The notes beneath the pieces are model-generated. The model was not told the origin of the DNA. It did not search any database and saw nothing but the letters and a program-made list of their open reading frames with translations. Shown piece by piece: positions 1 through 64,000 of a stretch of DNA of 64,000 bases. The first letter of the stretch is position 1; each line of letters starts with the position of its first letter. Both the position numbers and the translations under genes were made by a program. This stretch comes from Tissierellia bacterium (lineage in GTDB: Bacteria; Bacillota; Clostridia; Tissierellales; Peptoniphilaceae), in the NCBI GenBank assembly GCA_030532305.1, contig JAUNLJ010000008.1, forward strand, positions 1 through 64,000, written 5' to 3'.

Positions 1-4
1 TAAA

Positions 5-41
5 AAATAGTGCTGACGAAATTTATTCATCAACACTATTT
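5..41 (-). terminator. Rho-independent terminator of the lipase-like gene
   Basis: A 12-bp stem (5-16 with 30-41, one G-T pair) is followed, reading leftward on the minus strand, by a T-run (A-run at 2-7 on the plus strand). It sits just past the stop codon of the minus-strand gene ending at 57. Confidence 0.65.
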
Positions 42-56
42 AGTATAGAACCTTTC

Positions 57-1139
57 TTAGTAGGCCCGGCTGGCCTTGATATAGGAGGCTAAAACCTGGA
101 AGAGGCAGTCCTTACTTTCCTGGCTAAGGCCCTGGTAGGAGGCCATAAGGTCTCTTATTTTTTTGAGATTATAGGGGGGTCTCTCAAGGACCAGGTCCTT
201 TTTTTCGTCTCCAAAAAGCCTAAAGAGGATGTTTGTAAAGGCTTCCCTTTGGTCTAGGCTCACCTGGTCTAAAAAGGCCTCCATCCTCTTTTGGTTGTCC
301 TTGGCCTCTTGGGAGAGGGGGTAGGGCTTAAAGGCCTTTTCCTCCACTTCCCAAAAATAGCCCAGGTGCTGGATCAGGCCTCCTCCTCTGGAATAGATGG
401 ACTGGGGCTCTTCTAGCCGGTAGAGGAGCAGGCCAATGGTGGACTTGTGGGGGATGATAGTCCTTATCTTGCCTAAGATCCGCCTATAGCCTGGCTCTTC
501 TAGGACCCCGGGCTGGAAACCGGGGCCATCGTAGTTGTAGATCCTTATAATCTGGTCTTGGCTAGACTTTTTAGCAAAGATCCCGGCAAAAATAGCCAGG
601 TTGCCTCCCTTGGAATGGCCGCCTAGGCTTAGGGGCCTGGGGTCTTTTTTGACCTGGTCTTCCAGGTAGTCTAGGGCCTTTTTTTGGGCAGGAATCAGGG
701 GGAGGTAGCTTAGGCTAAGGTCCTCCTTCCAGCCCAGGGCGTGGAGGTCTGTTCCCTGGAAGGCCACAAAAAAGGGCTGGTCCTTATAGTAGAAATTGAC
801 GGCTCCAAACTGGCTTTCTTCTTCTGGGGACAGGTCTTCTAGAAAATTTTTGACCTGGACAGGGCCAAAGCGACGGCTGGCTCCAGCTAGGCGGAGGAGC
901 CGGTAGGCCCTATTCCTAAGAAGGTAGTTGGGGGGCAAAAAGTCTGGCTGGGGATTTTTTATCCAGGCCTTGGCTGCCTGGGTTAGGCTAAGGTCTTGGG
1001 GGTTTTCTAGCCGCTTGGCCAGGGCCCCAAAGTTAACGTAGGCTAGCTCACAAAAAATAAGCCCATCTACTTCATTAAGGGGATCCTGGTCAAAAGTCTT
1101 GAGCTGGGGTTTTTGCAGGTAGTTAAAAATAGAGGTCAT
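57..1139 (-). CDS. Mbeg1-like / DUF2974 family alpha/beta-hydrolase (lipase-like)
   Basis: A 360-residue protein with no signal peptide or membrane segment, so probably cytoplasmic. The nucleophile elbow GGHSKGG (Ser about residue 176) and the upstream FQGTD segment (about 127-131) match the lipase-3-like Mbeg1/DUF2974 family. A characteristic YNYDGPGF segment follows at about 202-209. The family consists of predicted serine hydrolases whose substrate in bacteria is unknown. The start ATG at 1137-1139 is preceded by an AAAGGGAT-type ribosome-binding site. It lies 81 bases downstream of asd on the same strand and may be read from the asd promoter, though no shared function is evident. I am confident of the fold class and not of the substrate. 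Confidence 0.8.
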   Translation of the reverse strand: MTSIFNYLQKPQLKTFDQDPLNEVDGLIFCELAYVNFGALAKRLENPQDLSLTQAAKAWIKNPQPDFLPPNYLLRNRAYRLLRLAGASRRFGPVQVKNFLEDLSPEEESQFGAVNFYYKDQPFFVAFQGTDLHALGWKEDLSLSYLPLIPAQKKALDYLEDQVKKDPRPLSLGGHSKGGNLAIFAGIFAKKSSQDQIIRIYNYDGPGFQPGVLEEPGYRRILGKIRTIIPHKSTIGLLLYRLEEPQSIYSRGGGLIQHLGYFWEVEEKAFKPYPLSQEAKDNQKRMEAFLDQVSLDQREAFTNILFRLFGDEKKDLVLERPPYNLKKIRDLMASYQGLSQESKDCLFQVLASYIKASRAY

Positions 1140-1220
1140 CTTTTTTATCCCTTTCCTAGAAGTTGGCTGGGCTTATGGTTTTTCCTATGAAATTAAAGGG
1201 GTCCTAGAACTAGGCTCAGG

Positions 1221-2213
1221 CTAGTTTTTTTGGATGAGGAGCTCTAGAATTTGAATGGCGTTTAGGGCAGCTCCCTTACGAATATTATCAGCCACACACC
1301 AAAGGTTTAGGCCATTTTCTAGGGAGGGGTCTAAACGAAGGCGGCCCACAAAGACGGGGTCTTCTCCTTCTGCATAAAGGGGCATGGGGTAGAGCTTTTC
1401 TTGGGGGTCATCTTGAAGGACGATTCCTTCAGTCTTTCTGTAAAGGTCCCTAAGCTCTTCTAGGTCCACGGGTTTTTGGGTTTCAGCATTAATGGCCACA
1501 GCATGGCCTCCCTTGACAGGCACCCGGGCGGCGGTGGCGGTAATGGCGAGGTCGGGAAGGTGGAAGATCTTTTGACTTTCGTCAATCATCTTCATTTCTT
1601 CTTTAGTGTAGCCTGTGTCTAGGAAGTCGTCAATGTGGGGAAGGATATTGTAGGCAATGGGGTGGGGGTAGAGGGTGTTTTCTTGGCCCTGGATGCCTCT
1701 TTCTAGGTCGGCAATGCCTTCAACACCAGACCCGGAGACGGCCTGGTAGGTGACATAGACAATCCGCTTTAGGCCGTAGGTCTTTAGGATGGGGGCCAGG
1801 GCCACCACAGATTGGATGGTGGAGCAGTTGGGATTGGCAATAATCCCTTGATTTTTAAAGGCGTCTTCAGGGTTGACCTCAGGGACCACTAGGGGAACAT
1901 CCTGGGCCATCCGGTAGGCAGAGGAGTTATCTATCACCACAGCCCCGGCCTCCTTAGCCACAGGAATATAGCGGGTGGCCAGGTGGGAGTCTAGGGCAGA
2001 TAGGACATAGTCAAATTTTTCCTCCCTTAGGGCCTCTTCAGTTAGCTCCTTAATGGGGTAGGTCTTGCCCTTGAAAGAGACCTCTTTACCAGCAGACCGG
2101 CTGGAAGCAAAAAGGCTGATTTCATCTAGGTAGTCGCCTCTTTCTTGTAAAATATTTAACATGGTTTGGCCTACAAGACCTGTAGCACCAAGAATAGCTA
2201 AACGAATGGACAT
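1221..2213 (-). CDS. asd: Aspartate-semialdehyde dehydrogenase
   Basis: Reduces aspartyl phosphate to aspartate semialdehyde with NADPH, the branch-point step for lysine/diaminopimelate, threonine and methionine. The protein (about 330 residues) starts with the nucleotide-binding loop GATGLVGQ at residues 9-16. It has the catalytic NPNCST motif (Cys about 130) and a basic RVPVKGGHAV segment carrying the active-site His. The frame stays open upstream to 2360, but that extension is AT-rich and lacks family similarity. The ATG at 2211-2213 has an AGAGAGGT ribosome-binding site and begins exactly at the usual N-terminus. It is transcribed divergently from hom, which acts next in the threonine branch. 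Length matches the family. Confidence 0.95.
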   Translation of the reverse strand: MSIRLAILGATGLVGQTMLNILQERGDYLDEISLFASSRSAGKEVSFKGKTYPIKELTEEALREEKFDYVLSALDSHLATRYIPVAKEAGAVVIDNSSAYRMAQDVPLVVPEVNPEDAFKNQGIIANPNCSTIQSVVALAPILKTYGLKRIVYVTYQAVSGSGVEGIADLERGIQGQENTLYPHPIAYNILPHIDDFLDTGYTKEEMKMIDESQKIFHLPDLAITATAARVPVKGGHAVAINAETQKPVDLEELRDLYRKTEGIVLQDDPQEKLYPMPLYAEGEDPVFVGRLRLDPSLENGLNLWCVADNIRKGAALNAIQILELLIQKN

Positions 2214-2267
2214 ATAAAAAACCTCTCTTTCATTCCTAAAATAAACCATACTCATAAATTTTAATAC

Positions 2268-2273
2268 ATTATA
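2268..2273 (-). promoter_or_regulatory. -10 box of asd
   Basis: On the minus strand this reads TATAAT, a perfect -10 hexamer about 55 bases upstream of the asd start. No good -35 hexamer is visible at 16-18 bases, which may mean an extended or activator-dependent promoter. Confidence 0.5.
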
Positions 2274-2328
2274 ACACAAAAGTATAGGAAATAAACAGGC
2301 AATAGGGGGGATCAGGCAGGTTTTTAGA

Positions 2329-2357
2329 TTGTTAGAGGGCTTAAGATATGCTAAAAT
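2329..2357 (+). promoter_or_regulatory. Sigma-A promoter of hom
   Basis: TTGTTA at 2329-2334 and TAAAAT at 2352-2357 are separated by exactly 17 bases. They lie about 45 bases upstream of the hom ATG, in the shared asd/hom intergenic region. Confidence 0.6.
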
Positions 2358-2400
2358 CAAGGGAAGATGTATTTTTAAAGTGACCCTTAAGGAGGAGAGT

Positions 2401-3555
2401 ATGAAAGTTGCACTGATTGGTTTTGGAACTGTGAACCGGGGGGTCTGGGAGATTCTTCAGGACCGGAAGGATGCCATAAGAGCGGCCCTGGGCCAAGACA
2501 TAGAAGTTAGCCATATTGTTTTACGCCCTGAGTCTGTAAAAAGGGGCAAAGAGGGAATAGATCCCAGCCTCCTTAGGTCTGACTATGAGGCTGTCCTAAA
2601 GTCTGGGGTGGATGTGGTGGTGGAGGCCACCGGGGCCCTGGAAGAGGGCTTTTCCTATATGAAAAAGGCCTTGGAGGCCGGTATAGGGGTGGTGACGGCC
2701 AACAAGGCGGTGGTCTCTGCCCACTTTGAAGACCTCCATGATTTGGCTAGGGATAGGCAAGTCCCCCTTATGTATGAGGCGGCTGTAGGGGGTGGGATTC
2801 CTGCTTTGACCCCTATTCGGGGGATCCAGGTGACCAACCAGGTCTCCTCCATCCGGGGCATCCTAAATGGGACCTGCAACTATCTTTTAAATAAGATGTT
2901 TGCTGAAGGGGCCGACTATGGGGCCACCCTAAAAGTCTGCCAGGACCTGGGCTATGCCGAGCAGGACCCCACCGATGACGTGGAGGGCTTTGACACCCTG
3001 CGTAAGCTTAGGATCCTAACTTCCATGGCCATGGCTCCCCTGAAGGAAGAGGACATCCTTTTAAGGGGGATCTCTGCCATTTCCAAGGAAGACGTGGCCT
3101 GGGCCAAGGAGGCCGGCCTAAAGATCAAGCTGGTGGCCCAAAGCAGCCTAAAAGAGGGCAGGCTCTCTGCCCTGGTGGAACCTGTCCTTTTAGATGAACA
3201 TGACAGCCTGGCGGCCCTTCCGGAGGCCATTAATGCCATAGAACTAGAGGGTCATGCCCTAGGCCAAGTTAGTTTTACAGGCCCAGGAGCTGGCAAGCTT
3301 CCCACAGGCCATGCCATTGTCCAGGACCTAATGGATATTGCCCACCATGGGGGCAGCTACCCCATCCTAAAGAAGGAGGCCGCCCTCCTAGACCAGGAGG
3401 ACTTTAGGGGCCGCTACTATGTCAGGGGGGCAGACCTTCCTTTGGACATGGTGGAGGAAAAAGGCCAGGGCTGGCTAGTGACCAAGGAGATTTTAAGACG
3501 GGACCTCCTAGAGAAGGTCTCAAAGGAGACTTTCTTTGCCCGGCTTGAAAAGTAA
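2401..3555 (+). CDS. hom: Homoserine dehydrogenase, short form apparently without a complete ACT domain
   Basis: Catalyses NAD(P)H-dependent reduction of aspartate semialdehyde to homoserine. The protein is 384 residues. The Rossmann motif GFGTVNRG is at residues 7-14, followed by VVEATGA, TANKAVV and the conserved GGGIPALTPIRG and NGTCNYLL segments of the catalytic domain. Many Gram-positive Hom proteins are about 430 residues with a C-terminal ACT domain for threonine feedback. Here only about 50 residues follow the catalytic core and no clear ACT repeat is seen. The frame is open from 2329, but ATG 2401 is chosen: it has GGAGGAG directly upstream and starts at the usual MKVALIGFG. A bidirectional terminator follows. 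Confidence 0.93.
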   Translation: MKVALIGFGTVNRGVWEILQDRKDAIRAALGQDIEVSHIVLRPESVKRGKEGIDPSLLRSDYEAVLKSGVDVVVEATGALEEGFSYMKKALEAGIGVVTANKAVVSAHFEDLHDLARDRQVPLMYEAAVGGGIPALTPIRGIQVTNQVSSIRGILNGTCNYLLNKMFAEGADYGATLKVCQDLGYAEQDPTDDVEGFDTLRKLRILTSMAMAPLKEEDILLRGISAISKEDVAWAKEAGLKIKLVAQSSLKEGRLSALVEPVLLDEHDSLAALPEAINAIELEGHALGQVSFTGPGAGKLPTGHAIVQDLMDIAHHGGSYPILKKEAALLDQEDFRGRYYVRGADLPLDMVEEKGQGWLVTKEILRRDLLEKVSKETFFARLEK

Positions 3556-3604
3556 GAAAAGGACTGGATAGGATTAAAAGGGATCCTATCTAGTCCTTTT
3601 TCTT
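3556..3604. terminator. Bidirectional terminator between hom and the M55 peptidase gene
   Basis: A long inverted repeat (AAAAGGACTGGATAGGAT pairing with ATCCTATCTAGTCCTTTT) has an A-run on its left and a T-run on its right. It can therefore stop transcription from both convergent genes. Confidence 0.8.
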
Positions 3605-3614
3605 AGGGTGTTTT

Positions 3615-4445
3615 CTAGTCTCTAGCCAAACGGGTTAAGACAGAGATGGTGTTGATCAGGTCGCTGGCCCTTTCCAGACTTAGGCTAAGCTTGTAGCCAG
3701 TCATCCTTTGGACCCCGGGCATGATGGCAGCCCTATCGGCCTGGTCGGTGGTGTTAAATTCCAGGGTCAAAAGATAGGGACTGGCCATATCCGGCATACT
3801 TAGCTTAGAGGGATCCTGGGCTAGGACCCGGTGGACGGCCTCTATGGTCTCTTTTCTAAGGACCTGGGGATTTTTAAACTTACAGGCAAAGCGGCTGATA
3901 CTTTTTTTAGTGGTCACAAAGTCCACATAGGGCATATAGCCCTCCAGGATAAGCTGGTCATAGAGGCCAGAATCCCCAATAATAAGGCCTACGGGGACCC
4001 CCATCTCCTTGGCATAGATGGCATTAACCAGGGCCTCATTGCACTTAATTCCGTTGATATTTAGCTGGTGGACACAGGAGGAAAAGGTGTGGTCCATGTT
4101 GGCCCTTTGCTGGCCACTCCCCCCGTGGTAGCCCACAAAAAAGGCCAGATCATGGCCCCCTATTCCGTGGACCATAAACTCCTTGCGGGGCCGGCCACAA
4201 ATAAGCTGGATCCGAGGGTCCAGGTCCCCCAGAATATGGTAGTCTAAACTTCTAGACCGGCCGTGGGCATCGGCCAGGGTGATGGTTTCAATCTGGTCAT
4301 TCTTAGGAGAGGTCTGGATCCCCTCAATGACATAGGCTATTTGCTGGTGGACAGACCTTAAAAAGAGGTCTCTTTCTTCCTCTTCTTGGTCCCAATTTGT
4401 AATACCTGCTAGGCCTTCCACATCGAAAGATATATATAGTTTCAT
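3615..4445 (-). CDS. dppA: M55 family D-aminopeptidase (DppA-like)
   Basis: A zinc-dependent peptidase of family M55, whose Bacillus member DppA removes N-terminal D-alanine from short peptides. The 276-residue protein opens with MKLYISFDVEGLAG, where Asp 8 and Glu 10 are expected metal ligands. The DAHG, GYHG and MDHTFS motifs supply the conserved histidines, so the metal site looks complete. There is no signal peptide, so it is cytoplasmic. The start ATG is at 4443-4445. It is alone on its strand, convergent with hom and divergent from tadA. Together with the peptide transporter at 27-32 kb it fits use or recycling of D-amino-acid peptides; that link is inference. Confidence 0.9.
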   Translation of the reverse strand: MKLYISFDVEGLAGITNWDQEEEERDLFLRSVHQQIAYVIEGIQTSPKNDQIETITLADAHGRSRSLDYHILGDLDPRIQLICGRPRKEFMVHGIGGHDLAFFVGYHGGSGQQRANMDHTFSSCVHQLNINGIKCNEALVNAIYAKEMGVPVGLIIGDSGLYDQLILEGYMPYVDFVTTKKSISRFACKFKNPQVLRKETIEAVHRVLAQDPSKLSMPDMASPYLLTLEFNTTDQADRAAIMPGVQRMTGYKLSLSLERASDLINTISVLTRLARD

Positions 4446-4535
4446 AGGACAACCCCCTTAGTATTAGGATACCACATAGAGGGGGGTCTTTCTATAGGAT
4501 TTGTTTCCTGCTACAATAAAAGAAGGAGGGGTTAG

Positions 4536-5006
4536 ATGAAGACCAAAGAAGACTTTATGAGGGAGGCCCTTAGAGAGGCCCAAAAGGCCAGGGACCTAGA
4601 AGAGGTCCCCATTGGCTGTGTCATTGTCAAGGATGGGGAGATTATAGGCCGGGGCTACAACCAGGTAGAGAGCCGGGAAGACCCCACCTGCCATGCCGAG
4701 ATGGTGGCCATCCGCCAGGCTGTGGGCCAGGTGGTTAGCTGGCGGCTGGTGGACTGTGACATCTATGTGACCCTGGAGCCCTGCCCCATGTGTATGGGGG
4801 CCATCTTAAGTGCCCGGCTAGACAAGCTCTATATTGGGGCCAAAAACCCCAGGTACGGGGCCTGTGGGTCTGTCCTAGACCTAACTAACTACCAGGCCTT
4901 TAACCATGCCATCCAGGTAGAAAAAGGCCTTTTACAAGAGGAGGCCGGGCAAATGATGAGGGACTTTTTTAGGGACCTTAGAAAGAAAAAACAGGGGGAG
5001 GCCTAA
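4536..5006 (+). CDS. tadA: tRNA adenosine(34) deaminase
   Basis: Deaminates wobble adenosine to inosine in tRNA-Arg(ACG), an essential decoding step. The 156-residue protein has the full cytidine/adenosine-deaminase zinc site: HAE (His 53, Glu 55) and PCPMC (Cys 83 and Cys 86). The TadA-type GYNQVESREDPTCHAEM and GAKNPRYGACGSV segments are also present. Length matches the family. The ATG at 4536 follows an AGAAGGAGGGG ribosome-binding site, and a TACAAT -10 box lies at 4512-4517. A free-base deaminase is less likely given the TadA-specific segments. Confidence 0.93.
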   Translation: MKTKEDFMREALREAQKARDLEEVPIGCVIVKDGEIIGRGYNQVESREDPTCHAEMVAIRQAVGQVVSWRLVDCDIYVTLEPCPMCMGAILSARLDKLYIGAKNPRYGACGSVLDLTNYQAFNHAIQVEKGLLQEEAGQMMRDFFRDLRKKKQGEA

Positions 5007-5251
5007 ATCTTTACAAATTAGTAAAAATTTTAAAAGCTCCCTCCCCCTTAAAAAGACACTTTACAATAAAATTAAAAAAATCCATAAACTCTTGAAAATA
5101 AGAGATTTTTTCTAAGAAAGAGCTTAAAAATTAAGGGGATCCTAGACATTTTAACAAATTTGTAATATAAATGTCATGGAAAAAGCCTAGGTCCTTTTAA
5201 CCTTTTTGTGATAAAATCTAGGGCAGATTAGAGTTTATGGAGGAGATATTT

Positions 5252-6280
5252 TTGAATAAATTTCTTAAGCTATCCTTGATTGCAGGATTACTTATGACAA
5301 GTGTTCTTCCTGCCAAGCCTAGCTATGCCAAAGCCCCTGCTAAAGATATTATCATTCAAGTCAATGGACAAGAAATCGTGAGCGATACAGCTCCTTTTAT
5401 AGAAAATAACCGGACCATGGTCCCCATTCGTTTCATCTCTGAAGCCCTAGGCTATGAGGTAGATTGGGACCAAAGGGAACAAAAGGCCATTATCCAAGTG
5501 GATAAGAAGGGCAGTTTAATCCTATATAACAACCTAAGAACCTACTACATAAACGGCGAGAGAGCCCTTTCTGATGTCTCTCCCCGCTTGGTCAATAGGA
5601 GGACCTATGTTCCCCTTCGTTTAGTAGCAGAGTCCTTTGGTTTAGAGGTATCTGATTCTTATCCCTCTAACATGTGTATTGTTATTGACCTAGACAGTCC
5701 AGCCGAAGAAAATCCACCGATTTATCTAGACAAGGGCCCAGAAGAAAGTTCTAGCCCCCAAGTGACCTTCCCTCCTGTAGAAGAGGGCAAGACTGCTATT
5801 ATGGGAGAGCCCCAGGCCACAGCCCAACAGATGGCAAACTTTCTTTTAAGCAAGAACCCCAACCCTAAAATAAACTGTTCAGCCTATGAACTGGCCAGCC
5901 ACTATCTGGAAGAGGGTAGAAAAGAGGGGATCCGAGGGGACCTAGCCTTTGCCCAAGCCATTAAGGAAACCGGCTACTTCCGCTATGGTGGTGATGTGGT
6001 TCCCGAGCAAAACAACTATGCCGGGATTGGAACCACCGGTGGCGGTGTAGCAGGCGCTTATTTTGAGTCTCCCCAAATGGGTGTTCGGGCTCAAATCCAA
6101 CACCTAAAGGCCTATGCTTCCACAGAGGGCCTTAGCCAAGACCAAATAGACCCCAGATACCACCTCGTTTCCAAGGGCTGTGCCCCCAGTTTAGAAGACT
6201 TAAATGGAAAATGGGCCGTTCCCGGCCATGGCTATGGTGAGTCTATTTTGACCATCTTTAATAGTATTATGGCTTATTAA
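5252..6280 (+). CDS. Secreted wall protein: copper-amine-oxidase N-domain plus glucosaminidase
   Basis: About 342 residues with a signal peptide (FLKLSLIAGLLMTSVLPAKPSYA). A copper-amine-oxidase N-terminal-like domain follows (about 30-145, two IIQVNGQ.../NNRTMVPIRFISEALGYEVDW-type repeats), then a Pro/Glu-rich linker. The C-terminal half resembles the lysozyme-like endo-beta-N-acetylglucosaminidase domain (LAFAQAIKETGYFRYGG...QNNYAGIGTTGG), with the Glu of KETG as likely catalytic acid. It is probably a peptidoglycan hydrolase. Start choice: an in-frame ATG at 5237 overlaps the ribosome-binding site GGAGGAG (5239-5245), so the TTG at 5252, seven bases after it, is the better initiator. Codon use is less GC-biased than in its neighbours. 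Confidence 0.85.
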   Translation: MNKFLKLSLIAGLLMTSVLPAKPSYAKAPAKDIIIQVNGQEIVSDTAPFIENNRTMVPIRFISEALGYEVDWDQREQKAIIQVDKKGSLILYNNLRTYYINGERALSDVSPRLVNRRTYVPLRLVAESFGLEVSDSYPSNMCIVIDLDSPAEENPPIYLDKGPEESSSPQVTFPPVEEGKTAIMGEPQATAQQMANFLLSKNPNPKINCSAYELASHYLEEGRKEGIRGDLAFAQAIKETGYFRYGGDVVPEQNNYAGIGTTGGGVAGAYFESPQMGVRAQIQHLKAYASTEGLSQDQIDPRYHLVSKGCAPSLEDLNGKWAVPGHGYGESILTIFNSIMAY

Positions 6281-6291
6281 AAAAATAGACC

Positions 6292-6328
6292 AGCTCCAAG
6301 ATTTGCTAGCAAGTCTTGGAGCTTTTTT
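6292..6328 (+). terminator. Rho-independent terminator
   Basis: A 10-bp perfect stem (AGCTCCAAGA with TCTTGGAGCT) is followed by six T residues, 12 bases after the glucosaminidase stop codon. Confidence 0.85.
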
Positions 6329-6409
6329 GTGCTTCTATTAAGAAACGATCCAGCCTAGCCTTTTACTAGACCCTAAAAAATTCTTTGCCCAGGATAAAAA
6401 ACCTGTCAA

Positions 6410-6439
6410 TTTACAAGTAAGACTTGTTATAATTATAAT
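6410..6439 (+). promoter_or_regulatory. Promoter of the beta-helix SLH protein
   Basis: TTTACA at 6410-6415 and TATAAT at 6434-6439 have 18-base spacing. A second overlapping TATAAT lies at 6428-6433. Confidence 0.6.
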
Positions 6440-6492
6440 AGGCATTGTTTCATCTAGCTAAGGCTAAAACAAGAGGGAGGTTAGGGATAAAG

Positions 6493-8730
6493 ATGAAAAA
6501 AGTTTTCTTGGCTTTGCTGCTAGTGGTATCTTTCTTGCCCAGGGGGGTCTGGGCAGAGGGGGAAGGGCCTCCGGCCTTTAGTCTAGAAAAGGACCTAGAC
6601 GGCCAGGTGGAGGACCTGGGGACCTATGAAGACTTTTCCCAGGCCCTGAAAGCCATCCAGGATGGAGAGGCCCAGGCCCTCTACACCCTCTATGTCCAGA
6701 GGGACCTGGTTCTTGAGACCACCTATCCCACCCCGACCCTGAGTTCCCGGAAGCTGCAGCTTAAGTCTAGGGAGGAGGCAAAGAGGCTGGTCCTTCAAGG
6801 GTCTATGCCCCTGGTCAAATTAAAGGGAGGGGCCCAGCTTAGTCTGGAAGATATTAAAATCAGCCGGGCCCCCAACTTAGGAGGCGGCCCAGGCCCTCTT
6901 ATCCAGCTGGAGGGAGGATCCTCTCTATCCCTGGGCAGGGGCCTGGTCCTAGAAGACATAAAGACACTTAAGTCCAAGAAGGCCCTGGCATCAGCTATTT
7001 ATGTAGGTTTTAATAGCCGGTTACATATCCAGGAGGGGGCCCTTATTTGGAACAATGAGGCCACAGAAGACCAGCAGGCCCTTATTTTTGTGGGGCCAAC
7101 AGGCCAGGTCCATATTGAGGGGGGTCACTTTGAAAACAATGGGGCCAGCCACCAGGGGGGCCTAATCCGGTCCACTGGGTCGGTAAAGATAGACGGAGGG
7201 TCCTTTATAAAAAACCATGCTGACAAAGAGGGTGGAGTTCTCTACCAGGAAGTGGGCAGTCTAGAGATTCAGGGGGGCCACTTTGAAGGAAACACAGCCA
7301 CCAAGGGGGGCGCCCTCTACCTGGGGCCCCTGTCCCAAAAGACCCTCCAGGGGGCCCTCTTTAAAAATAACCAGGCCCATATCCAGGGGGGCGCCCTCTA
7401 TCTGGAGGACCGGGTCCTCCCTAGTTCTAGGGACCTGGTCATAAAAAAGACCCTCTTTGAAGGCAACCAGGCCCAGGAAGGCGGGGCCCTCTTTATAGGG
7501 GCCAATACACGGATTGAAGCGGCCTCCTTTATAAAAAATGTGGCCCAGGACCAGGGCGGGGCCATCTATGCCGGCCCCCTTCCATATACAGACCCCCTAG
7601 ACGACCCAGGAGCCTATAAAGGCCTTGAGATAGAGGGGACCTGCCTCTTCCAGGACAATAGGGCTAGGGCCTTCTACCGGCCTCCTAAAAACTACCAGGA
7701 CTTTGGAGGGGCCCTGGCCTTTAAGACCACGTCCTTTTCAGACAAGGAGGACCCCACCCTCCATCCCAGCCTAAAAAAGAGCCTCCTAAATAACTATGAC
7801 CTAAACTACCTTAACCCCCTTAGCTATGTCTTCTACCTCCCCTATGAGGGAGCAGAGACCTCCCCCGATAGGTCCCAGGTCCTAGAGACCCTAGATGAAA
7901 AGGGGGCCCCAAGAAAGGTGGCCTACAGGGTCCCATCTAGGGAGGCCCTGGGCCTAGAGAGAGAGGGCTACAGCTTTTTAGGCTGGAATAGCCAGGCTGA
8001 CGGTCAGGGCCAGACCTACCAAGAAGGCGATGAGCTCTGGCTAGAGGGGGACACCTATCTCTATGGCCAGTGGGAAGAGGACCCTTCTAAGAATCTTCCC
8101 ACCCTGGGCCATAAAAAACCCAGCCCCCCTAAAAAGACCCACCCGGCCTACCTAAAGGGCTACCCAGACGGGACCTTTAGGCCCCATGACCCCCTTTCCC
8201 GGGCCGAGGCCGTGGGGATCTTTGCCCGGCTGGTGGAAGCTTCCCCCGTAAAAGAGCCTGCCTATAAAAGGACCTATACCGATGTTAGCCAAGAGGCCTG
8301 GTATTATAGGGACCTGGTCCAGCTTGTGGACCTAGGCCTATTAGAGGGCTATCCGGATGGGACCTTTGCCCCTAAAAAATCCCTTTCCCGGGCGGAGTTT
8401 TTGGCCCTGGCCAGTCGCTTGGAGAAGGATCTTAAGGGGGGAAGGGTCTCCTTTAGGGATCTTAAGGAAGACCACTGGGCCTATGGCTATATTTGCTCAG
8501 GCCTAGCCAGGGGATGGGTCCAGGGCTATCCAGATAAGACCTTTAGGCCAGATGAGCCCATTAGCCGGGCCGAGGCCAGCTGCCTTCTTAACCGGGTCCT
8601 AGGCCGGCAGCCTGACCTAGACCTGATGGAAAAAAACAAGGCCAGCCTTCCCCTCTTTAAGGACCTTAAGGAAGACCACTGGGCCTTTTATGAGATTATG
8701 GAAGCCAGCTGGGACCGGGAAAGTCTCTAG
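6493..8730 (+). CDS. SLH-anchored surface protein with parallel beta-helix and Flg_new repeat
   Basis: About 745 residues with a signal peptide (MKKVFLALLLVVSFLPRGVWA). The middle (about 100-400) is built of repeating units such as 'GGHFENN', 'GGALYL' and 'FEGNQAQEGGALF', typical of a right-handed parallel beta-helix as in polymorphic outer-membrane-type proteins. A single InlB/Flg_new-type repeat follows (GYSFLGWNSQADGQGQTY...LYGQWE). The C-terminus has three SLH domains (KGYPDGTFRP, EGYPDGTFAP, QGYPDKTFRP) and ends HWAFYEIMEA, as S-layer anchored proteins often do. It is probably held non-covalently to wall polysaccharide; an adhesin or structural role is inference. ATG 6493 is chosen over an in-frame upstream start at 6445 because the signal peptide begins there. 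Confidence 0.88.
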   Translation: MKKVFLALLLVVSFLPRGVWAEGEGPPAFSLEKDLDGQVEDLGTYEDFSQALKAIQDGEAQALYTLYVQRDLVLETTYPTPTLSSRKLQLKSREEAKRLVLQGSMPLVKLKGGAQLSLEDIKISRAPNLGGGPGPLIQLEGGSSLSLGRGLVLEDIKTLKSKKALASAIYVGFNSRLHIQEGALIWNNEATEDQQALIFVGPTGQVHIEGGHFENNGASHQGGLIRSTGSVKIDGGSFIKNHADKEGGVLYQEVGSLEIQGGHFEGNTATKGGALYLGPLSQKTLQGALFKNNQAHIQGGALYLEDRVLPSSRDLVIKKTLFEGNQAQEGGALFIGANTRIEAASFIKNVAQDQGGAIYAGPLPYTDPLDDPGAYKGLEIEGTCLFQDNRARAFYRPPKNYQDFGGALAFKTTSFSDKEDPTLHPSLKKSLLNNYDLNYLNPLSYVFYLPYEGAETSPDRSQVLETLDEKGAPRKVAYRVPSREALGLEREGYSFLGWNSQADGQGQTYQEGDELWLEGDTYLYGQWEEDPSKNLPTLGHKKPSPPKKTHPAYLKGYPDGTFRPHDPLSRAEAVGIFARLVEASPVKEPAYKRTYTDVSQEAWYYRDLVQLVDLGLLEGYPDGTFAPKKSLSRAEFLALASRLEKDLKGGRVSFRDLKEDHWAYGYICSGLARGWVQGYPDKTFRPDEPISRAEASCLLNRVLGRQPDLDLMEKNKASLPLFKDLKEDHWAFYEIMEASWDRESL

Positions 8731-8785
8731 GGCCAGGTAAAAAAGCCTGGCCCAGCCCTTAAGGGGGCCTAGCTTTTTAGGCAAG

Positions 8786-8814
8786 AAAAAAGCCCCGACT
8801 TAACGGGGGCTTTT
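8786..8814. terminator. Bidirectional terminator
   Basis: AAAAGCCCC pairs with GGGGGCTTTT between convergent genes. A second GC-rich hairpin (GGGCCAGG with CCTGGCCC) lies just upstream at 8730-8757. Confidence 0.8.
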
Positions 8815-8815
8815 C

Positions 8816-9499
8816 CTAGTCCACCTTTAGGGCATTTTGGATAAGTTTAAAGTTTTCTTCAGTTAAGTAGATGGACTGTTTCTTTCGAAGTAGGTAACCT
8901 TGATCTTCAAAGTCTCTTAAATACCGGTAGAGGGTACGGATTTGGATATTGAGGAGGTCAGAAATATTCTGTTTGTTTTCCTGGATCTCTACGGGAAAGG
9001 AGCTATGCTTGGCATACTGGTAGAGATAGTTTAGGAGCAAGGACTTGGGATCCATGGCTCTTTCTACCGAATGTTTAGACAGGGTATTTACTGTTAATTC
9101 GGCCAGGTAATCCAAAAAGTAACGGTGAAAGGTCTTGTGGGCGAGGAGTTTTTCCATCTGGTCCCTGTGCAAGTAGATCAGGACTGCCGGTGACAGGGTC
9201 TTCACCTCTGAAAGATGCTGCCGCCTTTGGGTCAAATACTCTACCAGGCCTAAAAATTGGGGGCCCTTTAGGTAGGCAGAAATATTTCTTTTCCCTTCTA
9301 AGGAAAAGTTTCTTACCTCTACTTGCCCTTCCACAAGAAAGCAAATTCTATCTGTAGTGTCCTTGGGACTTAGGATAACCCTCTCAGTCTCTACAGTCCT
9401 TAGGTCTAGGCCCGCTTCTTTTAGAGTTTCCTTCCAGGGAAAGTCTAGAGGGAGCTTGTTGGCTAAGGAGTAGAGTGTGTTGATTAGATACGTGTTCAT
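8816..9499 (-). CDS. Crp/Fnr family transcription regulator
   Basis: A 227-residue protein: an N-terminal cyclic-nucleotide-binding-type beta-barrel (about 25-120, including CFLVEGQVEVRN), a dimer helix, and a C-terminal winged helix-turn-helix (NISDLLNIQIRTLYRYLRDFEDQGYL, split here across about 177-202). It lacks the N-terminal Fnr cysteine cluster, so oxygen sensing by an iron-sulfur cluster is unlikely; the ligand is unknown. It is divergent from yjjI. Three tandem TGTCATA-like 7-mers between the two starts make it the obvious candidate to control both itself and the glycyl-radical operon. The start ATG is at 9497-9499. Confidence 0.88.
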   Translation of the reverse strand: MNTYLINTLYSLANKLPLDFPWKETLKEAGLDLRTVETERVILSPKDTTDRICFLVEGQVEVRNFSLEGKRNISAYLKGPQFLGLVEYLTQRRQHLSEVKTLSPAVLIYLHRDQMEKLLAHKTFHRYFLDYLAELTVNTLSKHSVERAMDPKSLLLNYLYQYAKHSSFPVEIQENKQNISDLLNIQIRTLYRYLRDFEDQGYLLRKKQSIYLTEENFKLIQNALKVD

Positions 9500-9515
9500 A
9501 ATCCCTCCATCTTGA

Positions 9516-9536
9516 TGTCATATGTCATAGGTCATG
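9516..9536. promoter_or_regulatory. Tandem 7-mer operator candidate upstream of yjjI
   Basis: TGTCATA, TGTCATA and GGTCATG follow one another without gaps. They end 14 bases before the TATAAT (9551-9556) of the yjjI promoter and cover the -35 position, where the sequence is poor (TAGGTC). This is the layout of a promoter needing a bound activator, here presumably the divergent Crp/Fnr protein. Confidence 0.5.
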
Positions 9537-9550
9537 CCCTCTTACTATTA

Positions 9551-9556
9551 TATAAT
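9551..9556 (+). promoter_or_regulatory. -10 box of yjjI-yjjW operon
   Basis: Perfect TATAAT 67 bases before the yjjI ATG. The hexamer 17 bases upstream (TAGGTC) is not a usable -35. Confidence 0.5.
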
Positions 9557-9622
9557 AATAAAAGATTAAAAGCTATAAGCTAAAAGGCATAAAAGAAAGA
9601 GATCAGATAAAGGAGCCCTGGT

Positions 9623-11158
9623 ATGGAAAGATTTTTTAAGATAGAAGACCTACAAAAAAGTGTAAAAGAAGTCCTTCAAGACCCCAGCTTGACCTATGAG
9701 CAGCAGACCTTCCGCCTGGCCAAGCTGGCAGAAAATAGCCTAGACTATCCTGTGGCTAAGGAAGACCCATTTTATGACCTTTACGAAAGGGGGGAAATAT
9801 GCGACCTAGACGAGGGCCACGCCCCCTATGCCCCCCGCTATGTCTTGCCCGACTATGGAAAGTTTTTAAGGGAGGGGTCTAAATTTTTGCGGCTAGACCC
9901 CCCTAAAAATCTTTTGGAGGCTCTATCCTCCCTCCTTATCCTCTACCGGCATGTGCCCAGTGTGACCCGTTTTCCTGTCTATATTGGGTCTTTGGACCAG
10001 CTTTTAGAGCCCTTTGTCCAAAGGGAAGATGAGGCCCATGCCCGAGAACTTATTCGGTGGTTTTTGATCCAAATTGACCGGACCGTCAATGACTCTTTTT
10101 GCCATGGGAATATAGGGCCCCAGGAAACCCTTACAGGCCGTATTATCCTAGAAGAGGAAATGGACCTGCAAAACGCCACCCCCAACCTGACCCTTCTTTA
10201 TGAGGAAGGTGTCACCCCCGATGCCTTTGCCCAAAAGGCGGTCCTCTCTTCTTTAACCTGTGCCAACCCAGCCTTTGCCAACCACCAGGCCTACCAGGCC
10301 GACTTTGGGGACCTAGACTATGGGATTGCCTCCTGCTACAATGCCCTTCCCTTGGGAGGAGGGGCCTTTACCCTGTCCCGGCTCCGTCTTAACAAGATTG
10401 CCCAGGGGGCAGAGTCTGTGGAGGACTTCTTTGAAAAGCGGCTGCCCCGAGCTGTCCAGGTCCTTACCCACTTTATGGAAAAAAAGATAGACTTTTTGGT
10501 CCAGGAATCTGCCTTCTTTAAGGGCAACTTCCTAGTCCAAGAGGGCCTAATCCACCTGGATAATTTTGTGGGCCTCTTTGGGATTGTGGGCCTTCATGAG
10601 GCTGTGGGCCATTTGATGGACCTAGAGGGCCTAGAAGGGGTCTTTGGCCATGACCCAGAAGCTGACCAAATGGGTCTTAGGATTATGGACCGGGTAAAGG
10701 AAGAAGTGGCCAAGTTTAAGACCAAGTATTCCCCCAATATGGGCCACCGTTTCTTGCTCCATGCCCAGGTAGGGGCTGCTGGAGACCAGGGGACCACTCC
10801 GGCCCACCGGATCCAAATAGGCCAGGAGCCCGACCTCTACTCCCATATCCGCCAGGCCAGCCTCTTCCAACCCTACTTTCCCTCCGGCTGTGGGGACCAC
10901 TTCCCCTTTGATGAGACTGCCAAGAACAATCCTGGCGCTGTCCTAGATGTCTTTAAGGGGGCCTTCCAGCTGGGCAACCGGTATGTATCTGCCTACAATG
11001 ACGATGGGGACCTGATCCGGGTCACAGGCTACCTGGTGAAAAAGTCTGATGTGGAGGCCTTTAACCGGGGAGACCAGGTCTCCTATGACACGGTCCAATA
11101 TGCCAAGGACCCCCTCCTAGACTATGGGGTCCTAAAGAGAAAGGTAGAAGGGGTCTAA
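9623..11158 (+). CDS. yjjI: YjjI family glycyl-radical enzyme
   Basis: A 511-residue pyruvate-formate-lyase-like protein of the YjjI family, a glycyl-radical enzyme whose reaction is not established. The expected radical glycine is Gly 469 in IRVTGYL near the C-terminus. A candidate active-site cysteine is Cys 238 in GIASCYNALPLGGG. A second Cys/His-rich segment (FPSGCGDHFPFDE) is also present. Length fits the family (about 510-520). Its stop overlaps the yjjW start by one base (TAATG), so enzyme and activase are translationally coupled. It must act anaerobically because glycyl radicals are destroyed by oxygen. The ATG at 9623 follows AAGGAG. Confidence 0.92.
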   Translation: MERFFKIEDLQKSVKEVLQDPSLTYEQQTFRLAKLAENSLDYPVAKEDPFYDLYERGEICDLDEGHAPYAPRYVLPDYGKFLREGSKFLRLDPPKNLLEALSSLLILYRHVPSVTRFPVYIGSLDQLLEPFVQREDEAHARELIRWFLIQIDRTVNDSFCHGNIGPQETLTGRIILEEEMDLQNATPNLTLLYEEGVTPDAFAQKAVLSSLTCANPAFANHQAYQADFGDLDYGIASCYNALPLGGGAFTLSRLRLNKIAQGAESVEDFFEKRLPRAVQVLTHFMEKKIDFLVQESAFFKGNFLVQEGLIHLDNFVGLFGIVGLHEAVGHLMDLEGLEGVFGHDPEADQMGLRIMDRVKEEVAKFKTKYSPNMGHRFLLHAQVGAAGDQGTTPAHRIQIGQEPDLYSHIRQASLFQPYFPSGCGDHFPFDETAKNNPGAVLDVFKGAFQLGNRYVSAYNDDGDLIRVTGYLVKKSDVEAFNRGDQVSYDTVQYAKDPLLDYGVLKRKVEGV

Positions 11159-12000
11159 TGCTGGGCCGGATTAACAAGATCATTGACATGAGTGTGGTGG
11201 ACGGGCCGGGCAACCGGACAGCGGTCTTTTTCCAGACCTGCAACTACCGGTGTCAGTACTGCCACAATCCCGAGACCATCCAGTCCTGTATCCACTGCGG
11301 AGACTGCGTTTCCACCTGTCCTGTAGGGGCCCTGGCCTGGGAGGGGGACCGGGTGGTTTGGGACCCTAAGACCTGTGTGGACTGCGACAAGTGTATCCAG
11401 GTCTGCCCCCACCTGTCCTCCCCCAAGATTCGTCTGATGACCCCAGAGGCCCTGGCAGAGGAAGTGGGGAAAAATAGGCCCTTTATCCAGGGGGTTACGG
11501 CTTCGGGGGGAGAATGCACCCTCCAGTGGGAATTTTTAGAGGAGTTTTTTGCCCGGGTTAAGGCCCTGGGCCTAAACACCCTGGCCGACACCAATGGGGG
11601 CCTGGACCTTTCCCAGGAGGCCCTTAAGGGCTTTGTGGCCCAGTGCGATGGCTTTATGGTAGATGTTAAGGCCTGGGAGTCTAGGGACCATGCCCTTTTA
11701 ACAGGCAAAGAAAACCAGGTCCTCAAAAAGAACCTGACCTACCTGGCCCAGCTAGGCAAGCTAACAGAAGTTAGGACCGTCTGCCTGGAAGGGGCCGACA
11801 ATGAGGGCATTATAAGGGGCCTGGCCCACCACCTGGCCCCCTTCTTGGCCCAGGCCCCCCTGGCCTACAAGCTGATTTCCTACCGGCCCTTTGGGGTTCG
11901 GAAGGAATTTTTCCACCTAAAGGCCCCCAAAAAAGAAGAGATGGACCGGCTAAGGGCCCTGGCCCAGGACCTGGGCTTTGGCCCCGTTATCCTTACCTAA
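11158..12000 (+). CDS. yjjW: YjjW family glycyl-radical enzyme activase (radical SAM)
   Basis: A 280-residue radical SAM protein that installs the glycyl radical on YjjI. The SAM-binding cluster motif is CNYRCQYC near residue 25. Two ferredoxin-type 4Fe-4S motifs follow (CIHCGDCVSTCP and CVDCDKCIQVCP), then the ASGGECTLQ segment and the DTNGG strand typical of activases. The start overlaps the yjjI stop. About 20 bases after its stop begins a small membrane protein that may belong to the same transcript. The pair-specific identity rests on the adjacent YjjI. Confidence 0.92.
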   Translation: MLGRINKIIDMSVVDGPGNRTAVFFQTCNYRCQYCHNPETIQSCIHCGDCVSTCPVGALAWEGDRVVWDPKTCVDCDKCIQVCPHLSSPKIRLMTPEALAEEVGKNRPFIQGVTASGGECTLQWEFLEEFFARVKALGLNTLADTNGGLDLSQEALKGFVAQCDGFMVDVKAWESRDHALLTGKENQVLKKNLTYLAQLGKLTEVRTVCLEGADNEGIIRGLAHHLAPFLAQAPLAYKLISYRPFGVRKEFFHLKAPKKEEMDRLRALAQDLGFGPVILT

Positions 12001-12022
12001 GCTAGTATAAAAGGAGATAGAT

Positions 12023-12364
12023 ATGGCCCTAAGCTATAAAAAATATATACTTCTAGGCCTGGGCGGAGGCCTTGTGAGCTTGATCCTAAGTCTTATGACC
12101 CACCCCCTGGTGGGTTTTTTAGGCCTCATGGCCTTTATGGTTCTTATGGCCCGGTCTGAGGACCAGGCCTATAAAAAAATAAGGACCCTTATGGGGCTCA
12201 TAGAAGACCTGGGCCTAGAGACGGAGGAGGCCACCCAGCTGACGGGCTATTCTAAGGAAGACCTGGCCCTTTTGGACCTGACCAGCCAGGCCTTCCCCCT
12301 AGATGAAAAAAAGCTAGACCGGGCCCTTTTGGCCCTAGAAAAATTCAAGAAAGAAGGGCCCTAG
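12023..12364 (+). CDS. Small membrane protein of unknown function
   Basis: 113 residues. Two hydrophobic helices at about 8-24 and 27-43 are separated by a short turn containing HPLVG. A charged, helical cytoplasmic tail of about 65 residues follows (EDLGLETEEATQLTGYSKEDL...). No family recognised. It follows yjjW by 22 bases with its own AAAGGAGA ribosome-binding site, and a terminator follows directly, so it is most likely the last gene of the yjjIW operon. The tail contains a YSKEDL-type helix that might bind a partner; this is inference. Confidence 0.7.
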   Translation: MALSYKKYILLGLGGGLVSLILSLMTHPLVGFLGLMAFMVLMARSEDQAYKKIRTLMGLIEDLGLETEEATQLTGYSKEDLALLDLTSQAFPLDEKKLDRALLALEKFKKEGP

Positions 12365-12367
12365 GCC

Positions 12368-12396
12368 ACTCTGGTGTCACCACCAGAGTTTTTTTA
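12368..12396 (+). terminator. Terminator of the yjjIW operon
   Basis: ACTCTGGTG pairs with CACCAGAGT around a TCAC loop and is followed by a seven-T run. Confidence 0.85.
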
Positions 12397-12463
12397 TTTT
12401 TAGGCCCTTCCTGTGGTAAAATAGGAGGCAGAAGGCTTTATGTTCAAGGAGGAGGATTGACCT

Positions 12464-14074
12464 ATGTATAAAAATGATGCCAAGCGTTACCCCTACCCCA
12501 GCCGGAGGGAGCTGGTCTTTGGCCGGGAGGCCATCGCCGCCTCTGGCAACCCCTATGCCTCCCAGGTGGGCCTGGACATCCTAAGGGCCGGGGGCAATGC
12601 GGTAGATGCTGCCCTGGCCATGGCCATGGTCCATGTGGTGGTGGAGCCCACCAACAATGGCCTGGGTTCTGATGCCTTTGTCCTGCTGTCCATGGATGGG
12701 GAGGTCTATGGCCTAAATGCTTCAGGGCCAGCCCCCAAGGCCCTCACCAGCCAGGTCTTTTGGGACCGGGGTTATAAGGCCATCCCCCAGGAGGGCCCCC
12801 TGGTATCGGTGGTGCCTGGGGCTGTGGGAGGCTGGATGGCCCTTTATGACCGTTTTGCCAGCTGGGACCTAGAAGACTTGGCCCAGCCCGCCATTAACTT
12901 GGCCCGGGAGGGCTACGCCCTGTCTCCAGCCGTGGCCTGGGAGTGGGCCAAGGCCTGTGACCGCTTTAAAAAATACCAGGGCCAGGCTGCCTACCAGGGC
13001 TTTTTTGACAACTTTACCCAAAAGGGCAGGCCACCCCAGGCCGGAGACCGGGTCCGGCTGCCCCAAGTGGCCAGGAGCCTAGAGGCCATCGCCAAAACCA
13101 GGGGCCAGGCCTTTTACCAGGGCCAGATGGCCCAGGACCTGGTGGCCTTCTTAAAAAAAGAAGGGGGCCTTATGAGCCTGGAAGACCTAGCAAGCTACCA
13201 GCCCCAGTGGGTCCAGCCCAGGTCCTCCTCTTTTAGGGGCCTAGAAGTCTGGGAGCTCCCCCCCAATGGCCACGGGGTTACCGTCCTTATGGCCCTGGAA
13301 ATCTTTAAGGCCCTGGAAGAGGGGGCCAAGACCCCAGAAGAAAGGACCCACCTGGCCATAGAGGCCCTAAAACTAGCCTATGTGGACGTGAAGGCCTATG
13401 TGGCAGAGCCCTCCCGGATGGATCCCGGCCTAGACCAGCTCTTGGACCCTGCCTACCTGGCCCACCGGGCCAGCCTCATTGGAGATAAGGCCCTGGATCC
13501 CCAGGTGGGCCGGCCCCAGGACTCCTCCACCGTCTACTTTAACTGTGGGGACAGGGAGGGGAACATGGTCTCCTTTATCCAGTCCAACTACAATGGCTTT
13601 GGGTCCGGCCTGGTCCTTCCTGGCTGGGGCCTCTCCCTTAACAACCGGGTCAACAATTTTTACCTGGAGCCCGGCCTGCCCAACAGCCTAGTGGGGGGGA
13701 CCAGGCCCTACCACACCATTATCCCCGGCTTCTTAACCAAGGAGGGGGACCCCTATGGGGCCTTTGGGGTTATGGGGGCCTTTATGCAGCCCCAGGGCCA
13801 GTTCCAGGTCCTCCTTAGGCTCTTGGACCAGGGCCTAAATCCCCAGTCCGCCCTGGACGCCCCCCGCTGGCAGTGGCTGGGGGACAGGGAGGTTTCCTAT
13901 GAAGAAAACTATGAGCCAGACATTATAGGAGGTCTTTCCAAGCGGGGCCACCAGGTCCATGTGGAAGAAGACATGGCCTCCATGGGCCGGGGCCAGGTCA
14001 TCCTAAAAAATCCCCAGGGAGGCTACCTGGGAGGGACCGAGCCCAGGACCGATGGGACCATCCTAGGCTGGTAG
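12464..14074 (+). CDS. ggt: Gamma-glutamyltransferase family protein (YwrD-like, cytoplasmic)
   Basis: An Ntn-hydrolase of the gamma-glutamyltransferase family (536 residues), expected to self-cleave into two subunits and to hydrolyse or transfer gamma-glutamyl groups. The family segments AGGNAVDAALA, EPTNNGLGSDAF, LPPNGHGVTVLMALE and GGTRPYHTIIP are present. The predicted nucleophile is Thr 356 in DSST-VYF, followed by DREGNMVSFIQSNY. There is no signal peptide, unlike secreted Ggt, matching the Bacillus YwrD branch. The ATG at 12464 follows AAGGAGGA. It is a single-gene unit between two terminators. Substrate preference (glutathione versus gamma-glutamyl peptides) is not known. Confidence 0.9.
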   Translation: MYKNDAKRYPYPSRRELVFGREAIAASGNPYASQVGLDILRAGGNAVDAALAMAMVHVVVEPTNNGLGSDAFVLLSMDGEVYGLNASGPAPKALTSQVFWDRGYKAIPQEGPLVSVVPGAVGGWMALYDRFASWDLEDLAQPAINLAREGYALSPAVAWEWAKACDRFKKYQGQAAYQGFFDNFTQKGRPPQAGDRVRLPQVARSLEAIAKTRGQAFYQGQMAQDLVAFLKKEGGLMSLEDLASYQPQWVQPRSSSFRGLEVWELPPNGHGVTVLMALEIFKALEEGAKTPEERTHLAIEALKLAYVDVKAYVAEPSRMDPGLDQLLDPAYLAHRASLIGDKALDPQVGRPQDSSTVYFNCGDREGNMVSFIQSNYNGFGSGLVLPGWGLSLNNRVNNFYLEPGLPNSLVGGTRPYHTIIPGFLTKEGDPYGAFGVMGAFMQPQGQFQVLLRLLDQGLNPQSALDAPRWQWLGDREVSYEENYEPDIIGGLSKRGHQVHVEEDMASMGRGQVILKNPQGGYLGGTEPRTDGTILGW

Positions 14075-14089
14075 GTCCCTAGAAAGACC

Positions 14090-14134
14090 CACAAAAAAAG
14101 CAAGTCAGGTTTAGGCTGTCTTGCTTTTTTTGTG
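14090..14134. terminator. Bidirectional terminator overlapping the CDF gene stop
   Basis: CACAAAAAAAGCAAG pairs with CTTGCTTTTTTTGTG. The stop codon of the minus-strand CDF gene lies in the loop (14111-14113), so this hairpin serves both convergent genes. Confidence 0.8.
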
Positions 14135-15223
14135 GGAAGCTAGGATATGGTCAGGATCAGGAATTACCTCAATACTGTAGTGGGCCAGCCGGTAGGGGGC
14201 CACCAGGTCCAGGGTCTGCCTCCGGATCCTTTCCATTTCCCTCCCATCTAGGCTATCCACAAAGAGGGTCACCATAAAGACATTGTGGCTTTCGTCCAAA
14301 GACCAAAAATGAAAGTGACGGAGGGCATGGACACCGGGAATGGCCCGGATGGCCGCCTGGATTTGGTCTAGGGGGACCTGGTCAGGGGAGGAATTTAAAA
14401 AGACCTTAAGGGCCTGGATAAATTCCGGCAGGGCATGGTAGAGGATAAAGAGGGCAATAAAAATAGACAGTAGGGGGTCCAGAAAATACCAGTCCCTAAA
14501 ACGAAGGGTCACACTGACCACAAGGACAGCCACCCAACCCAGCATATCCTCCAGGACGTGGAGGGAGAGGACCCGTTCATTGGCAGAAGACTTACCCGAT
14601 AGGAGCCAGGCAGACAGGCCATTCATCCCAATGGCCACAAGGGCCATAAAGAACATGCCCTGGTGGTCGGGAATTCGGGGATTAAAGAGGAGGGGGACCC
14701 CCTTAAAAATCATAAAGAAAGACCCCAGAATAAGGATGGAGGAGGTCAAAAGGGCCCCCAGGATGGAAAAACGGGCATAGCCCAGGGAAAAGTTCTTGTC
14801 CGCCTCCTTTTGAGAGACCTTTTCCAGAAAGAAGGCCAGGCCAATGGAGGTGGCATCCCCTAGGTCATGGAGGGCATCAGCCAGGATGGCTGAGGACCTA
14901 AAGACCTGGCCAAAGATAAATTCAGCCAGGGAAAAGGCCAGGTTGAGGAAAAAGACAAAGAGCATCTTGGTGGGGGTGGATAGGTTGGGGGCATGGTGGT
15001 CATGGTGGTCGTCTCCGGCCTCCGGGGCCTTAGTCCAAAGGTAGATCTTGTCTGCCTCCAGGAGGGTCTGGGCCTTTTCTAGGTCCATGGAATCAGGTAG
15101 ATGGATCCTCTCCTGGACCCGGTCAATGTGGATGTCCTCTCCTGGGGCCAGGCGGGCCAGGTCTTCTTCCAGGCGGCGAGCACATTGGTCACAGTGGATA
15201 GGTGAAATTTTATAAGTGGCCAT
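14111..15223 (-). CDS. CDF family cation exporter with N-terminal HMA-like metal-binding domain
   Basis: 370 residues. The first about 65 resemble a heavy-metal-associated (HMA) domain, with CDQC at about 13-16 where HMA domains bind soft metals. A His-rich linker follows (DDHHDHHAP, about 72-80), then a cation-diffusion-facilitator transporter with about six membrane helices. DALHDLGDA and HVLEDMLGW carry the expected transport-site Asp/His residues, and a cytoplasmic C-terminal domain (HALRHFHFW...) follows. Probable role: efflux of zinc or a related divalent metal at the plasma membrane by proton antiport. HMA domains are usual on P-type ATPases and uncommon on CDF proteins. Divergent from the DUF368 gene. 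Confidence 0.88.
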   Translation of the reverse strand: MATYKISPIHCDQCARRLEEDLARLAPGEDIHIDRVQERIHLPDSMDLEKAQTLLEADKIYLWTKAPEAGDDHHDHHAPNLSTPTKMLFVFFLNLAFSLAEFIFGQVFRSSAILADALHDLGDATSIGLAFFLEKVSQKEADKNFSLGYARFSILGALLTSSILILGSFFMIFKGVPLLFNPRIPDHQGMFFMALVAIGMNGLSAWLLSGKSSANERVLSLHVLEDMLGWVAVLVVSVTLRFRDWYFLDPLLSIFIALFILYHALPEFIQALKVFLNSSPDQVPLDQIQAAIRAIPGVHALRHFHFWSLDESHNVFMVTLFVDSLDGREMERIRRQTLDLVAPYRLAHYSIEVIPDPDHILASHKKSKTA

Positions 15224-15386
15224 AAAAAACTCCTTTAATTCAAATAGATGATCATATATTCATATTAATACAGGGGGAAAGATTTGTAAAGGTATTTTGA
15301 GGCCAGAGGGGCAAAATTTTCCCCTAGTCGGGAGGAAATTTCTTAGGAAATATTTCCTAGCGGACATAAGAGCCTAAGACTTAGTG

Positions 15387-15392
15387 TATAAT
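15387..15392 (+). promoter_or_regulatory. -10 box of the DUF368 gene
   Basis: TATAAT 53 bases upstream of the DUF368 start. The -35 position (ACATAA) is weak. Confidence 0.4.
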
Positions 15393-15444
15393 AGGACCCA
15401 TAAACAAGGAAAAAGATCATGAGATAGAGAAAGTAGGCAGGATA

Positions 15445-16287
15445 ATGAGTAAGATACAAGATAAGCTAAAACGCAGAAACTGGATGTTTGACATAGTCAA
15501 GGGCTTTTTTATAGGGTCTGGCTTTATCGTCCCCGGGGTGTCTGGTGGGGCCATTTCAGCTATTTTTGGCATCTATGAACCCCTTATTAACTGGCTGGCC
15601 AATATAGGGGAGGATTTTAAGGAAAATGTCCGTTACTTTTTCCCCTTGGGCATAGGGGGGGTCCTAGGGATTGTGGCCTTTTCCTTCCTGGTGGCCCTGG
15701 CCATGGGGGCCTTTGAAACGGTCATGTACTGGGCCTTTGTGGGGGCCATTATAGGCATGCTCCCCTCCCTGTGGAAGGATGCTGGCCGCCAGGGCCGGTC
15801 CAAGAGGGACCTTTTTATTATGGGCCTGGCCTTTATCTTGGCCTTTGGCCTTTTGGCCTATGGAAACCAGCTGATCCAGGGCCAGGTGGCCCCCTCCTTT
15901 GGGGCCTGGATTGTCTGTGGCTTTTTGATTTCCCTGGGCATGCTTATGCCCGGCCTTAGCCCCTCCAACTTTATTCTTTATATGGGCCTTTATGAAGACA
16001 TGGCCCAGGGCTTTGCCCACCTAGACCTGGGGGTGGTTATCCCCATAGGCCTGGGGGCTGTGGCCACCATCTTTACCCTGGCCAAGATCATTGAGTCCAT
16101 CTTCTCTTCCTACTATAGCCAGTTTTACCACCTGATCTTTGGGGTGGTCATCGCCTCCACCCTGATGATTATTCCTAAAGACTATGCAGGCTTTGTCCCC
16201 TTGGACTACCTTTACTGCCTGGTGGCCTTTATTATAGGCAGCCTTATTGGCTACTGGATGTCCCTTTTAGAAGAAAAGTACAAGTAG
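15445..16287 (+). CDS. DUF368 family membrane protein (polyprenyl-phosphate transporter type)
   Basis: 280 residues with about eight hydrophobic helices. The family signature GSGFIVPGVSGGAISAIFGIYEPL is near residues 24-47, and its internal counterpart LMPGLSPSNFILYMGLYE occurs in the second half, the paired motif of DUF368. Members of this family (PopT) and of DedA have been implicated in returning undecaprenyl phosphate across the membrane for wall synthesis; the same role here is by family. The ATG at 15445 is used, although the ribosome-binding site (GGCAGGA) is only moderate. It stands alone, followed by the gcv promoter. Confidence 0.88.
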   Translation: MSKIQDKLKRRNWMFDIVKGFFIGSGFIVPGVSGGAISAIFGIYEPLINWLANIGEDFKENVRYFFPLGIGGVLGIVAFSFLVALAMGAFETVMYWAFVGAIIGMLPSLWKDAGRQGRSKRDLFIMGLAFILAFGLLAYGNQLIQGQVAPSFGAWIVCGFLISLGMLMPGLSPSNFILYMGLYEDMAQGFAHLDLGVVIPIGLGAVATIFTLAKIIESIFSSYYSQFYHLIFGVVIASTLMIIPKDYAGFVPLDYLYCLVAFIIGSLIGYWMSLLEEKYK

Positions 16288-16328
16288 GCGGGGCACCTGG
16301 AAGTCTAGTCTTCTTAATATTTTTTTGT

Positions 16329-16334
16329 TATAAT
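16329..16334 (+). promoter_or_regulatory. -10 box of the gcv operon
   Basis: TATAAT 73 bases before gcvT. The leader between here and gcvT is too short for a full tandem glycine riboswitch. Confidence 0.45.
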
Positions 16335-16406
16335 ATGACATAGGTTTAAGTTAAATCTGTCAAGTAATTTAAGGAAAGAAGAGTAAATAAGAAGGAGAGG
16401 AAGCCT

Positions 16407-17498
16407 ATGTTAAAAAAGACACCGCTTTATGATAGGCATGTGGAGGCTGGTGGCAAGATGGTAGATTTTGCCGGCTGGGCCCTGCCTGTAGAGTATAAGG
16501 GTCTCTTGGAAGAGCACCGGGCCGTAAGGGAGGCAGCGGGCCTTTTTGACGTCTCCCATATGGGGGAGATCCAGATTTCTGGACCCCAGGCCCTGGACCT
16601 GGTGGACCAGCTAAACACCAACAACCTGGCCCAGGCCCCGGTGGGCCGGGTGGTCTATGGATTTTTCTGCTATGAAGATGGGGGCGTGGTAGACGACCTT
16701 TTGACCTACAAGTTTGCAGAAGATGCCTACTATCTGGTAGTTAATGCCGCCAACAAGGACAAGGTCCTAGACTGGATCAAGGACCATAGCCAGGGCCTAG
16801 AGGTCCAAATAGAGGACCTGTCCCAGGCCACAGGCCTTTTGGCCCTCCAGGGACCCAGGGCCCAAAAAATCCTCCAAGGCCTAGTCGACCAGGACCTTGG
16901 TGAAATGAGTCCCTTTGCCTTTATAAGGAACCTGGACCTAGAGGGGATCCCGGTGATGGTTTCCCGGACAGGCTACACAGGAGAAGATGGTTTTGAAATT
17001 TACTTAGCCTGGGAGGACACCCCAAGACTCTGGGACCGGCTTTTGGAAGCAGGCCAAGAGGAAGGCCTCCAGCCTGCCGGTCTAGGCTGCCGGGACACCC
17101 TTCGTTTTGAAGCAGGCCTTCCCCTTTATGGCCATGAAATTTCAGAGGACATTAGCCCCCTTGAAGCAGGCTTTAAGTTTGCCATAGACTTTGGAAAGCC
17201 CGACTTTATAGGGAAAAAGGCCCTAGAGAAAGAAAACCAGGAAGGGCCCAAGAGAAGGCTGGTGGGCATGGAAGTTTTAGGCAAGGGCATAGCCCGGGAG
17301 GGTTACCGGATCTTTAAGGAGGACCGGGACATTGGCTATGTGACCACCGGTTACAAGAGCCCTACTTTAGGCAAGGCCCTGGCTAATATTTTGGTGGAGG
17401 CCCCCTATAGCCAGCTAGGAAGCAAGCTTGAGGTTCAGGTTAGGAAAAGACGGCTTCCAGGGATGACCATATCTAAACGCTTTTTGCAAAATAAATAA
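16407..17498 (+). CDS. gcvT: Glycine cleavage system T protein (aminomethyltransferase)
   Basis: Transfers the methylene group from the aminomethyl-lipoyl H protein to tetrahydrofolate, releasing ammonia. The 363-residue, full-length protein has family segments DFAGWALPVEYKG, LFDVSHMGEI, LQGPRAQKIL, SRTGYTGEDGFEI and the GLGCRDTLRFEAGLPLYGHE block lining the folate site. It starts at ATG 16407 after AAGGAGAGG. It is first in a six-gene operon that carries every component of the system plus a lipoate ligase. Confidence 0.96.
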   Translation: MLKKTPLYDRHVEAGGKMVDFAGWALPVEYKGLLEEHRAVREAAGLFDVSHMGEIQISGPQALDLVDQLNTNNLAQAPVGRVVYGFFCYEDGGVVDDLLTYKFAEDAYYLVVNAANKDKVLDWIKDHSQGLEVQIEDLSQATGLLALQGPRAQKILQGLVDQDLGEMSPFAFIRNLDLEGIPVMVSRTGYTGEDGFEIYLAWEDTPRLWDRLLEAGQEEGLQPAGLGCRDTLRFEAGLPLYGHEISEDISPLEAGFKFAIDFGKPDFIGKKALEKENQEGPKRRLVGMEVLGKGIAREGYRIFKEDRDIGYVTTGYKSPTLGKALANILVEAPYSQLGSKLEVQVRKRRLPGMTISKRFLQNK

Positions 17499-17522
17499 AT
17501 GCCCTAGAAAGGATGAAAAAAC

Positions 17523-17906
17523 ATGTCAAAAATTGTAGATGAACTTTATTATTCAGAAGACCACGAATGGCTAAAGCTAGATGGGGATGAGGCCTATATT
17601 GGGATCACAGACTACGCCCAAGCCCAACTAGGAGACATTGTCTATATTGAGCTTCCTGAAGAAGGGGACAGCTTTGAAAAGGACGAGGACTTTGGGGCAG
17701 TAGAATCTGTTAAGGCGGCATCAGAACTAATCATGCCCGTAAGTGGAGAAGTCCTAGAAGTCAATGAAGACTTAAACGACCAGCCTGAAGACGTCAACGA
17801 GGATGCCTTTGGCTCTTGGATGATTAAGATCAACTTGGAAGACCCCTCTCAAGTTGAAGAACTTATGAGTGGATCCGAATACAAAGACTATATTGAGGAG
17901 GACTAA
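17523..17906 (+). CDS. gcvH: Glycine cleavage system H protein (lipoyl carrier)
   Basis: 127-residue lipoyl carrier that shuttles the aminomethyl group between P, T and L proteins. The lipoylation site is Lys 64 in GAVESVKAASE, and the usual HEWLKLDGDEAYIGITDYAQ start of the fold is present in two blocks. Codon use is more biased to GAA/GAC/AAG than its neighbours, which suggests high expression. It ends six bases before gcvPA. Confidence 0.96.
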   Translation: MSKIVDELYYSEDHEWLKLDGDEAYIGITDYAQAQLGDIVYIELPEEGDSFEKDEDFGAVESVKAASELIMPVSGEVLEVNEDLNDQPEDVNEDAFGSWMIKINLEDPSQVEELMSGSEYKDYIEED

Positions 17907-17911
17907 GGCCC

Positions 17912-19261
17912 ATGACCCATCCTTATATTCCTGGCACCCAGGAGGATAAGAAAGCCATGCTGGAGGCCCTGGGACTAGAGTCTACCCAGGACCTTTATAA
18001 GAGTATTCCAGATAAGTTTAGGCTAGACGGGCTTTTAGACCTACCAGAAGGCCTATCTGAACTAGACCTAGACAAGTACCTAAGGGGCCTGGCCAAGATG
18101 AACAAGACCCTTAGTGACTACCCCTGTTTTTTAGGGGCTGGGGCCTACGACCACTACCAACCCAGCCTAGTGGATGCCCTAAGCTCCCGGTCTGAATTTT
18201 TTACTGCCTACACCCCCTACCAACCTGAAATTAGCCAGGGGACCCTCCAATCCATCTTTGAATTTCAAAGTTTGATTGCCCGTCTAACAGGCATGGACAT
18301 AGCCAATGCCTCCCTTTATGACGGGGGGACAGCCTGTGCCGAGGCCGCCATTATGGCCTGCGCCAAGTCTAGGAAGTCAGAGATCCTGGTCTCCAAGGCC
18401 CTTGCTCCCTCCTATAGGGAGGTCCTAGAGACCTATGCCAAGGGGCAAAACATTAATGTCCGTAGCCTAGAGATAAAAAACGGGGTCACCGACCTGGAAG
18501 ACCTAAGGGCCAAGCTATCTAATGAGACAGCTGGGGTCCTTATCCAAAGCCCCAACTTCTTTGGCCTTCTTGAAGATGTAGAGGCCGCTGCAGAGATAAC
18601 TCACGGAGCCAAAAAAGCAGCCATGATCCTATCTACCGACCCCTTTAGCCTGGGCCTACTTCGGGCCCCTGGAGACATGGGGGTAGATATTGTAGTGGGC
18701 GAAGGGCAAAGTTTGGGCCTTCCCCTAAGTTTTGGAGGCCCCTACCTAGGCATCCTGGCCACCAATAAGTCGTTTATGCGAAAGATTCCTGGCCGGCTCA
18801 TTGGCCAAACGGTGGACAAGGAAGGCAAAAGGTCCTTTGTCTTGACCCTGGCCGCCCGGGAGCAGCATATAAAAAGAGAAAGAGCCACCTCTAACATCTG
18901 TACCAACCAGGGACTTATGGCCCTGATGGCCACCATCTACATGGCCACCCTGGGCAAAAAGGGCATGAAGGAGGCCGCCTACCAGGCCACCCAAAAGGCC
19001 CACTATGCCTATGACCGTTTGTTGGAAACAGGGCTTTTTGAGCCCCTCTTTGAGGGCCCCTTCTTCTTAGAATTTGCCTTAAAATCTAAGATAGACCCTA
19101 AAAAGGTCAATGAGGTCCTTATGGAAGGGGGCATCATAGGAGGCTACGACCTAGGCCGGTCCTATCCTGACCACCAGGGAGCCCTCCTATTTGCCGTAAC
19201 AGAAAAAAGGACCAAGGAAGAAATCGACCAGATGGTTAGGCTCTTGGAGGGGATAGCATGA
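17912..19261 (+). CDS. gcvPA: Glycine dehydrogenase (decarboxylating) subunit 1
   Basis: 449-residue N-terminal half of the split P protein, which decarboxylates glycine and loads the aminomethyl group onto lipoate. It shows the family start HPYIPGTQEDKKAMLEALG, then YTPYQPEISQGTLQSIFEFQ, NASLYDGGTACAEA and NICTNQGLMALMA. The catalytic PLP lysine is on the partner subunit. Its stop overlaps the gcvPB start (ATGA), as expected for equimolar partners. Confidence 0.96.
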   Translation: MTHPYIPGTQEDKKAMLEALGLESTQDLYKSIPDKFRLDGLLDLPEGLSELDLDKYLRGLAKMNKTLSDYPCFLGAGAYDHYQPSLVDALSSRSEFFTAYTPYQPEISQGTLQSIFEFQSLIARLTGMDIANASLYDGGTACAEAAIMACAKSRKSEILVSKALAPSYREVLETYAKGQNINVRSLEIKNGVTDLEDLRAKLSNETAGVLIQSPNFFGLLEDVEAAAEITHGAKKAAMILSTDPFSLGLLRAPGDMGVDIVVGEGQSLGLPLSFGGPYLGILATNKSFMRKIPGRLIGQTVDKEGKRSFVLTLAAREQHIKRERATSNICTNQGLMALMATIYMATLGKKGMKEAAYQATQKAHYAYDRLLETGLFEPLFEGPFFLEFALKSKIDPKKVNEVLMEGGIIGGYDLGRSYPDHQGALLFAVTEKRTKEEIDQMVRLLEGIA

Positions 19262-20718
19262 GAGAATATGATAAGGTAATTTTTGAATTGTCCCAAGAGG
19301 GGAGAAGGGCCTACTCTTTGCCTAAGCTAGATGTGGAGGCCCGGGACCTAGAAGACTTTTTCCCAGAGGGGGCCCTAAGGAAAGACGACCTAGACTTTCC
19401 CCAAGTCTCCCAGCAAGAGCTGGTCCGTCACTACACCCACCTGTCCATGAAAAACTATTCCCTGGACAATGACTTCTATCCCCTGGGCTCTTGTACCATG
19501 AAGTACAATCCCAAGATCAACGAAGTTATGGCCCGGCTAGATGGCTTTGCCAATATCCACCCCCTTCAGGAGGAGGACCAGGTCCAAGGGGCCCTTCGGC
19601 TGATGTATGAGCTGGACCTTTGGCTTAGGGAAATCACCGGCATGGACAAGATGTCCCTATGCCCTGGGGCGGGAGCCCATGGGGAATTTGCTGGGATTAT
19701 GACCATCCGGCGCTACCATGAGGCCCGGGGAGACCACAAGAGAAACAAGATTATTGTCCCCGACTCTGCCCACGGAACCAACCCAGCCACCGCCGCCATG
19801 GCCGGCTGTGAGATTGTGGAGGTCAAGTCTGATGGGGAAGGCCGGGTGGACCTAGACTCCCTGAGGGAGGCTGTGGGTCCCGATACCTGCGCCCTTATGC
19901 TCACTAACCCCAACACCGCCGGGGTCTTTGAAAAAGACATTGAGGCCATCACCCAAATTGTCCACGAGGCAGGGGGGCTGTGCTATTATGACGGAGCCAA
20001 TGCCAACGCCATCCTAGGCCAGGTTAGGCCCGGGGACACTGGTTTTGATGTGGTCCACCTCAACCTCCACAAGACCTTTTCCACCCCCCATGGGGGTGGC
20101 GGACCCGGCGCTGGCCCCATTGGGGTAAAAAAAGACCTAGTGGACTACCTACCCAAGCCCACTGTAGAAAAGGAGGGGGACCACTACCGGCTGGACCTAG
20201 ACCGGAAGGAGTCTTGTGGCCGTCTTAAGGACTTCCAAGGCCACTTTGGCATCATGGTCCGGGCCTATGCCTACCTCCTAGCCCTGGGAGCCCAGGGCCT
20301 TAAGGAAACCTCCACCATGGCCGTTCTTAATGCCAACTATATCCAAGTGGCCCTAGAAGAGGACTACAACCGGGCCATTCCAGGCCTTTGCATGCACGAG
20401 TGCCTCTTTGGTGGCCTCAAGGAAGCCCCCGAGGGCATCAAGACCCTGGATGTGGCCAAAAGGCTCATGGACAAGGGCTTCCACCCCCCTACAGTCTACT
20501 TCCCCCTTATTGTGCCTGAGGCCCTGATGATTGAGCCTACAGAATCTGAAAGTAAGGAAACCCTGGACCGGTTTATCCAGGCCATGAAGGAAATTGCCCA
20601 AGAGGCCAAGACGGCCCCCGACCTTCTCAAGGAGGCCCCCCATGACACCCCCGTCAGGCGGCCAGATGAGATCCTAGCAGCAAGAAAACCCATACTAAGC
20701 TACCAAGAAGAAGAATAA
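19258..20718 (+). CDS. gcvPB: Glycine dehydrogenase (decarboxylating) subunit 2
   Basis: 486-residue C-terminal half of the P protein. The PLP-binding lysine is Lys 272 in NLHKTFSTPHGGGGPG. Other blocks are NDFYPLGSCTMKYNPK, SAHGTNPATAAMAG and YYDGANANAILG. The start overlaps the gcvPA stop by four bases. A GC-rich hairpin separates it from lpdA. Confidence 0.96.
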   Translation: MREYDKVIFELSQEGRRAYSLPKLDVEARDLEDFFPEGALRKDDLDFPQVSQQELVRHYTHLSMKNYSLDNDFYPLGSCTMKYNPKINEVMARLDGFANIHPLQEEDQVQGALRLMYELDLWLREITGMDKMSLCPGAGAHGEFAGIMTIRRYHEARGDHKRNKIIVPDSAHGTNPATAAMAGCEIVEVKSDGEGRVDLDSLREAVGPDTCALMLTNPNTAGVFEKDIEAITQIVHEAGGLCYYDGANANAILGQVRPGDTGFDVVHLNLHKTFSTPHGGGGPGAGPIGVKKDLVDYLPKPTVEKEGDHYRLDLDRKESCGRLKDFQGHFGIMVRAYAYLLALGAQGLKETSTMAVLNANYIQVALEEDYNRAIPGLCMHECLFGGLKEAPEGIKTLDVAKRLMDKGFHPPTVYFPLIVPEALMIEPTESESKETLDRFIQAMKEIAQEAKTAPDLLKEAPHDTPVRRPDEILAARKPILSYQEEE

Positions 20719-20725
20719 ATAGACA

Positions 20726-20751
20726 AAGGGGAGGGCCTAGGTCCTCCCCTT
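20726..20751 (+). other. Intra-operon hairpin between gcvPB and lpdA
   Basis: AAGGGGAGG pairs perfectly with CCTCCCCTT around an 8-base loop. There is no following T-run, so it is not an intrinsic terminator. It could stabilise the upstream mRNA end or set a processing boundary. Confidence 0.5.
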
Positions 20752-20773
20752 CCTAGAGTAAAAAGGAGGACCT

Positions 20774-22192
20774 ATGACAAAAAAAGTTGCCCTTGTAGGG
20801 GCTGGCCCCGGGGGCTATGTGGCCGCCATCCGCCTGGCCCAGCTAGGGGCCCAGGTGGCCCTGGTAGAAAAGGAAGACATAGGAGGGGCCTGCCTTAACC
20901 GGGGCTGCATCCCCACCAAGGCCTATGCCCGGTCTGCCCACCTGGCCCAGGACATGAAAAATAGCCAGGACCTGGGCCTAACCTTTACTGGCCCCATCCA
21001 GGTAGACGGCCAGAGGCTCCAGGACCGTAAAAAAGAGGTGGTAGATAAGCTAGTCCAGGGAGTTAGCCAGCTCCTTGCATCCTACGACAATATTAAGACC
21101 TACCCCTGCCAGGCCCAGCTGGTGGATTCAAGAACCCTTAAACTAAGGGACAAAAAGGGCCAGGAAAGCCGCCTAGAGGACCTGGACGCCATTATCCTAG
21201 CCCAGGGGGCCAGCCCCTTTATCCCCCCCATTGAGGGAGTGGACCTAGAAGGGGTGATTACTTCCAATGAGCTCCTAGACTTTACAGACATTCCCTCCCG
21301 GCTGGTGGTTATTGGAGGGGGCGCCATTGGCCTGGAATTTGCCTCCATCTACCAGGAGCTGGGTAGCCAGGTCCAAGTGGTGACCCTGGATATTTTAGAA
21401 AAGTCCGACAAGCAGATTGCTAAAAGAATCCTCCCCCTCCTAAAAAAACAGGGGATCCAGGTCCACAAGGACTACCTGGTGGACAAGATTGAAAAGACAG
21501 AGGGGGGCCTAAGGGTCAGTGCCCACCACAGGGCCAAGGCCAAGGAAGTCTCCCTAGAAGGGGACTATGTCCTGGTGGCCATGGGTCGCCGGCCGGTCCT
21601 AGAGGGCTTGGACCTGGAAGGCCTGGGCCTCAAGGGGGATGCCCGGGGCCTAGAGGTGGATGAGCACTTTGAGACCTCCCTTCCCGGGGTCTATGCCATA
21701 GGAGACCTTATCCAGGGCAGTAGCCAGCTGGCCCATGTGGCCAGTGCCCAGGGGGAATATGTAGCCGAAAAGATCATGGGCCTAGACCCCCAGATCAATC
21801 TAGAAGTCTACCCCTCCTGCGTCTTTACCCTCAATGAAGTAGCCCAAGTGGGCTACACAGAAGAAGAGCTCAAGGCCGCCGGCATAGACTACCAGGTGTC
21901 TCGCTTTAACTTTGCCGCCAATGGCAAGGCCCTGTGTGACGGGGAAGAGGTGGGCTTTATTAAGATCCTAGCCCAGGAGGACGGCCAGCTTTTAGGGACC
22001 CACATCCTGGGCCCCCATGCCAGTGACCTCATTGGAGAGGCGGCCCTAGCCCAGGCCCAGGGCCTAGGAGCCCAGGCCCTGATCCAGACCATCCATTCCC
22101 ACCCCAGCCTGTCAGAGGCCATGGCTGAAGCGGCAGGCGGCCTTTTTGACCAGGCCATCCACCTGGCGCCAAGAAAGGACCGAACCCGATGA
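20774..22192 (+). CDS. lpdA: Dihydrolipoyl dehydrogenase (L protein)
   Basis: Re-oxidises the dihydrolipoyl arm of the H protein and passes electrons to NAD+. The 472 residues include the FAD site GAGPGGYVAA (9-18), the redox disulfide GGACLNRGCIPTK (Cys 40 and Cys 45), the NAD site VVIGGGAIGLEFASIYQELGS, the second FAD segment YAIGDL and the C-terminal HSHPSLSEAM with the catalytic His. It has no N-terminal lipoyl domain. The stop overlaps the lplA start (ATGA). Confidence 0.95.
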   Translation: MTKKVALVGAGPGGYVAAIRLAQLGAQVALVEKEDIGGACLNRGCIPTKAYARSAHLAQDMKNSQDLGLTFTGPIQVDGQRLQDRKKEVVDKLVQGVSQLLASYDNIKTYPCQAQLVDSRTLKLRDKKGQESRLEDLDAIILAQGASPFIPPIEGVDLEGVITSNELLDFTDIPSRLVVIGGGAIGLEFASIYQELGSQVQVVTLDILEKSDKQIAKRILPLLKKQGIQVHKDYLVDKIEKTEGGLRVSAHHRAKAKEVSLEGDYVLVAMGRRPVLEGLDLEGLGLKGDARGLEVDEHFETSLPGVYAIGDLIQGSSQLAHVASAQGEYVAEKIMGLDPQINLEVYPSCVFTLNEVAQVGYTEEELKAAGIDYQVSRFNFAANGKALCDGEEVGFIKILAQEDGQLLGTHILGPHASDLIGEAALAQAQGLGAQALIQTIHSHPSLSEAMAEAAGGLFDQAIHLAPRKDRTR

Positions 22193-23184
22193 AATATGTA
22201 GAATCCCATAGTTTTAACCCGGCCTATAACCTCTCCTTTGAGGAGTTTATCTTTAAAAAGCTCCCCCTGGAAGAAGACGAGACCTATGTCTACCTCTGGC
22301 AAAATGCCCCAGCCGTGATTATAGGCAAGCACCAAAATGCCTGGGCCGAGATCAACAAGGACTTCCTAGACCAAAAGGGGGTCCACCTTATCCGGCGTAT
22401 AACTGGAGGCGGAGCCGTCTACCACGACCTGGGCAACCTTAACTTCTCCTTTATTACCCGAGATAAGAGCCAGGGGAAGATTGACTTTTCCAGCTACTAC
22501 CAGCCCATCCTAGAGGTTTTAAGGGACATGGGAGCCCCAGCCCAGCTGTCTGGGAGAAATGATATTACCGTCCAGGGGCAAAAGATCCTAGGAGCCAGCC
22601 AGTCCATCTGGAAGGGCCGGGTCCTCTCCAACGGTTGTATCCTCTTTGATGTGGACCTAGACCAGCTGGCCCAGGCCCTTAGGGTCCGGCCAGAAAAGCT
22701 GGAAACCAAGGGAGTCCAGTCCGTCAAGGCCCGGGTCACCAATGTCAAGCCCTACCTAAAGGAGGGGACCTCTGTGGAAGACTTTAAGGCCCAGCTTTTA
22801 CAGGCCCTCTTTAAACGGGCCGGCCAAGACCTGGAGGAATATATTCTAAGCCCAGAGGAAAAAAACCAGGTCCTAGACATTATGGACCAGCGCTTTGGTA
22901 AGGCCGCCTGGAACTGGGGCCAGTCCCCCAAGGCCAGCTACAAGCAGGGGAAAAAATTCCCCTATGCCTGGATAGAAGTGGCCTTTGATATTAAGAAGGG
23001 GGCCCTAGACCAGGTCCTCTTCCAGGGAGACTTCTTTGGAACCCAGGACCCCAAGGACCTGGAGGAAGCCCTAGAAGGCCAGCCCTATGACAAGGAGGCC
23101 CTTAAAAAGGCCCTGGCCCCCTTTGACCTAGAGGCCTACTTTGGCAAGGGCGCCTGTCTGGAAGACCTCCTTTCCCTCTTTTAG
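22189..23184 (+). CDS. lplA: Lipoate-protein ligase A
   Basis: 331-residue ATP-dependent ligase that attaches free lipoate to target lysines, here presumably Lys 64 of GcvH. Family motifs: NAPAVIIGKHQN, RRITGGGAVYHDLGNLNFSF, GRNDITVQGQKILGASQ, and a C-terminal accessory domain from about residue 250. Its place at the end of the gcv operon supports scavenging of external lipoate rather than synthesis, since no lipA or lipB lies nearby. It is translationally coupled to lpdA. Confidence 0.95.
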   Translation: MKYVESHSFNPAYNLSFEEFIFKKLPLEEDETYVYLWQNAPAVIIGKHQNAWAEINKDFLDQKGVHLIRRITGGGAVYHDLGNLNFSFITRDKSQGKIDFSSYYQPILEVLRDMGAPAQLSGRNDITVQGQKILGASQSIWKGRVLSNGCILFDVDLDQLAQALRVRPEKLETKGVQSVKARVTNVKPYLKEGTSVEDFKAQLLQALFKRAGQDLEEYILSPEEKNQVLDIMDQRFGKAAWNWGQSPKASYKQGKKFPYAWIEVAFDIKKGALDQVLFQGDFFGTQDPKDLEEALEGQPYDKEALKKALAPFDLEAYFGKGACLEDLLSLF

Positions 23185-23189
23185 CCATA

Positions 23190-23218
23190 GAAAAATGACC
23201 CCTAGGGGTCATTTTTTT
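23190..23218 (+). terminator. Terminator of the gcv operon
   Basis: AAAAATGACCCC pairs with GGGGTCATTTTT around a TA loop, followed by more T residues. It sits a few bases after the lplA stop. Confidence 0.85.
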
Positions 23219-23369
23219 ATAGGCACTAGATGTAGATTTTAAAATAGACAAAATATTTACACAAAAACAAGGGCAATCTATGTATAATAAGGATAAGAAA
23301 AGTGTTTTTTGTCAAAAACAAGCACCAGCAAGTAAAACAGCCTAGATCCCAAGTAAGGAGCCTATCATC

Positions 23370-24653
23370 ATGAAAAAGAAAGCCTTAAGTATTGGCCTTG
23401 TGGGGGCCCTAATACTTACCTCGTTACCAAGTCTTGTCCAAGCAAAAACCTTTAGTGACGTGCCGCCCAACCATTGGGCCTATGGGGTCATTGATGAAAT
23501 CTCAAATGTTGGTTTAATGCAGGGGATTGGCCAAAACAAGTTTTCCCCCAACACCCAGACGACCTATGCCGAGTTTTTCACCATGCTATATAACATTGCC
23601 CCAGCCAAGTATAAAAGGAGTTATAGCGACACCTGGCATTACACCCAGGCCCAAGAGGGGGCCTGGTATGCAGAGTCTTTAAAATGGGCCTATCATTACA
23701 TGCTCATCAACAATAACATCTACATGGACCCCTCAAAGCCCATTAGCCGGGGTGAAATGGCCTTGGCCTATGATGACTTTTTAGAGACCTTCTACCGGCA
23801 AAGTCTTGATCGGAATGTGACAAGTAGCTATTATGAAGATATTGGTGGGCTGGACTATGTTCACCGTCACGCCGTTGAGGTCCTATCTTACAATGGTTTA
23901 ATTTTTGGCCGGCAGTCTGGAAAGTTTGTTCCACAAGCTGGCATGACCCGTGCCGAAAGTGCCACCATGTTAAGCCGGGTGCAAAAATTTACCAAAGAAT
24001 ACCAGGACGCTTACAGTCCCCAGGTGCCTGAGTTGCCTGAGTTTCCACAGGCACCTGAAATACCCGACAAGCCTGAAAGGCCCAGCACACCTGAAATCCC
24101 CCAAATACCTGAAATCCCTCTTTGGGGAACCCATGATAGCTTGCTAGATGCCTTAGAGTATGATTACCGGGAAAACTACCAGACCACCTATAATAGAGCC
24201 CAAGCTGAAGAAGTCTTGTATTATGTCAATGAGTACCGGAAAATGCACGGTGTAGAGCCAGTCAAGCTGTCACCTGTTTTAACCACAGCCGCCTTAATAA
24301 GGGCCAATGAAACGGCAACTATTCCTGGCATATATGATACCTACGACCTATATTATGTTTATATCCAAGGCCTTAAGGCCCAAGGCAAATCGGCCCATAC
24401 GCGCCCTGACGGTTCTCGCTTTAGTACAGTTATCCAGGATATTGGTTTAGGGGACATAAGAAACTATGGCCTTTCTGAAAATTTATGGACCCCCCTAGAA
24501 AGAATGACCCCCAAAGAATTGGTGGATGGCTGGTACGCCTCTGAAGGACATAGGAGAAATATGCTAAACCCCCGGGCTAAATATATGGGCTTTGCAGAAA
24601 ACAACGATAAATCCCATAATTGTTATGTTAATATTCAGCTTTTTGGTCGCTAA
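23370..24653 (+). CDS. SLH-anchored CAP (SCP/PR1) domain protein
   Basis: 427 residues, secreted. Signal peptide MKKKALSIGLVGALILTSLPSLVQA. Three SLH-type repeats follow (about 27-210: TFSDVPPNHWAYGVID, YSDTWHY...WYAESLKWAY, YYEDIGGLDYVHRHAVEVL). Next is a proline-rich linker of PEIP/PELP/PEFP units (about 218-250), then a C-terminal CAP domain (about 280-427: YVNEYRKMHGVEPVKLSP, SAHTRPDGSRFSTV, LSENLW, WYASEGHRRNML). The CAP cavity residues His, Glu and His appear present. Attachment to wall polysaccharide by SLH is expected; the biochemical role of bacterial CAP proteins is unsettled. A TATAAT lies at 23283-23288. Lower GC codon choice than neighbouring metabolic genes. Confidence 0.9.
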   Translation: MKKKALSIGLVGALILTSLPSLVQAKTFSDVPPNHWAYGVIDEISNVGLMQGIGQNKFSPNTQTTYAEFFTMLYNIAPAKYKRSYSDTWHYTQAQEGAWYAESLKWAYHYMLINNNIYMDPSKPISRGEMALAYDDFLETFYRQSLDRNVTSSYYEDIGGLDYVHRHAVEVLSYNGLIFGRQSGKFVPQAGMTRAESATMLSRVQKFTKEYQDAYSPQVPELPEFPQAPEIPDKPERPSTPEIPQIPEIPLWGTHDSLLDALEYDYRENYQTTYNRAQAEEVLYYVNEYRKMHGVEPVKLSPVLTTAALIRANETATIPGIYDTYDLYYVYIQGLKAQGKSAHTRPDGSRFSTVIQDIGLGDIRNYGLSENLWTPLERMTPKELVDGWYASEGHRRNMLNPRAKYMGFAENNDKSHNCYVNIQLFGR

Positions 24654-24740
24654 GGGCAAATAAAGAAGACAAGGAGATCTGTCCTTCTTTATGACCCTCT
24701 GTGAGGGGAGATTTTTTACCCCAAGAGATAGGATAAAAGC

Positions 24741-24766
24741 AAAAGGACCCCTAGGGGTCCTTTTTT
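24741..24766. terminator. Bidirectional terminator
   Basis: AAAAGGACCCC pairs with GGGGTCCTTTTTT between the CAP gene and the convergent flavoprotein gene. Another imperfect hairpin with a six-T run lies at about 24660-24720 and may be the first stop for the CAP gene. Confidence 0.8.
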
Positions 24767-24772
24767 CATAGC

Positions 24773-25273
24773 CTAGGCCTGGGCCTTTTTTTCTCGAACG
24801 AGCTCAATGGCCTCCTTACCCTTTAGGTCTTCCACCTCCAGGACCAGGATATCCATCTGGTCAAAAGATCCGGTCATACACCGGTCCACTTCCTCCTTAG
24901 AGGCCCCGGGATAGTAGCGCTTGGACAAAAGGAGGATGGCCTCTCTTTTTTCTTGGGGATCCTCCAGGATAGAGATCCGGCCAAAGGCAATGGCGCTACG
25001 GAAGTAGGAGGTAAATTCCTCTGGAACCACCTGGTCCTGGTCTACAATACAAAAACTGGCCTTGTCTGAATTTTTAAGGGCATCTATCTTGTGGCCGGCC
25101 TTGGCCGTATGGAAGTAAAATTTCCCCTCCCGAAACAGGTAGGACAGGGGCAGGCTGTAGGGGTAGTCCTGGTCCCCTAAAAGGGCCAAAACCCCGTGGG
25201 TCCCCCTCTTAACAATAGCTAGGGTCTCTTCTTTAGATAGGGCCTGGTCTTTTCTTTGTATGGGTCTAAACAT
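24773..25273 (-). CDS. Pyridoxamine 5'-phosphate oxidase-like flavoprotein (NimA-related)
   Basis: 166 residues of the split-barrel FMN-binding fold. The layout (MFRPIQRKDQALSKEETLAIV, then GVLALLGDQDYPYSLPLSYLF, FHTAKAGHKIDALKNSDKASFCIV and SAIAFGRISIL) matches the Nim/PPOX group, with the GHKIDAL helix touching FMN phosphate. Some family members reduce 5-nitroimidazoles to harmless amines, but many do other reductions, so resistance should not be assumed. It is a single minus-strand gene divergent from murA. Confidence 0.85.
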   Translation of the reverse strand: MFRPIQRKDQALSKEETLAIVKRGTHGVLALLGDQDYPYSLPLSYLFREGKFYFHTAKAGHKIDALKNSDKASFCIVDQDQVVPEEFTSYFRSAIAFGRISILEDPQEKREAILLLSKRYYPGASKEEVDRCMTGSFDQMDILVLEVEDLKGKEAIELVREKKAQA

Positions 25274-25362
25274 GGGATGCCTCCTTTATTTTTTTTATAT
25301 TATAGCACATAAGGGGGCCTTCTCCCTAGGCCATTAAACTTTCTTCTGCTCCTATGAAAGTC

Positions 25363-25391
25363 TTTGTATATGAATTTTTTTATGGTATAAT
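25363..25391 (+). promoter_or_regulatory. Promoter of murA
   Basis: TTTGTA at 25363-25368 and TATAAT at 25386-25391, 17 bases apart. Confidence 0.5.
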
Positions 25392-25482
25392 ATGAAGAGT
25401 TAGAGCCATTCCTGGGCTTTTATTTGAATGGGAAAATAAATTTTTGATAAATAGACATAAATTGAATTAGGAGCGATTGGAC

Positions 25483-26739
25483 TTGGAAAAAATCTTAATT
25501 AAAGGTAGCCCAAAGCTAGAGGGAAGAGTACGCATTAGTGGGGCTAAAAATGCCGCCCTACCTATTTTAGCCGCCTGTATCCTGGGCACAGAAGACATCT
25601 ATTTAGAAGAAGTGCCGGACCTGGCCGACATCCAGGTTATGTTGGAGGTCCTAAAGTCCCTGGGGGTCAAGGTGAAAAGCCAGGGGGAGGGCCGGTATAT
25701 TATTAATGCCAAAGACCTAAGTGGCTACCAAATCCCCTATGAACTCATGAGTAAGATGAGGGCCTCTTTTTTGGTTATGGGCCCCCTTTTAGCCCGGATG
25801 GGCCGGACAGAAAACTCCCTGCCTGGGGGCTGTTCCATTGGGTCTAGGCCCATTGACTACCACCTAAAGGGCTTTAAGGCCCTGGGTGCCACAGTGGAAG
25901 AAGACTTTGGCAACATCTCTGCCTATGCAGACCAGCTAAGGGGAAACCGGATCTACCTAGACTTCCCCTCTGTAGGGGCCACAGAAAACATTATGATGGC
26001 CGCCTGTCTGGCCCAGGGAGAAACCCTTATAGAAAATGCCGCCAAGGAACCGGAGATTGTGGACCTATCCAACTTCCTTAGGAAGATGGGGGCCCGGATC
26101 ACCGGGGCCGGGACCTCTAATATAAAAATTGAAGGGGTTAAAGAGCTGGCTGGGGCCCGTCACGCCACCATTCCTGACCGGATTGAGGCCGGGACCTTTA
26201 TGGTGGCTGCAGCCATTACCGGGGGCGATGTCCTGGTGGAAAATGTCATCTCCAACCACATTAGCCCTGTTATTGCCAAGCTCAAGGAGGCAGGCTGCCA
26301 GGTCACAGAAGATGGGTCCACAGTCCGGGTCCAGGCCCAGGACCCCCTAAGGCCCATAGATATTAAGACCCTTCCCTATCCGGGTTTTCCAACAGACCTC
26401 CAGGCCCAGTTTATTTCCCTTATGACCCAGTGTAAGGGGACCAATGTGGCCATAGAGACGGTCTTTGAAAACCGCTTTATGCATGTGGATGAGCTGATAA
26501 AAATGGGGGCCGAAATCAAGATTGACGGCCGGTCTGCCATTGTCACTGGAGGCAAAAAACTCCAAGGGGCCAAGGTGAAGGCCACAGACCTAAGGGCTGG
26601 GGCGGCCCTTATCCTGGCGGGTCTTGTGGCAGAGGGAACCACTGAGCTTTCTGAAATCTACCATATTGACCGGGGCTATGAACATATTGAAGACAAGTTC
26701 CGGGGCCTAGGGGCTCTTATAGAAAGACAAGAGGACTAA
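25483..26739 (+). CDS. murA: UDP-N-acetylglucosamine 1-carboxyvinyltransferase
   Basis: First committed step of peptidoglycan synthesis: transfers enolpyruvate from PEP to UDP-GlcNAc in the cytoplasm; target of fosfomycin. About 418 residues. The SGAKNAALPILAA start of the fold, the catalytic loop LPGGCSIGSRP (Cys about 117, so the fosfomycin-sensitive Cys form), SVGATENIMMAA and the GFPTDLQAQF and RAGAALILAGL blocks are all present. The frame is also open from a TTG at 25477, but that is only three bases from AGGAG (25469-25473). The TTG at 25483 has nine-base spacing and gives the usual MEKILIKG N-terminus. Confidence 0.95.
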   Translation: MEKILIKGSPKLEGRVRISGAKNAALPILAACILGTEDIYLEEVPDLADIQVMLEVLKSLGVKVKSQGEGRYIINAKDLSGYQIPYELMSKMRASFLVMGPLLARMGRTENSLPGGCSIGSRPIDYHLKGFKALGATVEEDFGNISAYADQLRGNRIYLDFPSVGATENIMMAACLAQGETLIENAAKEPEIVDLSNFLRKMGARITGAGTSNIKIEGVKELAGARHATIPDRIEAGTFMVAAAITGGDVLVENVISNHISPVIAKLKEAGCQVTEDGSTVRVQAQDPLRPIDIKTLPYPGFPTDLQAQFISLMTQCKGTNVAIETVFENRFMHVDELIKMGAEIKIDGRSAIVTGGKKLQGAKVKATDLRAGAALILAGLVAEGTTELSEIYHIDRGYEHIEDKFRGLGALIERQED

Positions 26740-26756
26740 CCCCCAGGACCTGGGGA

Positions 26757-26784
26757 AAAAGGAGGCGAGGCCTCCTTTTATTTT
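26757..26784 (+). terminator. Terminator of murA
   Basis: AAAAGGAGGC pairs with GCCTCCTTTT around GAG, with extra T residues. It is preceded by a smaller CCCCAGG/CCTGGGG hairpin. Confidence 0.85.
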
Positions 26785-26908
26785 AAGGAAAAGTCCCTGG
26801 CTTTCTAGAATTTATCTGGATAAAGCAAGTCCTGATTGGGTATAAAAAATAGAAGGATGGACTTTATATGCTTATAGAGTCCCAAAAGGAAATTTTAGGA
26901 GTGATACT

Positions 26909-28459
26909 ATGACCAAACGTATAAAGCTGGCAGGGCTTTTAATGGCCCTATCCCTAGTCCTGGTAGCCTGTGGCGGGGGCAATGGGACCCAGGAAGCCCA
27001 GGGTGGCGAAGGGGAGGGTCAAGACACCTTGACCATCGCCATGGAGGAAGATCCATCTACCCTAGACCCCATGGAACAAAATGCCATCTATTCTGAACAG
27101 ATCATCAAGCAAATCTTTGACACCCTGGTCCGCCGGACCCCCCAAGGGGACATGGAGCTCATGCTGGCGGAATCCATTGACCAAGAGGATGACCTAAACT
27201 ATGTGATTACCCTTAAGGAAGGGGTTAAGTTTTCCAACGGAGAAGACCTAACTTCTGGGGACGTCCAATTCACCTTGGAAAGACTGGCCGAGTCCACCAA
27301 CTATGCCTATATCTTTGAAAAGATTGACCCCAATTCCTATGACGCCTCTGACCCCCTAGTCCTTAAATTTACCCTACTGGAGCCAGATGCCTCCTTTGCG
27401 GCGGCCCTATCTCACCCAGCGGCCTCCATTGTCAATAAAAAGGCCATTGAAGAGGCCGGGGACATGATGGGAGACCAACCTGTAGGGACTGGCCCCTTCA
27501 AACTAGATGAGTGGGTCAAGCAGGACTCCATTAGCCTGTCCTATAACGAAAATTATTGGGGAGAGACCCCCGACTTTAGCAAGATGGTCTTTAGGATGAT
27601 TCCTGAAGGCAGCAACCGGACCATTGAGCTAGAAAGTGGCCAGGTGGATATCGCCCTAGGCCTTGCAGCCAACGATATTGAAAAGGTAGAGGCCAACGAA
27701 AACCTAGAAGTTCACCGGGTTTTAGATAACTCTGTCCACTTTATGGGTATGGACGTGACCAAGCCACCCTTTGACAAGCTAGAGGCCAGAGAAGCCGTCT
27801 ACCATGCCATTGATACCCAGGCCCTTATTGAGGCCGTTTATCTAGGGGTAGGCCAAGTAGCCACAGGCCCCATTAACCCCAACTTTGACTATTCTATAGC
27901 CGATGAAATTGACCTGCCAGAATTTAATCCAGACAAGGCCAAGGACCTTCTTGACCAGGCTGGGGTAGCTGAAGGCACCTCCATCAAGCTCTACACCTCC
28001 CAAGACCAAACCCAAAAGGACCTGGCCACCATTATGCAGGCCCAATTGGCTGAGGTGGGCCTAGATGTGGAAGTGGTTTCCCTAGAGTGGGGGACCTTCT
28101 TTGAAGCCATTCGAGACCAAGAGCACAACATGTTCCTCATGAGCTGGACCCCATCTATTGTAGACCCCCACTACACCCTCTACACCCCCTACCATAGCCG
28201 GAATATGGGGGTAGGACCCAACTTCATGTATTATAGTTCACCGGAACTTGACCGCTTAATTGAAGAAGGCGTCCGTCTACCCAATGGAGACGAACGGGCT
28301 CAAGTTTACCGTCAAGCCCAAGAACTTCTTATGGAAGACAAGCCGGTTCTTTATACACTTTATGGAGAGCAGGTTGTTGGAACCCAAAGTTATGTTAAAA
28401 ACTTTGAACCAGACCCATCTGGCTCAGGTATCTACTATAATGTAACTTTAGAAAAATAA
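26909..28459 (+). CDS. Peptide ABC transporter substrate-binding lipoprotein (SBP family 5)
   Basis: 516 residues. Lipoprotein signal peptide with lipobox LVAC (Cys about 21) and a Gly-rich tether (GGGNGTQEAQGGEGEGQ). The family 5 extracellular binding domain follows: TLDPMEQNAIYSEQIIKQIFDTLVRR, GVKFSNGEDLTSGDVQFTLERL, PVGTGPFKLDEW and EAVYHAIDTQALIEAVYLG. It captures oligopeptides, dipeptides or a related ligand outside the membrane and delivers them to the permease pair encoded next. A terminator-like hairpin after the stop would let it be made in excess of the membrane components. Confidence 0.92.
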   Translation: MTKRIKLAGLLMALSLVLVACGGGNGTQEAQGGEGEGQDTLTIAMEEDPSTLDPMEQNAIYSEQIIKQIFDTLVRRTPQGDMELMLAESIDQEDDLNYVITLKEGVKFSNGEDLTSGDVQFTLERLAESTNYAYIFEKIDPNSYDASDPLVLKFTLLEPDASFAAALSHPAASIVNKKAIEEAGDMMGDQPVGTGPFKLDEWVKQDSISLSYNENYWGETPDFSKMVFRMIPEGSNRTIELESGQVDIALGLAANDIEKVEANENLEVHRVLDNSVHFMGMDVTKPPFDKLEAREAVYHAIDTQALIEAVYLGVGQVATGPINPNFDYSIADEIDLPEFNPDKAKDLLDQAGVAEGTSIKLYTSQDQTQKDLATIMQAQLAEVGLDVEVVSLEWGTFFEAIRDQEHNMFLMSWTPSIVDPHYTLYTPYHSRNMGVGPNFMYYSSPELDRLIEEGVRLPNGDERAQVYRQAQELLMEDKPVLYTLYGEQVVGTQSYVKNFEPDPSGSGIYYNVTLEK

Positions 28460-28462
28460 AGG

Positions 28463-28495
28463 AGAAAGGGGCCCAGGGGCCCTTTTCTAATTTTT
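28463..28495 (+). terminator. Partial terminator / attenuator inside the peptide-transporter operon
   Basis: AGAAAGGGGCCC pairs with GGGCCCTTTTCT around a two-base loop, then AATTTTT. It lies between the binding-protein gene and the first permease gene. Leaky termination here is a common way to make more binding protein than permease. Confidence 0.65.
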
Positions 28496-28508
28496 GAAGG
28501 GAGCTTTT

Positions 28509-29435
28509 ATGCACAAGTATATCCTAGGCCGGATTTTGGCTTTGATTCCAACCCTCTTAGGGGTTAGTTTTATTATATTTAGCCTCCTCTACCTGACTCC
28601 AGGAGATGCAGCCACAGCCAGGCTCGGGACGTCTGCTCCCAAGGAGGCCATTGAAGCATACCGGGAAGAGCTGGGTCTTAATGACCCCTTCCTGGTCCAA
28701 TATGGCCGCTACATGAAGGGCTTGGTCCAGGGGGACCTGGGCAAGTCCTATATCTCTCAACGGTCTGTGGGCCAGGAGCTCATGAAGGTCTTTCCGGCCA
28801 CCATCCAACTGACCCTTTTTTCCCTGGGGGTGGCCCTTATCTTTGGCATCCTCTTTGGGGTTATCTCGGCGGTCTATAAAAACTCGGTCCTAGACTACAT
28901 TGCCTCCTTTTTAGGCATGGTGGGCCTATCCATGCCCATCTTCTGGTCTGGGATCCTCTTTATCCTCCTATTTTCTGTCCGATTGGGCTGGCTGCCCTCC
29001 TCGGGTTTTGGCAGCCTAGACCATCTTATCCTGCCTGGCTTTGCCCTGGGCTTCCAGTCCATGGCTGTTATCATGCGGCAAACCCGGTCCTCCATGCTGG
29101 AGGTCCTTAGCCAGGACTATATCCGGACAGCCCAGGCCAAGGGCCTAAAAGACTGGGTGGTTATCCTGGTCCATGCCCTGAAAAATGCCATGATCCCTGT
29201 TTTGACCACTGCCGGCCTTTTAACCGGGTCCCTTTTAGGAGGGTCCGTCTTAACCGAGACCATCTTTTCTATTCCTGGCCTGGGCCGGCTTATGGTCAAT
29301 TCCATTTCTGCCAGGGACTACCCCCTTATTTTAGGTGGGGTCCTCTTAATTGCCCTGACCTATTCTCTGATTAGCCTATTTGTGGATATTCTTTATAGCT
29401 GGATTGACCCCAAGATCCGGTCCCAATACCAGTAG
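28509..29435 (+). CDS. Peptide ABC transporter permease (OppB/DppB type)
   Basis: About 308 residues with six membrane helices. Starts MHKYILGRILALIPTLLGVSFIIF. The coupling loop EAA-type segment (DYIRTAQAKGLKDWVVILVHALKNA) contacts the ATPases. An upstream in-frame TTG at 28494 is rejected because the GAAGGGAG ribosome-binding site (28497-28503) sits between it and the ATG at 28509. Forms the membrane channel with the next gene product. Dipeptide, oligopeptide and glutathione importers look alike at this level, so no symbol is given. Confidence 0.92.
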   Translation: MHKYILGRILALIPTLLGVSFIIFSLLYLTPGDAATARLGTSAPKEAIEAYREELGLNDPFLVQYGRYMKGLVQGDLGKSYISQRSVGQELMKVFPATIQLTLFSLGVALIFGILFGVISAVYKNSVLDYIASFLGMVGLSMPIFWSGILFILLFSVRLGWLPSSGFGSLDHLILPGFALGFQSMAVIMRQTRSSMLEVLSQDYIRTAQAKGLKDWVVILVHALKNAMIPVLTTAGLLTGSLLGGSVLTETIFSIPGLGRLMVNSISARDYPLILGGVLLIALTYSLISLFVDILYSWIDPKIRSQYQ

Positions 29436-29444
29436 GAGGTGCCC

Positions 29445-30311
29445 ATGACAAGTTCTATAAAAGCCCGTTCCTCCTCCTTTTGGGGGGACAGCTGGCAGCA
29501 ATTTAAGAAAAATAAAAAGGCCCTCTTTGGCCTGGTGGTGGTGGTCCTCTTAGTGGTGGTGGCCATTTTGGCCCCGGTTTTGACCCCCTATGAGCCCCAG
29601 GCCCAGGACCTGACCCAGCGCTTTAGCCCACCTTCTTCAGACCACCCCTTTGGAACAGATAACTTTGGCCGGGACATCTTTGCCAATGTGGTCTATGGGG
29701 CCCGGATCTCCCTGGCCATTGGGGGAATTTCCACTCTGATCTCCATTATGGTGGGGATCCTTTTAGGGTCCATCTCCGGCTTTTATGGGGGCTGGCTAGA
29801 CAATGTGCTTATGCGGATCATGGACATCCTCCTTTCTATTCCCAGCCTGGTTTTGGCCATTGCCATTTCTGCCGCCCTAGGCAATGGGATCTTTAACCTG
29901 ATCCTGGCCGTGTCCCTGACAGGAGTGGCCCACTATGCCCGGATTGTCCGGGGGTCGGTGATTTCTGTCAAGGAGGAGGAATTTATCGAGGCCGCCCGGG
30001 TCTCTGGGGCCACAAACCTTAGCCTTATCCTCCGCCATATCCTCCCCAACTGTACAGGGCCCATTATTGTCCAGGCCACCCTGGGGGTAGGCACAGCCAT
30101 CTTAAGTTCTGCCTCCCTTAGCTTTATTGGCCTGGGGGTCCAACCCCCCACCCCGGAATGGGGGGCCATGCTGTCTGCAGGCCGGCCCTATATTAGGGAC
30201 TATGCCCACATTACCTTTTTCCCCGGCCTAGCCATTGCCCTAACCATCTTTTGCCTCAACCTCTTGGGAGACGGCCTAAGAGATGCCTTTGACCCTAAGG
30301 AAAGGAGATAG
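29445..30311 (+). CDS. Peptide ABC transporter permease (OppC/DppC type)
   Basis: About 288 residues. A cytoplasmic N-terminal arm (WQQFKKNKKALFGL) precedes the first helix. The OppC-type FGTDNFGRDIFANVVYGARISL block and the coupling segment FIEAARVSGATNLSLILRHILPN are present. An in-frame GTG at 29439 overlaps the AGGAGGTG ribosome-binding site, so the ATG at 29445, five bases after GGAGG, is taken as start. It follows the other permease gene by about nine bases and precedes the first ATPase gene by two. Confidence 0.92.
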   Translation: MTSSIKARSSSFWGDSWQQFKKNKKALFGLVVVVLLVVVAILAPVLTPYEPQAQDLTQRFSPPSSDHPFGTDNFGRDIFANVVYGARISLAIGGISTLISIMVGILLGSISGFYGGWLDNVLMRIMDILLSIPSLVLAIAISAALGNGIFNLILAVSLTGVAHYARIVRGSVISVKEEEFIEAARVSGATNLSLILRHILPNCTGPIIVQATLGVGTAILSSASLSFIGLGVQPPTPEWGAMLSAGRPYIRDYAHITFFPGLAIALTIFCLNLLGDGLRDAFDPKERR

Positions 30312-30313
30312 GG

Positions 30314-31321
30314 ATGAGCCAAAAAAACTTAGTTACATTTAAAAACCTTAAAACCTCCTTTCACACAGACCAGGGGGTGGTCAGGGCAGTCAGGGGGGTC
30401 TCCTTTGACATCCCCTACCAGTCCACCGTGGCCCTGGTTGGGGAGTCTGGGTCCGGCAAGTCGGTAACGGCCCTGTCCCTTATGGGCCTTTTGCCCAAGC
30501 CCCAGGGGAAAATTGAGGGAGGCCAGATCTTCTTTGAAGGGGAAGATGTCCTGGCCTATTCCAAGGACCAGATCCGCCAGCTTAGGGGGACGGACCTGGC
30601 CATGATCTTCCAGGAGCCCATGACCTCCCTAAACCCCGGCCTCAAGGTGGGCTACCAGGTGGCCGAGGTCTTTTATCGGGTCCTGGGCCAGGACAAGAAG
30701 ACCAGTAGAAAAAAGGCCATAGACATGTTAAGACGGGTGGAGTTGCCTAGGCCAGAGGACCTGGCCCGGTCCTACCCCCATGAACTATCCGGGGGCCAAA
30801 GGCAAAGGGTTATGATTGCCATGGCCCTGGCCTCTAGCCCCAAGCTCCTTATTGCCGATGAGCCCACCACTGCCCTGGATGTGACCATCCAGGCCGAGGT
30901 CCTGGACCTGATGAGGCGGCTCCAGGAGGACACCGGCAGCTCCATCCTCCTGATTACCCACGACCTGGGGGTGGTGGCAGAAATGGCCGACTATGTGGTG
31001 GTCATGTATGGGGGCCGGGTGGTGGAAAAGGCCCCGGTTATGGACCTCTTTGACCGGCCCCTCCACCCCTACACCCAGGGCCTTTTAAGGGCCCGGCCCC
31101 GGCTGGGTCAATCTGGCCAAAAGCTCTTTAATATTCCAGGAGGTGTGCCAGACCCCAGGAGCCTGGGAGGTCAGTGCGACTTTTATGACCGGTGCGCCTA
31201 TGGCCAAGCCATCTGCCAGGAGGGAGAGCCTCAGCTGGTAGAAGCCTACCCTGGCCACCAGGTGGCCTGTTTTATGTCTAAGGAGGGAAAAGCCCCATGG
31301 GACCAGTCATCTTGCAAGTAA
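30314..31321 (+). CDS. Peptide ABC transporter ATPase (OppD/DppD type)
   Basis: 335 residues. Walker A GESGSGKS (about 43-50), Q-loop [10 protein letters not shown], signature LSGGQRQRV, Walker [13 protein letters not shown] and switch TTHD-type ITHD are all intact. A C-terminal oligopeptide-transporter extension ([15 protein letters not shown]...) carries four cysteines ([17 protein letters not shown]) as in members that bind an iron-sulfur cluster. Couples ATP hydrolysis to peptide import together with the next ATPase, whose start lies 25 bases inside this gene. Confidence 0.94.
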
Positions 31322-32100
31322 ACCACCTATCCAAGTCCTTTACATCTGGCGGAGGCCTTTTGGGGAAAAAGAAGTCCCAGGTCCAGGCCGTAAAAGACGT
31401 GTCCTTTGACCTAAGGCAGGGGGAAAGCCTGGGGATTGTTGGGGAGTCTGGGTCCGGCAAGTCCACCCTGGCCCGGTGCCTTATGGGCCTTTATCCCGAT
31501 GTAAAAGGGGAGGCCCTCTTCCTGGGCCATGACCTTCTAAAGATGGACCAGAAGGAGGAAAAGATCCTTAGGAGGGACATTCAGATGATCTTCCAGGACC
31601 CCTATTCCAGCCTCAACCCCCGGATGAAGGCCGGGCAGATTATTGGCGAGCCCCTAAAAAACCTGACCCAGGAAAAAAACCTCAAGGACCGGGTCCTAGA
31701 GGTGATGGAAAAATGTGGCCTGGGCCCCCACCACTATGACCGCTATCCCCATGAGTTTTCTGGCGGCCAAAGGCAGCGGATTGCCATAGCCCGGGCCCTG
31801 GTAGTCTCACCCAAGCTTATTATTGCTGACGAGCCCACCTCTGCCTTGGACGTGTCCATCCAAGCCCAGATCATCAATCTCTTGGAAGACCTCCAAGAAG
31901 ACCTGGGCCTGTCCTATATCTTTATCTCCCATGACCTGGCCGTGGTAGAGCACATCTCCGACCGGGTGGGGGTCATGTACCTGGGCCAACTGGTGGAGCT
32001 GGCAGACAAGGAGGACATCTACCAAAACCCCCAACATGACTATACTAAAAACCTCCTTAAGGCCATTCCCATTAACCACCCCCGGGAAAGAAGGGCCTAA
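31297..32100 (+). CDS. Peptide ABC transporter ATPase (OppF/DppF type), short C-terminus
   Basis: 267 residues with Walker [10 protein letters not shown]-loop [10 protein letters not shown], signature [15 protein letters not shown], Walker [12 protein letters not shown] and switch ISHD. It ends soon after [12 protein letters not shown], so it lacks the roughly 50-residue Cys-rich oligo_HPY tail that its partner keeps; OppF proteins are commonly 300-330 residues. Overlaps the preceding gene by 25 bases. Last gene of the importer operon. Confidence 0.93.
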
Positions 32101-32222
32101 GGGACCAAGGATACAAGGGCTGGCTAAGGCTGGCTCTTTTTTTATGGCCAGGTCTAAAGGCCTGGCTAAGAGGAGGCATTTCCTATATAATTTAGCTAGG
32201 AGAAAAAAACAAAGGAGGACCT

Positions 32223-32672
32223 ATGACTTATCTACTAACTATTTTTGCCTTGGCCGGCGTGGGCCTGAATCTTTTAAAGTGGAAGAAAAATCTTCTGGGT
32301 GAAAAATTTAGCCTGGGCCGGATTTGGCCCGGGATCCTTATTCTAGCCATCTTGACCCTTATGGCCAGGCGGATGGGCCGGCCCCCCTCCACCTATGGCC
32401 TACTGGGGGGCCTTGGCCTTTATCTCTTAACCAGTCCCCTGGCCCTGGGACTTAGCAAGTGGGGCTTTAATGTCCCCAGCCCCCTCTTTTTAGGGGGCCT
32501 TAGCCTCCACTACGACCAGGTGGACCGGCTGGACCTAAGGCAAAAGGGCCAAGACCTGGTCCTAGAAATACAAGGTAGGGGGAGGACCTTTAGGCAGGTC
32601 TATAGGCTAGAAGATGAAGAGAAGCTCCGCCACTATCTAGGGGACCGGCTGGGGCAAGAAGAGGAGGCCTAG
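32223..32672 (+). CDS. Membrane protein of unknown function
   Basis: 149 residues. Three hydrophobic helices (about 2-18, 33-48, 58-78) are followed by a soluble domain of about 65 residues with alternating strands (SLHYDQVDRLDLRQKGQDLVLEIQ is part of it), reminiscent of small PH-like domains. No family recognised. The ATG at 32223 has a strong AAAGGAGGA ribosome-binding site, and a TATAAT lies at 32186-32191, so it is probably a separate unit from the peptide importer. The 120 bases before it contain GCCAGG/CCTGGC dyads but no convincing terminator. Confidence 0.65.
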   Translation: MTYLLTIFALAGVGLNLLKWKKNLLGEKFSLGRIWPGILILAILTLMARRMGRPPSTYGLLGGLGLYLLTSPLALGLSKWGFNVPSPLFLGGLSLHYDQVDRLDLRQKGQDLVLEIQGRGRTFRQVYRLEDEEKLRHYLGDRLGQEEEA

Positions 32673-32680
32673 GCATAAAA

Positions 32681-32710
32681 AAAGTATGTTAGGAGGGACT
32701 AACATACTTT
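32681..32710. terminator. Terminator, mainly for the minus-strand lipid kinase gene
   Basis: AAAGTATGTTAG pairs with CTAACATACTTT. The longer A-run is on the left, giving a T-run for minus-strand transcripts. Confidence 0.7.
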
Positions 32711-32717
32711 AAAGGGC

Positions 32718-33617
32718 CTACTTGTCTACAGCAAAAACCTCAATATGGCTGGGGAGGACCTCAATCTCCAGGGGAAAACCCGGGCCCTGGTCCCCATCCA
32801 CAATACTCACATTGGCCACCTGGGGGTCCAGGGGAAAAATCTTGCAGGACTTGCACCGGGTGTAGTCCAGCTTGTCTGTATTTACCACACCCCCCTGGCT
32901 AAAGATAGAGGAGACCACCCCCAGCTTGTCCCCTAGCTTGGCCTCTTTTAGGCCAGCCAGGTTGAGATAGCCATCGTCAATGGTGGCCTCAGGGAAAAGG
33001 TCCTGGATCCTAAGAAGGGAGGGCCCCAGAGAAACCACAATGAGGCTCAAGGATTCCTCCCGGGCCACCCCGTCTATTTCCAGCTTAAAGGGGTGGGCCC
33101 GGTCATTTCCCAGGGCATCCAGGGCCTCCTTGAGATAGGCCCAAAAGCCCAGCTGGGTCTTTTCCTTGGAAGAGACGTCCTTAAGGGAGCTGGCCAGAAC
33201 CCCGGTGACCACACTAGAGATAAAATACCTGTCATTTAAGCGGCCGATATCCATCTTGACCCTTTTAACCTGGCTAAACTGCTGGATGGCCTCCCTGTAA
33301 TTGTTAGAAAAACCCAGCATAGAGGCGGCGTTATTGACCGTTCCCAGGGGAACCAGGCCCAGGGTAGGCCGGTGGTCTTCCTGGGCAATCCCCTGGAGGC
33401 CTTCATTGATGGTCCCATCGCCCCCCATAAGGTAGAGGGCCTCATATTTTTCCCTAGCCGCCTCCCGGGCAAAATGGCTGGCATCCCCCTCCTGGTGGGT
33501 GGTCCGGATAGAGAGGCTATCATACTGGTCCATAAGGACCGTCACCAACTGACCCACTAAATTTTTGCCCTCTTCCTTGCCCGAGGAAGGATTAACAACT
33601 AACATGGCTTGTGTCAT
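32718..33617 (-). CDS. Diacylglycerol kinase / YegS-like lipid kinase
   Basis: 299-residue soluble kinase of the DAGK catalytic family. It has the nucleotide motif VVNPSSGK near the start, GGDGT (65-69), and a PLGTVNNAA segment that replaces the usual PLGTxNDFA. A C-terminal beta-sandwich follows. It would phosphorylate diacylglycerol or a related lipid at the inner face of the membrane, as DgkB does in Gram-positive bacteria, keeping phosphatidic acid supply balanced during lipoteichoic-acid turnover. Single-gene unit; the exact lipid is unknown. Confidence 0.88.
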   Translation of the reverse strand: MTQAMLVVNPSSGKEEGKNLVGQLVTVLMDQYDSLSIRTTHQEGDASHFAREAAREKYEALYLMGGDGTINEGLQGIAQEDHRPTLGLVPLGTVNNAASMLGFSNNYREAIQQFSQVKRVKMDIGRLNDRYFISSVVTGVLASSLKDVSSKEKTQLGFWAYLKEALDALGNDRAHPFKLEIDGVAREESLSLIVVSLGPSLLRIQDLFPEATIDDGYLNLAGLKEAKLGDKLGVVSSIFSQGGVVNTDKLDYTRCKSCKIFPLDPQVANVSIVDGDQGPGFPLEIEVLPSHIEVFAVDK

Positions 33618-33733
33618 TTTATGGCACCTACTTTCATGAATTTTAAACCCCTACATAAGCTTACTTTACTATATTTTTTCTGTTTTGGGAAGACAGCCCG
33701 GCCAAGGGGCCCTAGAAAAAAAGGAGGCAGAGG

Positions 33734-34159
33734 ATGTACCAAAAGATTATGGACTACCGGAACCAGCACAACCGCTTTAGCCGTTTTTTAGGCATTAAAA
33801 CCACAAAAATAGAAAGAGACTATGCAGAAGGGGAGGTCCTCCTAAGGGAAGACTACCAAAACACCACCCAGTCCATCCAAGGGGGCCTGATCTACACCCT
33901 GGCCGATAGTATCTGTGGGTCAGCTGCCTTTAGCCGGGGGAAAAGGGCCGTCACCCTTAACGCAGACTTCCAATATTTACGGCCAGCCCGGGGGACCAAA
34001 AGGCTCTTTGCCGTGGCCCAGGCCGTCAAGGCCGGCCGCCAGGTCTCTGTCTATAATGTGGATATATTTGATGAGGACAAGACCCTTTTAGCCAAGGGGA
34101 CCTTTTCCTTTTTCCACCTGGACGAGGACCTCTTTAAAGAGGAAGAGGGGGCCTATTAA
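33734..34159 (+). CDS. PaaI family hotdog thioesterase
   Basis: 141 residues of the hotdog fold. The NTTQSIQGGLIYTLADSICGSAAF segment holds the conserved Gly-Gly and Asp of PaaI-type acyl-CoA thioesterases. The usual HGG is here QGG, so the family histidine is missing. Strands with VTLNADFQYLRP complete the fold. The ATG at 33734 follows AAGGAGGCAGAGG. Substrate unknown. A second PaaI-like gene lies at 51.6 kb and keeps the HGG. Confidence 0.85.
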   Translation: MYQKIMDYRNQHNRFSRFLGIKTTKIERDYAEGEVLLREDYQNTTQSIQGGLIYTLADSICGSAAFSRGKRAVTLNADFQYLRPARGTKRLFAVAQAVKAGRQVSVYNVDIFDEDKTLLAKGTFSFFHLDEDLFKEEEGAY

Positions 34160-34244
34160 AGGCCAGAAAAGTGGGTAAAAATATAAGGTAGTGTTCAAAA
34201 TAAGGCCCCTCCTTTTGAGGGATAAGAAATAGAGGAGGAAATAG

Positions 34245-35078
34245 ATGCTTAAATTTATTTCATGGAATATAGATTCTTTAAATGCAGCCCTAACTAGCCA
34301 GTCCAACCGGGCCCAAATGTCCCGGGCTGTCCTAGCCACCATAAGAGACCAGGCCCCAGATATTTTGGCCATCCAGGAGACCAAACTCCCCACCACGGGC
34401 CCCCAGAAAAAGCATAAGGAAATTCTAGAACAGGAATTTCCCGACTATGACTATGTCTGGGTTAGCTCCCGGGAGCCTGCCCGCAAGGGCTACGCCGGGA
34501 CCATGGTCCTCTACAAGAAGGGCCTAGACCCCCAGGTGACCTATCCGGAAATTGGGGCTCCCGGCACCATGGACCAGGAGGGCCGGATGATTACCCTGGA
34601 ATTTGAAGACTTCTTCTTTACCCATGTCTATACCCCCAATGCAGGCAGTGAGCTCAAAAGGCTAGCCGACCGGCAGCTTTGGGACCAGCGCTATGCCGAC
34701 TACCTGGCCAGCCTAGACCAAAAAAAGCCCCTGGTAGCCACGGGAGACTTTAATGTGGCCCACCAGGAGATCGACCTGGCCAACCCCGACAGCAACCACC
34801 AGTCTGCCGGCTTTACTGACCAAGAAAGGGAGGGCTTTAGCCAGCTCCTTAGCCGGGGCTTTACCGACACCTTCCGCTACCTCCACGGGAATGTGGAAGG
34901 GGCCTACACCTGGTGGGCCCAAAGGGTCAAGACCTCCAAGATCAATAATTCTGGCTGGAGGATTGACTACTTCCTAGTTAGTGACCGGATCAAGGACCAG
35001 GTCCTAAGTTCAGACATGATCGATTCCGGAGACCGCCAGGACCACACCCCCATCCGCCTAGAACTAAAGAGAGACTAA
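34245..35078 (+). CDS. xth: Exodeoxyribonuclease III (AP endonuclease family)
   Basis: 277-residue member of the exonuclease III / AP endonuclease family, which repairs abasic sites. Motifs in order: FISWNIDSLNA (metal Asn), LAIQETKLP (catalytic Glu), THVYTPNAG (Tyr), ATGDFNVAHQEIDLANPDSN (Asp and Asn), GWRIDYFLVS and a C-terminal QDHTPI that supplies the catalytic Asp-His in place of the more usual SDHCPI. Full length. Terminator directly after. Confidence 0.93.
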   Translation: MLKFISWNIDSLNAALTSQSNRAQMSRAVLATIRDQAPDILAIQETKLPTTGPQKKHKEILEQEFPDYDYVWVSSREPARKGYAGTMVLYKKGLDPQVTYPEIGAPGTMDQEGRMITLEFEDFFFTHVYTPNAGSELKRLADRQLWDQRYADYLASLDQKKPLVATGDFNVAHQEIDLANPDSNHQSAGFTDQEREGFSQLLSRGFTDTFRYLHGNVEGAYTWWAQRVKTSKINNSGWRIDYFLVSDRIKDQVLSSDMIDSGDRQDHTPIRLELKRD

Positions 35079-35083
35079 AAGAA

Positions 35084-35113
35084 GGCCTAAGGATTTTTCC
35101 TTAGGCCCTTTTT
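35084..35113. terminator. Terminator between xth and bioY
   Basis: GGCCTAAGGA pairs with TCCTTAGGCC around TTTT, followed by CTTTTT. It is strong for the plus-strand gene and overlaps the bioY stop codon. Confidence 0.8.
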
Positions 35114-35642
35114 ATGGCCGCCCCTCCCCGGCTGGACCCATAAGGGGATAGAGCCTTTTAGCCAAGACATAGGCCAAAACCGCCTTAAGGATATCTCCAG
35201 GAATAAAGAGGAAAAAACCTGAGGTCAAGATGGCCATAAGGCCCAGGCCAGAGCCCTTGAGGCCGTTTAAAATAAAGGCCATATAGGGCAGGCCCACCAG
35301 GTAGGGTAGAAGAGAGGCCAAGAGGATGGCCACCAGGAGGTTTTTTTGGGTCCTAGGCCGGGAGGACAGGTAGAAAGAAGCAAGGCCCGCCGCCAGGATA
35401 AAGCCCAGCAAAAAACCAAAGGAGGGGGTGACCAAGATTTGCCCCCCTTGGAGGAAGACCTTTAAAAGTAGGTGGAGGCCCATGGCCAAAAAGGCCTCCC
35501 CAGGAAGCAAAAGAAGGCCCGTTAAAATCACCAGGGTGGTTTGAAAGGTTATGGGCACCGGCCCCATGGGGATAGAAATCAGGCCACTAATAAAGGTGAG
35601 GACGGCAAAAAGAGCCACCCGGGTCATTGGTCTAGCTTGCAT
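35112..35642 (-). CDS. bioY: BioY family biotin transporter S-component
   Basis: About 176 residues, six hydrophobic helices. Family motifs: PMGPVPITFQTTLVILTGLLL and a glycine-rich GGQILVTPSFGFLLGF segment. BioY is the substrate-binding membrane subunit of the ECF biotin importer. The shared energising module (ecfA/ecfT) is not in this window. The ATG at 35640-35642 is preferred to an in-frame TTG at 35660 because GAAGGGACG lies between them. The upstream dyad GTTTAC-N14-GTAAAC could be a repressor site. Confidence 0.92.
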   Translation of the reverse strand: MQARPMTRVALFAVLTFISGLISIPMGPVPITFQTTLVILTGLLLLPGEAFLAMGLHLLLKVFLQGGQILVTPSFGFLLGFILAAGLASFYLSSRPRTQKNLLVAILLASLLPYLVGLPYMAFILNGLKGSGLGLMAILTSGFFLFIPGDILKAVLAYVLAKRLYPLMGPAGEGRP

Positions 35643-35669
35643 AAAAACACGTCCCTTCAAATAAAATAA

Positions 35670-35695
35670 GTTTACTATTAATAACTATTGTAAAC
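35670..35695. promoter_or_regulatory. Dyad upstream of bioY, candidate biotin-repressor operator
   Basis: GTTTAC (35670-35675) and GTAAAC (35690-35695) are separated by 14 bases, just upstream of the bioY ribosome-binding site. Arm sequence and spacing recall BirA-type sites, but the arm order is inverted relative to the TTGTAAACC...GGTTTACAA form, so the assignment is tentative. Confidence 0.35.
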
Positions 35696-35789
35696 CTAAC
35701 AGACCCACTTGTACAGGCCTGAAAAAAGGGAAGAGCTTTGCAAGGGAAGGGAGTAAATTAAAAGAAGTTTAAAAAAACCTAGAAGAGCT

Positions 35790-35808
35790 TATAATATTAA
35801 GATATAAT
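35790..35808 (+). promoter_or_regulatory. Tandem -10 boxes of the cas operon
   Basis: TATAAT occurs at 35790-35795 and again at 35803-35808. The nearest -35-like hexamer is GTTTAA at 35767-35772 (17 bases before the first). The remaining leader to cas6 (about 125 bases) contains an ACCCTGG/CCAGGG inverted repeat around an A/T-rich loop. Confidence 0.45.
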
Positions 35809-35934
35809 AGATAGGAAAGACCCTGGGGAAAGAAAAAATCTTTTAAATAAGAGAAAACCTTTTACCAGGGACCCACCTTAGGAAAAGGCAGCTTTAGTTT
35901 TCCTAGGATTTACAAACCATGGGAGGTGACCCCG

Positions 35935-36654
35935 GTGAAATATATTGCACGCTTTAGCTTGAAAGATCCCTTATTGCCATCAGACTATCGGCCTATTTTT
36001 GTTAGCTTTTTTAAAAAGGCCCTGTCTGACCATATGGAGGGATATTTTTATGAGGATTTTTATGGGGAAGGGGCCAAGAAAAAGGACCTCTGCTGGTCCC
36101 TTAGGTTGGGTCAGCCCAAGTTTGAAGGCCGGCAGATTAGGCTGGGCCAAAAAGACATGGACATGACCCTCAAGTTTCAGGGGCCTAAGGCAGCCAGCCT
36201 TTATTTTACGGCCCTCCTCAAGATGAAGGGGAAGGACTTTCCCATTGGCTTGGGCAACACCATGGTCCTTAAGTCTCTTCGTTTGGTCCCAGAAAAGGAC
36301 ATCCTGGGAGACGTGGCCCTCTTTAAGATCCTAAGCCCCCTCTGCCTAAGAAAGCACGATAGGACCACCAACAAGGATCGGTATCTTACTGTGGAGGAAG
36401 AAGATTTTGAAGTAGTCTTCAAGGAAAAGCTCAGGGAAGAGCGGCCGGACCTAGATCAGGAAATCCAAGACCTGGTCCTAGATTTTTCCAAGCTAAAGAA
36501 GATCGTGGTCCCAGCCTATAAGATCCCCATAGACTGTAGCCTGGGGACCTTCCTGGCCCAGGGAGACAAGGCCCTCCTTAACCATATCCAGCATGGCGGA
36601 CTGGGGAGCAGACGGGCCAGTGGCTTTGGTTTGGTTGAGAATATCTATATATAG
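35935..36654 (+). CDS. cas6: CRISPR-associated endoribonuclease Cas6
   Basis: About 239 residues. Cuts the pre-crRNA inside each repeat to leave an 8-base 5' handle. The C-terminal glycine-rich loop GGLGSRRASGFGLVE is the Cas6 hallmark. The N-terminus (KYIARFSLKDPLLPSDYRPIF) has the first ferredoxin-like fold with the LPSDYR turn seen in subtype I-B Cas6. Start choice: a GTG at 35926 overlaps GGGAGGTG, so the GTG at 35935 is the better initiator. It is first gene of the cas operon; the next start is 11 bases beyond its stop. Confidence 0.9.
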   Translation: MKYIARFSLKDPLLPSDYRPIFVSFFKKALSDHMEGYFYEDFYGEGAKKKDLCWSLRLGQPKFEGRQIRLGQKDMDMTLKFQGPKAASLYFTALLKMKGKDFPIGLGNTMVLKSLRLVPEKDILGDVALFKILSPLCLRKHDRTTNKDRYLTVEEEDFEVVFKEKLREERPDLDQEIQDLVLDFSKLKKIVVPAYKIPIDCSLGTFLAQGDKALLNHIQHGGLGSRRASGFGLVENIYI

Positions 36655-36665
36655 GAGGTGGTTCT

Positions 36666-38186
36666 TTGATACAAGAGGGTGAATTTATAAAAAAAGGGAT
36701 CCCCTATGATAGGAAGATCCTGCCTTCAGACTGGCGGTTTTCTGCCGCCCTGGTGGGCCTAGAACGCTACTTAAAGAAGATGGGCCGGCCCTATGCCTAT
36801 GACAGGGAGGCCCTCTACTATAATTATGAGGACGTCACCGACGACAGGGCCTATGCCCAGTATGTAGAAAAGCGGTATGAGGACATTCTGGACCATAGGA
36901 AGTTAGAAAAACTCTTGACTAAGGAAGACCTCAGCCAGGAGGAAAAAAAGGAGGCCCAGAGCCTCTTAAAAACTAAGTCGGGCATGAAAAAGTACCTGGG
37001 CCAGCTTAGCCTAGAGAACCCGGACCAGGTCCTAGAAACCATCGAGGACAAGAGGACCCCACTGACCCTAAACCTCTTTAAGTTTTCCCAAAGTGGCTAC
37101 CGGAAATTTGCCAACGAGAGCTTATTTTTAGGCAGCAAGGAAGACCTCCGGCGAAATAGCCGAGAAGACATCTGCCGGCTAAGGGGCTATTCGGAAGACA
37201 TGGGACGGAAGACCAATTCTTTAGGCTTTGCCTTTAAAAAGAGGGCCCGGGAGGTCCAAGACTGGGTGGAATTTGACTTTATTCCCTTTGCCTTTACACG
37301 AAGCCGGGAGGCCATCTTTCTTAACAACAATGCCAGCATTGAAAATCTGATTAAAAGCAACCGGCTTTTGGACCTGGAGTTAGAGGCCCAGGCCCAGGAG
37401 GCTAAGGAACAGAATAAGACGGCCCAGGACTTCCGGTCCCTGATCTTTTACCAGGTCCAGGAGGGGTCCATCTTCCTAAACTATGATGTGGAAGTCATCC
37501 TAAAATCCATGGAGAGGGACTTTTATGAAAGTCTCTTTGTAAGACAAGAGGCCGTTAGGATCTTTGAAGACCTGGGCCGGATAGATAGGGACAAGGGCTA
37601 TATCAAGTTGGCCCTTAAAAGAAGAATTAGAATCCGGGATAATGACTATATAAATATTATGGAAGAGGTCACCCAGGCCATCCTAGGCCTATGTGTCCTA
37701 GACCCCCTTATTGTCTACCTCTTAAGGGATGACATGGAAGAGAAGAAGGGCGACCAAAAAAAGGCAAGCAATGGTTTTGTCATCAGTCAACTGATTCGGA
37801 TTAACCGTCTTATTTACAACTACTTGTACCAGGAGGGAGAGGCCATGACGCCGTCAAAGAAAAGTTACTACACCAGACAGTTTATTAATGCCGGAGCATC
37901 TGCTGAGGCCGTTAAGGCCGTCTTTAGAAAGAGAGGGACCCTCCATAAGCTAGATAGCTATAGGGCCAAGCTTATTGGGGCCCTATCAGCCAGAGACACC
38001 CGCCGGGTCTATGATATTATGCTCCAGCTATCTTCCTATGCCCAGGTCCCCTTTGAATTTATGGACCTCCTTTATGAAGATTTTGACCAACATAGTAACC
38101 TGGTCTACCAGTTTACCAACCAGCTCAACGACTTTAGGAAAGTAGAAAACCCTGAAGAAAATACCAAGGAGGCCCACCATGAATAA
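36666..38186 (+). CDS. cas8b: Type I-B Cascade large subunit Cas8 (Cst1-like)
   Basis: 506 residues. Assigned chiefly by position, since it lies between cas6 and cas7 exactly where Cas8b1/Cst1 lies in Tneap-type I-B loci (cas6-cas8-cas7-cas5-cas3-cas4-cas1-cas2). N-terminus: ILPSDWRFSAALVGLERYL. The protein is highly charged and helical. The CxxC pairs common in Cst1 proteins are not seen, so the zinc site may be absent. Cas8 recognises the PAM and helps recruit Cas3. TTG start at 36666 with AGGAGG seven bases upstream. Overlaps cas7 by eight bases. Confidence 0.78.
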   Translation: MIQEGEFIKKGIPYDRKILPSDWRFSAALVGLERYLKKMGRPYAYDREALYYNYEDVTDDRAYAQYVEKRYEDILDHRKLEKLLTKEDLSQEEKKEAQSLLKTKSGMKKYLGQLSLENPDQVLETIEDKRTPLTLNLFKFSQSGYRKFANESLFLGSKEDLRRNSREDICRLRGYSEDMGRKTNSLGFAFKKRAREVQDWVEFDFIPFAFTRSREAIFLNNNASIENLIKSNRLLDLELEAQAQEAKEQNKTAQDFRSLIFYQVQEGSIFLNYDVEVILKSMERDFYESLFVRQEAVRIFEDLGRIDRDKGYIKLALKRRIRIRDNDYINIMEEVTQAILGLCVLDPLIVYLLRDDMEEKKGDQKKASNGFVISQLIRINRLIYNYLYQEGEAMTPSKKSYYTRQFINAGASAEAVKAVFRKRGTLHKLDSYRAKLIGALSARDTRRVYDIMLQLSSYAQVPFEFMDLLYEDFDQHSNLVYQFTNQLNDFRKVENPEENTKEAHHE

Positions 38187-39084
38187 AGCATTAACCCTAA
38201 CCATTATTGCCCGTATGACTGCCAACTATGGAGAAGGTCTAGGAAACATAGGCAGTGTCCAAAAGGTCTTTAAAAATGGCAAGGCCTATGCCATCCGGTC
38301 CCGGGAGAGCATAAAAAATGCCCTTATGGTCCAGTCTGGCCTCTATGACGACCTGGAGGTGGATGTGGGGAAGAACGTCACCCAAAAGACTGTAAATGAG
38401 GATAAAAACGCCAGCAATTCTCCCGCCCTAGAAGGGGGCTATATGAATACGGCCGACAAGAGTGAGGGGGGAACCACCAAGATCAGAAAGAGTTCCTTCT
38501 ACCTGACCGATGCCATTGACTTTGACCCCTTTATCAATGAAACCCGCTTCCACAACAACCTATTCTTGGCCCAAACCAGTGCCAAGCAGCAGGGGATCAA
38601 CCTTCAAGAGGGGGCCAAGGAAGCTGGCCTTATGCCCTACCAATATGAATATAGCAAGAGCCTAAAGGCCTACTCCATGACCATAGACTTAGACCGGATA
38701 GGGGTCGATGACAATTTCCATGACCAGGCAGATCCAAAAGAGCGGGCCAGACGGGTTCATGCCCTCTTAGACGGGGTGGCCAACCTGTCCCTAGTAGTTA
38801 GGGGAAACCTAGACAATGCCGAGCCCCTCTTTATCGTAGGAGGCCTGGGGGATAAGAAGACCCACTATTTTGAAAATGTCATTAGCCTAGAGGACCAAAA
38901 GCTAAAGATCAGCCAAGACCTAAAGGACAAGCTGGACAAGGGCTACCAAACAGGCCTTTTAAGGGGAGGGAACTTTGCCAACGAGGAGGCCATAGAAAAG
39001 GAACTTAGCCCCCTCAAGATGGACGACTTCTTTAAAAAACTAAAAGACGAGGTGACCGCCTACTATGAAGGTCTTGAGGATTAA
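38179..39084 (+). CDS. cas7: Type I-B CRISPR protein Cas7 (Cst2/DevR)
   Basis: 301 residues. Backbone subunit of Cascade that coats the crRNA spacer. The start NKALTLTIIARMTANYGEG and the following segments match the Cst2/DevR group, as does SLVVRGNLDNAEPLFIVGG near residues 197-215. Several copies assemble per complex. The ATG at 38179 lies inside the cas8 end, and its own last 20 bases contain the cas5 start, so cas8, cas7 and cas5 are tightly coupled. Confidence 0.9.
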   Translation: MNKALTLTIIARMTANYGEGLGNIGSVQKVFKNGKAYAIRSRESIKNALMVQSGLYDDLEVDVGKNVTQKTVNEDKNASNSPALEGGYMNTADKSEGGTTKIRKSSFYLTDAIDFDPFINETRFHNNLFLAQTSAKQQGINLQEGAKEAGLMPYQYEYSKSLKAYSMTIDLDRIGVDDNFHDQADPKERARRVHALLDGVANLSLVVRGNLDNAEPLFIVGGLGDKKTHYFENVISLEDQKLKISQDLKDKLDKGYQTGLLRGGNFANEEAIEKELSPLKMDDFFKKLKDEVTAYYEGLED

Positions 39085-40222
39085 GCTTAGACAGAGCCAG
39101 GCCTCCTTTGCCAAGGAAGAAACCACCACCAACCGGATGACCTACCCCCTCCCCCCCTATTCCACGGTGATAGGGGCCCTCCATGCTACCTGTGGCTACG
39201 AGACCTACCACCCCATGGACCTGTCCATTCAAGGTAAGTTTGGGTCCATGCAGAGGGAAATGTATGTGGGCCATGCCTTCCTAAATTCCACCCAAGACGA
39301 TAGGAACCTCCTGGTCTACCTCAAGGACCCTAATTATTTATCGGCGGGCCTTAGCCTGGTAGGCCAGGGCCTAAAGACCCAGGGGAATAGTTTCTTGAAA
39401 AACCAGACCGTAAGGATTGACAATGAGGCCCTCTACCAACACTACCTGGACCTAAATAAAAAGAAAAAGGCCCTAGAAGAAGAAAAAAAGGCCTTAAAGG
39501 TCCATGTGGATTCCCTAAAGGCCCATGAGAAGGCCTTAAAGGAAAAGCAGAAGAAAGTGGATAAGAAGTCCCAGGCCTTTGAGGACCTAAAAAAAGAAAT
39601 AAAGGACACCCAGCTCATCTATAAGACCCTAAATAAGGACTTTAAGGACAGGGAAATCCGGGAATACAAGGAGCCCTATTCCCACTTTAGGACCCTGGTC
39701 AAGGCCCCCAAATACCAGGAAGTCCTCTACGACCTGGACCTGGTCATCCATATCCGGGCCCAGGAAGAAACCCTAAAGGACATCCAGAAAAATATTAACA
39801 ACCTGGTCTGTCTGGGCCGGAGTGAAGACTTTATTGACCTGGTGGACATAGGCATGGTGGACCTGGTCCCCCTAAAGAAAACTACTGGTCTTTTGAATAA
39901 TTACAAGATCTATGTCAACCTAGACCGGATCAACCAAAATAGCCTAGAAGGCATGGATAAGGAGGAGGGACCTGTGGATAGGGCCTACTGCCCTCCAGAA
40001 GATGAGGCTGCCGAGGAAGATAAACCCTTTTTCTATAAGGAGGGCAACCAGAAACGCCAGGCCAAGGGGACCGTCTATTATGTCAATAAGGACTACCGGA
40101 TAGAAGGGGGCAAGCGGGTCTTTAACCGGATCCCCTGCCTCTATACCTCTGCCATAGGGGCCGATGAAGAGAGTGAAGGGGTCTATATGGATTCAGAGGG
40201 CTACCTAACAGACTTTAACTAA
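39065..40222 (+). CDS. cas5: Type I-B CRISPR protein Cas5 with a coiled-coil insertion
   Basis: 385 residues, longer than the roughly 220-260 usual for Cas5. The N-terminal fold is typical (MKVLRIKLRQSQASFAKEET, YPLPPYSTVIGALHATCGY). The conserved LGRSEDFIDLVD block near 250 confirms Cas5, which caps the 5' handle of the crRNA. Between them, residues about 121-195 are almost entirely Lys/Glu/Leu heptads (KKKKALEEEKKALK, EKALKEKQKKVDKK), a predicted coiled coil. A further acidic stretch (PPEDEAAEEDKP) occurs near 320. The insertion falls where Cas5 has its thumb. Overlaps cas7 by 20 bases. Confidence 0.88.
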   Translation: MKVLRIKLRQSQASFAKEETTTNRMTYPLPPYSTVIGALHATCGYETYHPMDLSIQGKFGSMQREMYVGHAFLNSTQDDRNLLVYLKDPNYLSAGLSLVGQGLKTQGNSFLKNQTVRIDNEALYQHYLDLNKKKKALEEEKKALKVHVDSLKAHEKALKEKQKKVDKKSQAFEDLKKEIKDTQLIYKTLNKDFKDREIREYKEPYSHFRTLVKAPKYQEVLYDLDLVIHIRAQEETLKDIQKNINNLVCLGRSEDFIDLVDIGMVDLVPLKKTTGLLNNYKIYVNLDRINQNSLEGMDKEEGPVDRAYCPPEDEAAEEDKPFFYKEGNQKRQAKGTVYYVNKDYRIEGGKRVFNRIPCLYTSAIGADEESEGVYMDSEGYLTDFN

Positions 40223-40232
40223 GGAGGAAACC

Positions 40233-42503
40233 ATGGAGACCCCACTAGCGGACTATTATAGCAAGCTTTTAGCCAAACCCCAGGAAAGCATCCAGGACCA
40301 CACCCAGAGGGTCCTGGAAAACTATGAAATTCTTAGGGACCTGGCCTATATCAAGGACCCAGACCTCCTAGACTGCCTTAGACTAGCCTGCTACTACCAC
40401 GACAGTGGGAAAATCAATCCCCATTTCCAAGACCGGCTAAAAAATGGAGGTCGCTTTAATGAAACCAGGGAGGTGGGCCACAATATCCTGTCTGCCCACT
40501 TGGTGGCCCTCTTTATAGAAGAAGAGACCCAGGAGAAAAAAGACCTGATCACCAATGCCATCCTAAACCACCACCACTACCGGGGCAACTATGACATCCT
40601 ATATGACCAGAGGGACCTGGTGGAAGAAAACCTAAGGACCATCAATGAGGACCTTCTGAAAATAGACCCGGACCGCTATGAACAAAAGGTCATCAAGGCC
40701 CTTAAAAGTAGGCGGCTGGGCCGGTTAAACCGGCTCCAAAGCAAGGGGACCTATATTATTTTAAAGGGCCTCTTAAACAAGTGCGACTATTCGGCCAGCG
40801 CCCACCTGCCCTGCGAAGTGGAGAATGACTTTTTAAAGGAGGCCTTGGAAGGCCTCCCCTACCAGTGGAATGATATGCAGACCTTCTGCCAAGACCACCA
40901 GGACAAGAACCTGATTATTCGAGCCTCCACCGGCCTAGGCAAGACCGAGGGGTCCCTCCTTTGGGCAGGCAACCGGAAGATCTTCTATGTCCTCCCCTTA
41001 AGAACCGCCCTAAATGCCATGTATAGCCGGATTAGGGACCTGGTCCCCCAGGATAGAGAGGACCGGGTGGGCCTTCTTCATGGAGAAAGCCTAGGGGTCT
41101 ACCTAAAAGAGGGCGCCCTCACCCAAGAGACAGCCCAGCTGGAAAATGAAAAGCTCGTTGGCTACTACAAGAGGACCAAAAACCTCTCCCTCCCTGTGAC
41201 TGTGGCCACCCCCGACCAGCTCTTTGACTTTGTCTTTAAGTATGAAGGCTACGAGATCAAGCCAGCCACCTTCTCCTATGCCAGCTTTATTATTGACGAG
41301 ATCCAGGCCTATAGCCCCGACATCCTGGCCTATACCCTAGAGGCCATTAAAAGGCTCCATAGGCTAGGCAGCCGCTTTGCCATCTTTACAGCCACCCTGG
41401 CCCCCTTTGTTAGGGACCTTCTAGTGGACGACCAGCTAGCCCAGTCTCTGGTGGAAGGAGATTACCTGTCCCCCCTAAAAAGACACCGGATACGGGTCCT
41501 AGAAGAGGCCATATCTGCTAAAAAGATCCTAGAGACCCTAAAAGACCAGCCAGGCCTAAGCTCAGGTCTGGTCATCTGCAACACCGTCAAGGGAGCCCAG
41601 GCCCTCTACCAAGACCTAAAGGAAGGCCTAGACCCAGAGGCCTATGACCTCCAGCTCCTTCACGCTAAGTTTATAGGCAAGGACCGGCAGAAAAAGGAAG
41701 AGAAAATCCTAGAGGATGGTCAAGCAGATAAAAAGAGGGAAAAAACCACCCTCTGGGTTACCACCCAAATTGTGGAAGCCAGCCTAGATATAGACTTTGA
41801 TATCCTCTTTACAGAACTATCAGAACTCCTAGGCCTCTTCCAAAGGCTAGGCCGCTGCCACAGGAAAAGGCCTGTTAGGGAAGGCTTCTTCAACGTCCAC
41901 ATCTTCACCAAGATAGAGGACAAGCTCCTGTCCAAGGACCTAGGCTTCATTGACCGGGGCCTCTACAATCTGAGCCGGGAGGCCTTAAGGGCCCAGGGAG
42001 ACGGCCTTATCACTGAAAAAGACAAGGCAGACCTGATCAAGGACTACCTGACCACGGAAAAACTAAGGGCCCAAGGAGAAAGTAACTTCCTAGACCTGTA
42101 TGAGAAAAAAATAGACTATATTCGAAGCCTGGGGATTGGCATCAAGGATAAGGCAGAGGTCCAAAGGGAATTTAGGAACATTATCTCCTTTAAGGCCATC
42201 CCTGCTGCCCTCTACTATCAAAACCCCCATATCCCTCCTCTTCTCCAAGAGATCCATAGGCTAGAGACCCAGATAAAAGAAGCCCGGACTAAAGAGACCA
42301 GCAAGGAAGACCTCCTAGCCCTGAGAAAAGACCTCTTCATGAAGAAAAACGACCTGGACCAATACACCCTAAGCCTAGAAGGCTATCGGAGGGGGAAAGA
42401 AAGCTTCTTTGTAGCCGGAGAAGAGATCTACATCACCCCCTATGCCTACACCGAAGAACTGGGCCTAGGCTGGGACCGGGAGGAAGAGGGACTTATGCTA
42501 TGA
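40233..42503 (+). CDS. cas3: CRISPR-associated helicase/nuclease Cas3 (HD + SF2 helicase)
   Basis: 756 residues. Unwinds and degrades target DNA after Cascade binding. N-terminal HD nuclease: His 23 (QDHTQRV), His 56-Asp 57 (CYYHDSGK) and NHHHYRG. Helicase: Walker A ASTGLGKTE (Lys 237), DEIQ box 355-358, TATLAP motif III, VTTQIVEASLDIDFD (motif V) and LFQRLGRCHRK (motif VI). All look intact, so interference should work. A Lys/Glu helix near 690 precedes the C-terminal domain. The last four bases (ATGA) include the start of the truncated cas4. Confidence 0.95.
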   Translation: METPLADYYSKLLAKPQESIQDHTQRVLENYEILRDLAYIKDPDLLDCLRLACYYHDSGKINPHFQDRLKNGGRFNETREVGHNILSAHLVALFIEEETQEKKDLITNAILNHHHYRGNYDILYDQRDLVEENLRTINEDLLKIDPDRYEQKVIKALKSRRLGRLNRLQSKGTYIILKGLLNKCDYSASAHLPCEVENDFLKEALEGLPYQWNDMQTFCQDHQDKNLIIRASTGLGKTEGSLLWAGNRKIFYVLPLRTALNAMYSRIRDLVPQDREDRVGLLHGESLGVYLKEGALTQETAQLENEKLVGYYKRTKNLSLPVTVATPDQLFDFVFKYEGYEIKPATFSYASFIIDEIQAYSPDILAYTLEAIKRLHRLGSRFAIFTATLAPFVRDLLVDDQLAQSLVEGDYLSPLKRHRIRVLEEAISAKKILETLKDQPGLSSGLVICNTVKGAQALYQDLKEGLDPEAYDLQLLHAKFIGKDRQKKEEKILEDGQADKKREKTTLWVTTQIVEASLDIDFDILFTELSELLGLFQRLGRCHRKRPVREGFFNVHIFTKIEDKLLSKDLGFIDRGLYNLSREALRAQGDGLITEKDKADLIKDYLTTEKLRAQGESNFLDLYEKKIDYIRSLGIGIKDKAEVQREFRNIISFKAIPAALYYQNPHIPPLLQEIHRLETQIKEARTKETSKEDLLALRKDLFMKKNDLDQYTLSLEGYRRGKESFFVAGEEIYITPYAYTEELGLGWDREEEGLML

Positions 42504-42604
42504 AAGAGCCTAAGATAAGTGGCCTTCACATCTATTACTACTATGTCTGCCCTAGAAAACTCTGGTTTTATGTCCCAGGTCCAATCCCTAAGCCGGGAAA
42601 TTGA
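42500..42604 (+). pseudogene. cas4: Remnant of cas4 (N-terminal 23-24 codons only)
   Basis: The ATG at 42500 overlaps the cas3 stop (ATGA), the normal coupling of cas4 to cas3. Translation gives MKEPK then ISGLHIYYYYVCPRKLWFY, the conserved Cas4 start including the first Cys of its iron-sulfur site. After about 42571 the similarity stops, and a TGA follows at 42602-42604, giving only 34 codons. The RecB-like nuclease domain and the C-terminal cysteines are gone. The same DNA continues in another frame as the C-terminal part of cas1, so an internal deletion has joined the two genes. Confidence 0.85.
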
Positions 42605-43163
42605 AGAGGCCCAGACCATTCCGGCTCTTATGGGGATAGAGGGGAACATTCGAAAGACCTACTACCAGTCCTGGGAGATTATCATAGATAGGGACATAGA
42701 CTTTAAAAAACGGGTTAAACGTCCACCCGATAATTTGATTAACACCCTAATTTCCTATATCAATAGCCTGGTTTATACCACCACCCTATCAGAGATTTAT
42801 AAGACCCAACTAGATCCTACCCTTAGTTTCTTACATGAGCCAGGGACCAGCCGTTATTCTTTAAGTTTGGACCTGTCAGAAATTGTAAAACCCCTCATCG
42901 CTGATAGGCTTATCTTTAGCCTCCTAAATAAGAATCAGATCCAAGAAAAGCACTTTACCCAGGGCCTAAACTTCCTCCACCTAGAAGAAAAGGGGTCAAA
43001 GATTATTCTAGCCGAATACCATAAGTACCTAAAAAGGACCCTCCAAGATAAGCAACTCCAAAGGAAGGTTTCCTATCGCTATCTCATTCGTTTGGAAGCC
43101 TATAAGCTGATTAAGCATTTTTTAGGGGAAAAAGAATATCAACCCTTTGTTATGGAGTGGTAA
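42519..43163 (+). pseudogene. cas1: Truncated cas1 (C-terminal domain only)
   Basis: The frame from about 42573 encodes the helical catalytic half of Cas1: SREIEEAQTIPALMGIEGN (metal Glu), KRPPDNLINTLISYINSLVY, FLHEPGTSRYSLSLDLSE (metal His and Glu) and SYRYLIRLEAYKLIKHFLG at the end. About 197 residues remain of the usual roughly 330. The N-terminal beta-domain needed for dimerisation is missing, and the residues before 42573 are cas4 sequence read out of frame. Catalytic residues survive, but a working integrase is very unlikely. The stop is followed directly by cas2. Confidence 0.85.
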
Positions 43164-43164
43164 T

Positions 43165-43440
43165 ATGTATATAATACTAGTGTATGACATAGCTCTTGAT
43201 GACAATGGACAAAAACGATGGCGCCGTGTCTTTAAATTATGTAAGCAGTATCTTACCCATGTCCAAAATTCAGTTTTTGAAGGGGAAATTTTAGAGTCTG
43301 ACTTGTTTATCCTGGAGAAAAAGATAAAAAAAGAAATCAAAGAGTCTATAGACTCAGTTCTTATCTTTAAAAGTCGCCATGAACGCTGGCTGGAAAAGGA
43401 TGTATTAGGCCTTTATCGGGGTCCAGATATCTTTATATAG
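43165..43440 (+). CDS. cas2: CRISPR-associated protein Cas2
   Basis: 91 residues, complete. MYIILVYDIALDD (Asp 8) begins the ferredoxin fold, followed by RRVFKLCKQYLTHVQNSVFEGEI and the short C-terminal strand. Cas2 bridges two Cas1 dimers during spacer integration and has no known interference role in type I systems. An upstream in-frame TTG/ATG region from 43147 lies inside the cas1 remnant; the ATG at 43165 matches the family start. It survives although its partner cas1 is truncated, which suggests the deletion is recent. Confidence 0.92.
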   Translation: MYIILVYDIALDDNGQKRWRRVFKLCKQYLTHVQNSVFEGEILESDLFILEKKIKKEIKESIDSVLIFKSRHERWLEKDVLGLYRGPDIFI

Positions 43441-43620
43441 AGACCTGTCCACCAGGGATAGGTCCTGAAAAGGGCCCCTTAGACAAGGTCCTAGATATAG
43501 GGAAAAAAAGAGGAGTCTTGTTTACAGAACAAGAAAAAAGCTTAAGTGAGAGGTCGGAAAAAAGAAGGTCGACAAAAAAGAGGGTTAGAAGGGCATGAAA
43601 TAGGGCCTTAACCAGAAAGG
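43441..43620 (+). promoter_or_regulatory. CRISPR leader
   Basis: 180 A/G-rich bases between cas2 and the first repeat. They hold two short hairpins (GACCTGTCC/GGATAGGTC near 43441-43465 and CTTGTT/AACAAG near 43515-43531) and no gene. The leader side is set by the degenerate repeat at the far end of the array and by its position next to cas2. Confidence 0.65.
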
Positions 43621-44508
43621 ATTTGAAACGAACCATACTGGAATCTAAAGAAAAGAGCCTTATTTTTTTGTGTATGTAGAATCTTTATTTGAAACGAACC
43701 ATACTGGAATCTAAAGGGTAAAACAAACAAAAAGGGCCTAGTAAAAAGCTAAGATTTGAAACGAACCATACTGGAATCTAAAGATAGGACCTATCAAAAA
43801 TAAAAATGCTTTAAAAGGATTTGAAACGAACCATACTGGAATCTAAAGAGACTTACACAGAAGAAGAATTTAAAAAGAAGCTTCAATTTGAAACGAACCA
43901 TACTGGAATCTAAAGTTTTTTGAAGTTTGATTGATAATATCTTGTAAATGACATTTGAAACGAACCATACTGGAATCTAAAGGAGTTTCGACCCCCGTAA
44001 AATGTATAAAAGCTTCTATTTGAAACGAACCATACTGGAATCTAAAGTTGGTCACTACAGCACCGACACGAATTGAAGGAGAATTTGAAACGAACCATAC
44101 TGGAATCTAAAGTGGTCTCAAATTGGATCTTTACGCTTGGCATTCCCATTTGAAACGAACCATACTGGAATCTAAAGGTCCTTCCTAATAAGTGGGATTT
44201 CTACATGAGACGAATTTGAAACGAACCATACTGGAATCTAAAGTAATTTAACGTCATATATTTTACTTTTTGTCATTTAATTTGAAACGAACCATACTGG
44301 AATCTAAAGGGAAAGGGACTTTATCTTAGAGCTGGACGAGGACGATTTGAAACGAACCATACTGGAATCTAAAGTTCCTTTAGCTCGTTGACCTTGTCAC
44401 GCCTGCGTTCATTTGAAACGAACCATACTGGAATCTAAAGATAACTCGGGGCGCTTAGCTCGGCCGTGTTCTCTAGAGATTTGAAACGAACCATACTAAA
44501 ATCCAATA
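43621..44508 (+). CRISPR. Type I-B CRISPR array, 14 repeats and 13 spacers
   Basis: The 30-base repeat begins ATTTGAAACGAACC and ends GGAATCTAAAG. Repeats start at 43621, 43687, 43754, 43819, 43886, 43953, 44018, 44083, 44148, 44214, 44280, 44345, 44411 and 44479. The first 13 are identical; the last is degenerate over its 3' half (GG to AA and other changes) and marks the trailer. Spacers are 35-38 bases. Transcription is therefore left to right, and Cas6 cleavage would give a handle of about AUCUAAAG, comparable to the AUGUAAAU-type handles of clostridial I-B arrays. No spacer was recognised by eye as matching this window. Confidence 0.97.
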
Positions 44509-44533
44509 TCTTCCCCTTCTAAGGCCATCCTCC

Positions 44534-44563
44534 TTACTTATTTTTCCCAGAATATGCTATAAT
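44534..44563 (+). promoter_or_regulatory. Promoter of the first EamA transporter
   Basis: TTACTT at 44534-44539 and TATAAT at 44558-44563, 18 bases apart. Confidence 0.5.
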
Positions 44564-44613
44564 AGACGGATGGTAAGTTGGCGCTTAGGGGCTTTAAGAC
44601 AGGGGGGGAGGCC

Positions 44614-45450
44614 ATGGGGCATCTTATTTTAGCAATTGTATTTTCGGTGGTAATGACCTTTGCCATTAAGCGGTCGGAGGCCCGGGAGGACAACCGGTAT
44701 GGGGTCTTGATTTTTAATTACCTCTTGGCCATTTTAATGTCCTATGGCCAGCTGGGTGGGGCCCATCCCCTTTTGCCGGCCCAGGAGGGTTTTTTGACCT
44801 TTGGCCTGGCGGGTCTCAATGGGATTTTATACATGGTCTCTCTTTTCCTCCTCCAATATTCCATCCGGAAAAATGGCCCACCCCTAACCTCCACCTTTAA
44901 CCGGCTGGGGGTCCTTATTCCTACCCTGGCCTCCATCTTTGTTTTTATGGAGAGGCCCTCTTTTCCCCAGGGGATCGGTCTGGCCCTGGCCTTTGGGGCC
45001 ATCCTTATGATCAATGGAGGGGAGTCGGTGAAAAAAGGGGGGTCCAGGCTGGCCCTCTTGGCTCTTTTGGTTTTGGGTGGGTCCATAGACCTCCTGTCTA
45101 AGATCTTCCACACCTATGGGAATTCGGCCTATACGGACCACTATATGTTTTACACCTTTGTGGTTTCCTTTGTCATTGCCGTGGTTTTATTTATTAAAGA
45201 GGGCCAGGCCCTGACCCGGTCGGAGGTGATCTCTGGGGTCTTAATAGGGATTCCCAACCAGCTGTGCTCCCTGTCCCTCTTAAAGGCGGCGGCCCTCCTT
45301 CCGGCCTACTTTGTCTTTCCCGTCAACAGTGCCGGGATTATCCTCCTGGTGAACCTGGTGAATTATTTTGTCTTTAAGGAAAAACTGACCTCCAAGGAGA
45401 TGGGGGCCACGGGGCTCATTGTTTTGGCCCTCTTTTTCCTCAATGCCTAA
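44614..45450 (+). CDS. DMT superfamily (EamA-like) transporter
   Basis: About 278 residues, ten predicted membrane helices, as in the drug/metabolite transporter superfamily. It has two EamA-like halves; PPLTSTFNRLGVLIPTLASIFVFMERP is the conserved end of the first half and PVNSAGIILLVNLVNYFVFKEKLT that of the second. Substrate cannot be predicted. The frame is open from a TTG at 44578, but the ATG at 44614 follows GGGGGGAGG and starts at the first helix. Directly downstream of the CRISPR trailer. Confidence 0.85.
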   Translation: MGHLILAIVFSVVMTFAIKRSEAREDNRYGVLIFNYLLAILMSYGQLGGAHPLLPAQEGFLTFGLAGLNGILYMVSLFLLQYSIRKNGPPLTSTFNRLGVLIPTLASIFVFMERPSFPQGIGLALAFGAILMINGGESVKKGGSRLALLALLVLGGSIDLLSKIFHTYGNSAYTDHYMFYTFVVSFVIAVVLFIKEGQALTRSEVISGVLIGIPNQLCSLSLLKAAALLPAYFVFPVNSAGIILLVNLVNYFVFKEKLTSKEMGATGLIVLALFFLNA

Positions 45451-45454
45451 AGAT

Positions 45455-45490
45455 AAAAGGCCCCCAAGGCTTGGCCCCGGGGGTCTTTTT
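45455..45490 (+). terminator. Terminator of the EamA gene
   Basis: AAAAGGCCCCC pairs with GGGGGTCTTTT (one G-T pair), followed by more T residues. Confidence 0.7.
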
Positions 45491-45546
45491 CTTTTTAGCC
45501 TAGCTTGAAAGGCGCCATCACAGGCCCCCTCCATTTAAAAGAGAGC

Positions 45547-45576
45547 AAAAAAAGAGCCCCTGGGGGCTCTTTTTTA
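45547..45576. terminator. Bidirectional terminator
   Basis: AAAAAAGAGCCCC pairs with GGGGCTCTTTTTT around a TG loop, four bases past the stop of the minus-strand SLH protein. Confidence 0.85.
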
Positions 45577-45579
45577 GTT

Positions 45580-47250
45580 TTAGCGGTTATAGACTGTGGG
45601 GACCATCCCGTTGCCGGGGTTGGCTTCGGTGTTGTAGCGGACAAAGTATTGGTTAAAATTCCGGCCCATCCTCCGGTTCATGTCGTAGGCACCTTCAATC
45701 ATGAGGCCATTGGCCAAGGTGGCGTGGATACAGATGGGGCGGCCATGGTTATGACCCATAAAGAGGGCCACATGGTTAAAGCCTAGGTAGAAATTGGGGC
45801 TGTAGTTAAAGATCAGGTCCCCAGGCCAGGCTTGGGCAAAGTTGCGAGGGTAGCGGAAGCCGCCAAACTTGTGGGCGTCTTGGTATTGGGCCCGGACCAT
45901 TTCGTAGCCCCGGTGTTTTCTCATTTGCACATCGTTGGGGCCAGGAATATGGATGCCAAATTCCTTGTAGGTGGAGTAGGTGGTCCCACAGCAGTAGACC
46001 CCTTGGCCGTTTCTTAGGTCGGTGCCATACCACTTAAAGGGAAGACCTTCAAAGGAGGCAGTAAAGTTGACCATCTCTTGGCCCCGGAAGCGGAGCTCTT
46101 GGTTCTTGCCCTCTAGCCAACGGTTGCTGATTTCTTCTGCAGGGGGATAGTACCAGTAGACCTTGGTTCCCCGCCGGCCACCTGGCCGGTAACCTTCCTT
46201 GACGGCCCCCTGGCTATCAAACCAGTAGACCCCTTCTCCAGTGGAGAAGACCCCATTTTTATACATCCGGTGGTCTAGGGGGGAGAAGTAGTGGAGCTTG
46301 TTTCCTACCTGCTTCCAGCCCCGGGCTAGGCCCTTTTCTCCGTCTATATAATAGATCTTGTGGTCCTTTTTGTAGTAGTCCCCGTCTAAAAGACCCTCCA
46401 TATTTAAAAGATAGAGGTTGTCCTGGGTTTCTATAAGGCCCCCAGGGAATTGGGACCGGCGAAGGGCCTGGCCTGTGGCTGGGTCAAGGGCCTGGAAGCC
46501 CCCTTGGACCGCTTGGATTTCGATGGTGGTCACTTGGGGGGTGGTGGGAATTTCATTAAAGGCCTTGACCAAAAGGGTCATGGCCTCAGCCCGGGTGAGT
46601 TGCCCCTGGGGCCTAAAACTTTGGTCCTCGTAACCGGTGATGATGGCTTGGCCAGTTAGGTCCTTAACAGAAGAGACCAGGTGGGCCTGGACCTCATCCC
46701 TATCATAGAAGGCGAGGTTGGCAGGATCATAGTCTAGCTCGGCCTTTTCTTCCATGACTTCCTTAACCAGGTCAATGGCCTCTTCCTGGCTTAGGTCTTC
46801 CCGGTTTAGGGCCCGGTCAAGAACCATCCGGTAGTCTAAAAGACCGGCAGCTTCTTCCCGGCTAATGGGGTCTCCAGGAAGGATTTGGTCCCCCTTAAAG
46901 GCAAAGGGCAAGAGGCCCAGGCCTTCAGCTTGGCGGAAATTAGCTTCAGCCCAAGGAAGACTGGCAATGTCTTCGTATTGGGAGTCCATGGTTTGGTCTA
47001 AGACCAGGGAGTCGTCTAAACTTTGGCAGATCAAGGCCACAAACTCGGCCCGGGTCATGGTGGCTTGGGGACGGACTTGGCCATCCTCGTAGCCTCGGAT
47101 CCAGCCCAGCTCGATGCCCCGGGCCATGTTGAGTTCAGCCCAGTGGCCCTGGATGTCGCCATAGTTTTTAGCCTCTGCCGGGCTAATCAAAAGAAAGACT
47201 AGGGCTAGAGCCAGGGTTAAAACTCTAGGGTATGTAGATTTTTTTGACAA
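45580..47250 (-). CDS. SLH-anchored surface protein with wall-binding repeats and NlpC/P60-like domain
   Basis: About 556 residues. Signal peptide (VLTLALALVFLLISPAEA). Three SLH domains lie at about 30-240 (GDIQGHWAELNMARGIELG...GYEDGQVRPQATMTRAEF; GDQILPGDPISREEAAGL; GYEDQSFRPQGQLTRAEA). A stretch of aromatic wall-binding-like repeats follows (GLARGWKQVGNKLHYF, NGVFSTGEGVYWFDSQG). The C-terminal NlpC/P60-like peptidase domain has the likely nucleophile in GVYCCGTTYSTYKEFG and a His in GFNHVALFMGH. Probable peptidoglycan hydrolase or amidase at the cell surface. A GTG at 47259 lies within the AGAGGTGG ribosome-binding site; the TTG at 47250 is better placed. Confidence 0.88.
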   Translation of the reverse strand: MSKKSTYPRVLTLALALVFLLISPAEAKNYGDIQGHWAELNMARGIELGWIRGYEDGQVRPQATMTRAEFVALICQSLDDSLVLDQTMDSQYEDIASLPWAEANFRQAEGLGLLPFAFKGDQILPGDPISREEAAGLLDYRMVLDRALNREDLSQEEAIDLVKEVMEEKAELDYDPANLAFYDRDEVQAHLVSSVKDLTGQAIITGYEDQSFRPQGQLTRAEAMTLLVKAFNEIPTTPQVTTIEIQAVQGGFQALDPATGQALRRSQFPGGLIETQDNLYLLNMEGLLDGDYYKKDHKIYYIDGEKGLARGWKQVGNKLHYFSPLDHRMYKNGVFSTGEGVYWFDSQGAVKEGYRPGGRRGTKVYWYYPPAEEISNRWLEGKNQELRFRGQEMVNFTASFEGLPFKWYGTDLRNGQGVYCCGTTYSTYKEFGIHIPGPNDVQMRKHRGYEMVRAQYQDAHKFGGFRYPRNFAQAWPGDLIFNYSPNFYLGFNHVALFMGHNHGRPICIHATLANGLMIEGAYDMNRRMGRNFNQYFVRYNTEANPGNGMVPTVYNR

Positions 47251-47294
47251 GATAACCACCTCTTTTTAAAATATTAGTAAATGACTATAGAAAC

Positions 47295-47324
47295 ATTATA
47301 GCATATTTTCCTAGTGGTCTACAA
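47295..47324 (-). promoter_or_regulatory. Promoter of the SLH-NlpC/P60 gene
   Basis: On the minus strand, TTGTAG (47324-47319) and TATAAT (47300-47295) are 18 bases apart, about 45 bases before the start. Confidence 0.55.
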
Positions 47325-47368
47325 AAAAATAAATGAATAGGAAATAAAAGAGCCAGGGGGTCTTTTTC

Positions 47369-47397
47369 TTGCCTAATCTGGCCTTTAGCTATAAAAT
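47369..47397 (+). promoter_or_regulatory. Promoter of the 108-residue protein gene
   Basis: TTGCCT at 47369-47374 and TAAAAT at 47392-47397 with a 17-base spacer. Confidence 0.55.
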
Positions 47398-47473
47398 AAG
47401 GGGAAGATAAAGTGTAGGTGGCCCAGCCAGTCCAGGGAGGCCAGATTTTAATAGAAAGCCAGGAGGAGACCTT

Positions 47474-47800
47474 GTGATTATAGGATTAGACCAATATAAT
47501 GCCCTAGTGGAATTTTTTGACCAGCTTAACCCAGCCATAGCAGACGCCATTGTCCTGTCCTGCCAGACAGACTATGACTTTGTCTTGGAGGCCATGAATA
47601 TCCGCCAGCGGGGGGAAGTGGAATGGGACTATGACTTTAGCCAGGAGGACCTTGAAAAATATAGGGCCCTGGCCCAGGAAGAGCTGGCCGCCTTTGAGGG
47701 AGAAGAAGAGGACTACCTCTCCCATATAGACCTGGCCCTTATCAAGACCTATAGCCTGGTGGTGGACTTTTTTAACCAGCTAGAAAAAGCAAAAAAATAA
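47474..47800 (+). CDS. Acidic protein of unknown function
   Basis: 108 residues, strongly acidic, no signal or membrane segment. It is predicted mostly helical, with two similar helices at its ends (ALVEFFDQLNPAI and SLVVDFFNQLEKA) that may pack together. Contains two cysteine/tyrosine sites but no recognisable motif. No family recognised. GTG start at 47474 after AGGAGGAG, with its own promoter and terminator, so it is a genuine single-gene unit. Confidence 0.65.
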   Translation: MIIGLDQYNALVEFFDQLNPAIADAIVLSCQTDYDFVLEAMNIRQRGEVEWDYDFSQEDLEKYRALAQEELAAFEGEEEDYLSHIDLALIKTYSLVVDFFNQLEKAKK

Positions 47801-47826
47801 GAGGCTTTTTAGGGCCCCTTATTTTT
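47795..47826. terminator. Bidirectional terminator
   Basis: AAATAAGAGGC pairs with GCCCCTTATTT (one mismatch) and has T-runs on both strands, between convergent genes. Confidence 0.7.
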
Positions 47827-47832
47827 CTCAGC

Positions 47833-48459
47833 TTATAGGCTCCAGTGGAGAATATGGCAGCCCTTGGGGGCCAGCTTCCGGTTAATAATAAAGCGGTTTT
47901 TCACCAGGCCCAGCATGGGGCCATCGGCCACATAGTCGTCAGAATAGGCCCGGCTGGCCTCATAGTCAATCTCTAGGCCCTCCTGGTCCAGGTAGTCTTG
48001 GATCCGGCGGACCTTTTCTTCCTTACGGTTGTTTTTTTCCAGGACCTGGCCTGCCCGGGTCCGGGTGCCCAGGACCTGGTCAAAGGGGAGGGCCTCCTTG
48101 ACATAGACCAGGTAGTCCTCCACCGAGGCAGAGGCCAAGACCAGGTGGTAGCCCGCCTCCTTTAGCCGGTGGACCTCCTCGACCCCCTCCTTAAAGGCGT
48201 GGGTGGGCAAAAGCTCTTCTAGGATAAAGGCCCTTAGGTCTTCCTCCTCATAATAGTTTAAGAGGCTAAGAACCTGGTTTTTAAAGGCCAGGCTGGGATT
48301 AGGCGCCTTAAGGGACCGTCTTAAATGGGGGAAAAAGTGGCGGAAAAACTCCCTTCTGGCCTGGGGGTGGTCCAGGAGGGTCCTTTGCCAAAGGATAAAG
48401 ATAGAGTCTCGGTTAATAAGGGTTCTGTCAAAGTCAAAAAAGGCAAATTTTTTCTTCAT
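47833..48459 (-). CDS. HAD superfamily (subfamily IB) phosphatase
   Basis: About 208 residues. Motif I FFDFDRTLINRDS (the nucleophile is the first Asp of DFD) starts the protein. Motif II is LASASVEDYL, and motif III/IV YSDDYVADGPMLGLVKNRFIINRK resembles SerB-like HAD-IB enzymes that act on phosphoserine or lipid phosphates. The frame is open to 48564, but the ATG at 48457-48459 gives the family start MKKKFAFFDFD. Substrate unknown. Divergent from ord. Confidence 0.87.
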   Translation of the reverse strand: MKKKFAFFDFDRTLINRDSIFILWQRTLLDHPQARREFFRHFFPHLRRSLKAPNPSLAFKNQVLSLLNYYEEEDLRAFILEELLPTHAFKEGVEEVHRLKEAGYHLVLASASVEDYLVYVKEALPFDQVLGTRTRAGQVLEKNNRKEEKVRRIQDYLDQEGLEIDYEASRAYSDDYVADGPMLGLVKNRFIINRKLAPKGCHILHWSL

Positions 48460-48596
48460 GGGGGCCTTGGGCCTCCTTTCTCTCTTTTTAAGGATTATCC
48501 CTATTATATCAGAAATCCCCAAAAAAGCACCCCTAGGCATGAAAACGAAGAGACAGGGTATCAAAAAGATAATATATATTAGTATTTTGAAACAAC

Positions 48597-48624
48597 TTGC
48601 CTTTTTCTCCCATTAGGATATAAT
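48597..48624 (+). promoter_or_regulatory. Promoter of ord
   Basis: TTGCCT at 48597-48602 and TATAAT at 48619-48624, 16 bases apart. The start is 47 bases downstream and has GGAGGGG. Confidence 0.55.
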
Positions 48625-48671
48625 TAAAGGTAGGAAAATTTTATTAAATTGAAATTAATTGGAGGGGAAAA

Positions 48672-49730
48672 ATGAGAGAGGAAAACGTAAAAGTCATTAT
48701 TTGGGGCCTAGGTTCCATGGGTGGCGGAATGGCAAGAATGCTTCTTAAAAAACAAGGTATCGAAATCGTAGGCGTTATTGACGGTTGGGATCAACTTGCT
48801 GGAAAGAGCATGTATGAAGTTCTAGATGTAGAACAAGGTGACAAGCCTGAAATCAAGATCACTCATGACTCTGAAAAAGAAACTGTTATTAAGGAAGGCG
48901 CTGCTGACGTAGTCCTTCTAGCTACAGACTCCTACACTGCCAAGGCCTTTGACAAGATGGTTTTCATCCTTGAAAACAAGATCAACGTCATTACCACTGC
49001 AGAACAAATGGCTTACCCACAAGCTCAAGAACCAGAACTTGCTGAAAAACTAGACAAGATTGCCAAAGAAAATGGCGTATCTGTTATGGGAACAGGGGTT
49101 AACCCTGGTCTAATCATGGACCTTCTTGTACTTGTTATGACTGGTGCTTGTGAAGACATCGACCACATTGTATCTAGACGGGTTAACTCCCTATCTCCCT
49201 TCGGCCGTGCCGTTATGGAAGAACAAGGGGTTGGCCTTGACCCAGAAGAATTTGACCGTCTACTAGAAGAAGACAAACTAGCTGGTCACGTTGGTTTCGA
49301 AGAATCCGTTGGCCTCATTGCCAAGGGAATTGGTTGGGACCTTGACGAACCTGTTCGCACTTCCATGGAAAGCATTGTTTCTTCTGTTCCACGTAAGGCA
49401 CCTTACGCAGAAATCGAAGCTGGCCAAGTGGCTGGTGTAAACATGCTAGGCTGGGGTAAGGTTGACGGAGAAGACAAGATCGAAATGATCCATCCCCAAC
49501 AAATCGAACCTGAAGATGAAGGAACCCACACTGGTGACTATGTAGAAATTACAGGCGTACCTGACATTAACCTAGCCATCAACCCAGAAGTTCCTGGTGG
49601 AATCGGAACCATTGCTATGTGTGTAAACTCTATTCCAAACATTATCAATGCTGAACCTGGTCTACGCACCCTACTAGACCTTCCCATTCCAACAGCTATG
49701 CTTGGAGACGTTCGTAAAAAGATTAAATAA
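48672..49730 (+). CDS. ord: 2,4-diaminopentanoate dehydrogenase
   Basis: 352 residues. NAD(P)+-dependent oxidative deamination of (2R,4S)-2,4-diaminopentanoate to 2-amino-4-oxopentanoate in anaerobic ornithine fermentation. Starts EENVKVIIWGLGSMGGGMA (Rossmann GLGSMG), with GTGVNPGLIMDLL, RRVNSLSPFG and the C-terminal HTGDYVEITGVPD region as in Clostridium Ord. Partners (ornithine racemase, ora and ort genes) usually sit beside it but are absent here. Codon use is strongly biased (GAA, AAC, GTT, GCT), unlike most neighbours, as in highly expressed genes. A related dehydrogenase of amino acids cannot be fully excluded. Confidence 0.88.
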   Translation: MREENVKVIIWGLGSMGGGMARMLLKKQGIEIVGVIDGWDQLAGKSMYEVLDVEQGDKPEIKITHDSEKETVIKEGAADVVLLATDSYTAKAFDKMVFILENKINVITTAEQMAYPQAQEPELAEKLDKIAKENGVSVMGTGVNPGLIMDLLVLVMTGACEDIDHIVSRRVNSLSPFGRAVMEEQGVGLDPEEFDRLLEEDKLAGHVGFEESVGLIAKGIGWDLDEPVRTSMESIVSSVPRKAPYAEIEAGQVAGVNMLGWGKVDGEDKIEMIHPQQIEPEDEGTHTGDYVEITGVPDINLAINPEVPGGIGTIAMCVNSIPNIINAEPGLRTLLDLPIPTAMLGDVRKKIK

Positions 49731-49742
49731 GCTTAATGAGCT

Positions 49743-49770
49743 AAAGGCCCGGCCCAGCCGGGTCTTTTTT
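49743..49770 (+). terminator. Terminator of ord
   Basis: AAAGGCCCGGC pairs with GCCGGGTCTTT (one G-T pair), followed by T residues. Confidence 0.85.
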
Positions 49771-49920
49771 ATGGAAAAAATGTAAAGAGGGCTTAGAGTT
49801 TTTGTAAAAAGATACTTATTTTCCCCAAAGTAGGCTATACTATATCTAAGGGCAGGACCCCTGCCCCCGGGAGCATAAATAAGCCCACTAAAACCAGCTT
49901 TTATGTAAAGGAGGGATGGT

Positions 49921-50352
49921 ATGCTAACCCAAGATATCTTTGTAAGCATTGGTGGAAGTAAGAACTATTATGGAAAAAAGCCCTTTAAAATAGGGACCCC
50001 CCTGATCCTGAGAAAGGAGCCCGACAACCCCTACGACCAGGAGGCCATTGGAGTTTTTTCTCCCTTTTTAGGAAAACTAGGTTATGTGTCTAACCAGGGC
50101 CCCACATCAGTTAAGGGAACCCAGACAGCCAGCCGGATCTATGACAGGATCATGGAAGAATGTGCCTGCGTGGTCCGTTTTATTACAGAAGATGCCATCA
50201 TCGCCCAGGTCTACCCCTTTAAGACCCTGGATGTTCGCTTTGAAATTGGACTAAAGGACTATGAAGACCTGATCTTTGAAGAAGATGAGGAAGACCTTTT
50301 TGATGATGAGTTTGAAGAAGACTACGATGAAAGTGACTGGGAAGACTTTTAA
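49921..50352 (+). CDS. HIRAN domain protein with acidic tail
   Basis: 143 residues. Residues about 5-60 match the HIRAN domain: DIFVSIGGSKNYYG, then GTPLILRKEPDNPYDQEAI and FLGKLGYVSN. HIRAN domains in larger proteins bind DNA ends or stalled forks; the function of stand-alone bacterial ones is not settled. The last 30 residues are almost all Asp/Glu (FEEDEEDLFDDEFEEDYDE), which argues against simple DNA binding by the tail. Start ATG 49921 after GGAGGG. It lies two transcripts upstream of dinB; a repair connection is inference. Confidence 0.85.
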   Translation: MLTQDIFVSIGGSKNYYGKKPFKIGTPLILRKEPDNPYDQEAIGVFSPFLGKLGYVSNQGPTSVKGTQTASRIYDRIMEECACVVRFITEDAIIAQVYPFKTLDVRFEIGLKDYEDLIFEEDEEDLFDDEFEEDYDESDWEDF

Positions 50353-50483
50353 ATAAACCATCCATAGGGGCCGGGGCCAGCTGGGAAGACTAGCTGGCCC
50401 TAGCCTTATAAAAAAAGCCTCCCTCTGCCTCCATCTATCATGTATAATAGGGGAAGACGGGGACTTTTTATTCTTTTTATAGG

Positions 50484-50502
50484 GCCCCTTGGGGGCTTTT
50501 TT
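50484..50502 (+). terminator. Short terminator upstream of dinB
   Basis: GCCCC and GGGGC form a small hairpin followed by six T residues. A TATAAT lies at about 50444-50449, so a transcript of about 50 bases could start there and stop here, ahead of the dinB gene. A GGGCCAGCT/AGCTGGCCC hairpin (about 50375-50402) after the HIRAN gene has no T-run. Confidence 0.5.
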
Positions 50503-50573
50503 CTTAGGGGAATTTTATAGAAAGACCCCATAGGCTGAAAAAATTTATGATAAAATAGACAAGGAGGGAAGGC

Positions 50574-51611
50574 GTGAAAAAGATTTTACATGCAGACCTG
50601 GATGCCTTTTATGCCTCCGTGGAAAGTTTAGATGACCCCTCTCTTGTAGGCAAGCCCCTGGCTGTAGGTGGCCGAACGGAGTCCTCCATTATCACCACAG
50701 CCAGCTACGAGGCCAGAAAATATGGCATCCATTCAGCCATGCCCGTCTACACGGCCAAAAAACTTTGCCCCCAGCTGATTTTAAAGCCCGTCCGCCGGGG
50801 GAGATACCAAGAGCTTTCCCGCCAGGTCTTTTCCATCTATAGGGCCTATTCTCCTGCTGTAGAAAAGGTCTCCATTGATGAGGCCTACTTGGACTTTACA
50901 GGCCATAAGGAGGCCAAAAAAAAGGCCCTAGACCTTCAGAAAGAGGTCTACCAGAGAACAGGTCTTAGCCTGTCCTGCGGCCTGTCCTACAATAAATTTT
51001 TAGCCAAGCTGGCCTCCGACTGGAACAAGCCCCAGGGCTTTAAGGCCATTTGGCCAGACCAGGTGCCCCATATTTTAAAGCCCCTTCCTGTGGGCCGGGT
51101 CCACGGGATTGGCCAGCAGAGCGAAAAAAAGCTAGTTAAGCTAGGCATTGAGACCGTGGGCGACCTCTTGGAAGTAGAAGAAGACTTTCTTGTGGACCAG
51201 TTTGGCAAGGGGGGCCGGGAGATCTACAAACGGATCCGGGGCATAGACCCCAGAAAGATAGAAACCCACCGGGTGCGAAAGTCCCTGGGGACCGAAGAGA
51301 CCTTTGCTGTCCATACCCGGGACCAAGATTGGCTCTTAGCCAAGCTTAGGGACTTTTCCAGGGAATTGGACCTGGCCCTGGAGAAAAAGGGCTTTTTGGC
51401 CCATACCCTAACGGTTAAGGTTCGGGACGTGGACTTTAAGACCCGGACCAAAAGCCAGACCTTTGAAGGGCCCATCCGCCGGGAAGAAGACATCTACCCT
51501 ATCGCCAGGGACTTGTTTTTAGCCATGAAGATAGATAAAAAACTCCGGCTTTTGGGGATCACCCTCTCCAATTTGAGCCCGGAAGAAGAAGAGCAATTAT
51601 ATTTTCTTTAG
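50574..51611 (+). CDS. dinB: DNA polymerase IV (Y-family translesion polymerase)
   Basis: 345 residues. Palm motifs ILHADLDAFYASVE (Asp 8 and Asp 10 region) and KVSIDEAYLDFTG supply the three catalytic carboxylates. The thumb helix-hairpin-helix (PVGRVHGIGQQSEKKLVKLGI) and little-finger domain follow. The tail EEEEQLYFL resembles a sliding-clamp-binding motif. Copies past damaged bases with low fidelity. GTG start at 50574 with AAGGAGGGAAGG upstream. No LexA box (GAAC-N4-GTTC) was seen in the leader. Confidence 0.95.
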   Translation: MKKILHADLDAFYASVESLDDPSLVGKPLAVGGRTESSIITTASYEARKYGIHSAMPVYTAKKLCPQLILKPVRRGRYQELSRQVFSIYRAYSPAVEKVSIDEAYLDFTGHKEAKKKALDLQKEVYQRTGLSLSCGLSYNKFLAKLASDWNKPQGFKAIWPDQVPHILKPLPVGRVHGIGQQSEKKLVKLGIETVGDLLEVEEDFLVDQFGKGGREIYKRIRGIDPRKIETHRVRKSLGTEETFAVHTRDQDWLLAKLRDFSRELDLALEKKGFLAHTLTVKVRDVDFKTRTKSQTFEGPIRREEDIYPIARDLFLAMKIDKKLRLLGITLSNLSPEEEEQLYFL

Positions 51612-51631
51612 AAAGAGGACAGATACACTAT

Positions 51632-52048
51632 ATGGACCAATATAAAGAGAAACTAAAAGAGATCGACCTGGGGTTTTTTCATGAATTTCCCATGCACTGC
51701 ACCAAGATTGAGCCCGGCCACCAGCTGGAAGGCTATATGGACATAGATGGGCGGAGCCTCAATGTCTATGGGGTGGCCCACGGCGGGGTGGGCTTTACTT
51801 TTGGAGACAACCTGTCCGGCAGCCTAGCCTACCTAGACCGGCCCGGGGTCACCGTCAATGCCCAGGTGGACTACCTCTATGGGATCCTGCCCGGCCGAAT
51901 CTACGGCAAGGCCAGCTACTTAAAAAAGGGCAAGACCCTCTCCACCATTGCCGTCCATGTAAGCCAGAATGGCCAGCTCTGCCTCCATGGCACCTATACC
52001 ATCAAGCACCTAGAGAGGCCCGTCATAAAAGAGGAAGAGGGCCAATAA
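51632..52048 (+). CDS. PaaI family hotdog thioesterase
   Basis: 138 residues of the hotdog fold. VYGVAHGGVGFTFGDNLSGSLAY contains the HGG and Asp of PaaI-type thioesterases; VTVNAQVDYLYG is the following strand. It hydrolyses some acyl-CoA, substrate unknown. It starts 20 bases after dinB and probably shares its transcript. Unlike the copy at 33.7 kb it keeps the conserved histidine. Confidence 0.87.
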   Translation: MDQYKEKLKEIDLGFFHEFPMHCTKIEPGHQLEGYMDIDGRSLNVYGVAHGGVGFTFGDNLSGSLAYLDRPGVTVNAQVDYLYGILPGRIYGKASYLKKGKTLSTIAVHVSQNGQLCLHGTYTIKHLERPVIKEEEGQ

Positions 52049-52089
52049 AAGACAAATTATAGCTATAAAAACTATTTAGGGGGGAATCT

Positions 52090-52992
52090 ATGTCAGAAAA
52101 AATGAAGGGAAACCTACTACTATTACTTACAGCCATGATCTGGGGGGCCTCCTTTGTGGCCCAGGTTTCAGGAATGGACCATGTGGGCCCCTTTGCCTTT
52201 AACTTTGCAAGAAATGTTGTGGCCACACTCTTTTTATATGTGGTCCTAAAACTTTGGCCCCTGATAACAGGCAAGGAAATGGAAGAAGAAACCCCAGAAA
52301 TGAAAAGACCCACCCTGATTGGGGGGATCCTGGTGGGGATCGTCCTGGGGATTGCCATGACCTTCCAACAAATTGGGGTCATCTACACCACCGCAGGCAA
52401 GGCCGGCTTTATTACCGCCCTTTACATTATCCTGGTCCCCCTCTTTGGCATCTTTATTGGCCAAAAGATCAAGGGACGGGTTTGGATCGCCGTTTTACTC
52501 GCCGTGGCCGGCCTCTACCTCCTCTCTGTGACAGAAGGCTTTGTCATTGGCCGGGGAGATAGTTTTGTTATCCTCTGCGCCTTTGCCTACACCTTCCATA
52601 TCCTAGTGGTGGACCACTTTAGCCCCAAGGCCCACGGGGTCAAGCTGTCCATGATCCAATTTGCCGTGGCCGGGCTCGTCTCCCTGATCCTCATGGTGGC
52701 CTTTAGGGAAAACTTCTCCATGGAAGCCCTTATAAACGCCGCTCCCCCCATCCTCTATGCCGGGGTCCTTTCTTCTGGGGTGGGCTTTACCCTACAGATC
52801 ATAGCCCAAAAGAAGACCGACCCCACCATGGCCTCTATGATCATGAGCCTAGAGTCCGTCTTTGCCGTCATTGCCGGGGCCATCCTCCTAGGCGAGGTCC
52901 TAAGCCCCCGGGAAGTGATGGGCTGTATCCTCATGTTTGTGGCCATTATCCTGGCCCAGCTCCCCGACAAGAGGGAAAGGTCCCTAGAATAA
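52090..52992 (+). CDS. EamA family transporter
   Basis: 300 residues, ten predicted membrane helices, two EamA repeats. The first begins LLLLTAMIWGASFVAQ, the second contains ILCAFAYTFHILVVDHFSP; the typical MASMIMSLESVFAVIAGAILLGE helix near the end is also present. An inward or outward metabolite carrier whose substrate cannot be told from sequence. ATG 52090 after TAGGGGGG. Terminator after the stop. Confidence 0.92.
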   Translation: MSEKMKGNLLLLLTAMIWGASFVAQVSGMDHVGPFAFNFARNVVATLFLYVVLKLWPLITGKEMEEETPEMKRPTLIGGILVGIVLGIAMTFQQIGVIYTTAGKAGFITALYIILVPLFGIFIGQKIKGRVWIAVLLAVAGLYLLSVTEGFVIGRGDSFVILCAFAYTFHILVVDHFSPKAHGVKLSMIQFAVAGLVSLILMVAFRENFSMEALINAAPPILYAGVLSSGVGFTLQIIAQKKTDPTMASMIMSLESVFAVIAGAILLGEVLSPREVMGCILMFVAIILAQLPDKRERSLE

Positions 52993-53000
52993 GGGGAAAG

Positions 53001-53026
53001 TCTCCGGCAAGTCCGGAGATTTTTTT
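53001..53026 (+). terminator. Rho-independent terminator
   Basis: TCTCCGG pairs with CCGGAGA around CAAGT, followed by seven T residues. Confidence 0.88.
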
Positions 53027-53168
53027 ATGGAGACAGGGGGCAGAAAAGCCCCCTAATTTTATACGTTTTTTTGCGTTTTTTTGACATTTTTTTCTATTTA
53101 TTGGTATTTTTTGGTATAATAGAAAAAAAGAAAGATAAATAAATAGGAGACCAATTAGGAGGAAAACC

Positions 53169-54542
53169 ATGACCTACAAACTGATAAATGGCCAGATTTT
53201 TGATCCAAAAACCAAGTCCTTTAAAGAAGAGGACCTCTTGATAGAAGATGGAAAGGTCCTAGCCCGAGGCAAGAACCTGCCCCCAGCTGACCAAGAGATA
53301 GATGTGGCAGGCAAAATCATCAGCCCCGGCTTTATTGACATCCACATGCACGAGGAGGAAAGAGCCCTCCTAAAAGAGGAGGACTATGATATTGCCATAA
53401 GTATGGTCCAAATGGGGGTTACCACCGCCATGGGAGGCAACTGTGGCAGCGCCAAAACCCCTGCAAAAGACTTTATAGACCACCTGGACCGGCAGGGCGC
53501 CCCCATCAACTACCTCTTGAGTGTGGGCTACAACGACCTGCGCTCAGCCATCCTTCCCCAGGACCAGGCCAGTCCCCAGGAGGCAGACTATGCCCAATTA
53601 AAGGAGGCCATAGCCAGGGATATAGACCTGGGGGCCGTGGGGATCTCCTTTGGCATTGAATACACCCCCTCCATTAGCCAGGAAGAAATCCTAAGGGTCC
53701 TAGAAGACTATAGGGGGAGGGAAGACCTCTTGGTGTCTGCCCACTACCGGGCTGACGGCCCCCGGGCCCTAGAGGCCGTAGAAGAAATGTGCCAGATAGG
53801 TCAGAAGAGCCAGATCCCCTTCCAAATCTCCCACCTGTCCTCCTGCTCCGCCTTTGGCAACATGGCGGAGGTCCTAGACCGGATCAGCCACTATAGGGAC
53901 CAGGGGGTCAATGTGGAAGTGGACGCCTACCCCTATGACGGTTTTTCCACCTCTGTAGGCAGCGAGGTCTTTGCCGGAGACTTTGAGAAGACCCTGGCCG
54001 ACTGGCAAGCCCACTGGGAAGACATCACCCTAAAGGGCGCCCCCTACTACAACCAGACCCTGACACCCCAGCTCCTAGAAGAGGTAAGGGACCACCACCC
54101 CCATATGTTGGCTGTGGCCCGGGTCATGAACGAAGAGGAAGTCAAACTCGCCCTAAGGGCCCCCTTTGTCTTTGTGGCCTCAGACGGCCTCTATAGGCAC
54201 CACAAGGGCCACCCCCGGGGCGCCGGAACCTTCCCCCGGGTCCTAGGGGCCTATGTGAGAGAAGATGGGGTCCTCTCCTTAGAAGAGGCCCTCTACAAGA
54301 TGACCTACCAGCCCGCCAAAAGACTGGGCCTAGAAAAAAGAAAAGGCGCCCTAGACCCGGGCTACGATGCCGACCTTGTGGTCTTTGACCCCGACCAGGT
54401 CCTAGACCAGGCCGACTATGAAGACGGCAAAAAGCCCCCCCTCGGCATAGACTATGTCTTTGTGGATGGGGTCCTTACGGTAAAAGATGGCCACCACCTG
54501 GGCCCCTGCCCCGGCCGCTTTATTCGGCGGGAAGAAAGATAA
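53169..54542 (+). CDS. N-acyl-D-amino-acid deacylase family amidohydrolase
   Basis: 457 residues of the amidohydrolase superfamily. Metal-binding HMH in GFIDIHMHEE (about 55-64), later His residues in VSAHYRADG and QISHLSSC, and the catalytic Asp in VASDGLYRHHKGHPRGAGTFPRVLG, a block typical of D-aminoacylases. C-terminal KGALDPGYDADLVVFDP returns to the small beta-domain. It likely removes an N-acyl group from a D-amino acid, in keeping with the M55 D-aminopeptidase at 4 kb; substrate not proven. TATAAT at 53115-53120; ATG 53169 follows TTAGGAGGA. Confidence 0.88.
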   Translation: MTYKLINGQIFDPKTKSFKEEDLLIEDGKVLARGKNLPPADQEIDVAGKIISPGFIDIHMHEEERALLKEEDYDIAISMVQMGVTTAMGGNCGSAKTPAKDFIDHLDRQGAPINYLLSVGYNDLRSAILPQDQASPQEADYAQLKEAIARDIDLGAVGISFGIEYTPSISQEEILRVLEDYRGREDLLVSAHYRADGPRALEAVEEMCQIGQKSQIPFQISHLSSCSAFGNMAEVLDRISHYRDQGVNVEVDAYPYDGFSTSVGSEVFAGDFEKTLADWQAHWEDITLKGAPYYNQTLTPQLLEEVRDHHPHMLAVARVMNEEEVKLALRAPFVFVASDGLYRHHKGHPRGAGTFPRVLGAYVREDGVLSLEEALYKMTYQPAKRLGLEKRKGALDPGYDADLVVFDPDQVLDQADYEDGKKPPLGIDYVFVDGVLTVKDGHHLGPCPGRFIRREER

Positions 54543-54576
54543 GTAGGCGGCCAAAAAAAGTCCCTAAAAGGTTTTT

Positions 54577-54610
54577 GCCAGCTAACCCCTAGGGGCTAGC
54601 TGGCTTTTTT
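54577..54610 (+). terminator. Rho-independent terminator
   Basis: GCCAGCTAACCCC pairs with GGGGCTAGCTGGC (one mismatch) around TA, followed by six T residues. Confidence 0.88.
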
Positions 54611-54648
54611 GGCCCCAGCCCTTAAGTCCAGGGTCATAAAAAAGACAT

Positions 54649-54688
54649 TTGACGGGGACTTTTTTTATTTGTATAATACTTGTATAAT
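54649..54688 (+). promoter_or_regulatory. Strong promoter of the 1795-residue protein, with duplicated -10
   Basis: TTGACG at 54649-54654 and TATAAT at 54672-54677 are 17 bases apart, the best consensus match in the window. TTGTATAATA is repeated, giving a second TATAAT at 54683-54688. Confidence 0.7.
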
Positions 54689-54812
54689 AAGGTCGCATAA
54701 GGTTTTTGATTGGGTCTAGGCTGGCTCCAGGTCTTCTTTTAAATCTAGGAGGGCTTGGCCCTGGCACCCAAGCCTTAAAAACAAATAAGAGAGCAAGTTT
54801 GAAAGCAAAGTG

Positions 54813-54860
54813 ACCCTAGGTCCCTTAAAGGGGTAGCCCATCTTTAGGACCTGCTAGGGT
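54813..54860 (+). other. Hairpin in the 5' leader of the large surface protein
   Basis: ACCCTAGGTCC (54813-54823) pairs with GGACC, a three-base bulge and TAGGGT (54847-54860). Inside, TAAAG pairs with CTTTA. It ends about 15 bases before the GGAG ribosome-binding site. It matches no riboswitch I know. Confidence 0.5.
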
Positions 54861-54885
54861 ACAAGGGACAAAAAAGGAGAAAAAA

Positions 54886-57800
54886 ATGCGATTTAAAATA
54901 AGAAGAATCTGCACGTTTTTACTAGCCTTGGTCCTGTTCTTGGGTATGGTGCCCCTATCTGGATTTGCAGCAGGGGACCTACCGGAGGGGGGCCGGGAAG
55001 AGAATGCCAATAGGGACGTACTATGGAAACTTCCCGAGGGGACCATATTTCATGCCCAGGGAGTGGGCAAGAAGGCCCACATCGCAAACTTTGGCGTGAG
55101 CTTTGTGGGTAGTTTTATTGATAAAGAGGGAAGGACGGTCTTAAAGGTTCAGACCAGCCAGCAAAATGGTACCAACAAGAATAGGCCCCTTTTGAATCCC
55201 AAAAATCCCGGGTTGAAACATATCGTCTTTAAGTTCGACCAAGCGCTTTTTGACATGATTGACTTTGATAAGTCCTACGCCTTTTCCGACAATGAGGCGG
55301 CATATGACCCTGAATATAATGGCGAGGTGAAGAGGGACATCAATAGGTTTACAAAGCCTACCTTTGCCACCACAGGCACGGAGATGATGATCGACTATGT
55401 GGGTCCTAAATTTGAGAGCTTTAGGCGGGATGTCTACCTTACTTTAAAGGAAGGCGTGACCTGGGAGAATGTGAAAGCCGAGGGCCCCCACCGGGTGGAA
55501 ACCCGAATTTTCAATGGGACGGGCACGGAAGTCTGGTCCATGCACAACAATACTAAAATCAATCCTGAGCACCATCGAAGCTACCCCACCTACACCTTTT
55601 CTTTTGTGGTCACCGACCTGGATGACCCCTTGGCTTCCTACTACACCAGTGGTCGTTTACGACGTGGCGGAAGAGAGCATCTGTTCACCAAGAATGCAAG
55701 GAGTTTTTTTCAGCCTGAAAAGGGTATTTTGAAGGTCTTGTATTTTCATACTCAAAACCACCTTGCCAGCGATGATAATACATTGAAAAAGGCTTTTCGC
55801 CAGGACTTTTCTGAAGACCTACTTCCCTATTTGAAATTCGATGATGATGGCAACTTTGGGAGGGTTTATAAGGCTGATCAATTTGGTTATTCAACATACA
55901 ACAAGACCATAGACGAGATCAAGGCTGTACCCATAAATAAGAAAAACTTGGTCCGCCAAGGGGGGATGTACAGCTTTATTGCCGCAACCCAAGAATTTAC
56001 AGAGCTCCACGACGAGAAGCTAAATTATGGGGAGCCTTTAGTGACTGACGACTCAGGTGGGCGTTTTGCCATCCTTCCCCAAGGACCCGACGGAGACCCG
56101 CAGGACTTTTTCTTCGACCTTGTCACTGGCCAATCGTATCTTCCCGATGCCACGGTGGTGGAATACAATGTGGATGTGGACAAGATGGAGCAGGAACTTT
56201 TCAATAATAAAGACCTGGCCCATACCTTTAATTTTACGTCCATGCTTTTAAACTCCGGTGAGGCAGCCCGCTATTTTGAATACATTACCGATAAGGACAT
56301 CCTCGTCCCCGAGGGTGCCACAGTGGATGTCAATTATGGAGAAGAAATTGACGATATCGAAGAATCTACTGACCCCTCCACGTGGGCATCCAATGTTTAC
56401 TTTGGCAATCAAAAGGCCTTGGACCTCCTCTGGGGCATCAGCAGAGGGGAATACTATACGGACGAAGAAACTGGTCACCGGGGAACTCGCTATGAGAACC
56501 TCGTAGGTTTTACAATTCCCGCAGGGACGCCCATTCGAATTTTGAACTTGGACGACAAGCTTTCACGGCCTGAATCCGAGGTGGATCGAGTGACCTTTTC
56601 CATCACCGGGCACGATGGTGAGGTGATTTTACAGAAGACCCTCGATAAAAAGGAACCGGTGGGGCGCAAAGCGGAAATTATCGGGGTCTCTCTGGACACC
56701 TCCAGCGGTTATGTCCAAAAGTCCCCCAGTCCCCTGATCCATGAAATCTTCACCAATAGCAGCAAGATTCGGGGCCTTATCGAGACGCCCAATTCTTGGG
56801 TCCTGGCGGATTATCCCTTACTGGATCCACCGGGCGCTACAGATGAGGCAAAGGACGATCCAAGGCTCATTGAGAAGTACGATCAAAGGGTCTATGTCTA
56901 TGAAAGTTCCTATTCGTACAACACGATAACATCATATGCAGACGACTTATGGCGTCCTGCGAATGAAAGATACAAAATGCCCACGAAAAAGGTCTATACT
57001 GAGAATGTGGGCATTGCCGAGACCAGATATGAATCCGGCAAAGCCTTCGAGGGCTATCCCATGGAATTTCCCGAGATCCGAGAAGAGAATTTGACCAAGG
57101 ACATGCCCATTAGCTTCAAGTTCCGGGGCGTGGATAAGATGTCCTCCGATCCCGTCATCGAGCAGGTTCAGGCCAAGGTGACCTTTGACCTGGCAGGTCA
57201 GTTTTCTAAAATCGACGGAAGCCGCTTCATCGAAAAAATTGCCCCCTTGAACCAGGAATATGCCTACACCGTCAGCGAAAATAAAACTTTCACGAAAGAG
57301 AAAAATCAAAGCTATACGCCCTCCGGCTTCGCCACCTTCGATGGAAAGGAAATAGTGGGCGGAGACAACCTAAAAATTGATATGACAAGGCCCACCCTTT
57401 CCGTGAAGCAAGTATTAAAAGGGCAAGATGGGAGTGTAACCACCATCGACCGCGAAGTCATCAACTTCACCGACCACAATGGCAATCCCTATGCCATAAA
57501 TTCAGACAATGGGACTGTAAAGGCCGACCAAATAGCCCAGCTCCTCAAGCGACAATTCCCCGTGGATGAAGAAGTCAACCTGCCCAATGCCAAGCGGCTG
57601 GTGGGCTGGACCACCCAAAAGCTGGTAGATATCGAGGGAGGCAAGACCGCCGAAGAACAATACTATGAGCTCTTAGAAAAGAAAGATGCAGAGGGCCAGG
57701 AAACCAATGTCATAAGAAACATCGAGGACTGGGAAAAAGTCGATGGACAAAATCCTGAAAACTTTGTCTTTGACGCCGCCTCTCCCATTGACAAGCATCG

Positions 57801-60273
57801 GACTGTCTATGCCGTCTATGGTGGGCCCACCATCGTCCTCCACTCCGGAGTGACAGATGCCCATGGCAATGAAATCATCAGGCGCCTTCCAATCACTCAG
57901 GCAGACATTGATGGGATCGATGAGCATATAACCAACCTGGATGCCAATTCTCAGGCCTCAGTTAAAAGCCACACCATCATTAAAGAGCTTCCCCAAGCCC
58001 CTTACACCAGTCGGGCAGAAGATATAGCCAAGGCCGATTCCGTCTTGGAAGACTTCAAGAAGGAGGGCCACTCCTTTATTGGCTGGCGGGCCTATCCAGA
58101 GGAGACCGGCTTTGAGGCAGGGGGCAATAATAAACGGATTGGGGCCTTGCAAAATGGCGTCCTCCATGATGCCAATGACAAGGAGATCCCGGTTCCCAAG
58201 TCCACAGAATCCTATGACCACCTCTTAAAGGAAAAGACCAAAGCCACCTTGCCCAACGGATTTAATTTTTCCATCAAGGCGGAAGACTTTAGCTATACAG
58301 ACCAAGGGGGATACATCATTCCCTATCAAACCGTGGAAGACATTATAAAAAATGTCAAAGAAATTCACCTTTATGCCGTCTACCGTCCCTTCTATGAGGT
58401 GACCGTTCGTCCCCAATACCAAGTGGTGGATAAGACCGTCCCCAATAAGCCCATATATGCGGATGGGGTAGGGACTGACAAGCAAAAACCCCTTCAAGTG
58501 GGCCTCCTTTACCGGACCGCCGTCACCGGCTACAACGTCCCCACCGTTGACGCCGCCGCCAACTACAATCCCATCGGCGATGGGACCGTGCTAAAGACCT
58601 GGACGCCGGGAGATGAGGCAAACCCGACCTGGACCCTCCCCGGATTTGACATCTTGGGACAAAGACGGTCCTATGTATCCGTAGTGGTTCCCAGTGGGAA
58701 AGAATTGGCCTATACCAAATTCGCGAGTCCCTTTGGCGAGACCAGTTGGTCCAGCCTGGGCATCTCCACCTATGTAAAATCCGCGGGGAATTCACTGGAT
58801 CCCAATGCGCCCAAAAACCTCTATAAAGATCCAGATCCCAATTCCAATCGAGACCCCTATGGGGTAGAGCTGGCTAAAACCCAAGCTTTTGAAGTGGCAA
58901 ATGACACCACCATCGATGCCTACACCTCAGCTACAGCCAGAAAAGCCCTCTTAAATGAGGCTGGAGAGGTTACAGGCTACGACATCGTCTTGACTGCCAG
59001 CCCGGAAACCCTGCCCACCCCCGAATTTGCAAGAGTGAAAGACACTGACACTGAAATCAAGCTAAAGTGGCCGGGAGGCACAAACTACGAAGCCATCGAC
59101 AAAGTCCAGCTTATCCTGGACGGAACCACCTATAGCCTAGAAAAACAAGCAGATGGGGCCTTTGCAGGTGAAAATGGCCTTAGCGCCAGTATCGCCGAAA
59201 ATCAGCTCGTGGTAACAGGCATCAATCTCGAAGGCAAGGGGGGGAAAGACCTTACGGGTCAATACCTTAAGACCACAGCTAGTGGTGACCTAAAAAGTGC
59301 CCTGGGGAATATGAGAATCCTCTCCGACAAGACCTCGGCCCCTGTAGAAGTCTTCAAGCAAGAAGAAAAGCAGGGGGATAATCCCGTAGTTAACTTCACC
59401 GTCCCCGACAAGGTCCTGGACCAAGTGGGCACCGGGTCCAAGTACACGGTGGAAAAATACGACCCTGAAAACGACACATGGATTCCCGTGGCTCAAAAAA
59501 TCATGGAAGAAGGGGATAAAAAGGGAGATAAATACGGAGGCAACGCCTATCCCATCTTTCTCGATCCTGATACAGTCGCCCACGGCGACCGGCTCCGGGT
59601 TGTGGCAGAGGAAGTTAATCCCAATGCCGACGGTGGCTATTCCCATCCTGCCACCAGTACCGTAGAAGTCATCCTGGACCTGGAAGCACCCACAGGAAAC
59701 ATTACCGGGACAGATGAAACCTTCAGGCGTTTTGTCAACTTAGAGGGACTCTTGGGTGAGGTTCTCGATGGGCAAACACTGATCTTGGAACTAAATACGT
59801 CCGGTGAGGGTCAAGGAGCCGAAGGCAACGAGACTTATGAATTTGAAAGTAAAAAGGCTGTTATCAGCCACCTCTATACCCTGGTCTGGCAAGAAGACAT
59901 GCCCGACATGTGGGTTCTCGCCCAGGACGCCTTTGGCAACCAAGGCGCCATCAAGGTCAACTACACCCATACCCTCCAACTGGGCACCTCCATGCTAGAC
60001 GCCAAGGCCCGGAAGAAGTATGTCAATGTGACCTCCGATAGGGCCGGGGCTGTGGTAACCATCACCGTTTACCAAGATGGCAATATCCCCGTTGCTAAAG
60101 GGGAAGCCTTTGTTGAGACAGCCGGCGACTACGTCAAACTCAATTTCTTTGCCAATGACGATGGCGTGACAGCCTACCGGCTAAAGAAGGGCGACCGCCT
60201 CCACATGACAGGAAAGTGCGAAGAGGGAGACACTATCTACACGGCCAACCCTGTAGATAAGTTCATTAAGTAA
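54886..60273 (+). CDS. Large secreted surface protein (1795 residues) without visible wall anchor
   Basis: Signal peptide RRICTFLLALVLFLGMVPLSGFA then AAGD. The N-terminal 700 residues match no domain I recognise. From about 790 the protein contains Flg_new/InlB-like units: LVGWTTQKL...TVYAVYGG and FIGWRAYPEE...IHLYAVYRPF. Ig-like modules follow toward the C-terminus. It ends TIYTANPVDKFIK: no LPXTG, SLH or membrane segment, so it is either released, held by another protein, or has lost its anchor. Codon choice differs from the rest of the window (fewer CTA and GGG, more CGA, CTC and GAG), suggesting transfer. Related giant adhesin-like proteins occur in anaerobic cocci; an adhesion role is inference. 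Confidence 0.82.
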   Translation: MRFKIRRICTFLLALVLFLGMVPLSGFAAGDLPEGGREENANRDVLWKLPEGTIFHAQGVGKKAHIANFGVSFVGSFIDKEGRTVLKVQTSQQNGTNKNRPLLNPKNPGLKHIVFKFDQALFDMIDFDKSYAFSDNEAAYDPEYNGEVKRDINRFTKPTFATTGTEMMIDYVGPKFESFRRDVYLTLKEGVTWENVKAEGPHRVETRIFNGTGTEVWSMHNNTKINPEHHRSYPTYTFSFVVTDLDDPLASYYTSGRLRRGGREHLFTKNARSFFQPEKGILKVLYFHTQNHLASDDNTLKKAFRQDFSEDLLPYLKFDDDGNFGRVYKADQFGYSTYNKTIDEIKAVPINKKNLVRQGGMYSFIAATQEFTELHDEKLNYGEPLVTDDSGGRFAILPQGPDGDPQDFFFDLVTGQSYLPDATVVEYNVDVDKMEQELFNNKDLAHTFNFTSMLLNSGEAARYFEYITDKDILVPEGATVDVNYGEEIDDIEESTDPSTWASNVYFGNQKALDLLWGISRGEYYTDEETGHRGTRYENLVGFTIPAGTPIRILNLDDKLSRPESEVDRVTFSITGHDGEVILQKTLDKKEPVGRKAEIIGVSLDTSSGYVQKSPSPLIHEIFTNSSKIRGLIETPNSWVLADYPLLDPPGATDEAKDDPRLIEKYDQRVYVYESSYSYNTITSYADDLWRPANERYKMPTKKVYTENVGIAETRYESGKAFEGYPMEFPEIREENLTKDMPISFKFRGVDKMSSDPVIEQVQAKVTFDLAGQFSKIDGSRFIEKIAPLNQEYAYTVSENKTFTKEKNQSYTPSGFATFDGKEIVGGDNLKIDMTRPTLSVKQVLKGQDGSVTTIDREVINFTDHNGNPYAINSDNGTVKADQIAQLLKRQFPVDEEVNLPNAKRLVGWTTQKLVDIEGGKTAEEQYYELLEKKDAEGQETNVIRNIEDWEKVDGQNPENFVFDAASPIDKHRTVYAVYGGPTIVLHSGVTDAHGNEIIRRLPITQADIDGIDEHITNLDANSQASVKSHTIIKELPQAPYTSRAEDIAKADSVLEDFKKEGHSFIGWRAYPEETGFEAGGNNKRIGALQNGVLHDANDKEIPVPKSTESYDHLLKEKTKATLPNGFNFSIKAEDFSYTDQGGYIIPYQTVEDIIKNVKEIHLYAVYRPFYEVTVRPQYQVVDKTVPNKPIYADGVGTDKQKPLQVGLLYRTAVTGYNVPTVDAAANYNPIGDGTVLKTWTPGDEANPTWTLPGFDILGQRRSYVSVVVPSGKELAYTKFASPFGETSWSSLGISTYVKSAGNSLDPNAPKNLYKDPDPNSNRDPYGVELAKTQAFEVANDTTIDAYTSATARKALLNEAGEVTGYDIVLTASPETLPTPEFARVKDTDTEIKLKWPGGTNYEAIDKVQLILDGTTYSLEKQADGAFAGENGLSASIAENQLVVTGINLEGKGGKDLTGQYLKTTASGDLKSALGNMRILSDKTSAPVEVFKQEEKQGDNPVVNFTVPDKVLDQVGTGSKYTVEKYDPENDTWIPVAQKIMEEGDKKGDKYGGNAYPIFLDPDTVAHGDRLRVVAEEVNPNADGGYSHPATSTVEVILDLEAPTGNITGTDETFRRFVNLEGLLGEVLDGQTLILELNTSGEGQGAEGNETYEFESKKAVISHLYTLVWQEDMPDMWVLAQDAFGNQGAIKVNYTHTLQLGTSMLDAKARKKYVNVTSDRAGAVVTITVYQDGNIPVAKGEAFVETAGDYVKLNFFANDDGVTAYRLKKGDRLHMTGKCEEGDTIYTANPVDKFIK

Positions 60274-60377
60274 AAAGACCTTCCTAAAAGGCACTGGGTC
60301 AGCCTCCCTCTAGGGAGAGCCAGGGCCCAGGCCAAAAAAACCAGGTCCATGGCTTTCATGGACCCCCATAGACAAAG

Positions 60378-60406
60378 AAAAGGAGCCCCCAAGGGCTCCT
60401 TTTTTA
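60378..60406 (+). terminator. Rho-independent terminator
   Basis: AAAAGGAGCCC pairs with GGGCTCCTTTT around CCAA with extra T residues; the left A-run lets it act on the minus strand also. Confidence 0.85.
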
Positions 60407-60442
60407 TGAGGATTAAATTGTTAGGAATTTACTGAGAGAATC

Positions 60443-61825
60443 TTATTTTAAGAGGTGCTTGTATTCTTCAGGAGAGGTCCGAATCCGTTCAGGATCGCCA
60501 AAGAAGTCGTTGGTCAACTTAACAACCACAGTGGATAGGCCGATAACCCCGATCAAGTTGGGGAAGGCCATTAGGCCGTTTAGGATGTCGGCAAGTAGCC
60601 AAGCAGTGTCTAGCTGAGCCACGCAACCTACAAAGACAAAGATAATAAAGATGATCCGGTAGGGAAGGCCAGACTTGGCTCCAAGGAGGTAGCGGATGGA
60701 AGTTTCTCCATAGTATTCCCAGCCGAGAATAGTGGAGAAGGCAAAGAGCACTAGGCCTAGGGTGACAATCCATTCTCCGTGGCTAATGGAGGCCCCAAAG
60801 GCGGTGGCAGATAGGATAGATGCATCGGCATCGGGAGAAAGTAGGCCAGAAGTTAAAATAACAAGGGAGGTAATGGTACAAACAAGAATTGTGTCAATGA
60901 AAACTTCGAAGACACCCCACATCCCTTGACGGCAGGGGTGGTCAGTGGTGGCACTGGCTTGGGCAATAGGAGAAGAACCTAGACCGGCTTCGTTAGTAAA
61001 GACCCCCCTACTAACCCCAGCCCGGATGGTTTGCATAAGGCCGACACCAATAAAGCCCCCGGCAGCAGCCTTGGCAGAGAAGGCGCTGGAGAAGATGGCT
61101 CCAAAGGCACCGGGTACCTTACTTCCGTTAAGAACAAGAATAATAATACCTGCAATAAGATAAAGGGCGGCCATAAAAGGAACGAGTTTTTCAGTAACAC
61201 TGGCAATAGACTTGAGCCCACCCATAACCACGAAGGCGACAAGAATGGTTAGGATGGCGCCAACCACCATTTTATTGACACCAAAGCTGGCGTTTAGGAC
61301 ACCGGCAATGGCATTGGCTTGAACAGTGTTGCCTATACCAAAGGTGGCAATGGCGGCAAGGAAGGCAAAGAGTTTACCTAGCCAGGCTAGATTTAGTCCC
61401 TTGTCTATGTAGTACATAGGACCCCCGGCCCATTGGCCTTCAGAGTTTCTTTCCCGGTAGGCAACAGACAGAGTAACCTCTGCGTACTTGGTAGCCATCC
61501 CGAAGAAGGCGGCGATCCACATCCAGAAGATAGCGCCAGGTCCTCCGGCAATAAGGGCCGTGGCAACCCCAACGATATTTCCTGTTCCTACAGTGGCGGC
61601 AAGGGCTGTGGACACAGCTTGGAAGGGTGTAACGGCCCCTTCTTCAGCCTCTGTTTTTGAAAACATCTTGAGGAAGGTGTTCTTAAGGATGTAAATAAAC
61701 TTACGAATTTGCAACCCCTTTAGGCGGGTAGTCATGATGATACCGGCACCAACAAGGAGAACTAGTAGGGGAATACCCCAGACAAGGGCATCGAGCTTGC
61801 TAAGAATTTCTTGGATGTTATTCAC
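60443..61825 (-). CDS. Alanine/glycine:cation symporter (AGCS family)
   Basis: 460 residues with about 10-11 membrane helices. Family signatures: ALAATVGTGNIVGVATALIAGGPGA-type block near 75-100, WAGGPMYYIDKGL near 130, and the later FTNEAGLGSSPIAQASA segment. Imports alanine or glycine with sodium or protons. Glycine uptake would feed the glycine cleavage operon at 16-23 kb. Codon use leans to highly expressed choices. A perfect 23-base palindrome lies about 20 bases upstream of its start, and a TACATTATATT -10-like region lies beyond it. Confidence 0.94.
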   Translation of the reverse strand: MNNIQEILSKLDALVWGIPLLVLLVGAGIIMTTRLKGLQIRKFIYILKNTFLKMFSKTEAEEGAVTPFQAVSTALAATVGTGNIVGVATALIAGGPGAIFWMWIAAFFGMATKYAEVTLSVAYRERNSEGQWAGGPMYYIDKGLNLAWLGKLFAFLAAIATFGIGNTVQANAIAGVLNASFGVNKMVVGAILTILVAFVVMGGLKSIASVTEKLVPFMAALYLIAGIIILVLNGSKVPGAFGAIFSSAFSAKAAAGGFIGVGLMQTIRAGVSRGVFTNEAGLGSSPIAQASATTDHPCRQGMWGVFEVFIDTILVCTITSLVILTSGLLSPDADASILSATAFGASISHGEWIVTLGLVLFAFSTILGWEYYGETSIRYLLGAKSGLPYRIIFIIFVFVGCVAQLDTAWLLADILNGLMAFPNLIGVIGLSTVVVKLTNDFFGDPERIRTSPEEYKHLLK

Positions 61826-61845
61826 AATAAGTCTCCCTTCTTGTC

Positions 61846-61868
61846 TTAGTTTATTATTAATAAACTAA
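61846..61868. repeat. Perfect 23-base palindrome upstream of the AGCS gene
   Basis: Arms TTAGTTTATTA and TAATAAACTAA are separated by a single T. It lies in the untranslated leader of the minus-strand symporter gene and could be a repressor site or an RNA hairpin. Confidence 0.7.
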
Positions 61869-62379
61869 AAAACATTAATATAATGTAGCAGATTCAGTAT
61901 ATCACTGTATTGAACAAAAGGCAAAGGATTTCTTTAAGGAGGAAAAGCATAAAAGGAGAGGGGTTGATTTATTTTATAGGGATAAAAGAGACCAAGTAAG
62001 GTAAATATATTGAAAACCTTCAATCAAAAGACATTTTAAATTTGAAGTCACCTATTTTATTTATTTTGGGAAAGGGTTTTTATTTTAGAAAACTGGAATT
62101 AAAAATAAAATCAAGCCCCCTAGTTTACAGACCTAAGGTGATTTTTTTGGTCTCTGTCTAAGAAAAAGAAAGAGAAAAATTTTATTTGTTCCTAGTTTAA
62201 AAGAGCCTACTCGTCTTTAGAATAAAGCCTAATTATTTTGCTTTTATTTGGAAGTCGTCAAATTAAAGAAAAGAATTTGTAAAGGGGCCGGGAGAAAAAC
62301 CGGGTCCCTAGAAAAGGGGAGGGGGAAAAAAGGACCCTAGTAAAAAGGGGCAAAGGATTTCCCTTTGGGTCCAGCCCAT

Positions 62380-62412
62380 AAAAAAAGCCGGAGCCCGGCT
62401 CCGACTTTTTTT
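62380..62412. terminator. Terminator of the DUF3783 gene
   Basis: AAAAAAGCCGGAGC pairs with GCTCCGACTTTTTTT across CCG; T-runs on both strands. Confidence 0.8.
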
Positions 62413-62415
62413 CCT

Positions 62416-62979
62416 TTACTTGTCGTATTTTTCCAGGGCCGCCAAAAGGTCTAGGTGGGCGGCCTTTAGATTATCTAGGGACAGCATGTCCCCCATTTCT
62501 TGCAAGGCTTGGATGGTCATAAGGGCCTCTTCCACTTGGGGGTCCCTTTCCCTTTCTATAAGGGCCAGGCCTCTTTTTACATCCTTCATCATCCGGGCGT
62601 AGGCAGTCATGACCTGGTGCTCGGCCTCAATATGGCCCACCAGGTAGTTAAAGGTCCAGTCCTTGGAGCTCTTGGTCAGGGTAGCCTTGTGGGGGAAGAT
62701 AAAATTTTGGCTGTGGAGCTGGGCCAGGACTTGGCCTAGGACCTCCCGAGGGGTGTTGACAAAAAGGATCATTTCACTTTCTTCAATCTTGGCAGGGTCC
62801 AGGCTGTCTTGGGAGGGCTCATAACCTTCCAGGCCAGCCAAATAACCCACCTTGTGGTGGACTTCTGAAGGCTTTATTTCCCGGACTTCAATGCCCTGGG
62901 CCTGGGCCTCCTGTCTTAGGGCCTGGTCCTTTACTTCGTTTTCAATTTGATAGATGAGTAGGCGTGCTTGTTCATTCAT
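62416..62979 (-). CDS. DUF3783 family protein
   Basis: 187 residues. The N-terminal part has the DUF3783 layout (RLLIYQIENEVKDQALRQ, GIEVREIKPSEVHHKVGYLAGLEGY, EMILFVNTPREVLGQVLAQLHSQNF, KATLTKSSKDWTFNYLVGHIEAEHQVM). A helical C-terminal extension of about 65 residues follows (MMKDVKRGLALIERERDPQVEEALM, here broken at the window's own punctuation). Function of the family is unknown. The start ATG is at 62977-62979, behind GGAGGAGAATC. Single-gene unit. Confidence 0.82.
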   Translation of the reverse strand: MNEQARLLIYQIENEVKDQALRQEAQAQGIEVREIKPSEVHHKVGYLAGLEGYEPSQDSLDPAKIEESEMILFVNTPREVLGQVLAQLHSQNFIFPHKATLTKSSKDWTFNYLVGHIEAEHQVMTAYARMMKDVKRGLALIERERDPQVEEALMTIQALQEMGDMLSLDNLKAAHLDLLAALEKYDK

Positions 62980-63112
62980 AAGTCAGATTCTCCTCCTAAA
63001 AATAGGTCTTTATTTAAAAGGGGCCTTCCTTTTGGCCCCTAGGGCCCTGGGGCCTAGTTCACATAAAAGTCTATGTATACTTTACCATAAGTTATAAGAA
63101 AAAGTACAGACC

Positions 63113-63162
63113 AAAAGCCCGGGGCCTAAAGGCGCTTTTTTCTACTAGACCCCGGGCTTTTT
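63113..63162. terminator. Bidirectional terminator between two divergent genes
   Basis: AAAAGCCCGGGG pairs with CCCCGGGCTTTTT across a 25-base loop. No gene ends here: the flanking genes start and diverge, so it may insulate them or end a short unannotated transcript. Confidence 0.6.
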
Positions 63163-63225
63163 GTCCCCTTCCTTGCTTAAAAAAGGGCCCTGGTGGGGAT
63201 AAGTATAAAAAGGAGGCGCTAAGCT

Positions 63226-64000
63226 ATGAGTAAGGAAAATCCCTATGACGATTTTAAAATATCCGACCTGGGTGACAGGCTGGCCCGGCTCCAAAGGGTG
63301 GCCCAGGCCATGGACATTCCCATCTTGGTCATTATAGAAGGTTTTGAGTCCTCAGGCCGGGGCCGGCTCATCCGCCACCTGGTCCAAAACCAAAACCCTA
63401 AATATTATGATGTTCAGGTTTTTGACTATCCCAAGGACCCCAAGGGGACCAGCCCCCTGATGAAGCCCTTCTGGCTCCATAGCCCCAAAAAGGGGGACCT
63501 GCAGATCTTTGACCGGTCCTATTATTTTGACTTCTTCAATGACCTGAAGATGAGCCAGGAAGAGGAAGAAGAAAGGGTCCAGACCTATGAGGCCTTTGAA
63601 AAGGCCCTCTATGACGACTACACGGTGGTGGTTAAGTTCTTCCTCAATATCTCCTGGGAGGGCCAGGAAGAAAATATTGATGCCTACCTAGACTGCCACC
63701 GCCGGAGCATCTATGTGGACTGCCTAGACAGCCAGCAAAATAAAAACTATGAGGCCTACAGGAGCCGGTTTGCCCGTCTGATTAACCGGACCAACTTTGC
63801 CTTTGCCCCCTGGTATGTCCTAGATGCAGACCAGGGCAAGGACAGCTCCCGCCAGGCCCTGGGCATTCTTTTAGAAGAGGTTCAAAGGGGGATTGAACGG
63901 GTGGCTGTCAAAAGAGAAGAGGGGGTCCGGATCAAACGGTCCTATAAGCCCCAGGCCTTCCGGCCCCTAGACCAGGTAAACATGGACCTGGCCCTAAGCC
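63226..64000 (+). CDS. PPK2-family polyphosphate:nucleotide phosphotransferase-like protein (partial)
   Basis: Runs off the right edge; 258 codons are visible, all open. ILVIIEGFESSGRGRLIRHL occupies the Walker A position, but Lys is replaced by Arg (SSGRG instead of AAGKG). QIFDRSYYFDFF matches the PPK2 FDRSWYNR block and FAFAPWYVLDAD the APWTVVDAD block. This pattern fits the divergent N-terminal domain of two-domain polyphosphate:AMP phosphotransferases, with the active domain expected beyond the window. The ATG at 63226 follows AAGGAGG. Confidence 0.8.
   Translation, partial: MSKENPYDDFKISDLGDRLARLQRVAQAMDIPILVIIEGFESSGRGRLIRHLVQNQNPKYYDVQVFDYPKDPKGTSPLMKPFWLHSPKKGDLQIFDRSYYFDFFNDLKMSQEEEEERVQTYEAFEKALYDDYTVVVKFFLNISWEGQEENIDAYLDCHRRSIYVDCLDSQQNKNYEAYRSRFARLINRTNFAFAPWYVLDADQGKDSSRQALGILLEEVQRGIERVAVKREEGVRIKRSYKPQAFRPLDQVNMDLALS

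Follow-up and report, generated by a model that had tools for sequence, protein, structure and literature searches.

The window analyzed here, a 64,000-nucleotide stretch of Tissierellia bacterium contig JAUNLJ010000008.1, contains a type I-B CRISPR-Cas operon that runs on the forward strand in the order cas6, cas8 (Csx8 type), cas7, cas5, cas3, a cas4 remnant, a cas1 remnant, cas2 and the CRISPR array, with the subtype being assigned from PADLOC and NCBIfam profile matches. The upstream genes are cas6 (35926–36654; PADLOC Cas6b, E 2.7e-69, and NCBIfam TIGR01877), cas8 of the Csx8/Cas8b type (36666–38186; TIGR02670, E 6.3e-91, and PF09657), cas7 of the Cst2/DevR family (38179–39084; TIGR02585, E 2.8e-59), a long cas5 (39065–40222; PADLOC Cas5b model PDLC02094, E 2.9e-125 over residues 1–379) and cas3, encoding an HD nuclease and helicase (40233–42503; PADLOC Cas3b, E 4e-212). 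Downstream of the two remnants lies cas2 (43165–43440; PF09827, E 2.6e-22, and PADLOC Cas2b, E 3.7e-34), so that the Cas2 component of the Cas1-Cas2-Cas4 adaptation module is present. All six of these genes have unbroken frames and match their family profiles, in agreement with a preliminary description of this DNA that considered them intact. In alignments, Cas3 agreed with its relatives at every invariant site and Cas7 deviated at two, in line with intact relatives.

The 385-residue Cas5 was observed to have a long charged middle region, at approximately residues 95–200, that is probably a coiled coil and that also gave weak matches to coiled-coil ATPases. This long-middle Cas5 is a known variant, as the nearest relatives share it and the PADLOC model is of equal length. 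The cas2 gene begins one base past the stop codon of the cas1 remnant, and a promoter-like sequence, TTGTTA-17-TATAAT, at 43147–43175 spans the end of the remnant and the start of cas2, although this is a consensus match only. Further downstream, on the minus strand, an open reading frame at 45580–47259 is predicted to encode an exported protein of 559 residues. Its translation, judged by eye, begins with apparent SLH-type repeats, also has choline-binding-like repeats and ends in a part that resembles NlpC/P60.

The CRISPR array (43621–44506, forward strand) consists of 13 identical 30-nt repeats and a degenerate 14th, as had been reported earlier, separated by 13 spacers of 35–38 nt. The degenerate repeat (44477–44506) is at the end of the array away from cas2, which suggests that the leader is on the cas2 side. 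None of the spacers had a significant match in the genome outside the array, and searches of phage records returned matches at chance level only (E about 3). Six of the 13 spacers were scanned against IMG/VR as 22-mers, and one exact match resulted, for spacer 4. This match was rejected as a target and attributed to chance, because on extension only 26 of 37 positions agreed. Neither the CRISPR repeat nor the cas4–cas1 junction described below was found in IMG/VR.

Between cas3 and cas2 the operon departs from the usual arrangement. The cas4 ATG, at 42500, overlaps the cas3 stop codon as ATGA, an overlap noted previously with a start coordinate (42490) that was 10 bases early. The cas4 frame (42500–42604, forward strand) has only 34 codons and reads MKEPKISGLHIYYYYVCPRKLWFYVPGPIPKPGN before a stop codon at 42602–42604. 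Residues 1 to ~25 matched Cas4b profiles (PADLOC E 2.8e-7; Pfam PF01930 exactly at its cut-off), and comparison with relatives revealed that approximately the first 23–25 residues are Cas4, while the remaining tail is cas1 DNA read out of frame. The last codons that are clearly of cas4 origin are those for Leu-Trp-Phe (CTC TGG TTT). As about 25 of some 170 residues are kept, only approximately one seventh of cas4 remains; about six-sevenths, including the nuclease core, is gone. Cas4 function is thus probably lost, with the locus encoding just a 34-residue peptide that lacks the nuclease core.

The sequence that follows encodes the C-terminal 197 residues of a Cas1b protein (42570–43163, forward strand; stop codon at 43161–43163). 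It matched PF01867 from position 132/133 to 282 of 283 and TIGR03641, the NCBIfam Cas1b model, over positions 130–324 of 324, with E-values of 3e-53 or better, so chance similarity is not an issue. The cas4 and cas1 remnants are in different frames, their starts being 70 nucleotides apart, which confirms the change of frame reported earlier. Upstream, the cas1 frame stays open as far as a GTG at 42519, for a total of 214 codons, and its three possible starts are preceded by poor context.

A full-length Cas1, comprising an N-terminal beta domain and a helical domain, is not encoded here. In the structure modeled for an intact Cas1 from a relative (locus L022; 333 aa, mean pLDDT 84.6), the beta domain is formed by residues 6–79 and the helical domain begins at residue 88, with helices at 88–99, 101–127 and 134–149. 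The remnant begins at residue 137 of this protein. Judged from the model, what has been lost from Cas1 is the entire beta domain together with helices 88–99 and 101–127 of the helical domain, a loss of two-fifths of the protein rather than the N-terminal third proposed in the preliminary description. The lost part also accounts for 14 columns that are invariant in the Cas1 alignment. The residues E24, H89 and D101 or E104 (remnant numbering), the metal ligands expected for a Cas1 protein, are all invariant in the alignment and present in the remnant; a Glu and a His had been noted as retained earlier. A structure prediction for the remnant alone kept the remaining helices (mean pLDDT 81.2); its input alignment consisted of intact relatives, so it does not demonstrate autonomous folding of the fragment.

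Comparison with cas4–cas1 of relatives, a step suggested in the preliminary description, revealed the same gene order and placed the missing sequence at a junction at 42563–42572 (forward strand). The breakpoint lies somewhere within about TTTTATG, and the Met codon at 42570, common to most relatives, is the first codon that is clearly cas1. In eight intact relatives the two points that adjoin here are separated by 832–843 bp, close to the roughly 0.8 kb estimated earlier, this size being judged against relatives. The same eight have cas4 open frames of 163–174 codons followed directly by cas1 (329–339 codons). Both parent genes of the junction are therefore identified, and the proposal that a deletion had fused the start of cas4 to the C-terminal part of cas1 is upheld. 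When the surroundings of the two sites matching the deletion ends were compared in seven relatives, the shared words were only 6–8 bp long, and no long direct repeat was seen. Recombination between long repeats, as well as assembly collapse at long repeats, is therefore not suggested, and we rejected long direct repeats as the cause of either.

The genome assembly (1.52 Mb in 34 contigs, 97.5% complete) was searched for genes that might replace those lost. Searches of this assembly found no second cas1, the truncated gene described here being the only one, and cas4 was not found elsewhere in it. Full-length cas4 or cas1 elsewhere, which the preliminary description had named as evidence that would count against it, is thus absent from the assembly, as is a second array with the same repeat. 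A cas1 gene could possibly be located in the unassembled 2–3% or on a missing plasmid.

Overall, these data support the deletion, its size, the identity of both parent genes and the absence of other cas1 or cas4 genes from the assembly. We propose that a single internal deletion of about 0.83–0.84 kb fused cas4 at codon ~23 with cas1 at codon ~137, with a change of frame. The deletion probably occurred by illegitimate or short-microhomology joining, as no long direct repeat is present at the matching sites in relatives. Any Cas1 fragment produced would be missing two helices at the start of the helical domain as well as the beta domain used for dimerization. Cas1 and casposases dimerize through their N-terminal beta domains, which pair with each other (PMC6977970). 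Without these parts the fragment would be unable to assemble a Cas1-Cas2 integrase, and acquisition of further spacers would cease. Even if the chances of an error in the assembly and of a fragment that still functions are taken into account, the absence of the Cas1 dimerization domain and of Cas4 makes it likely that spacer acquisition is dead. Because the genes for crRNA processing by Cas6 and for interference by Cas8-Cas7-Cas5 and Cas3 are intact, both processes could continue from the 13 existing spacers. The interference competence stated in the preliminary description is plausible in that it is consistent with the intact genes, and no tested spacer gave a convincing target. Taken as a whole, one deletion with loss of acquisition is an explanation in which we have high confidence, and continued interference is a plausible part of it.

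The condition of the cas1 remnant bears on whether it has been retained for some purpose. It contains no stop codon and no frameshift, and its identity to Cas1 from four outgroups averaged 0.622, compared to 0.617–0.639 for five intact ingroup proteins, so that faster decay was not detected by this low-power test. Of the sites at which 14 relatives are invariant, four carry a substitution in the remnant, F106V and W196E among them. We did not accept these as a sign of decay, since intact proteins have 0–5 such substitutions and one intact relative has five; they are suggestive only. The absence of excess divergence fits either a recent deletion or a fragment that may still be under constraint. 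That the fragment is expressed and kept, either with reduced activity alongside Cas2, in another DNA transaction or for translational coupling to cas2, would be compatible with this, with an open frame of 197–214 codons that has the expected metal ligands and with the start of cas2 one base after the cas1 stop. However, the fragment has lost two helices and the beta domain through which Cas1 dimerizes, the start sites have a poor context and the four substitutions are at otherwise invariant positions, while a recent deletion accounts more simply for the missing decay. We therefore consider a retained fragment very unlikely, and the narrower case, in which a fragment devoid of the dimerization domain is kept and functions beside Cas2 in acquisition or another DNA transaction, extremely unlikely.

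The lesion was read from one draft assembly, in 34 contigs, of one genome, and a remnant that has not decayed is also what would be seen if the real genome had intact cas4 and cas1 genes and the assembly had skipped about 0.84 kb. Such an error is improbable, as the 6–8 bp words shared in the seven relatives leave no long repeat to collapse and the junction is well inside a contig of >64 kb. Acquisition might also still proceed with Cas1 and Cas4 provided in trans, a plasmid being one conceivable source. Outsourced adaptation of this kind has been proposed for type I-B systems of haloarchaeal proviruses (PMC12596717), and a replicon could be missing from an assembly that is 97.5% complete, but neither a further cas1 or cas4 nor a second array with this repeat is present in the assembly, and we regard supply in trans as extremely unlikely. 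A single deletion that ended acquisition is thus the explanation we prefer.

Complete type I-B operons in relatives (e.g., L022, L023 and L024) share the gene order and the long Cas5b with this locus, and their Cas1 proteins are 70–72% identical to the part retained here (64–72% across intact relatives). These operons keep a cas4 of about 165–175 codons and a cas1 of about 330, whereas the locus described here is shorter by about 0.83–0.84 kb. An independent lesion is present in a related operon, that of Eubacterium multiforme DSM 20694 (L070), in which the type I-B cas1b has an in-frame TGA (L070:6049–6051) just past the codon for the catalytic Glu; that lesion is a nonsense codon, and cas4 is intact. 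In another relative (G053), one cas1 copy (L010) has an apparent frameshift near its 3' end, with two stops inside the match, and another copy is open.

Type I systems that lack adaptation genes have been described before, and the present locus is a further clear case of this known kind. The haloarchaeal provirus type I-B systems lack cas1, cas2 and cas4, and some of their hosts have no second system (PMC12596717). Like the system described here, they combine interference genes and an array with no complete adaptation module, but their adaptation genes are wholly absent and they are located on proviruses, whereas here remnants and cas2 persist in an ordinary operon. Type I-E loci of Streptomycetaceae that appear interference-competent also lack cas1-cas2 (PMC8730458). 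As here, the array and interference genes are kept and adaptation genes are gone; the loci differ in subtype, in their association with tnsB and tnsC and in not having arisen by partial deletion. Deletion of cas1 and cas2 also marks the Beijing lineage of Mycobacterium tuberculosis (RD207; PMC5310062), another natural deletion in which adaptation genes were lost and the CRISPR locus was retained in part, although that system is type III-A and both genes were wholly lost.

The Tissierellia locus adds one case to this known pattern and leaves the general view unchanged. It clearly illustrates how a single deletion has probably frozen a CRISPR system, and it is useful for comparing the arrays of strains with and without the deletion.
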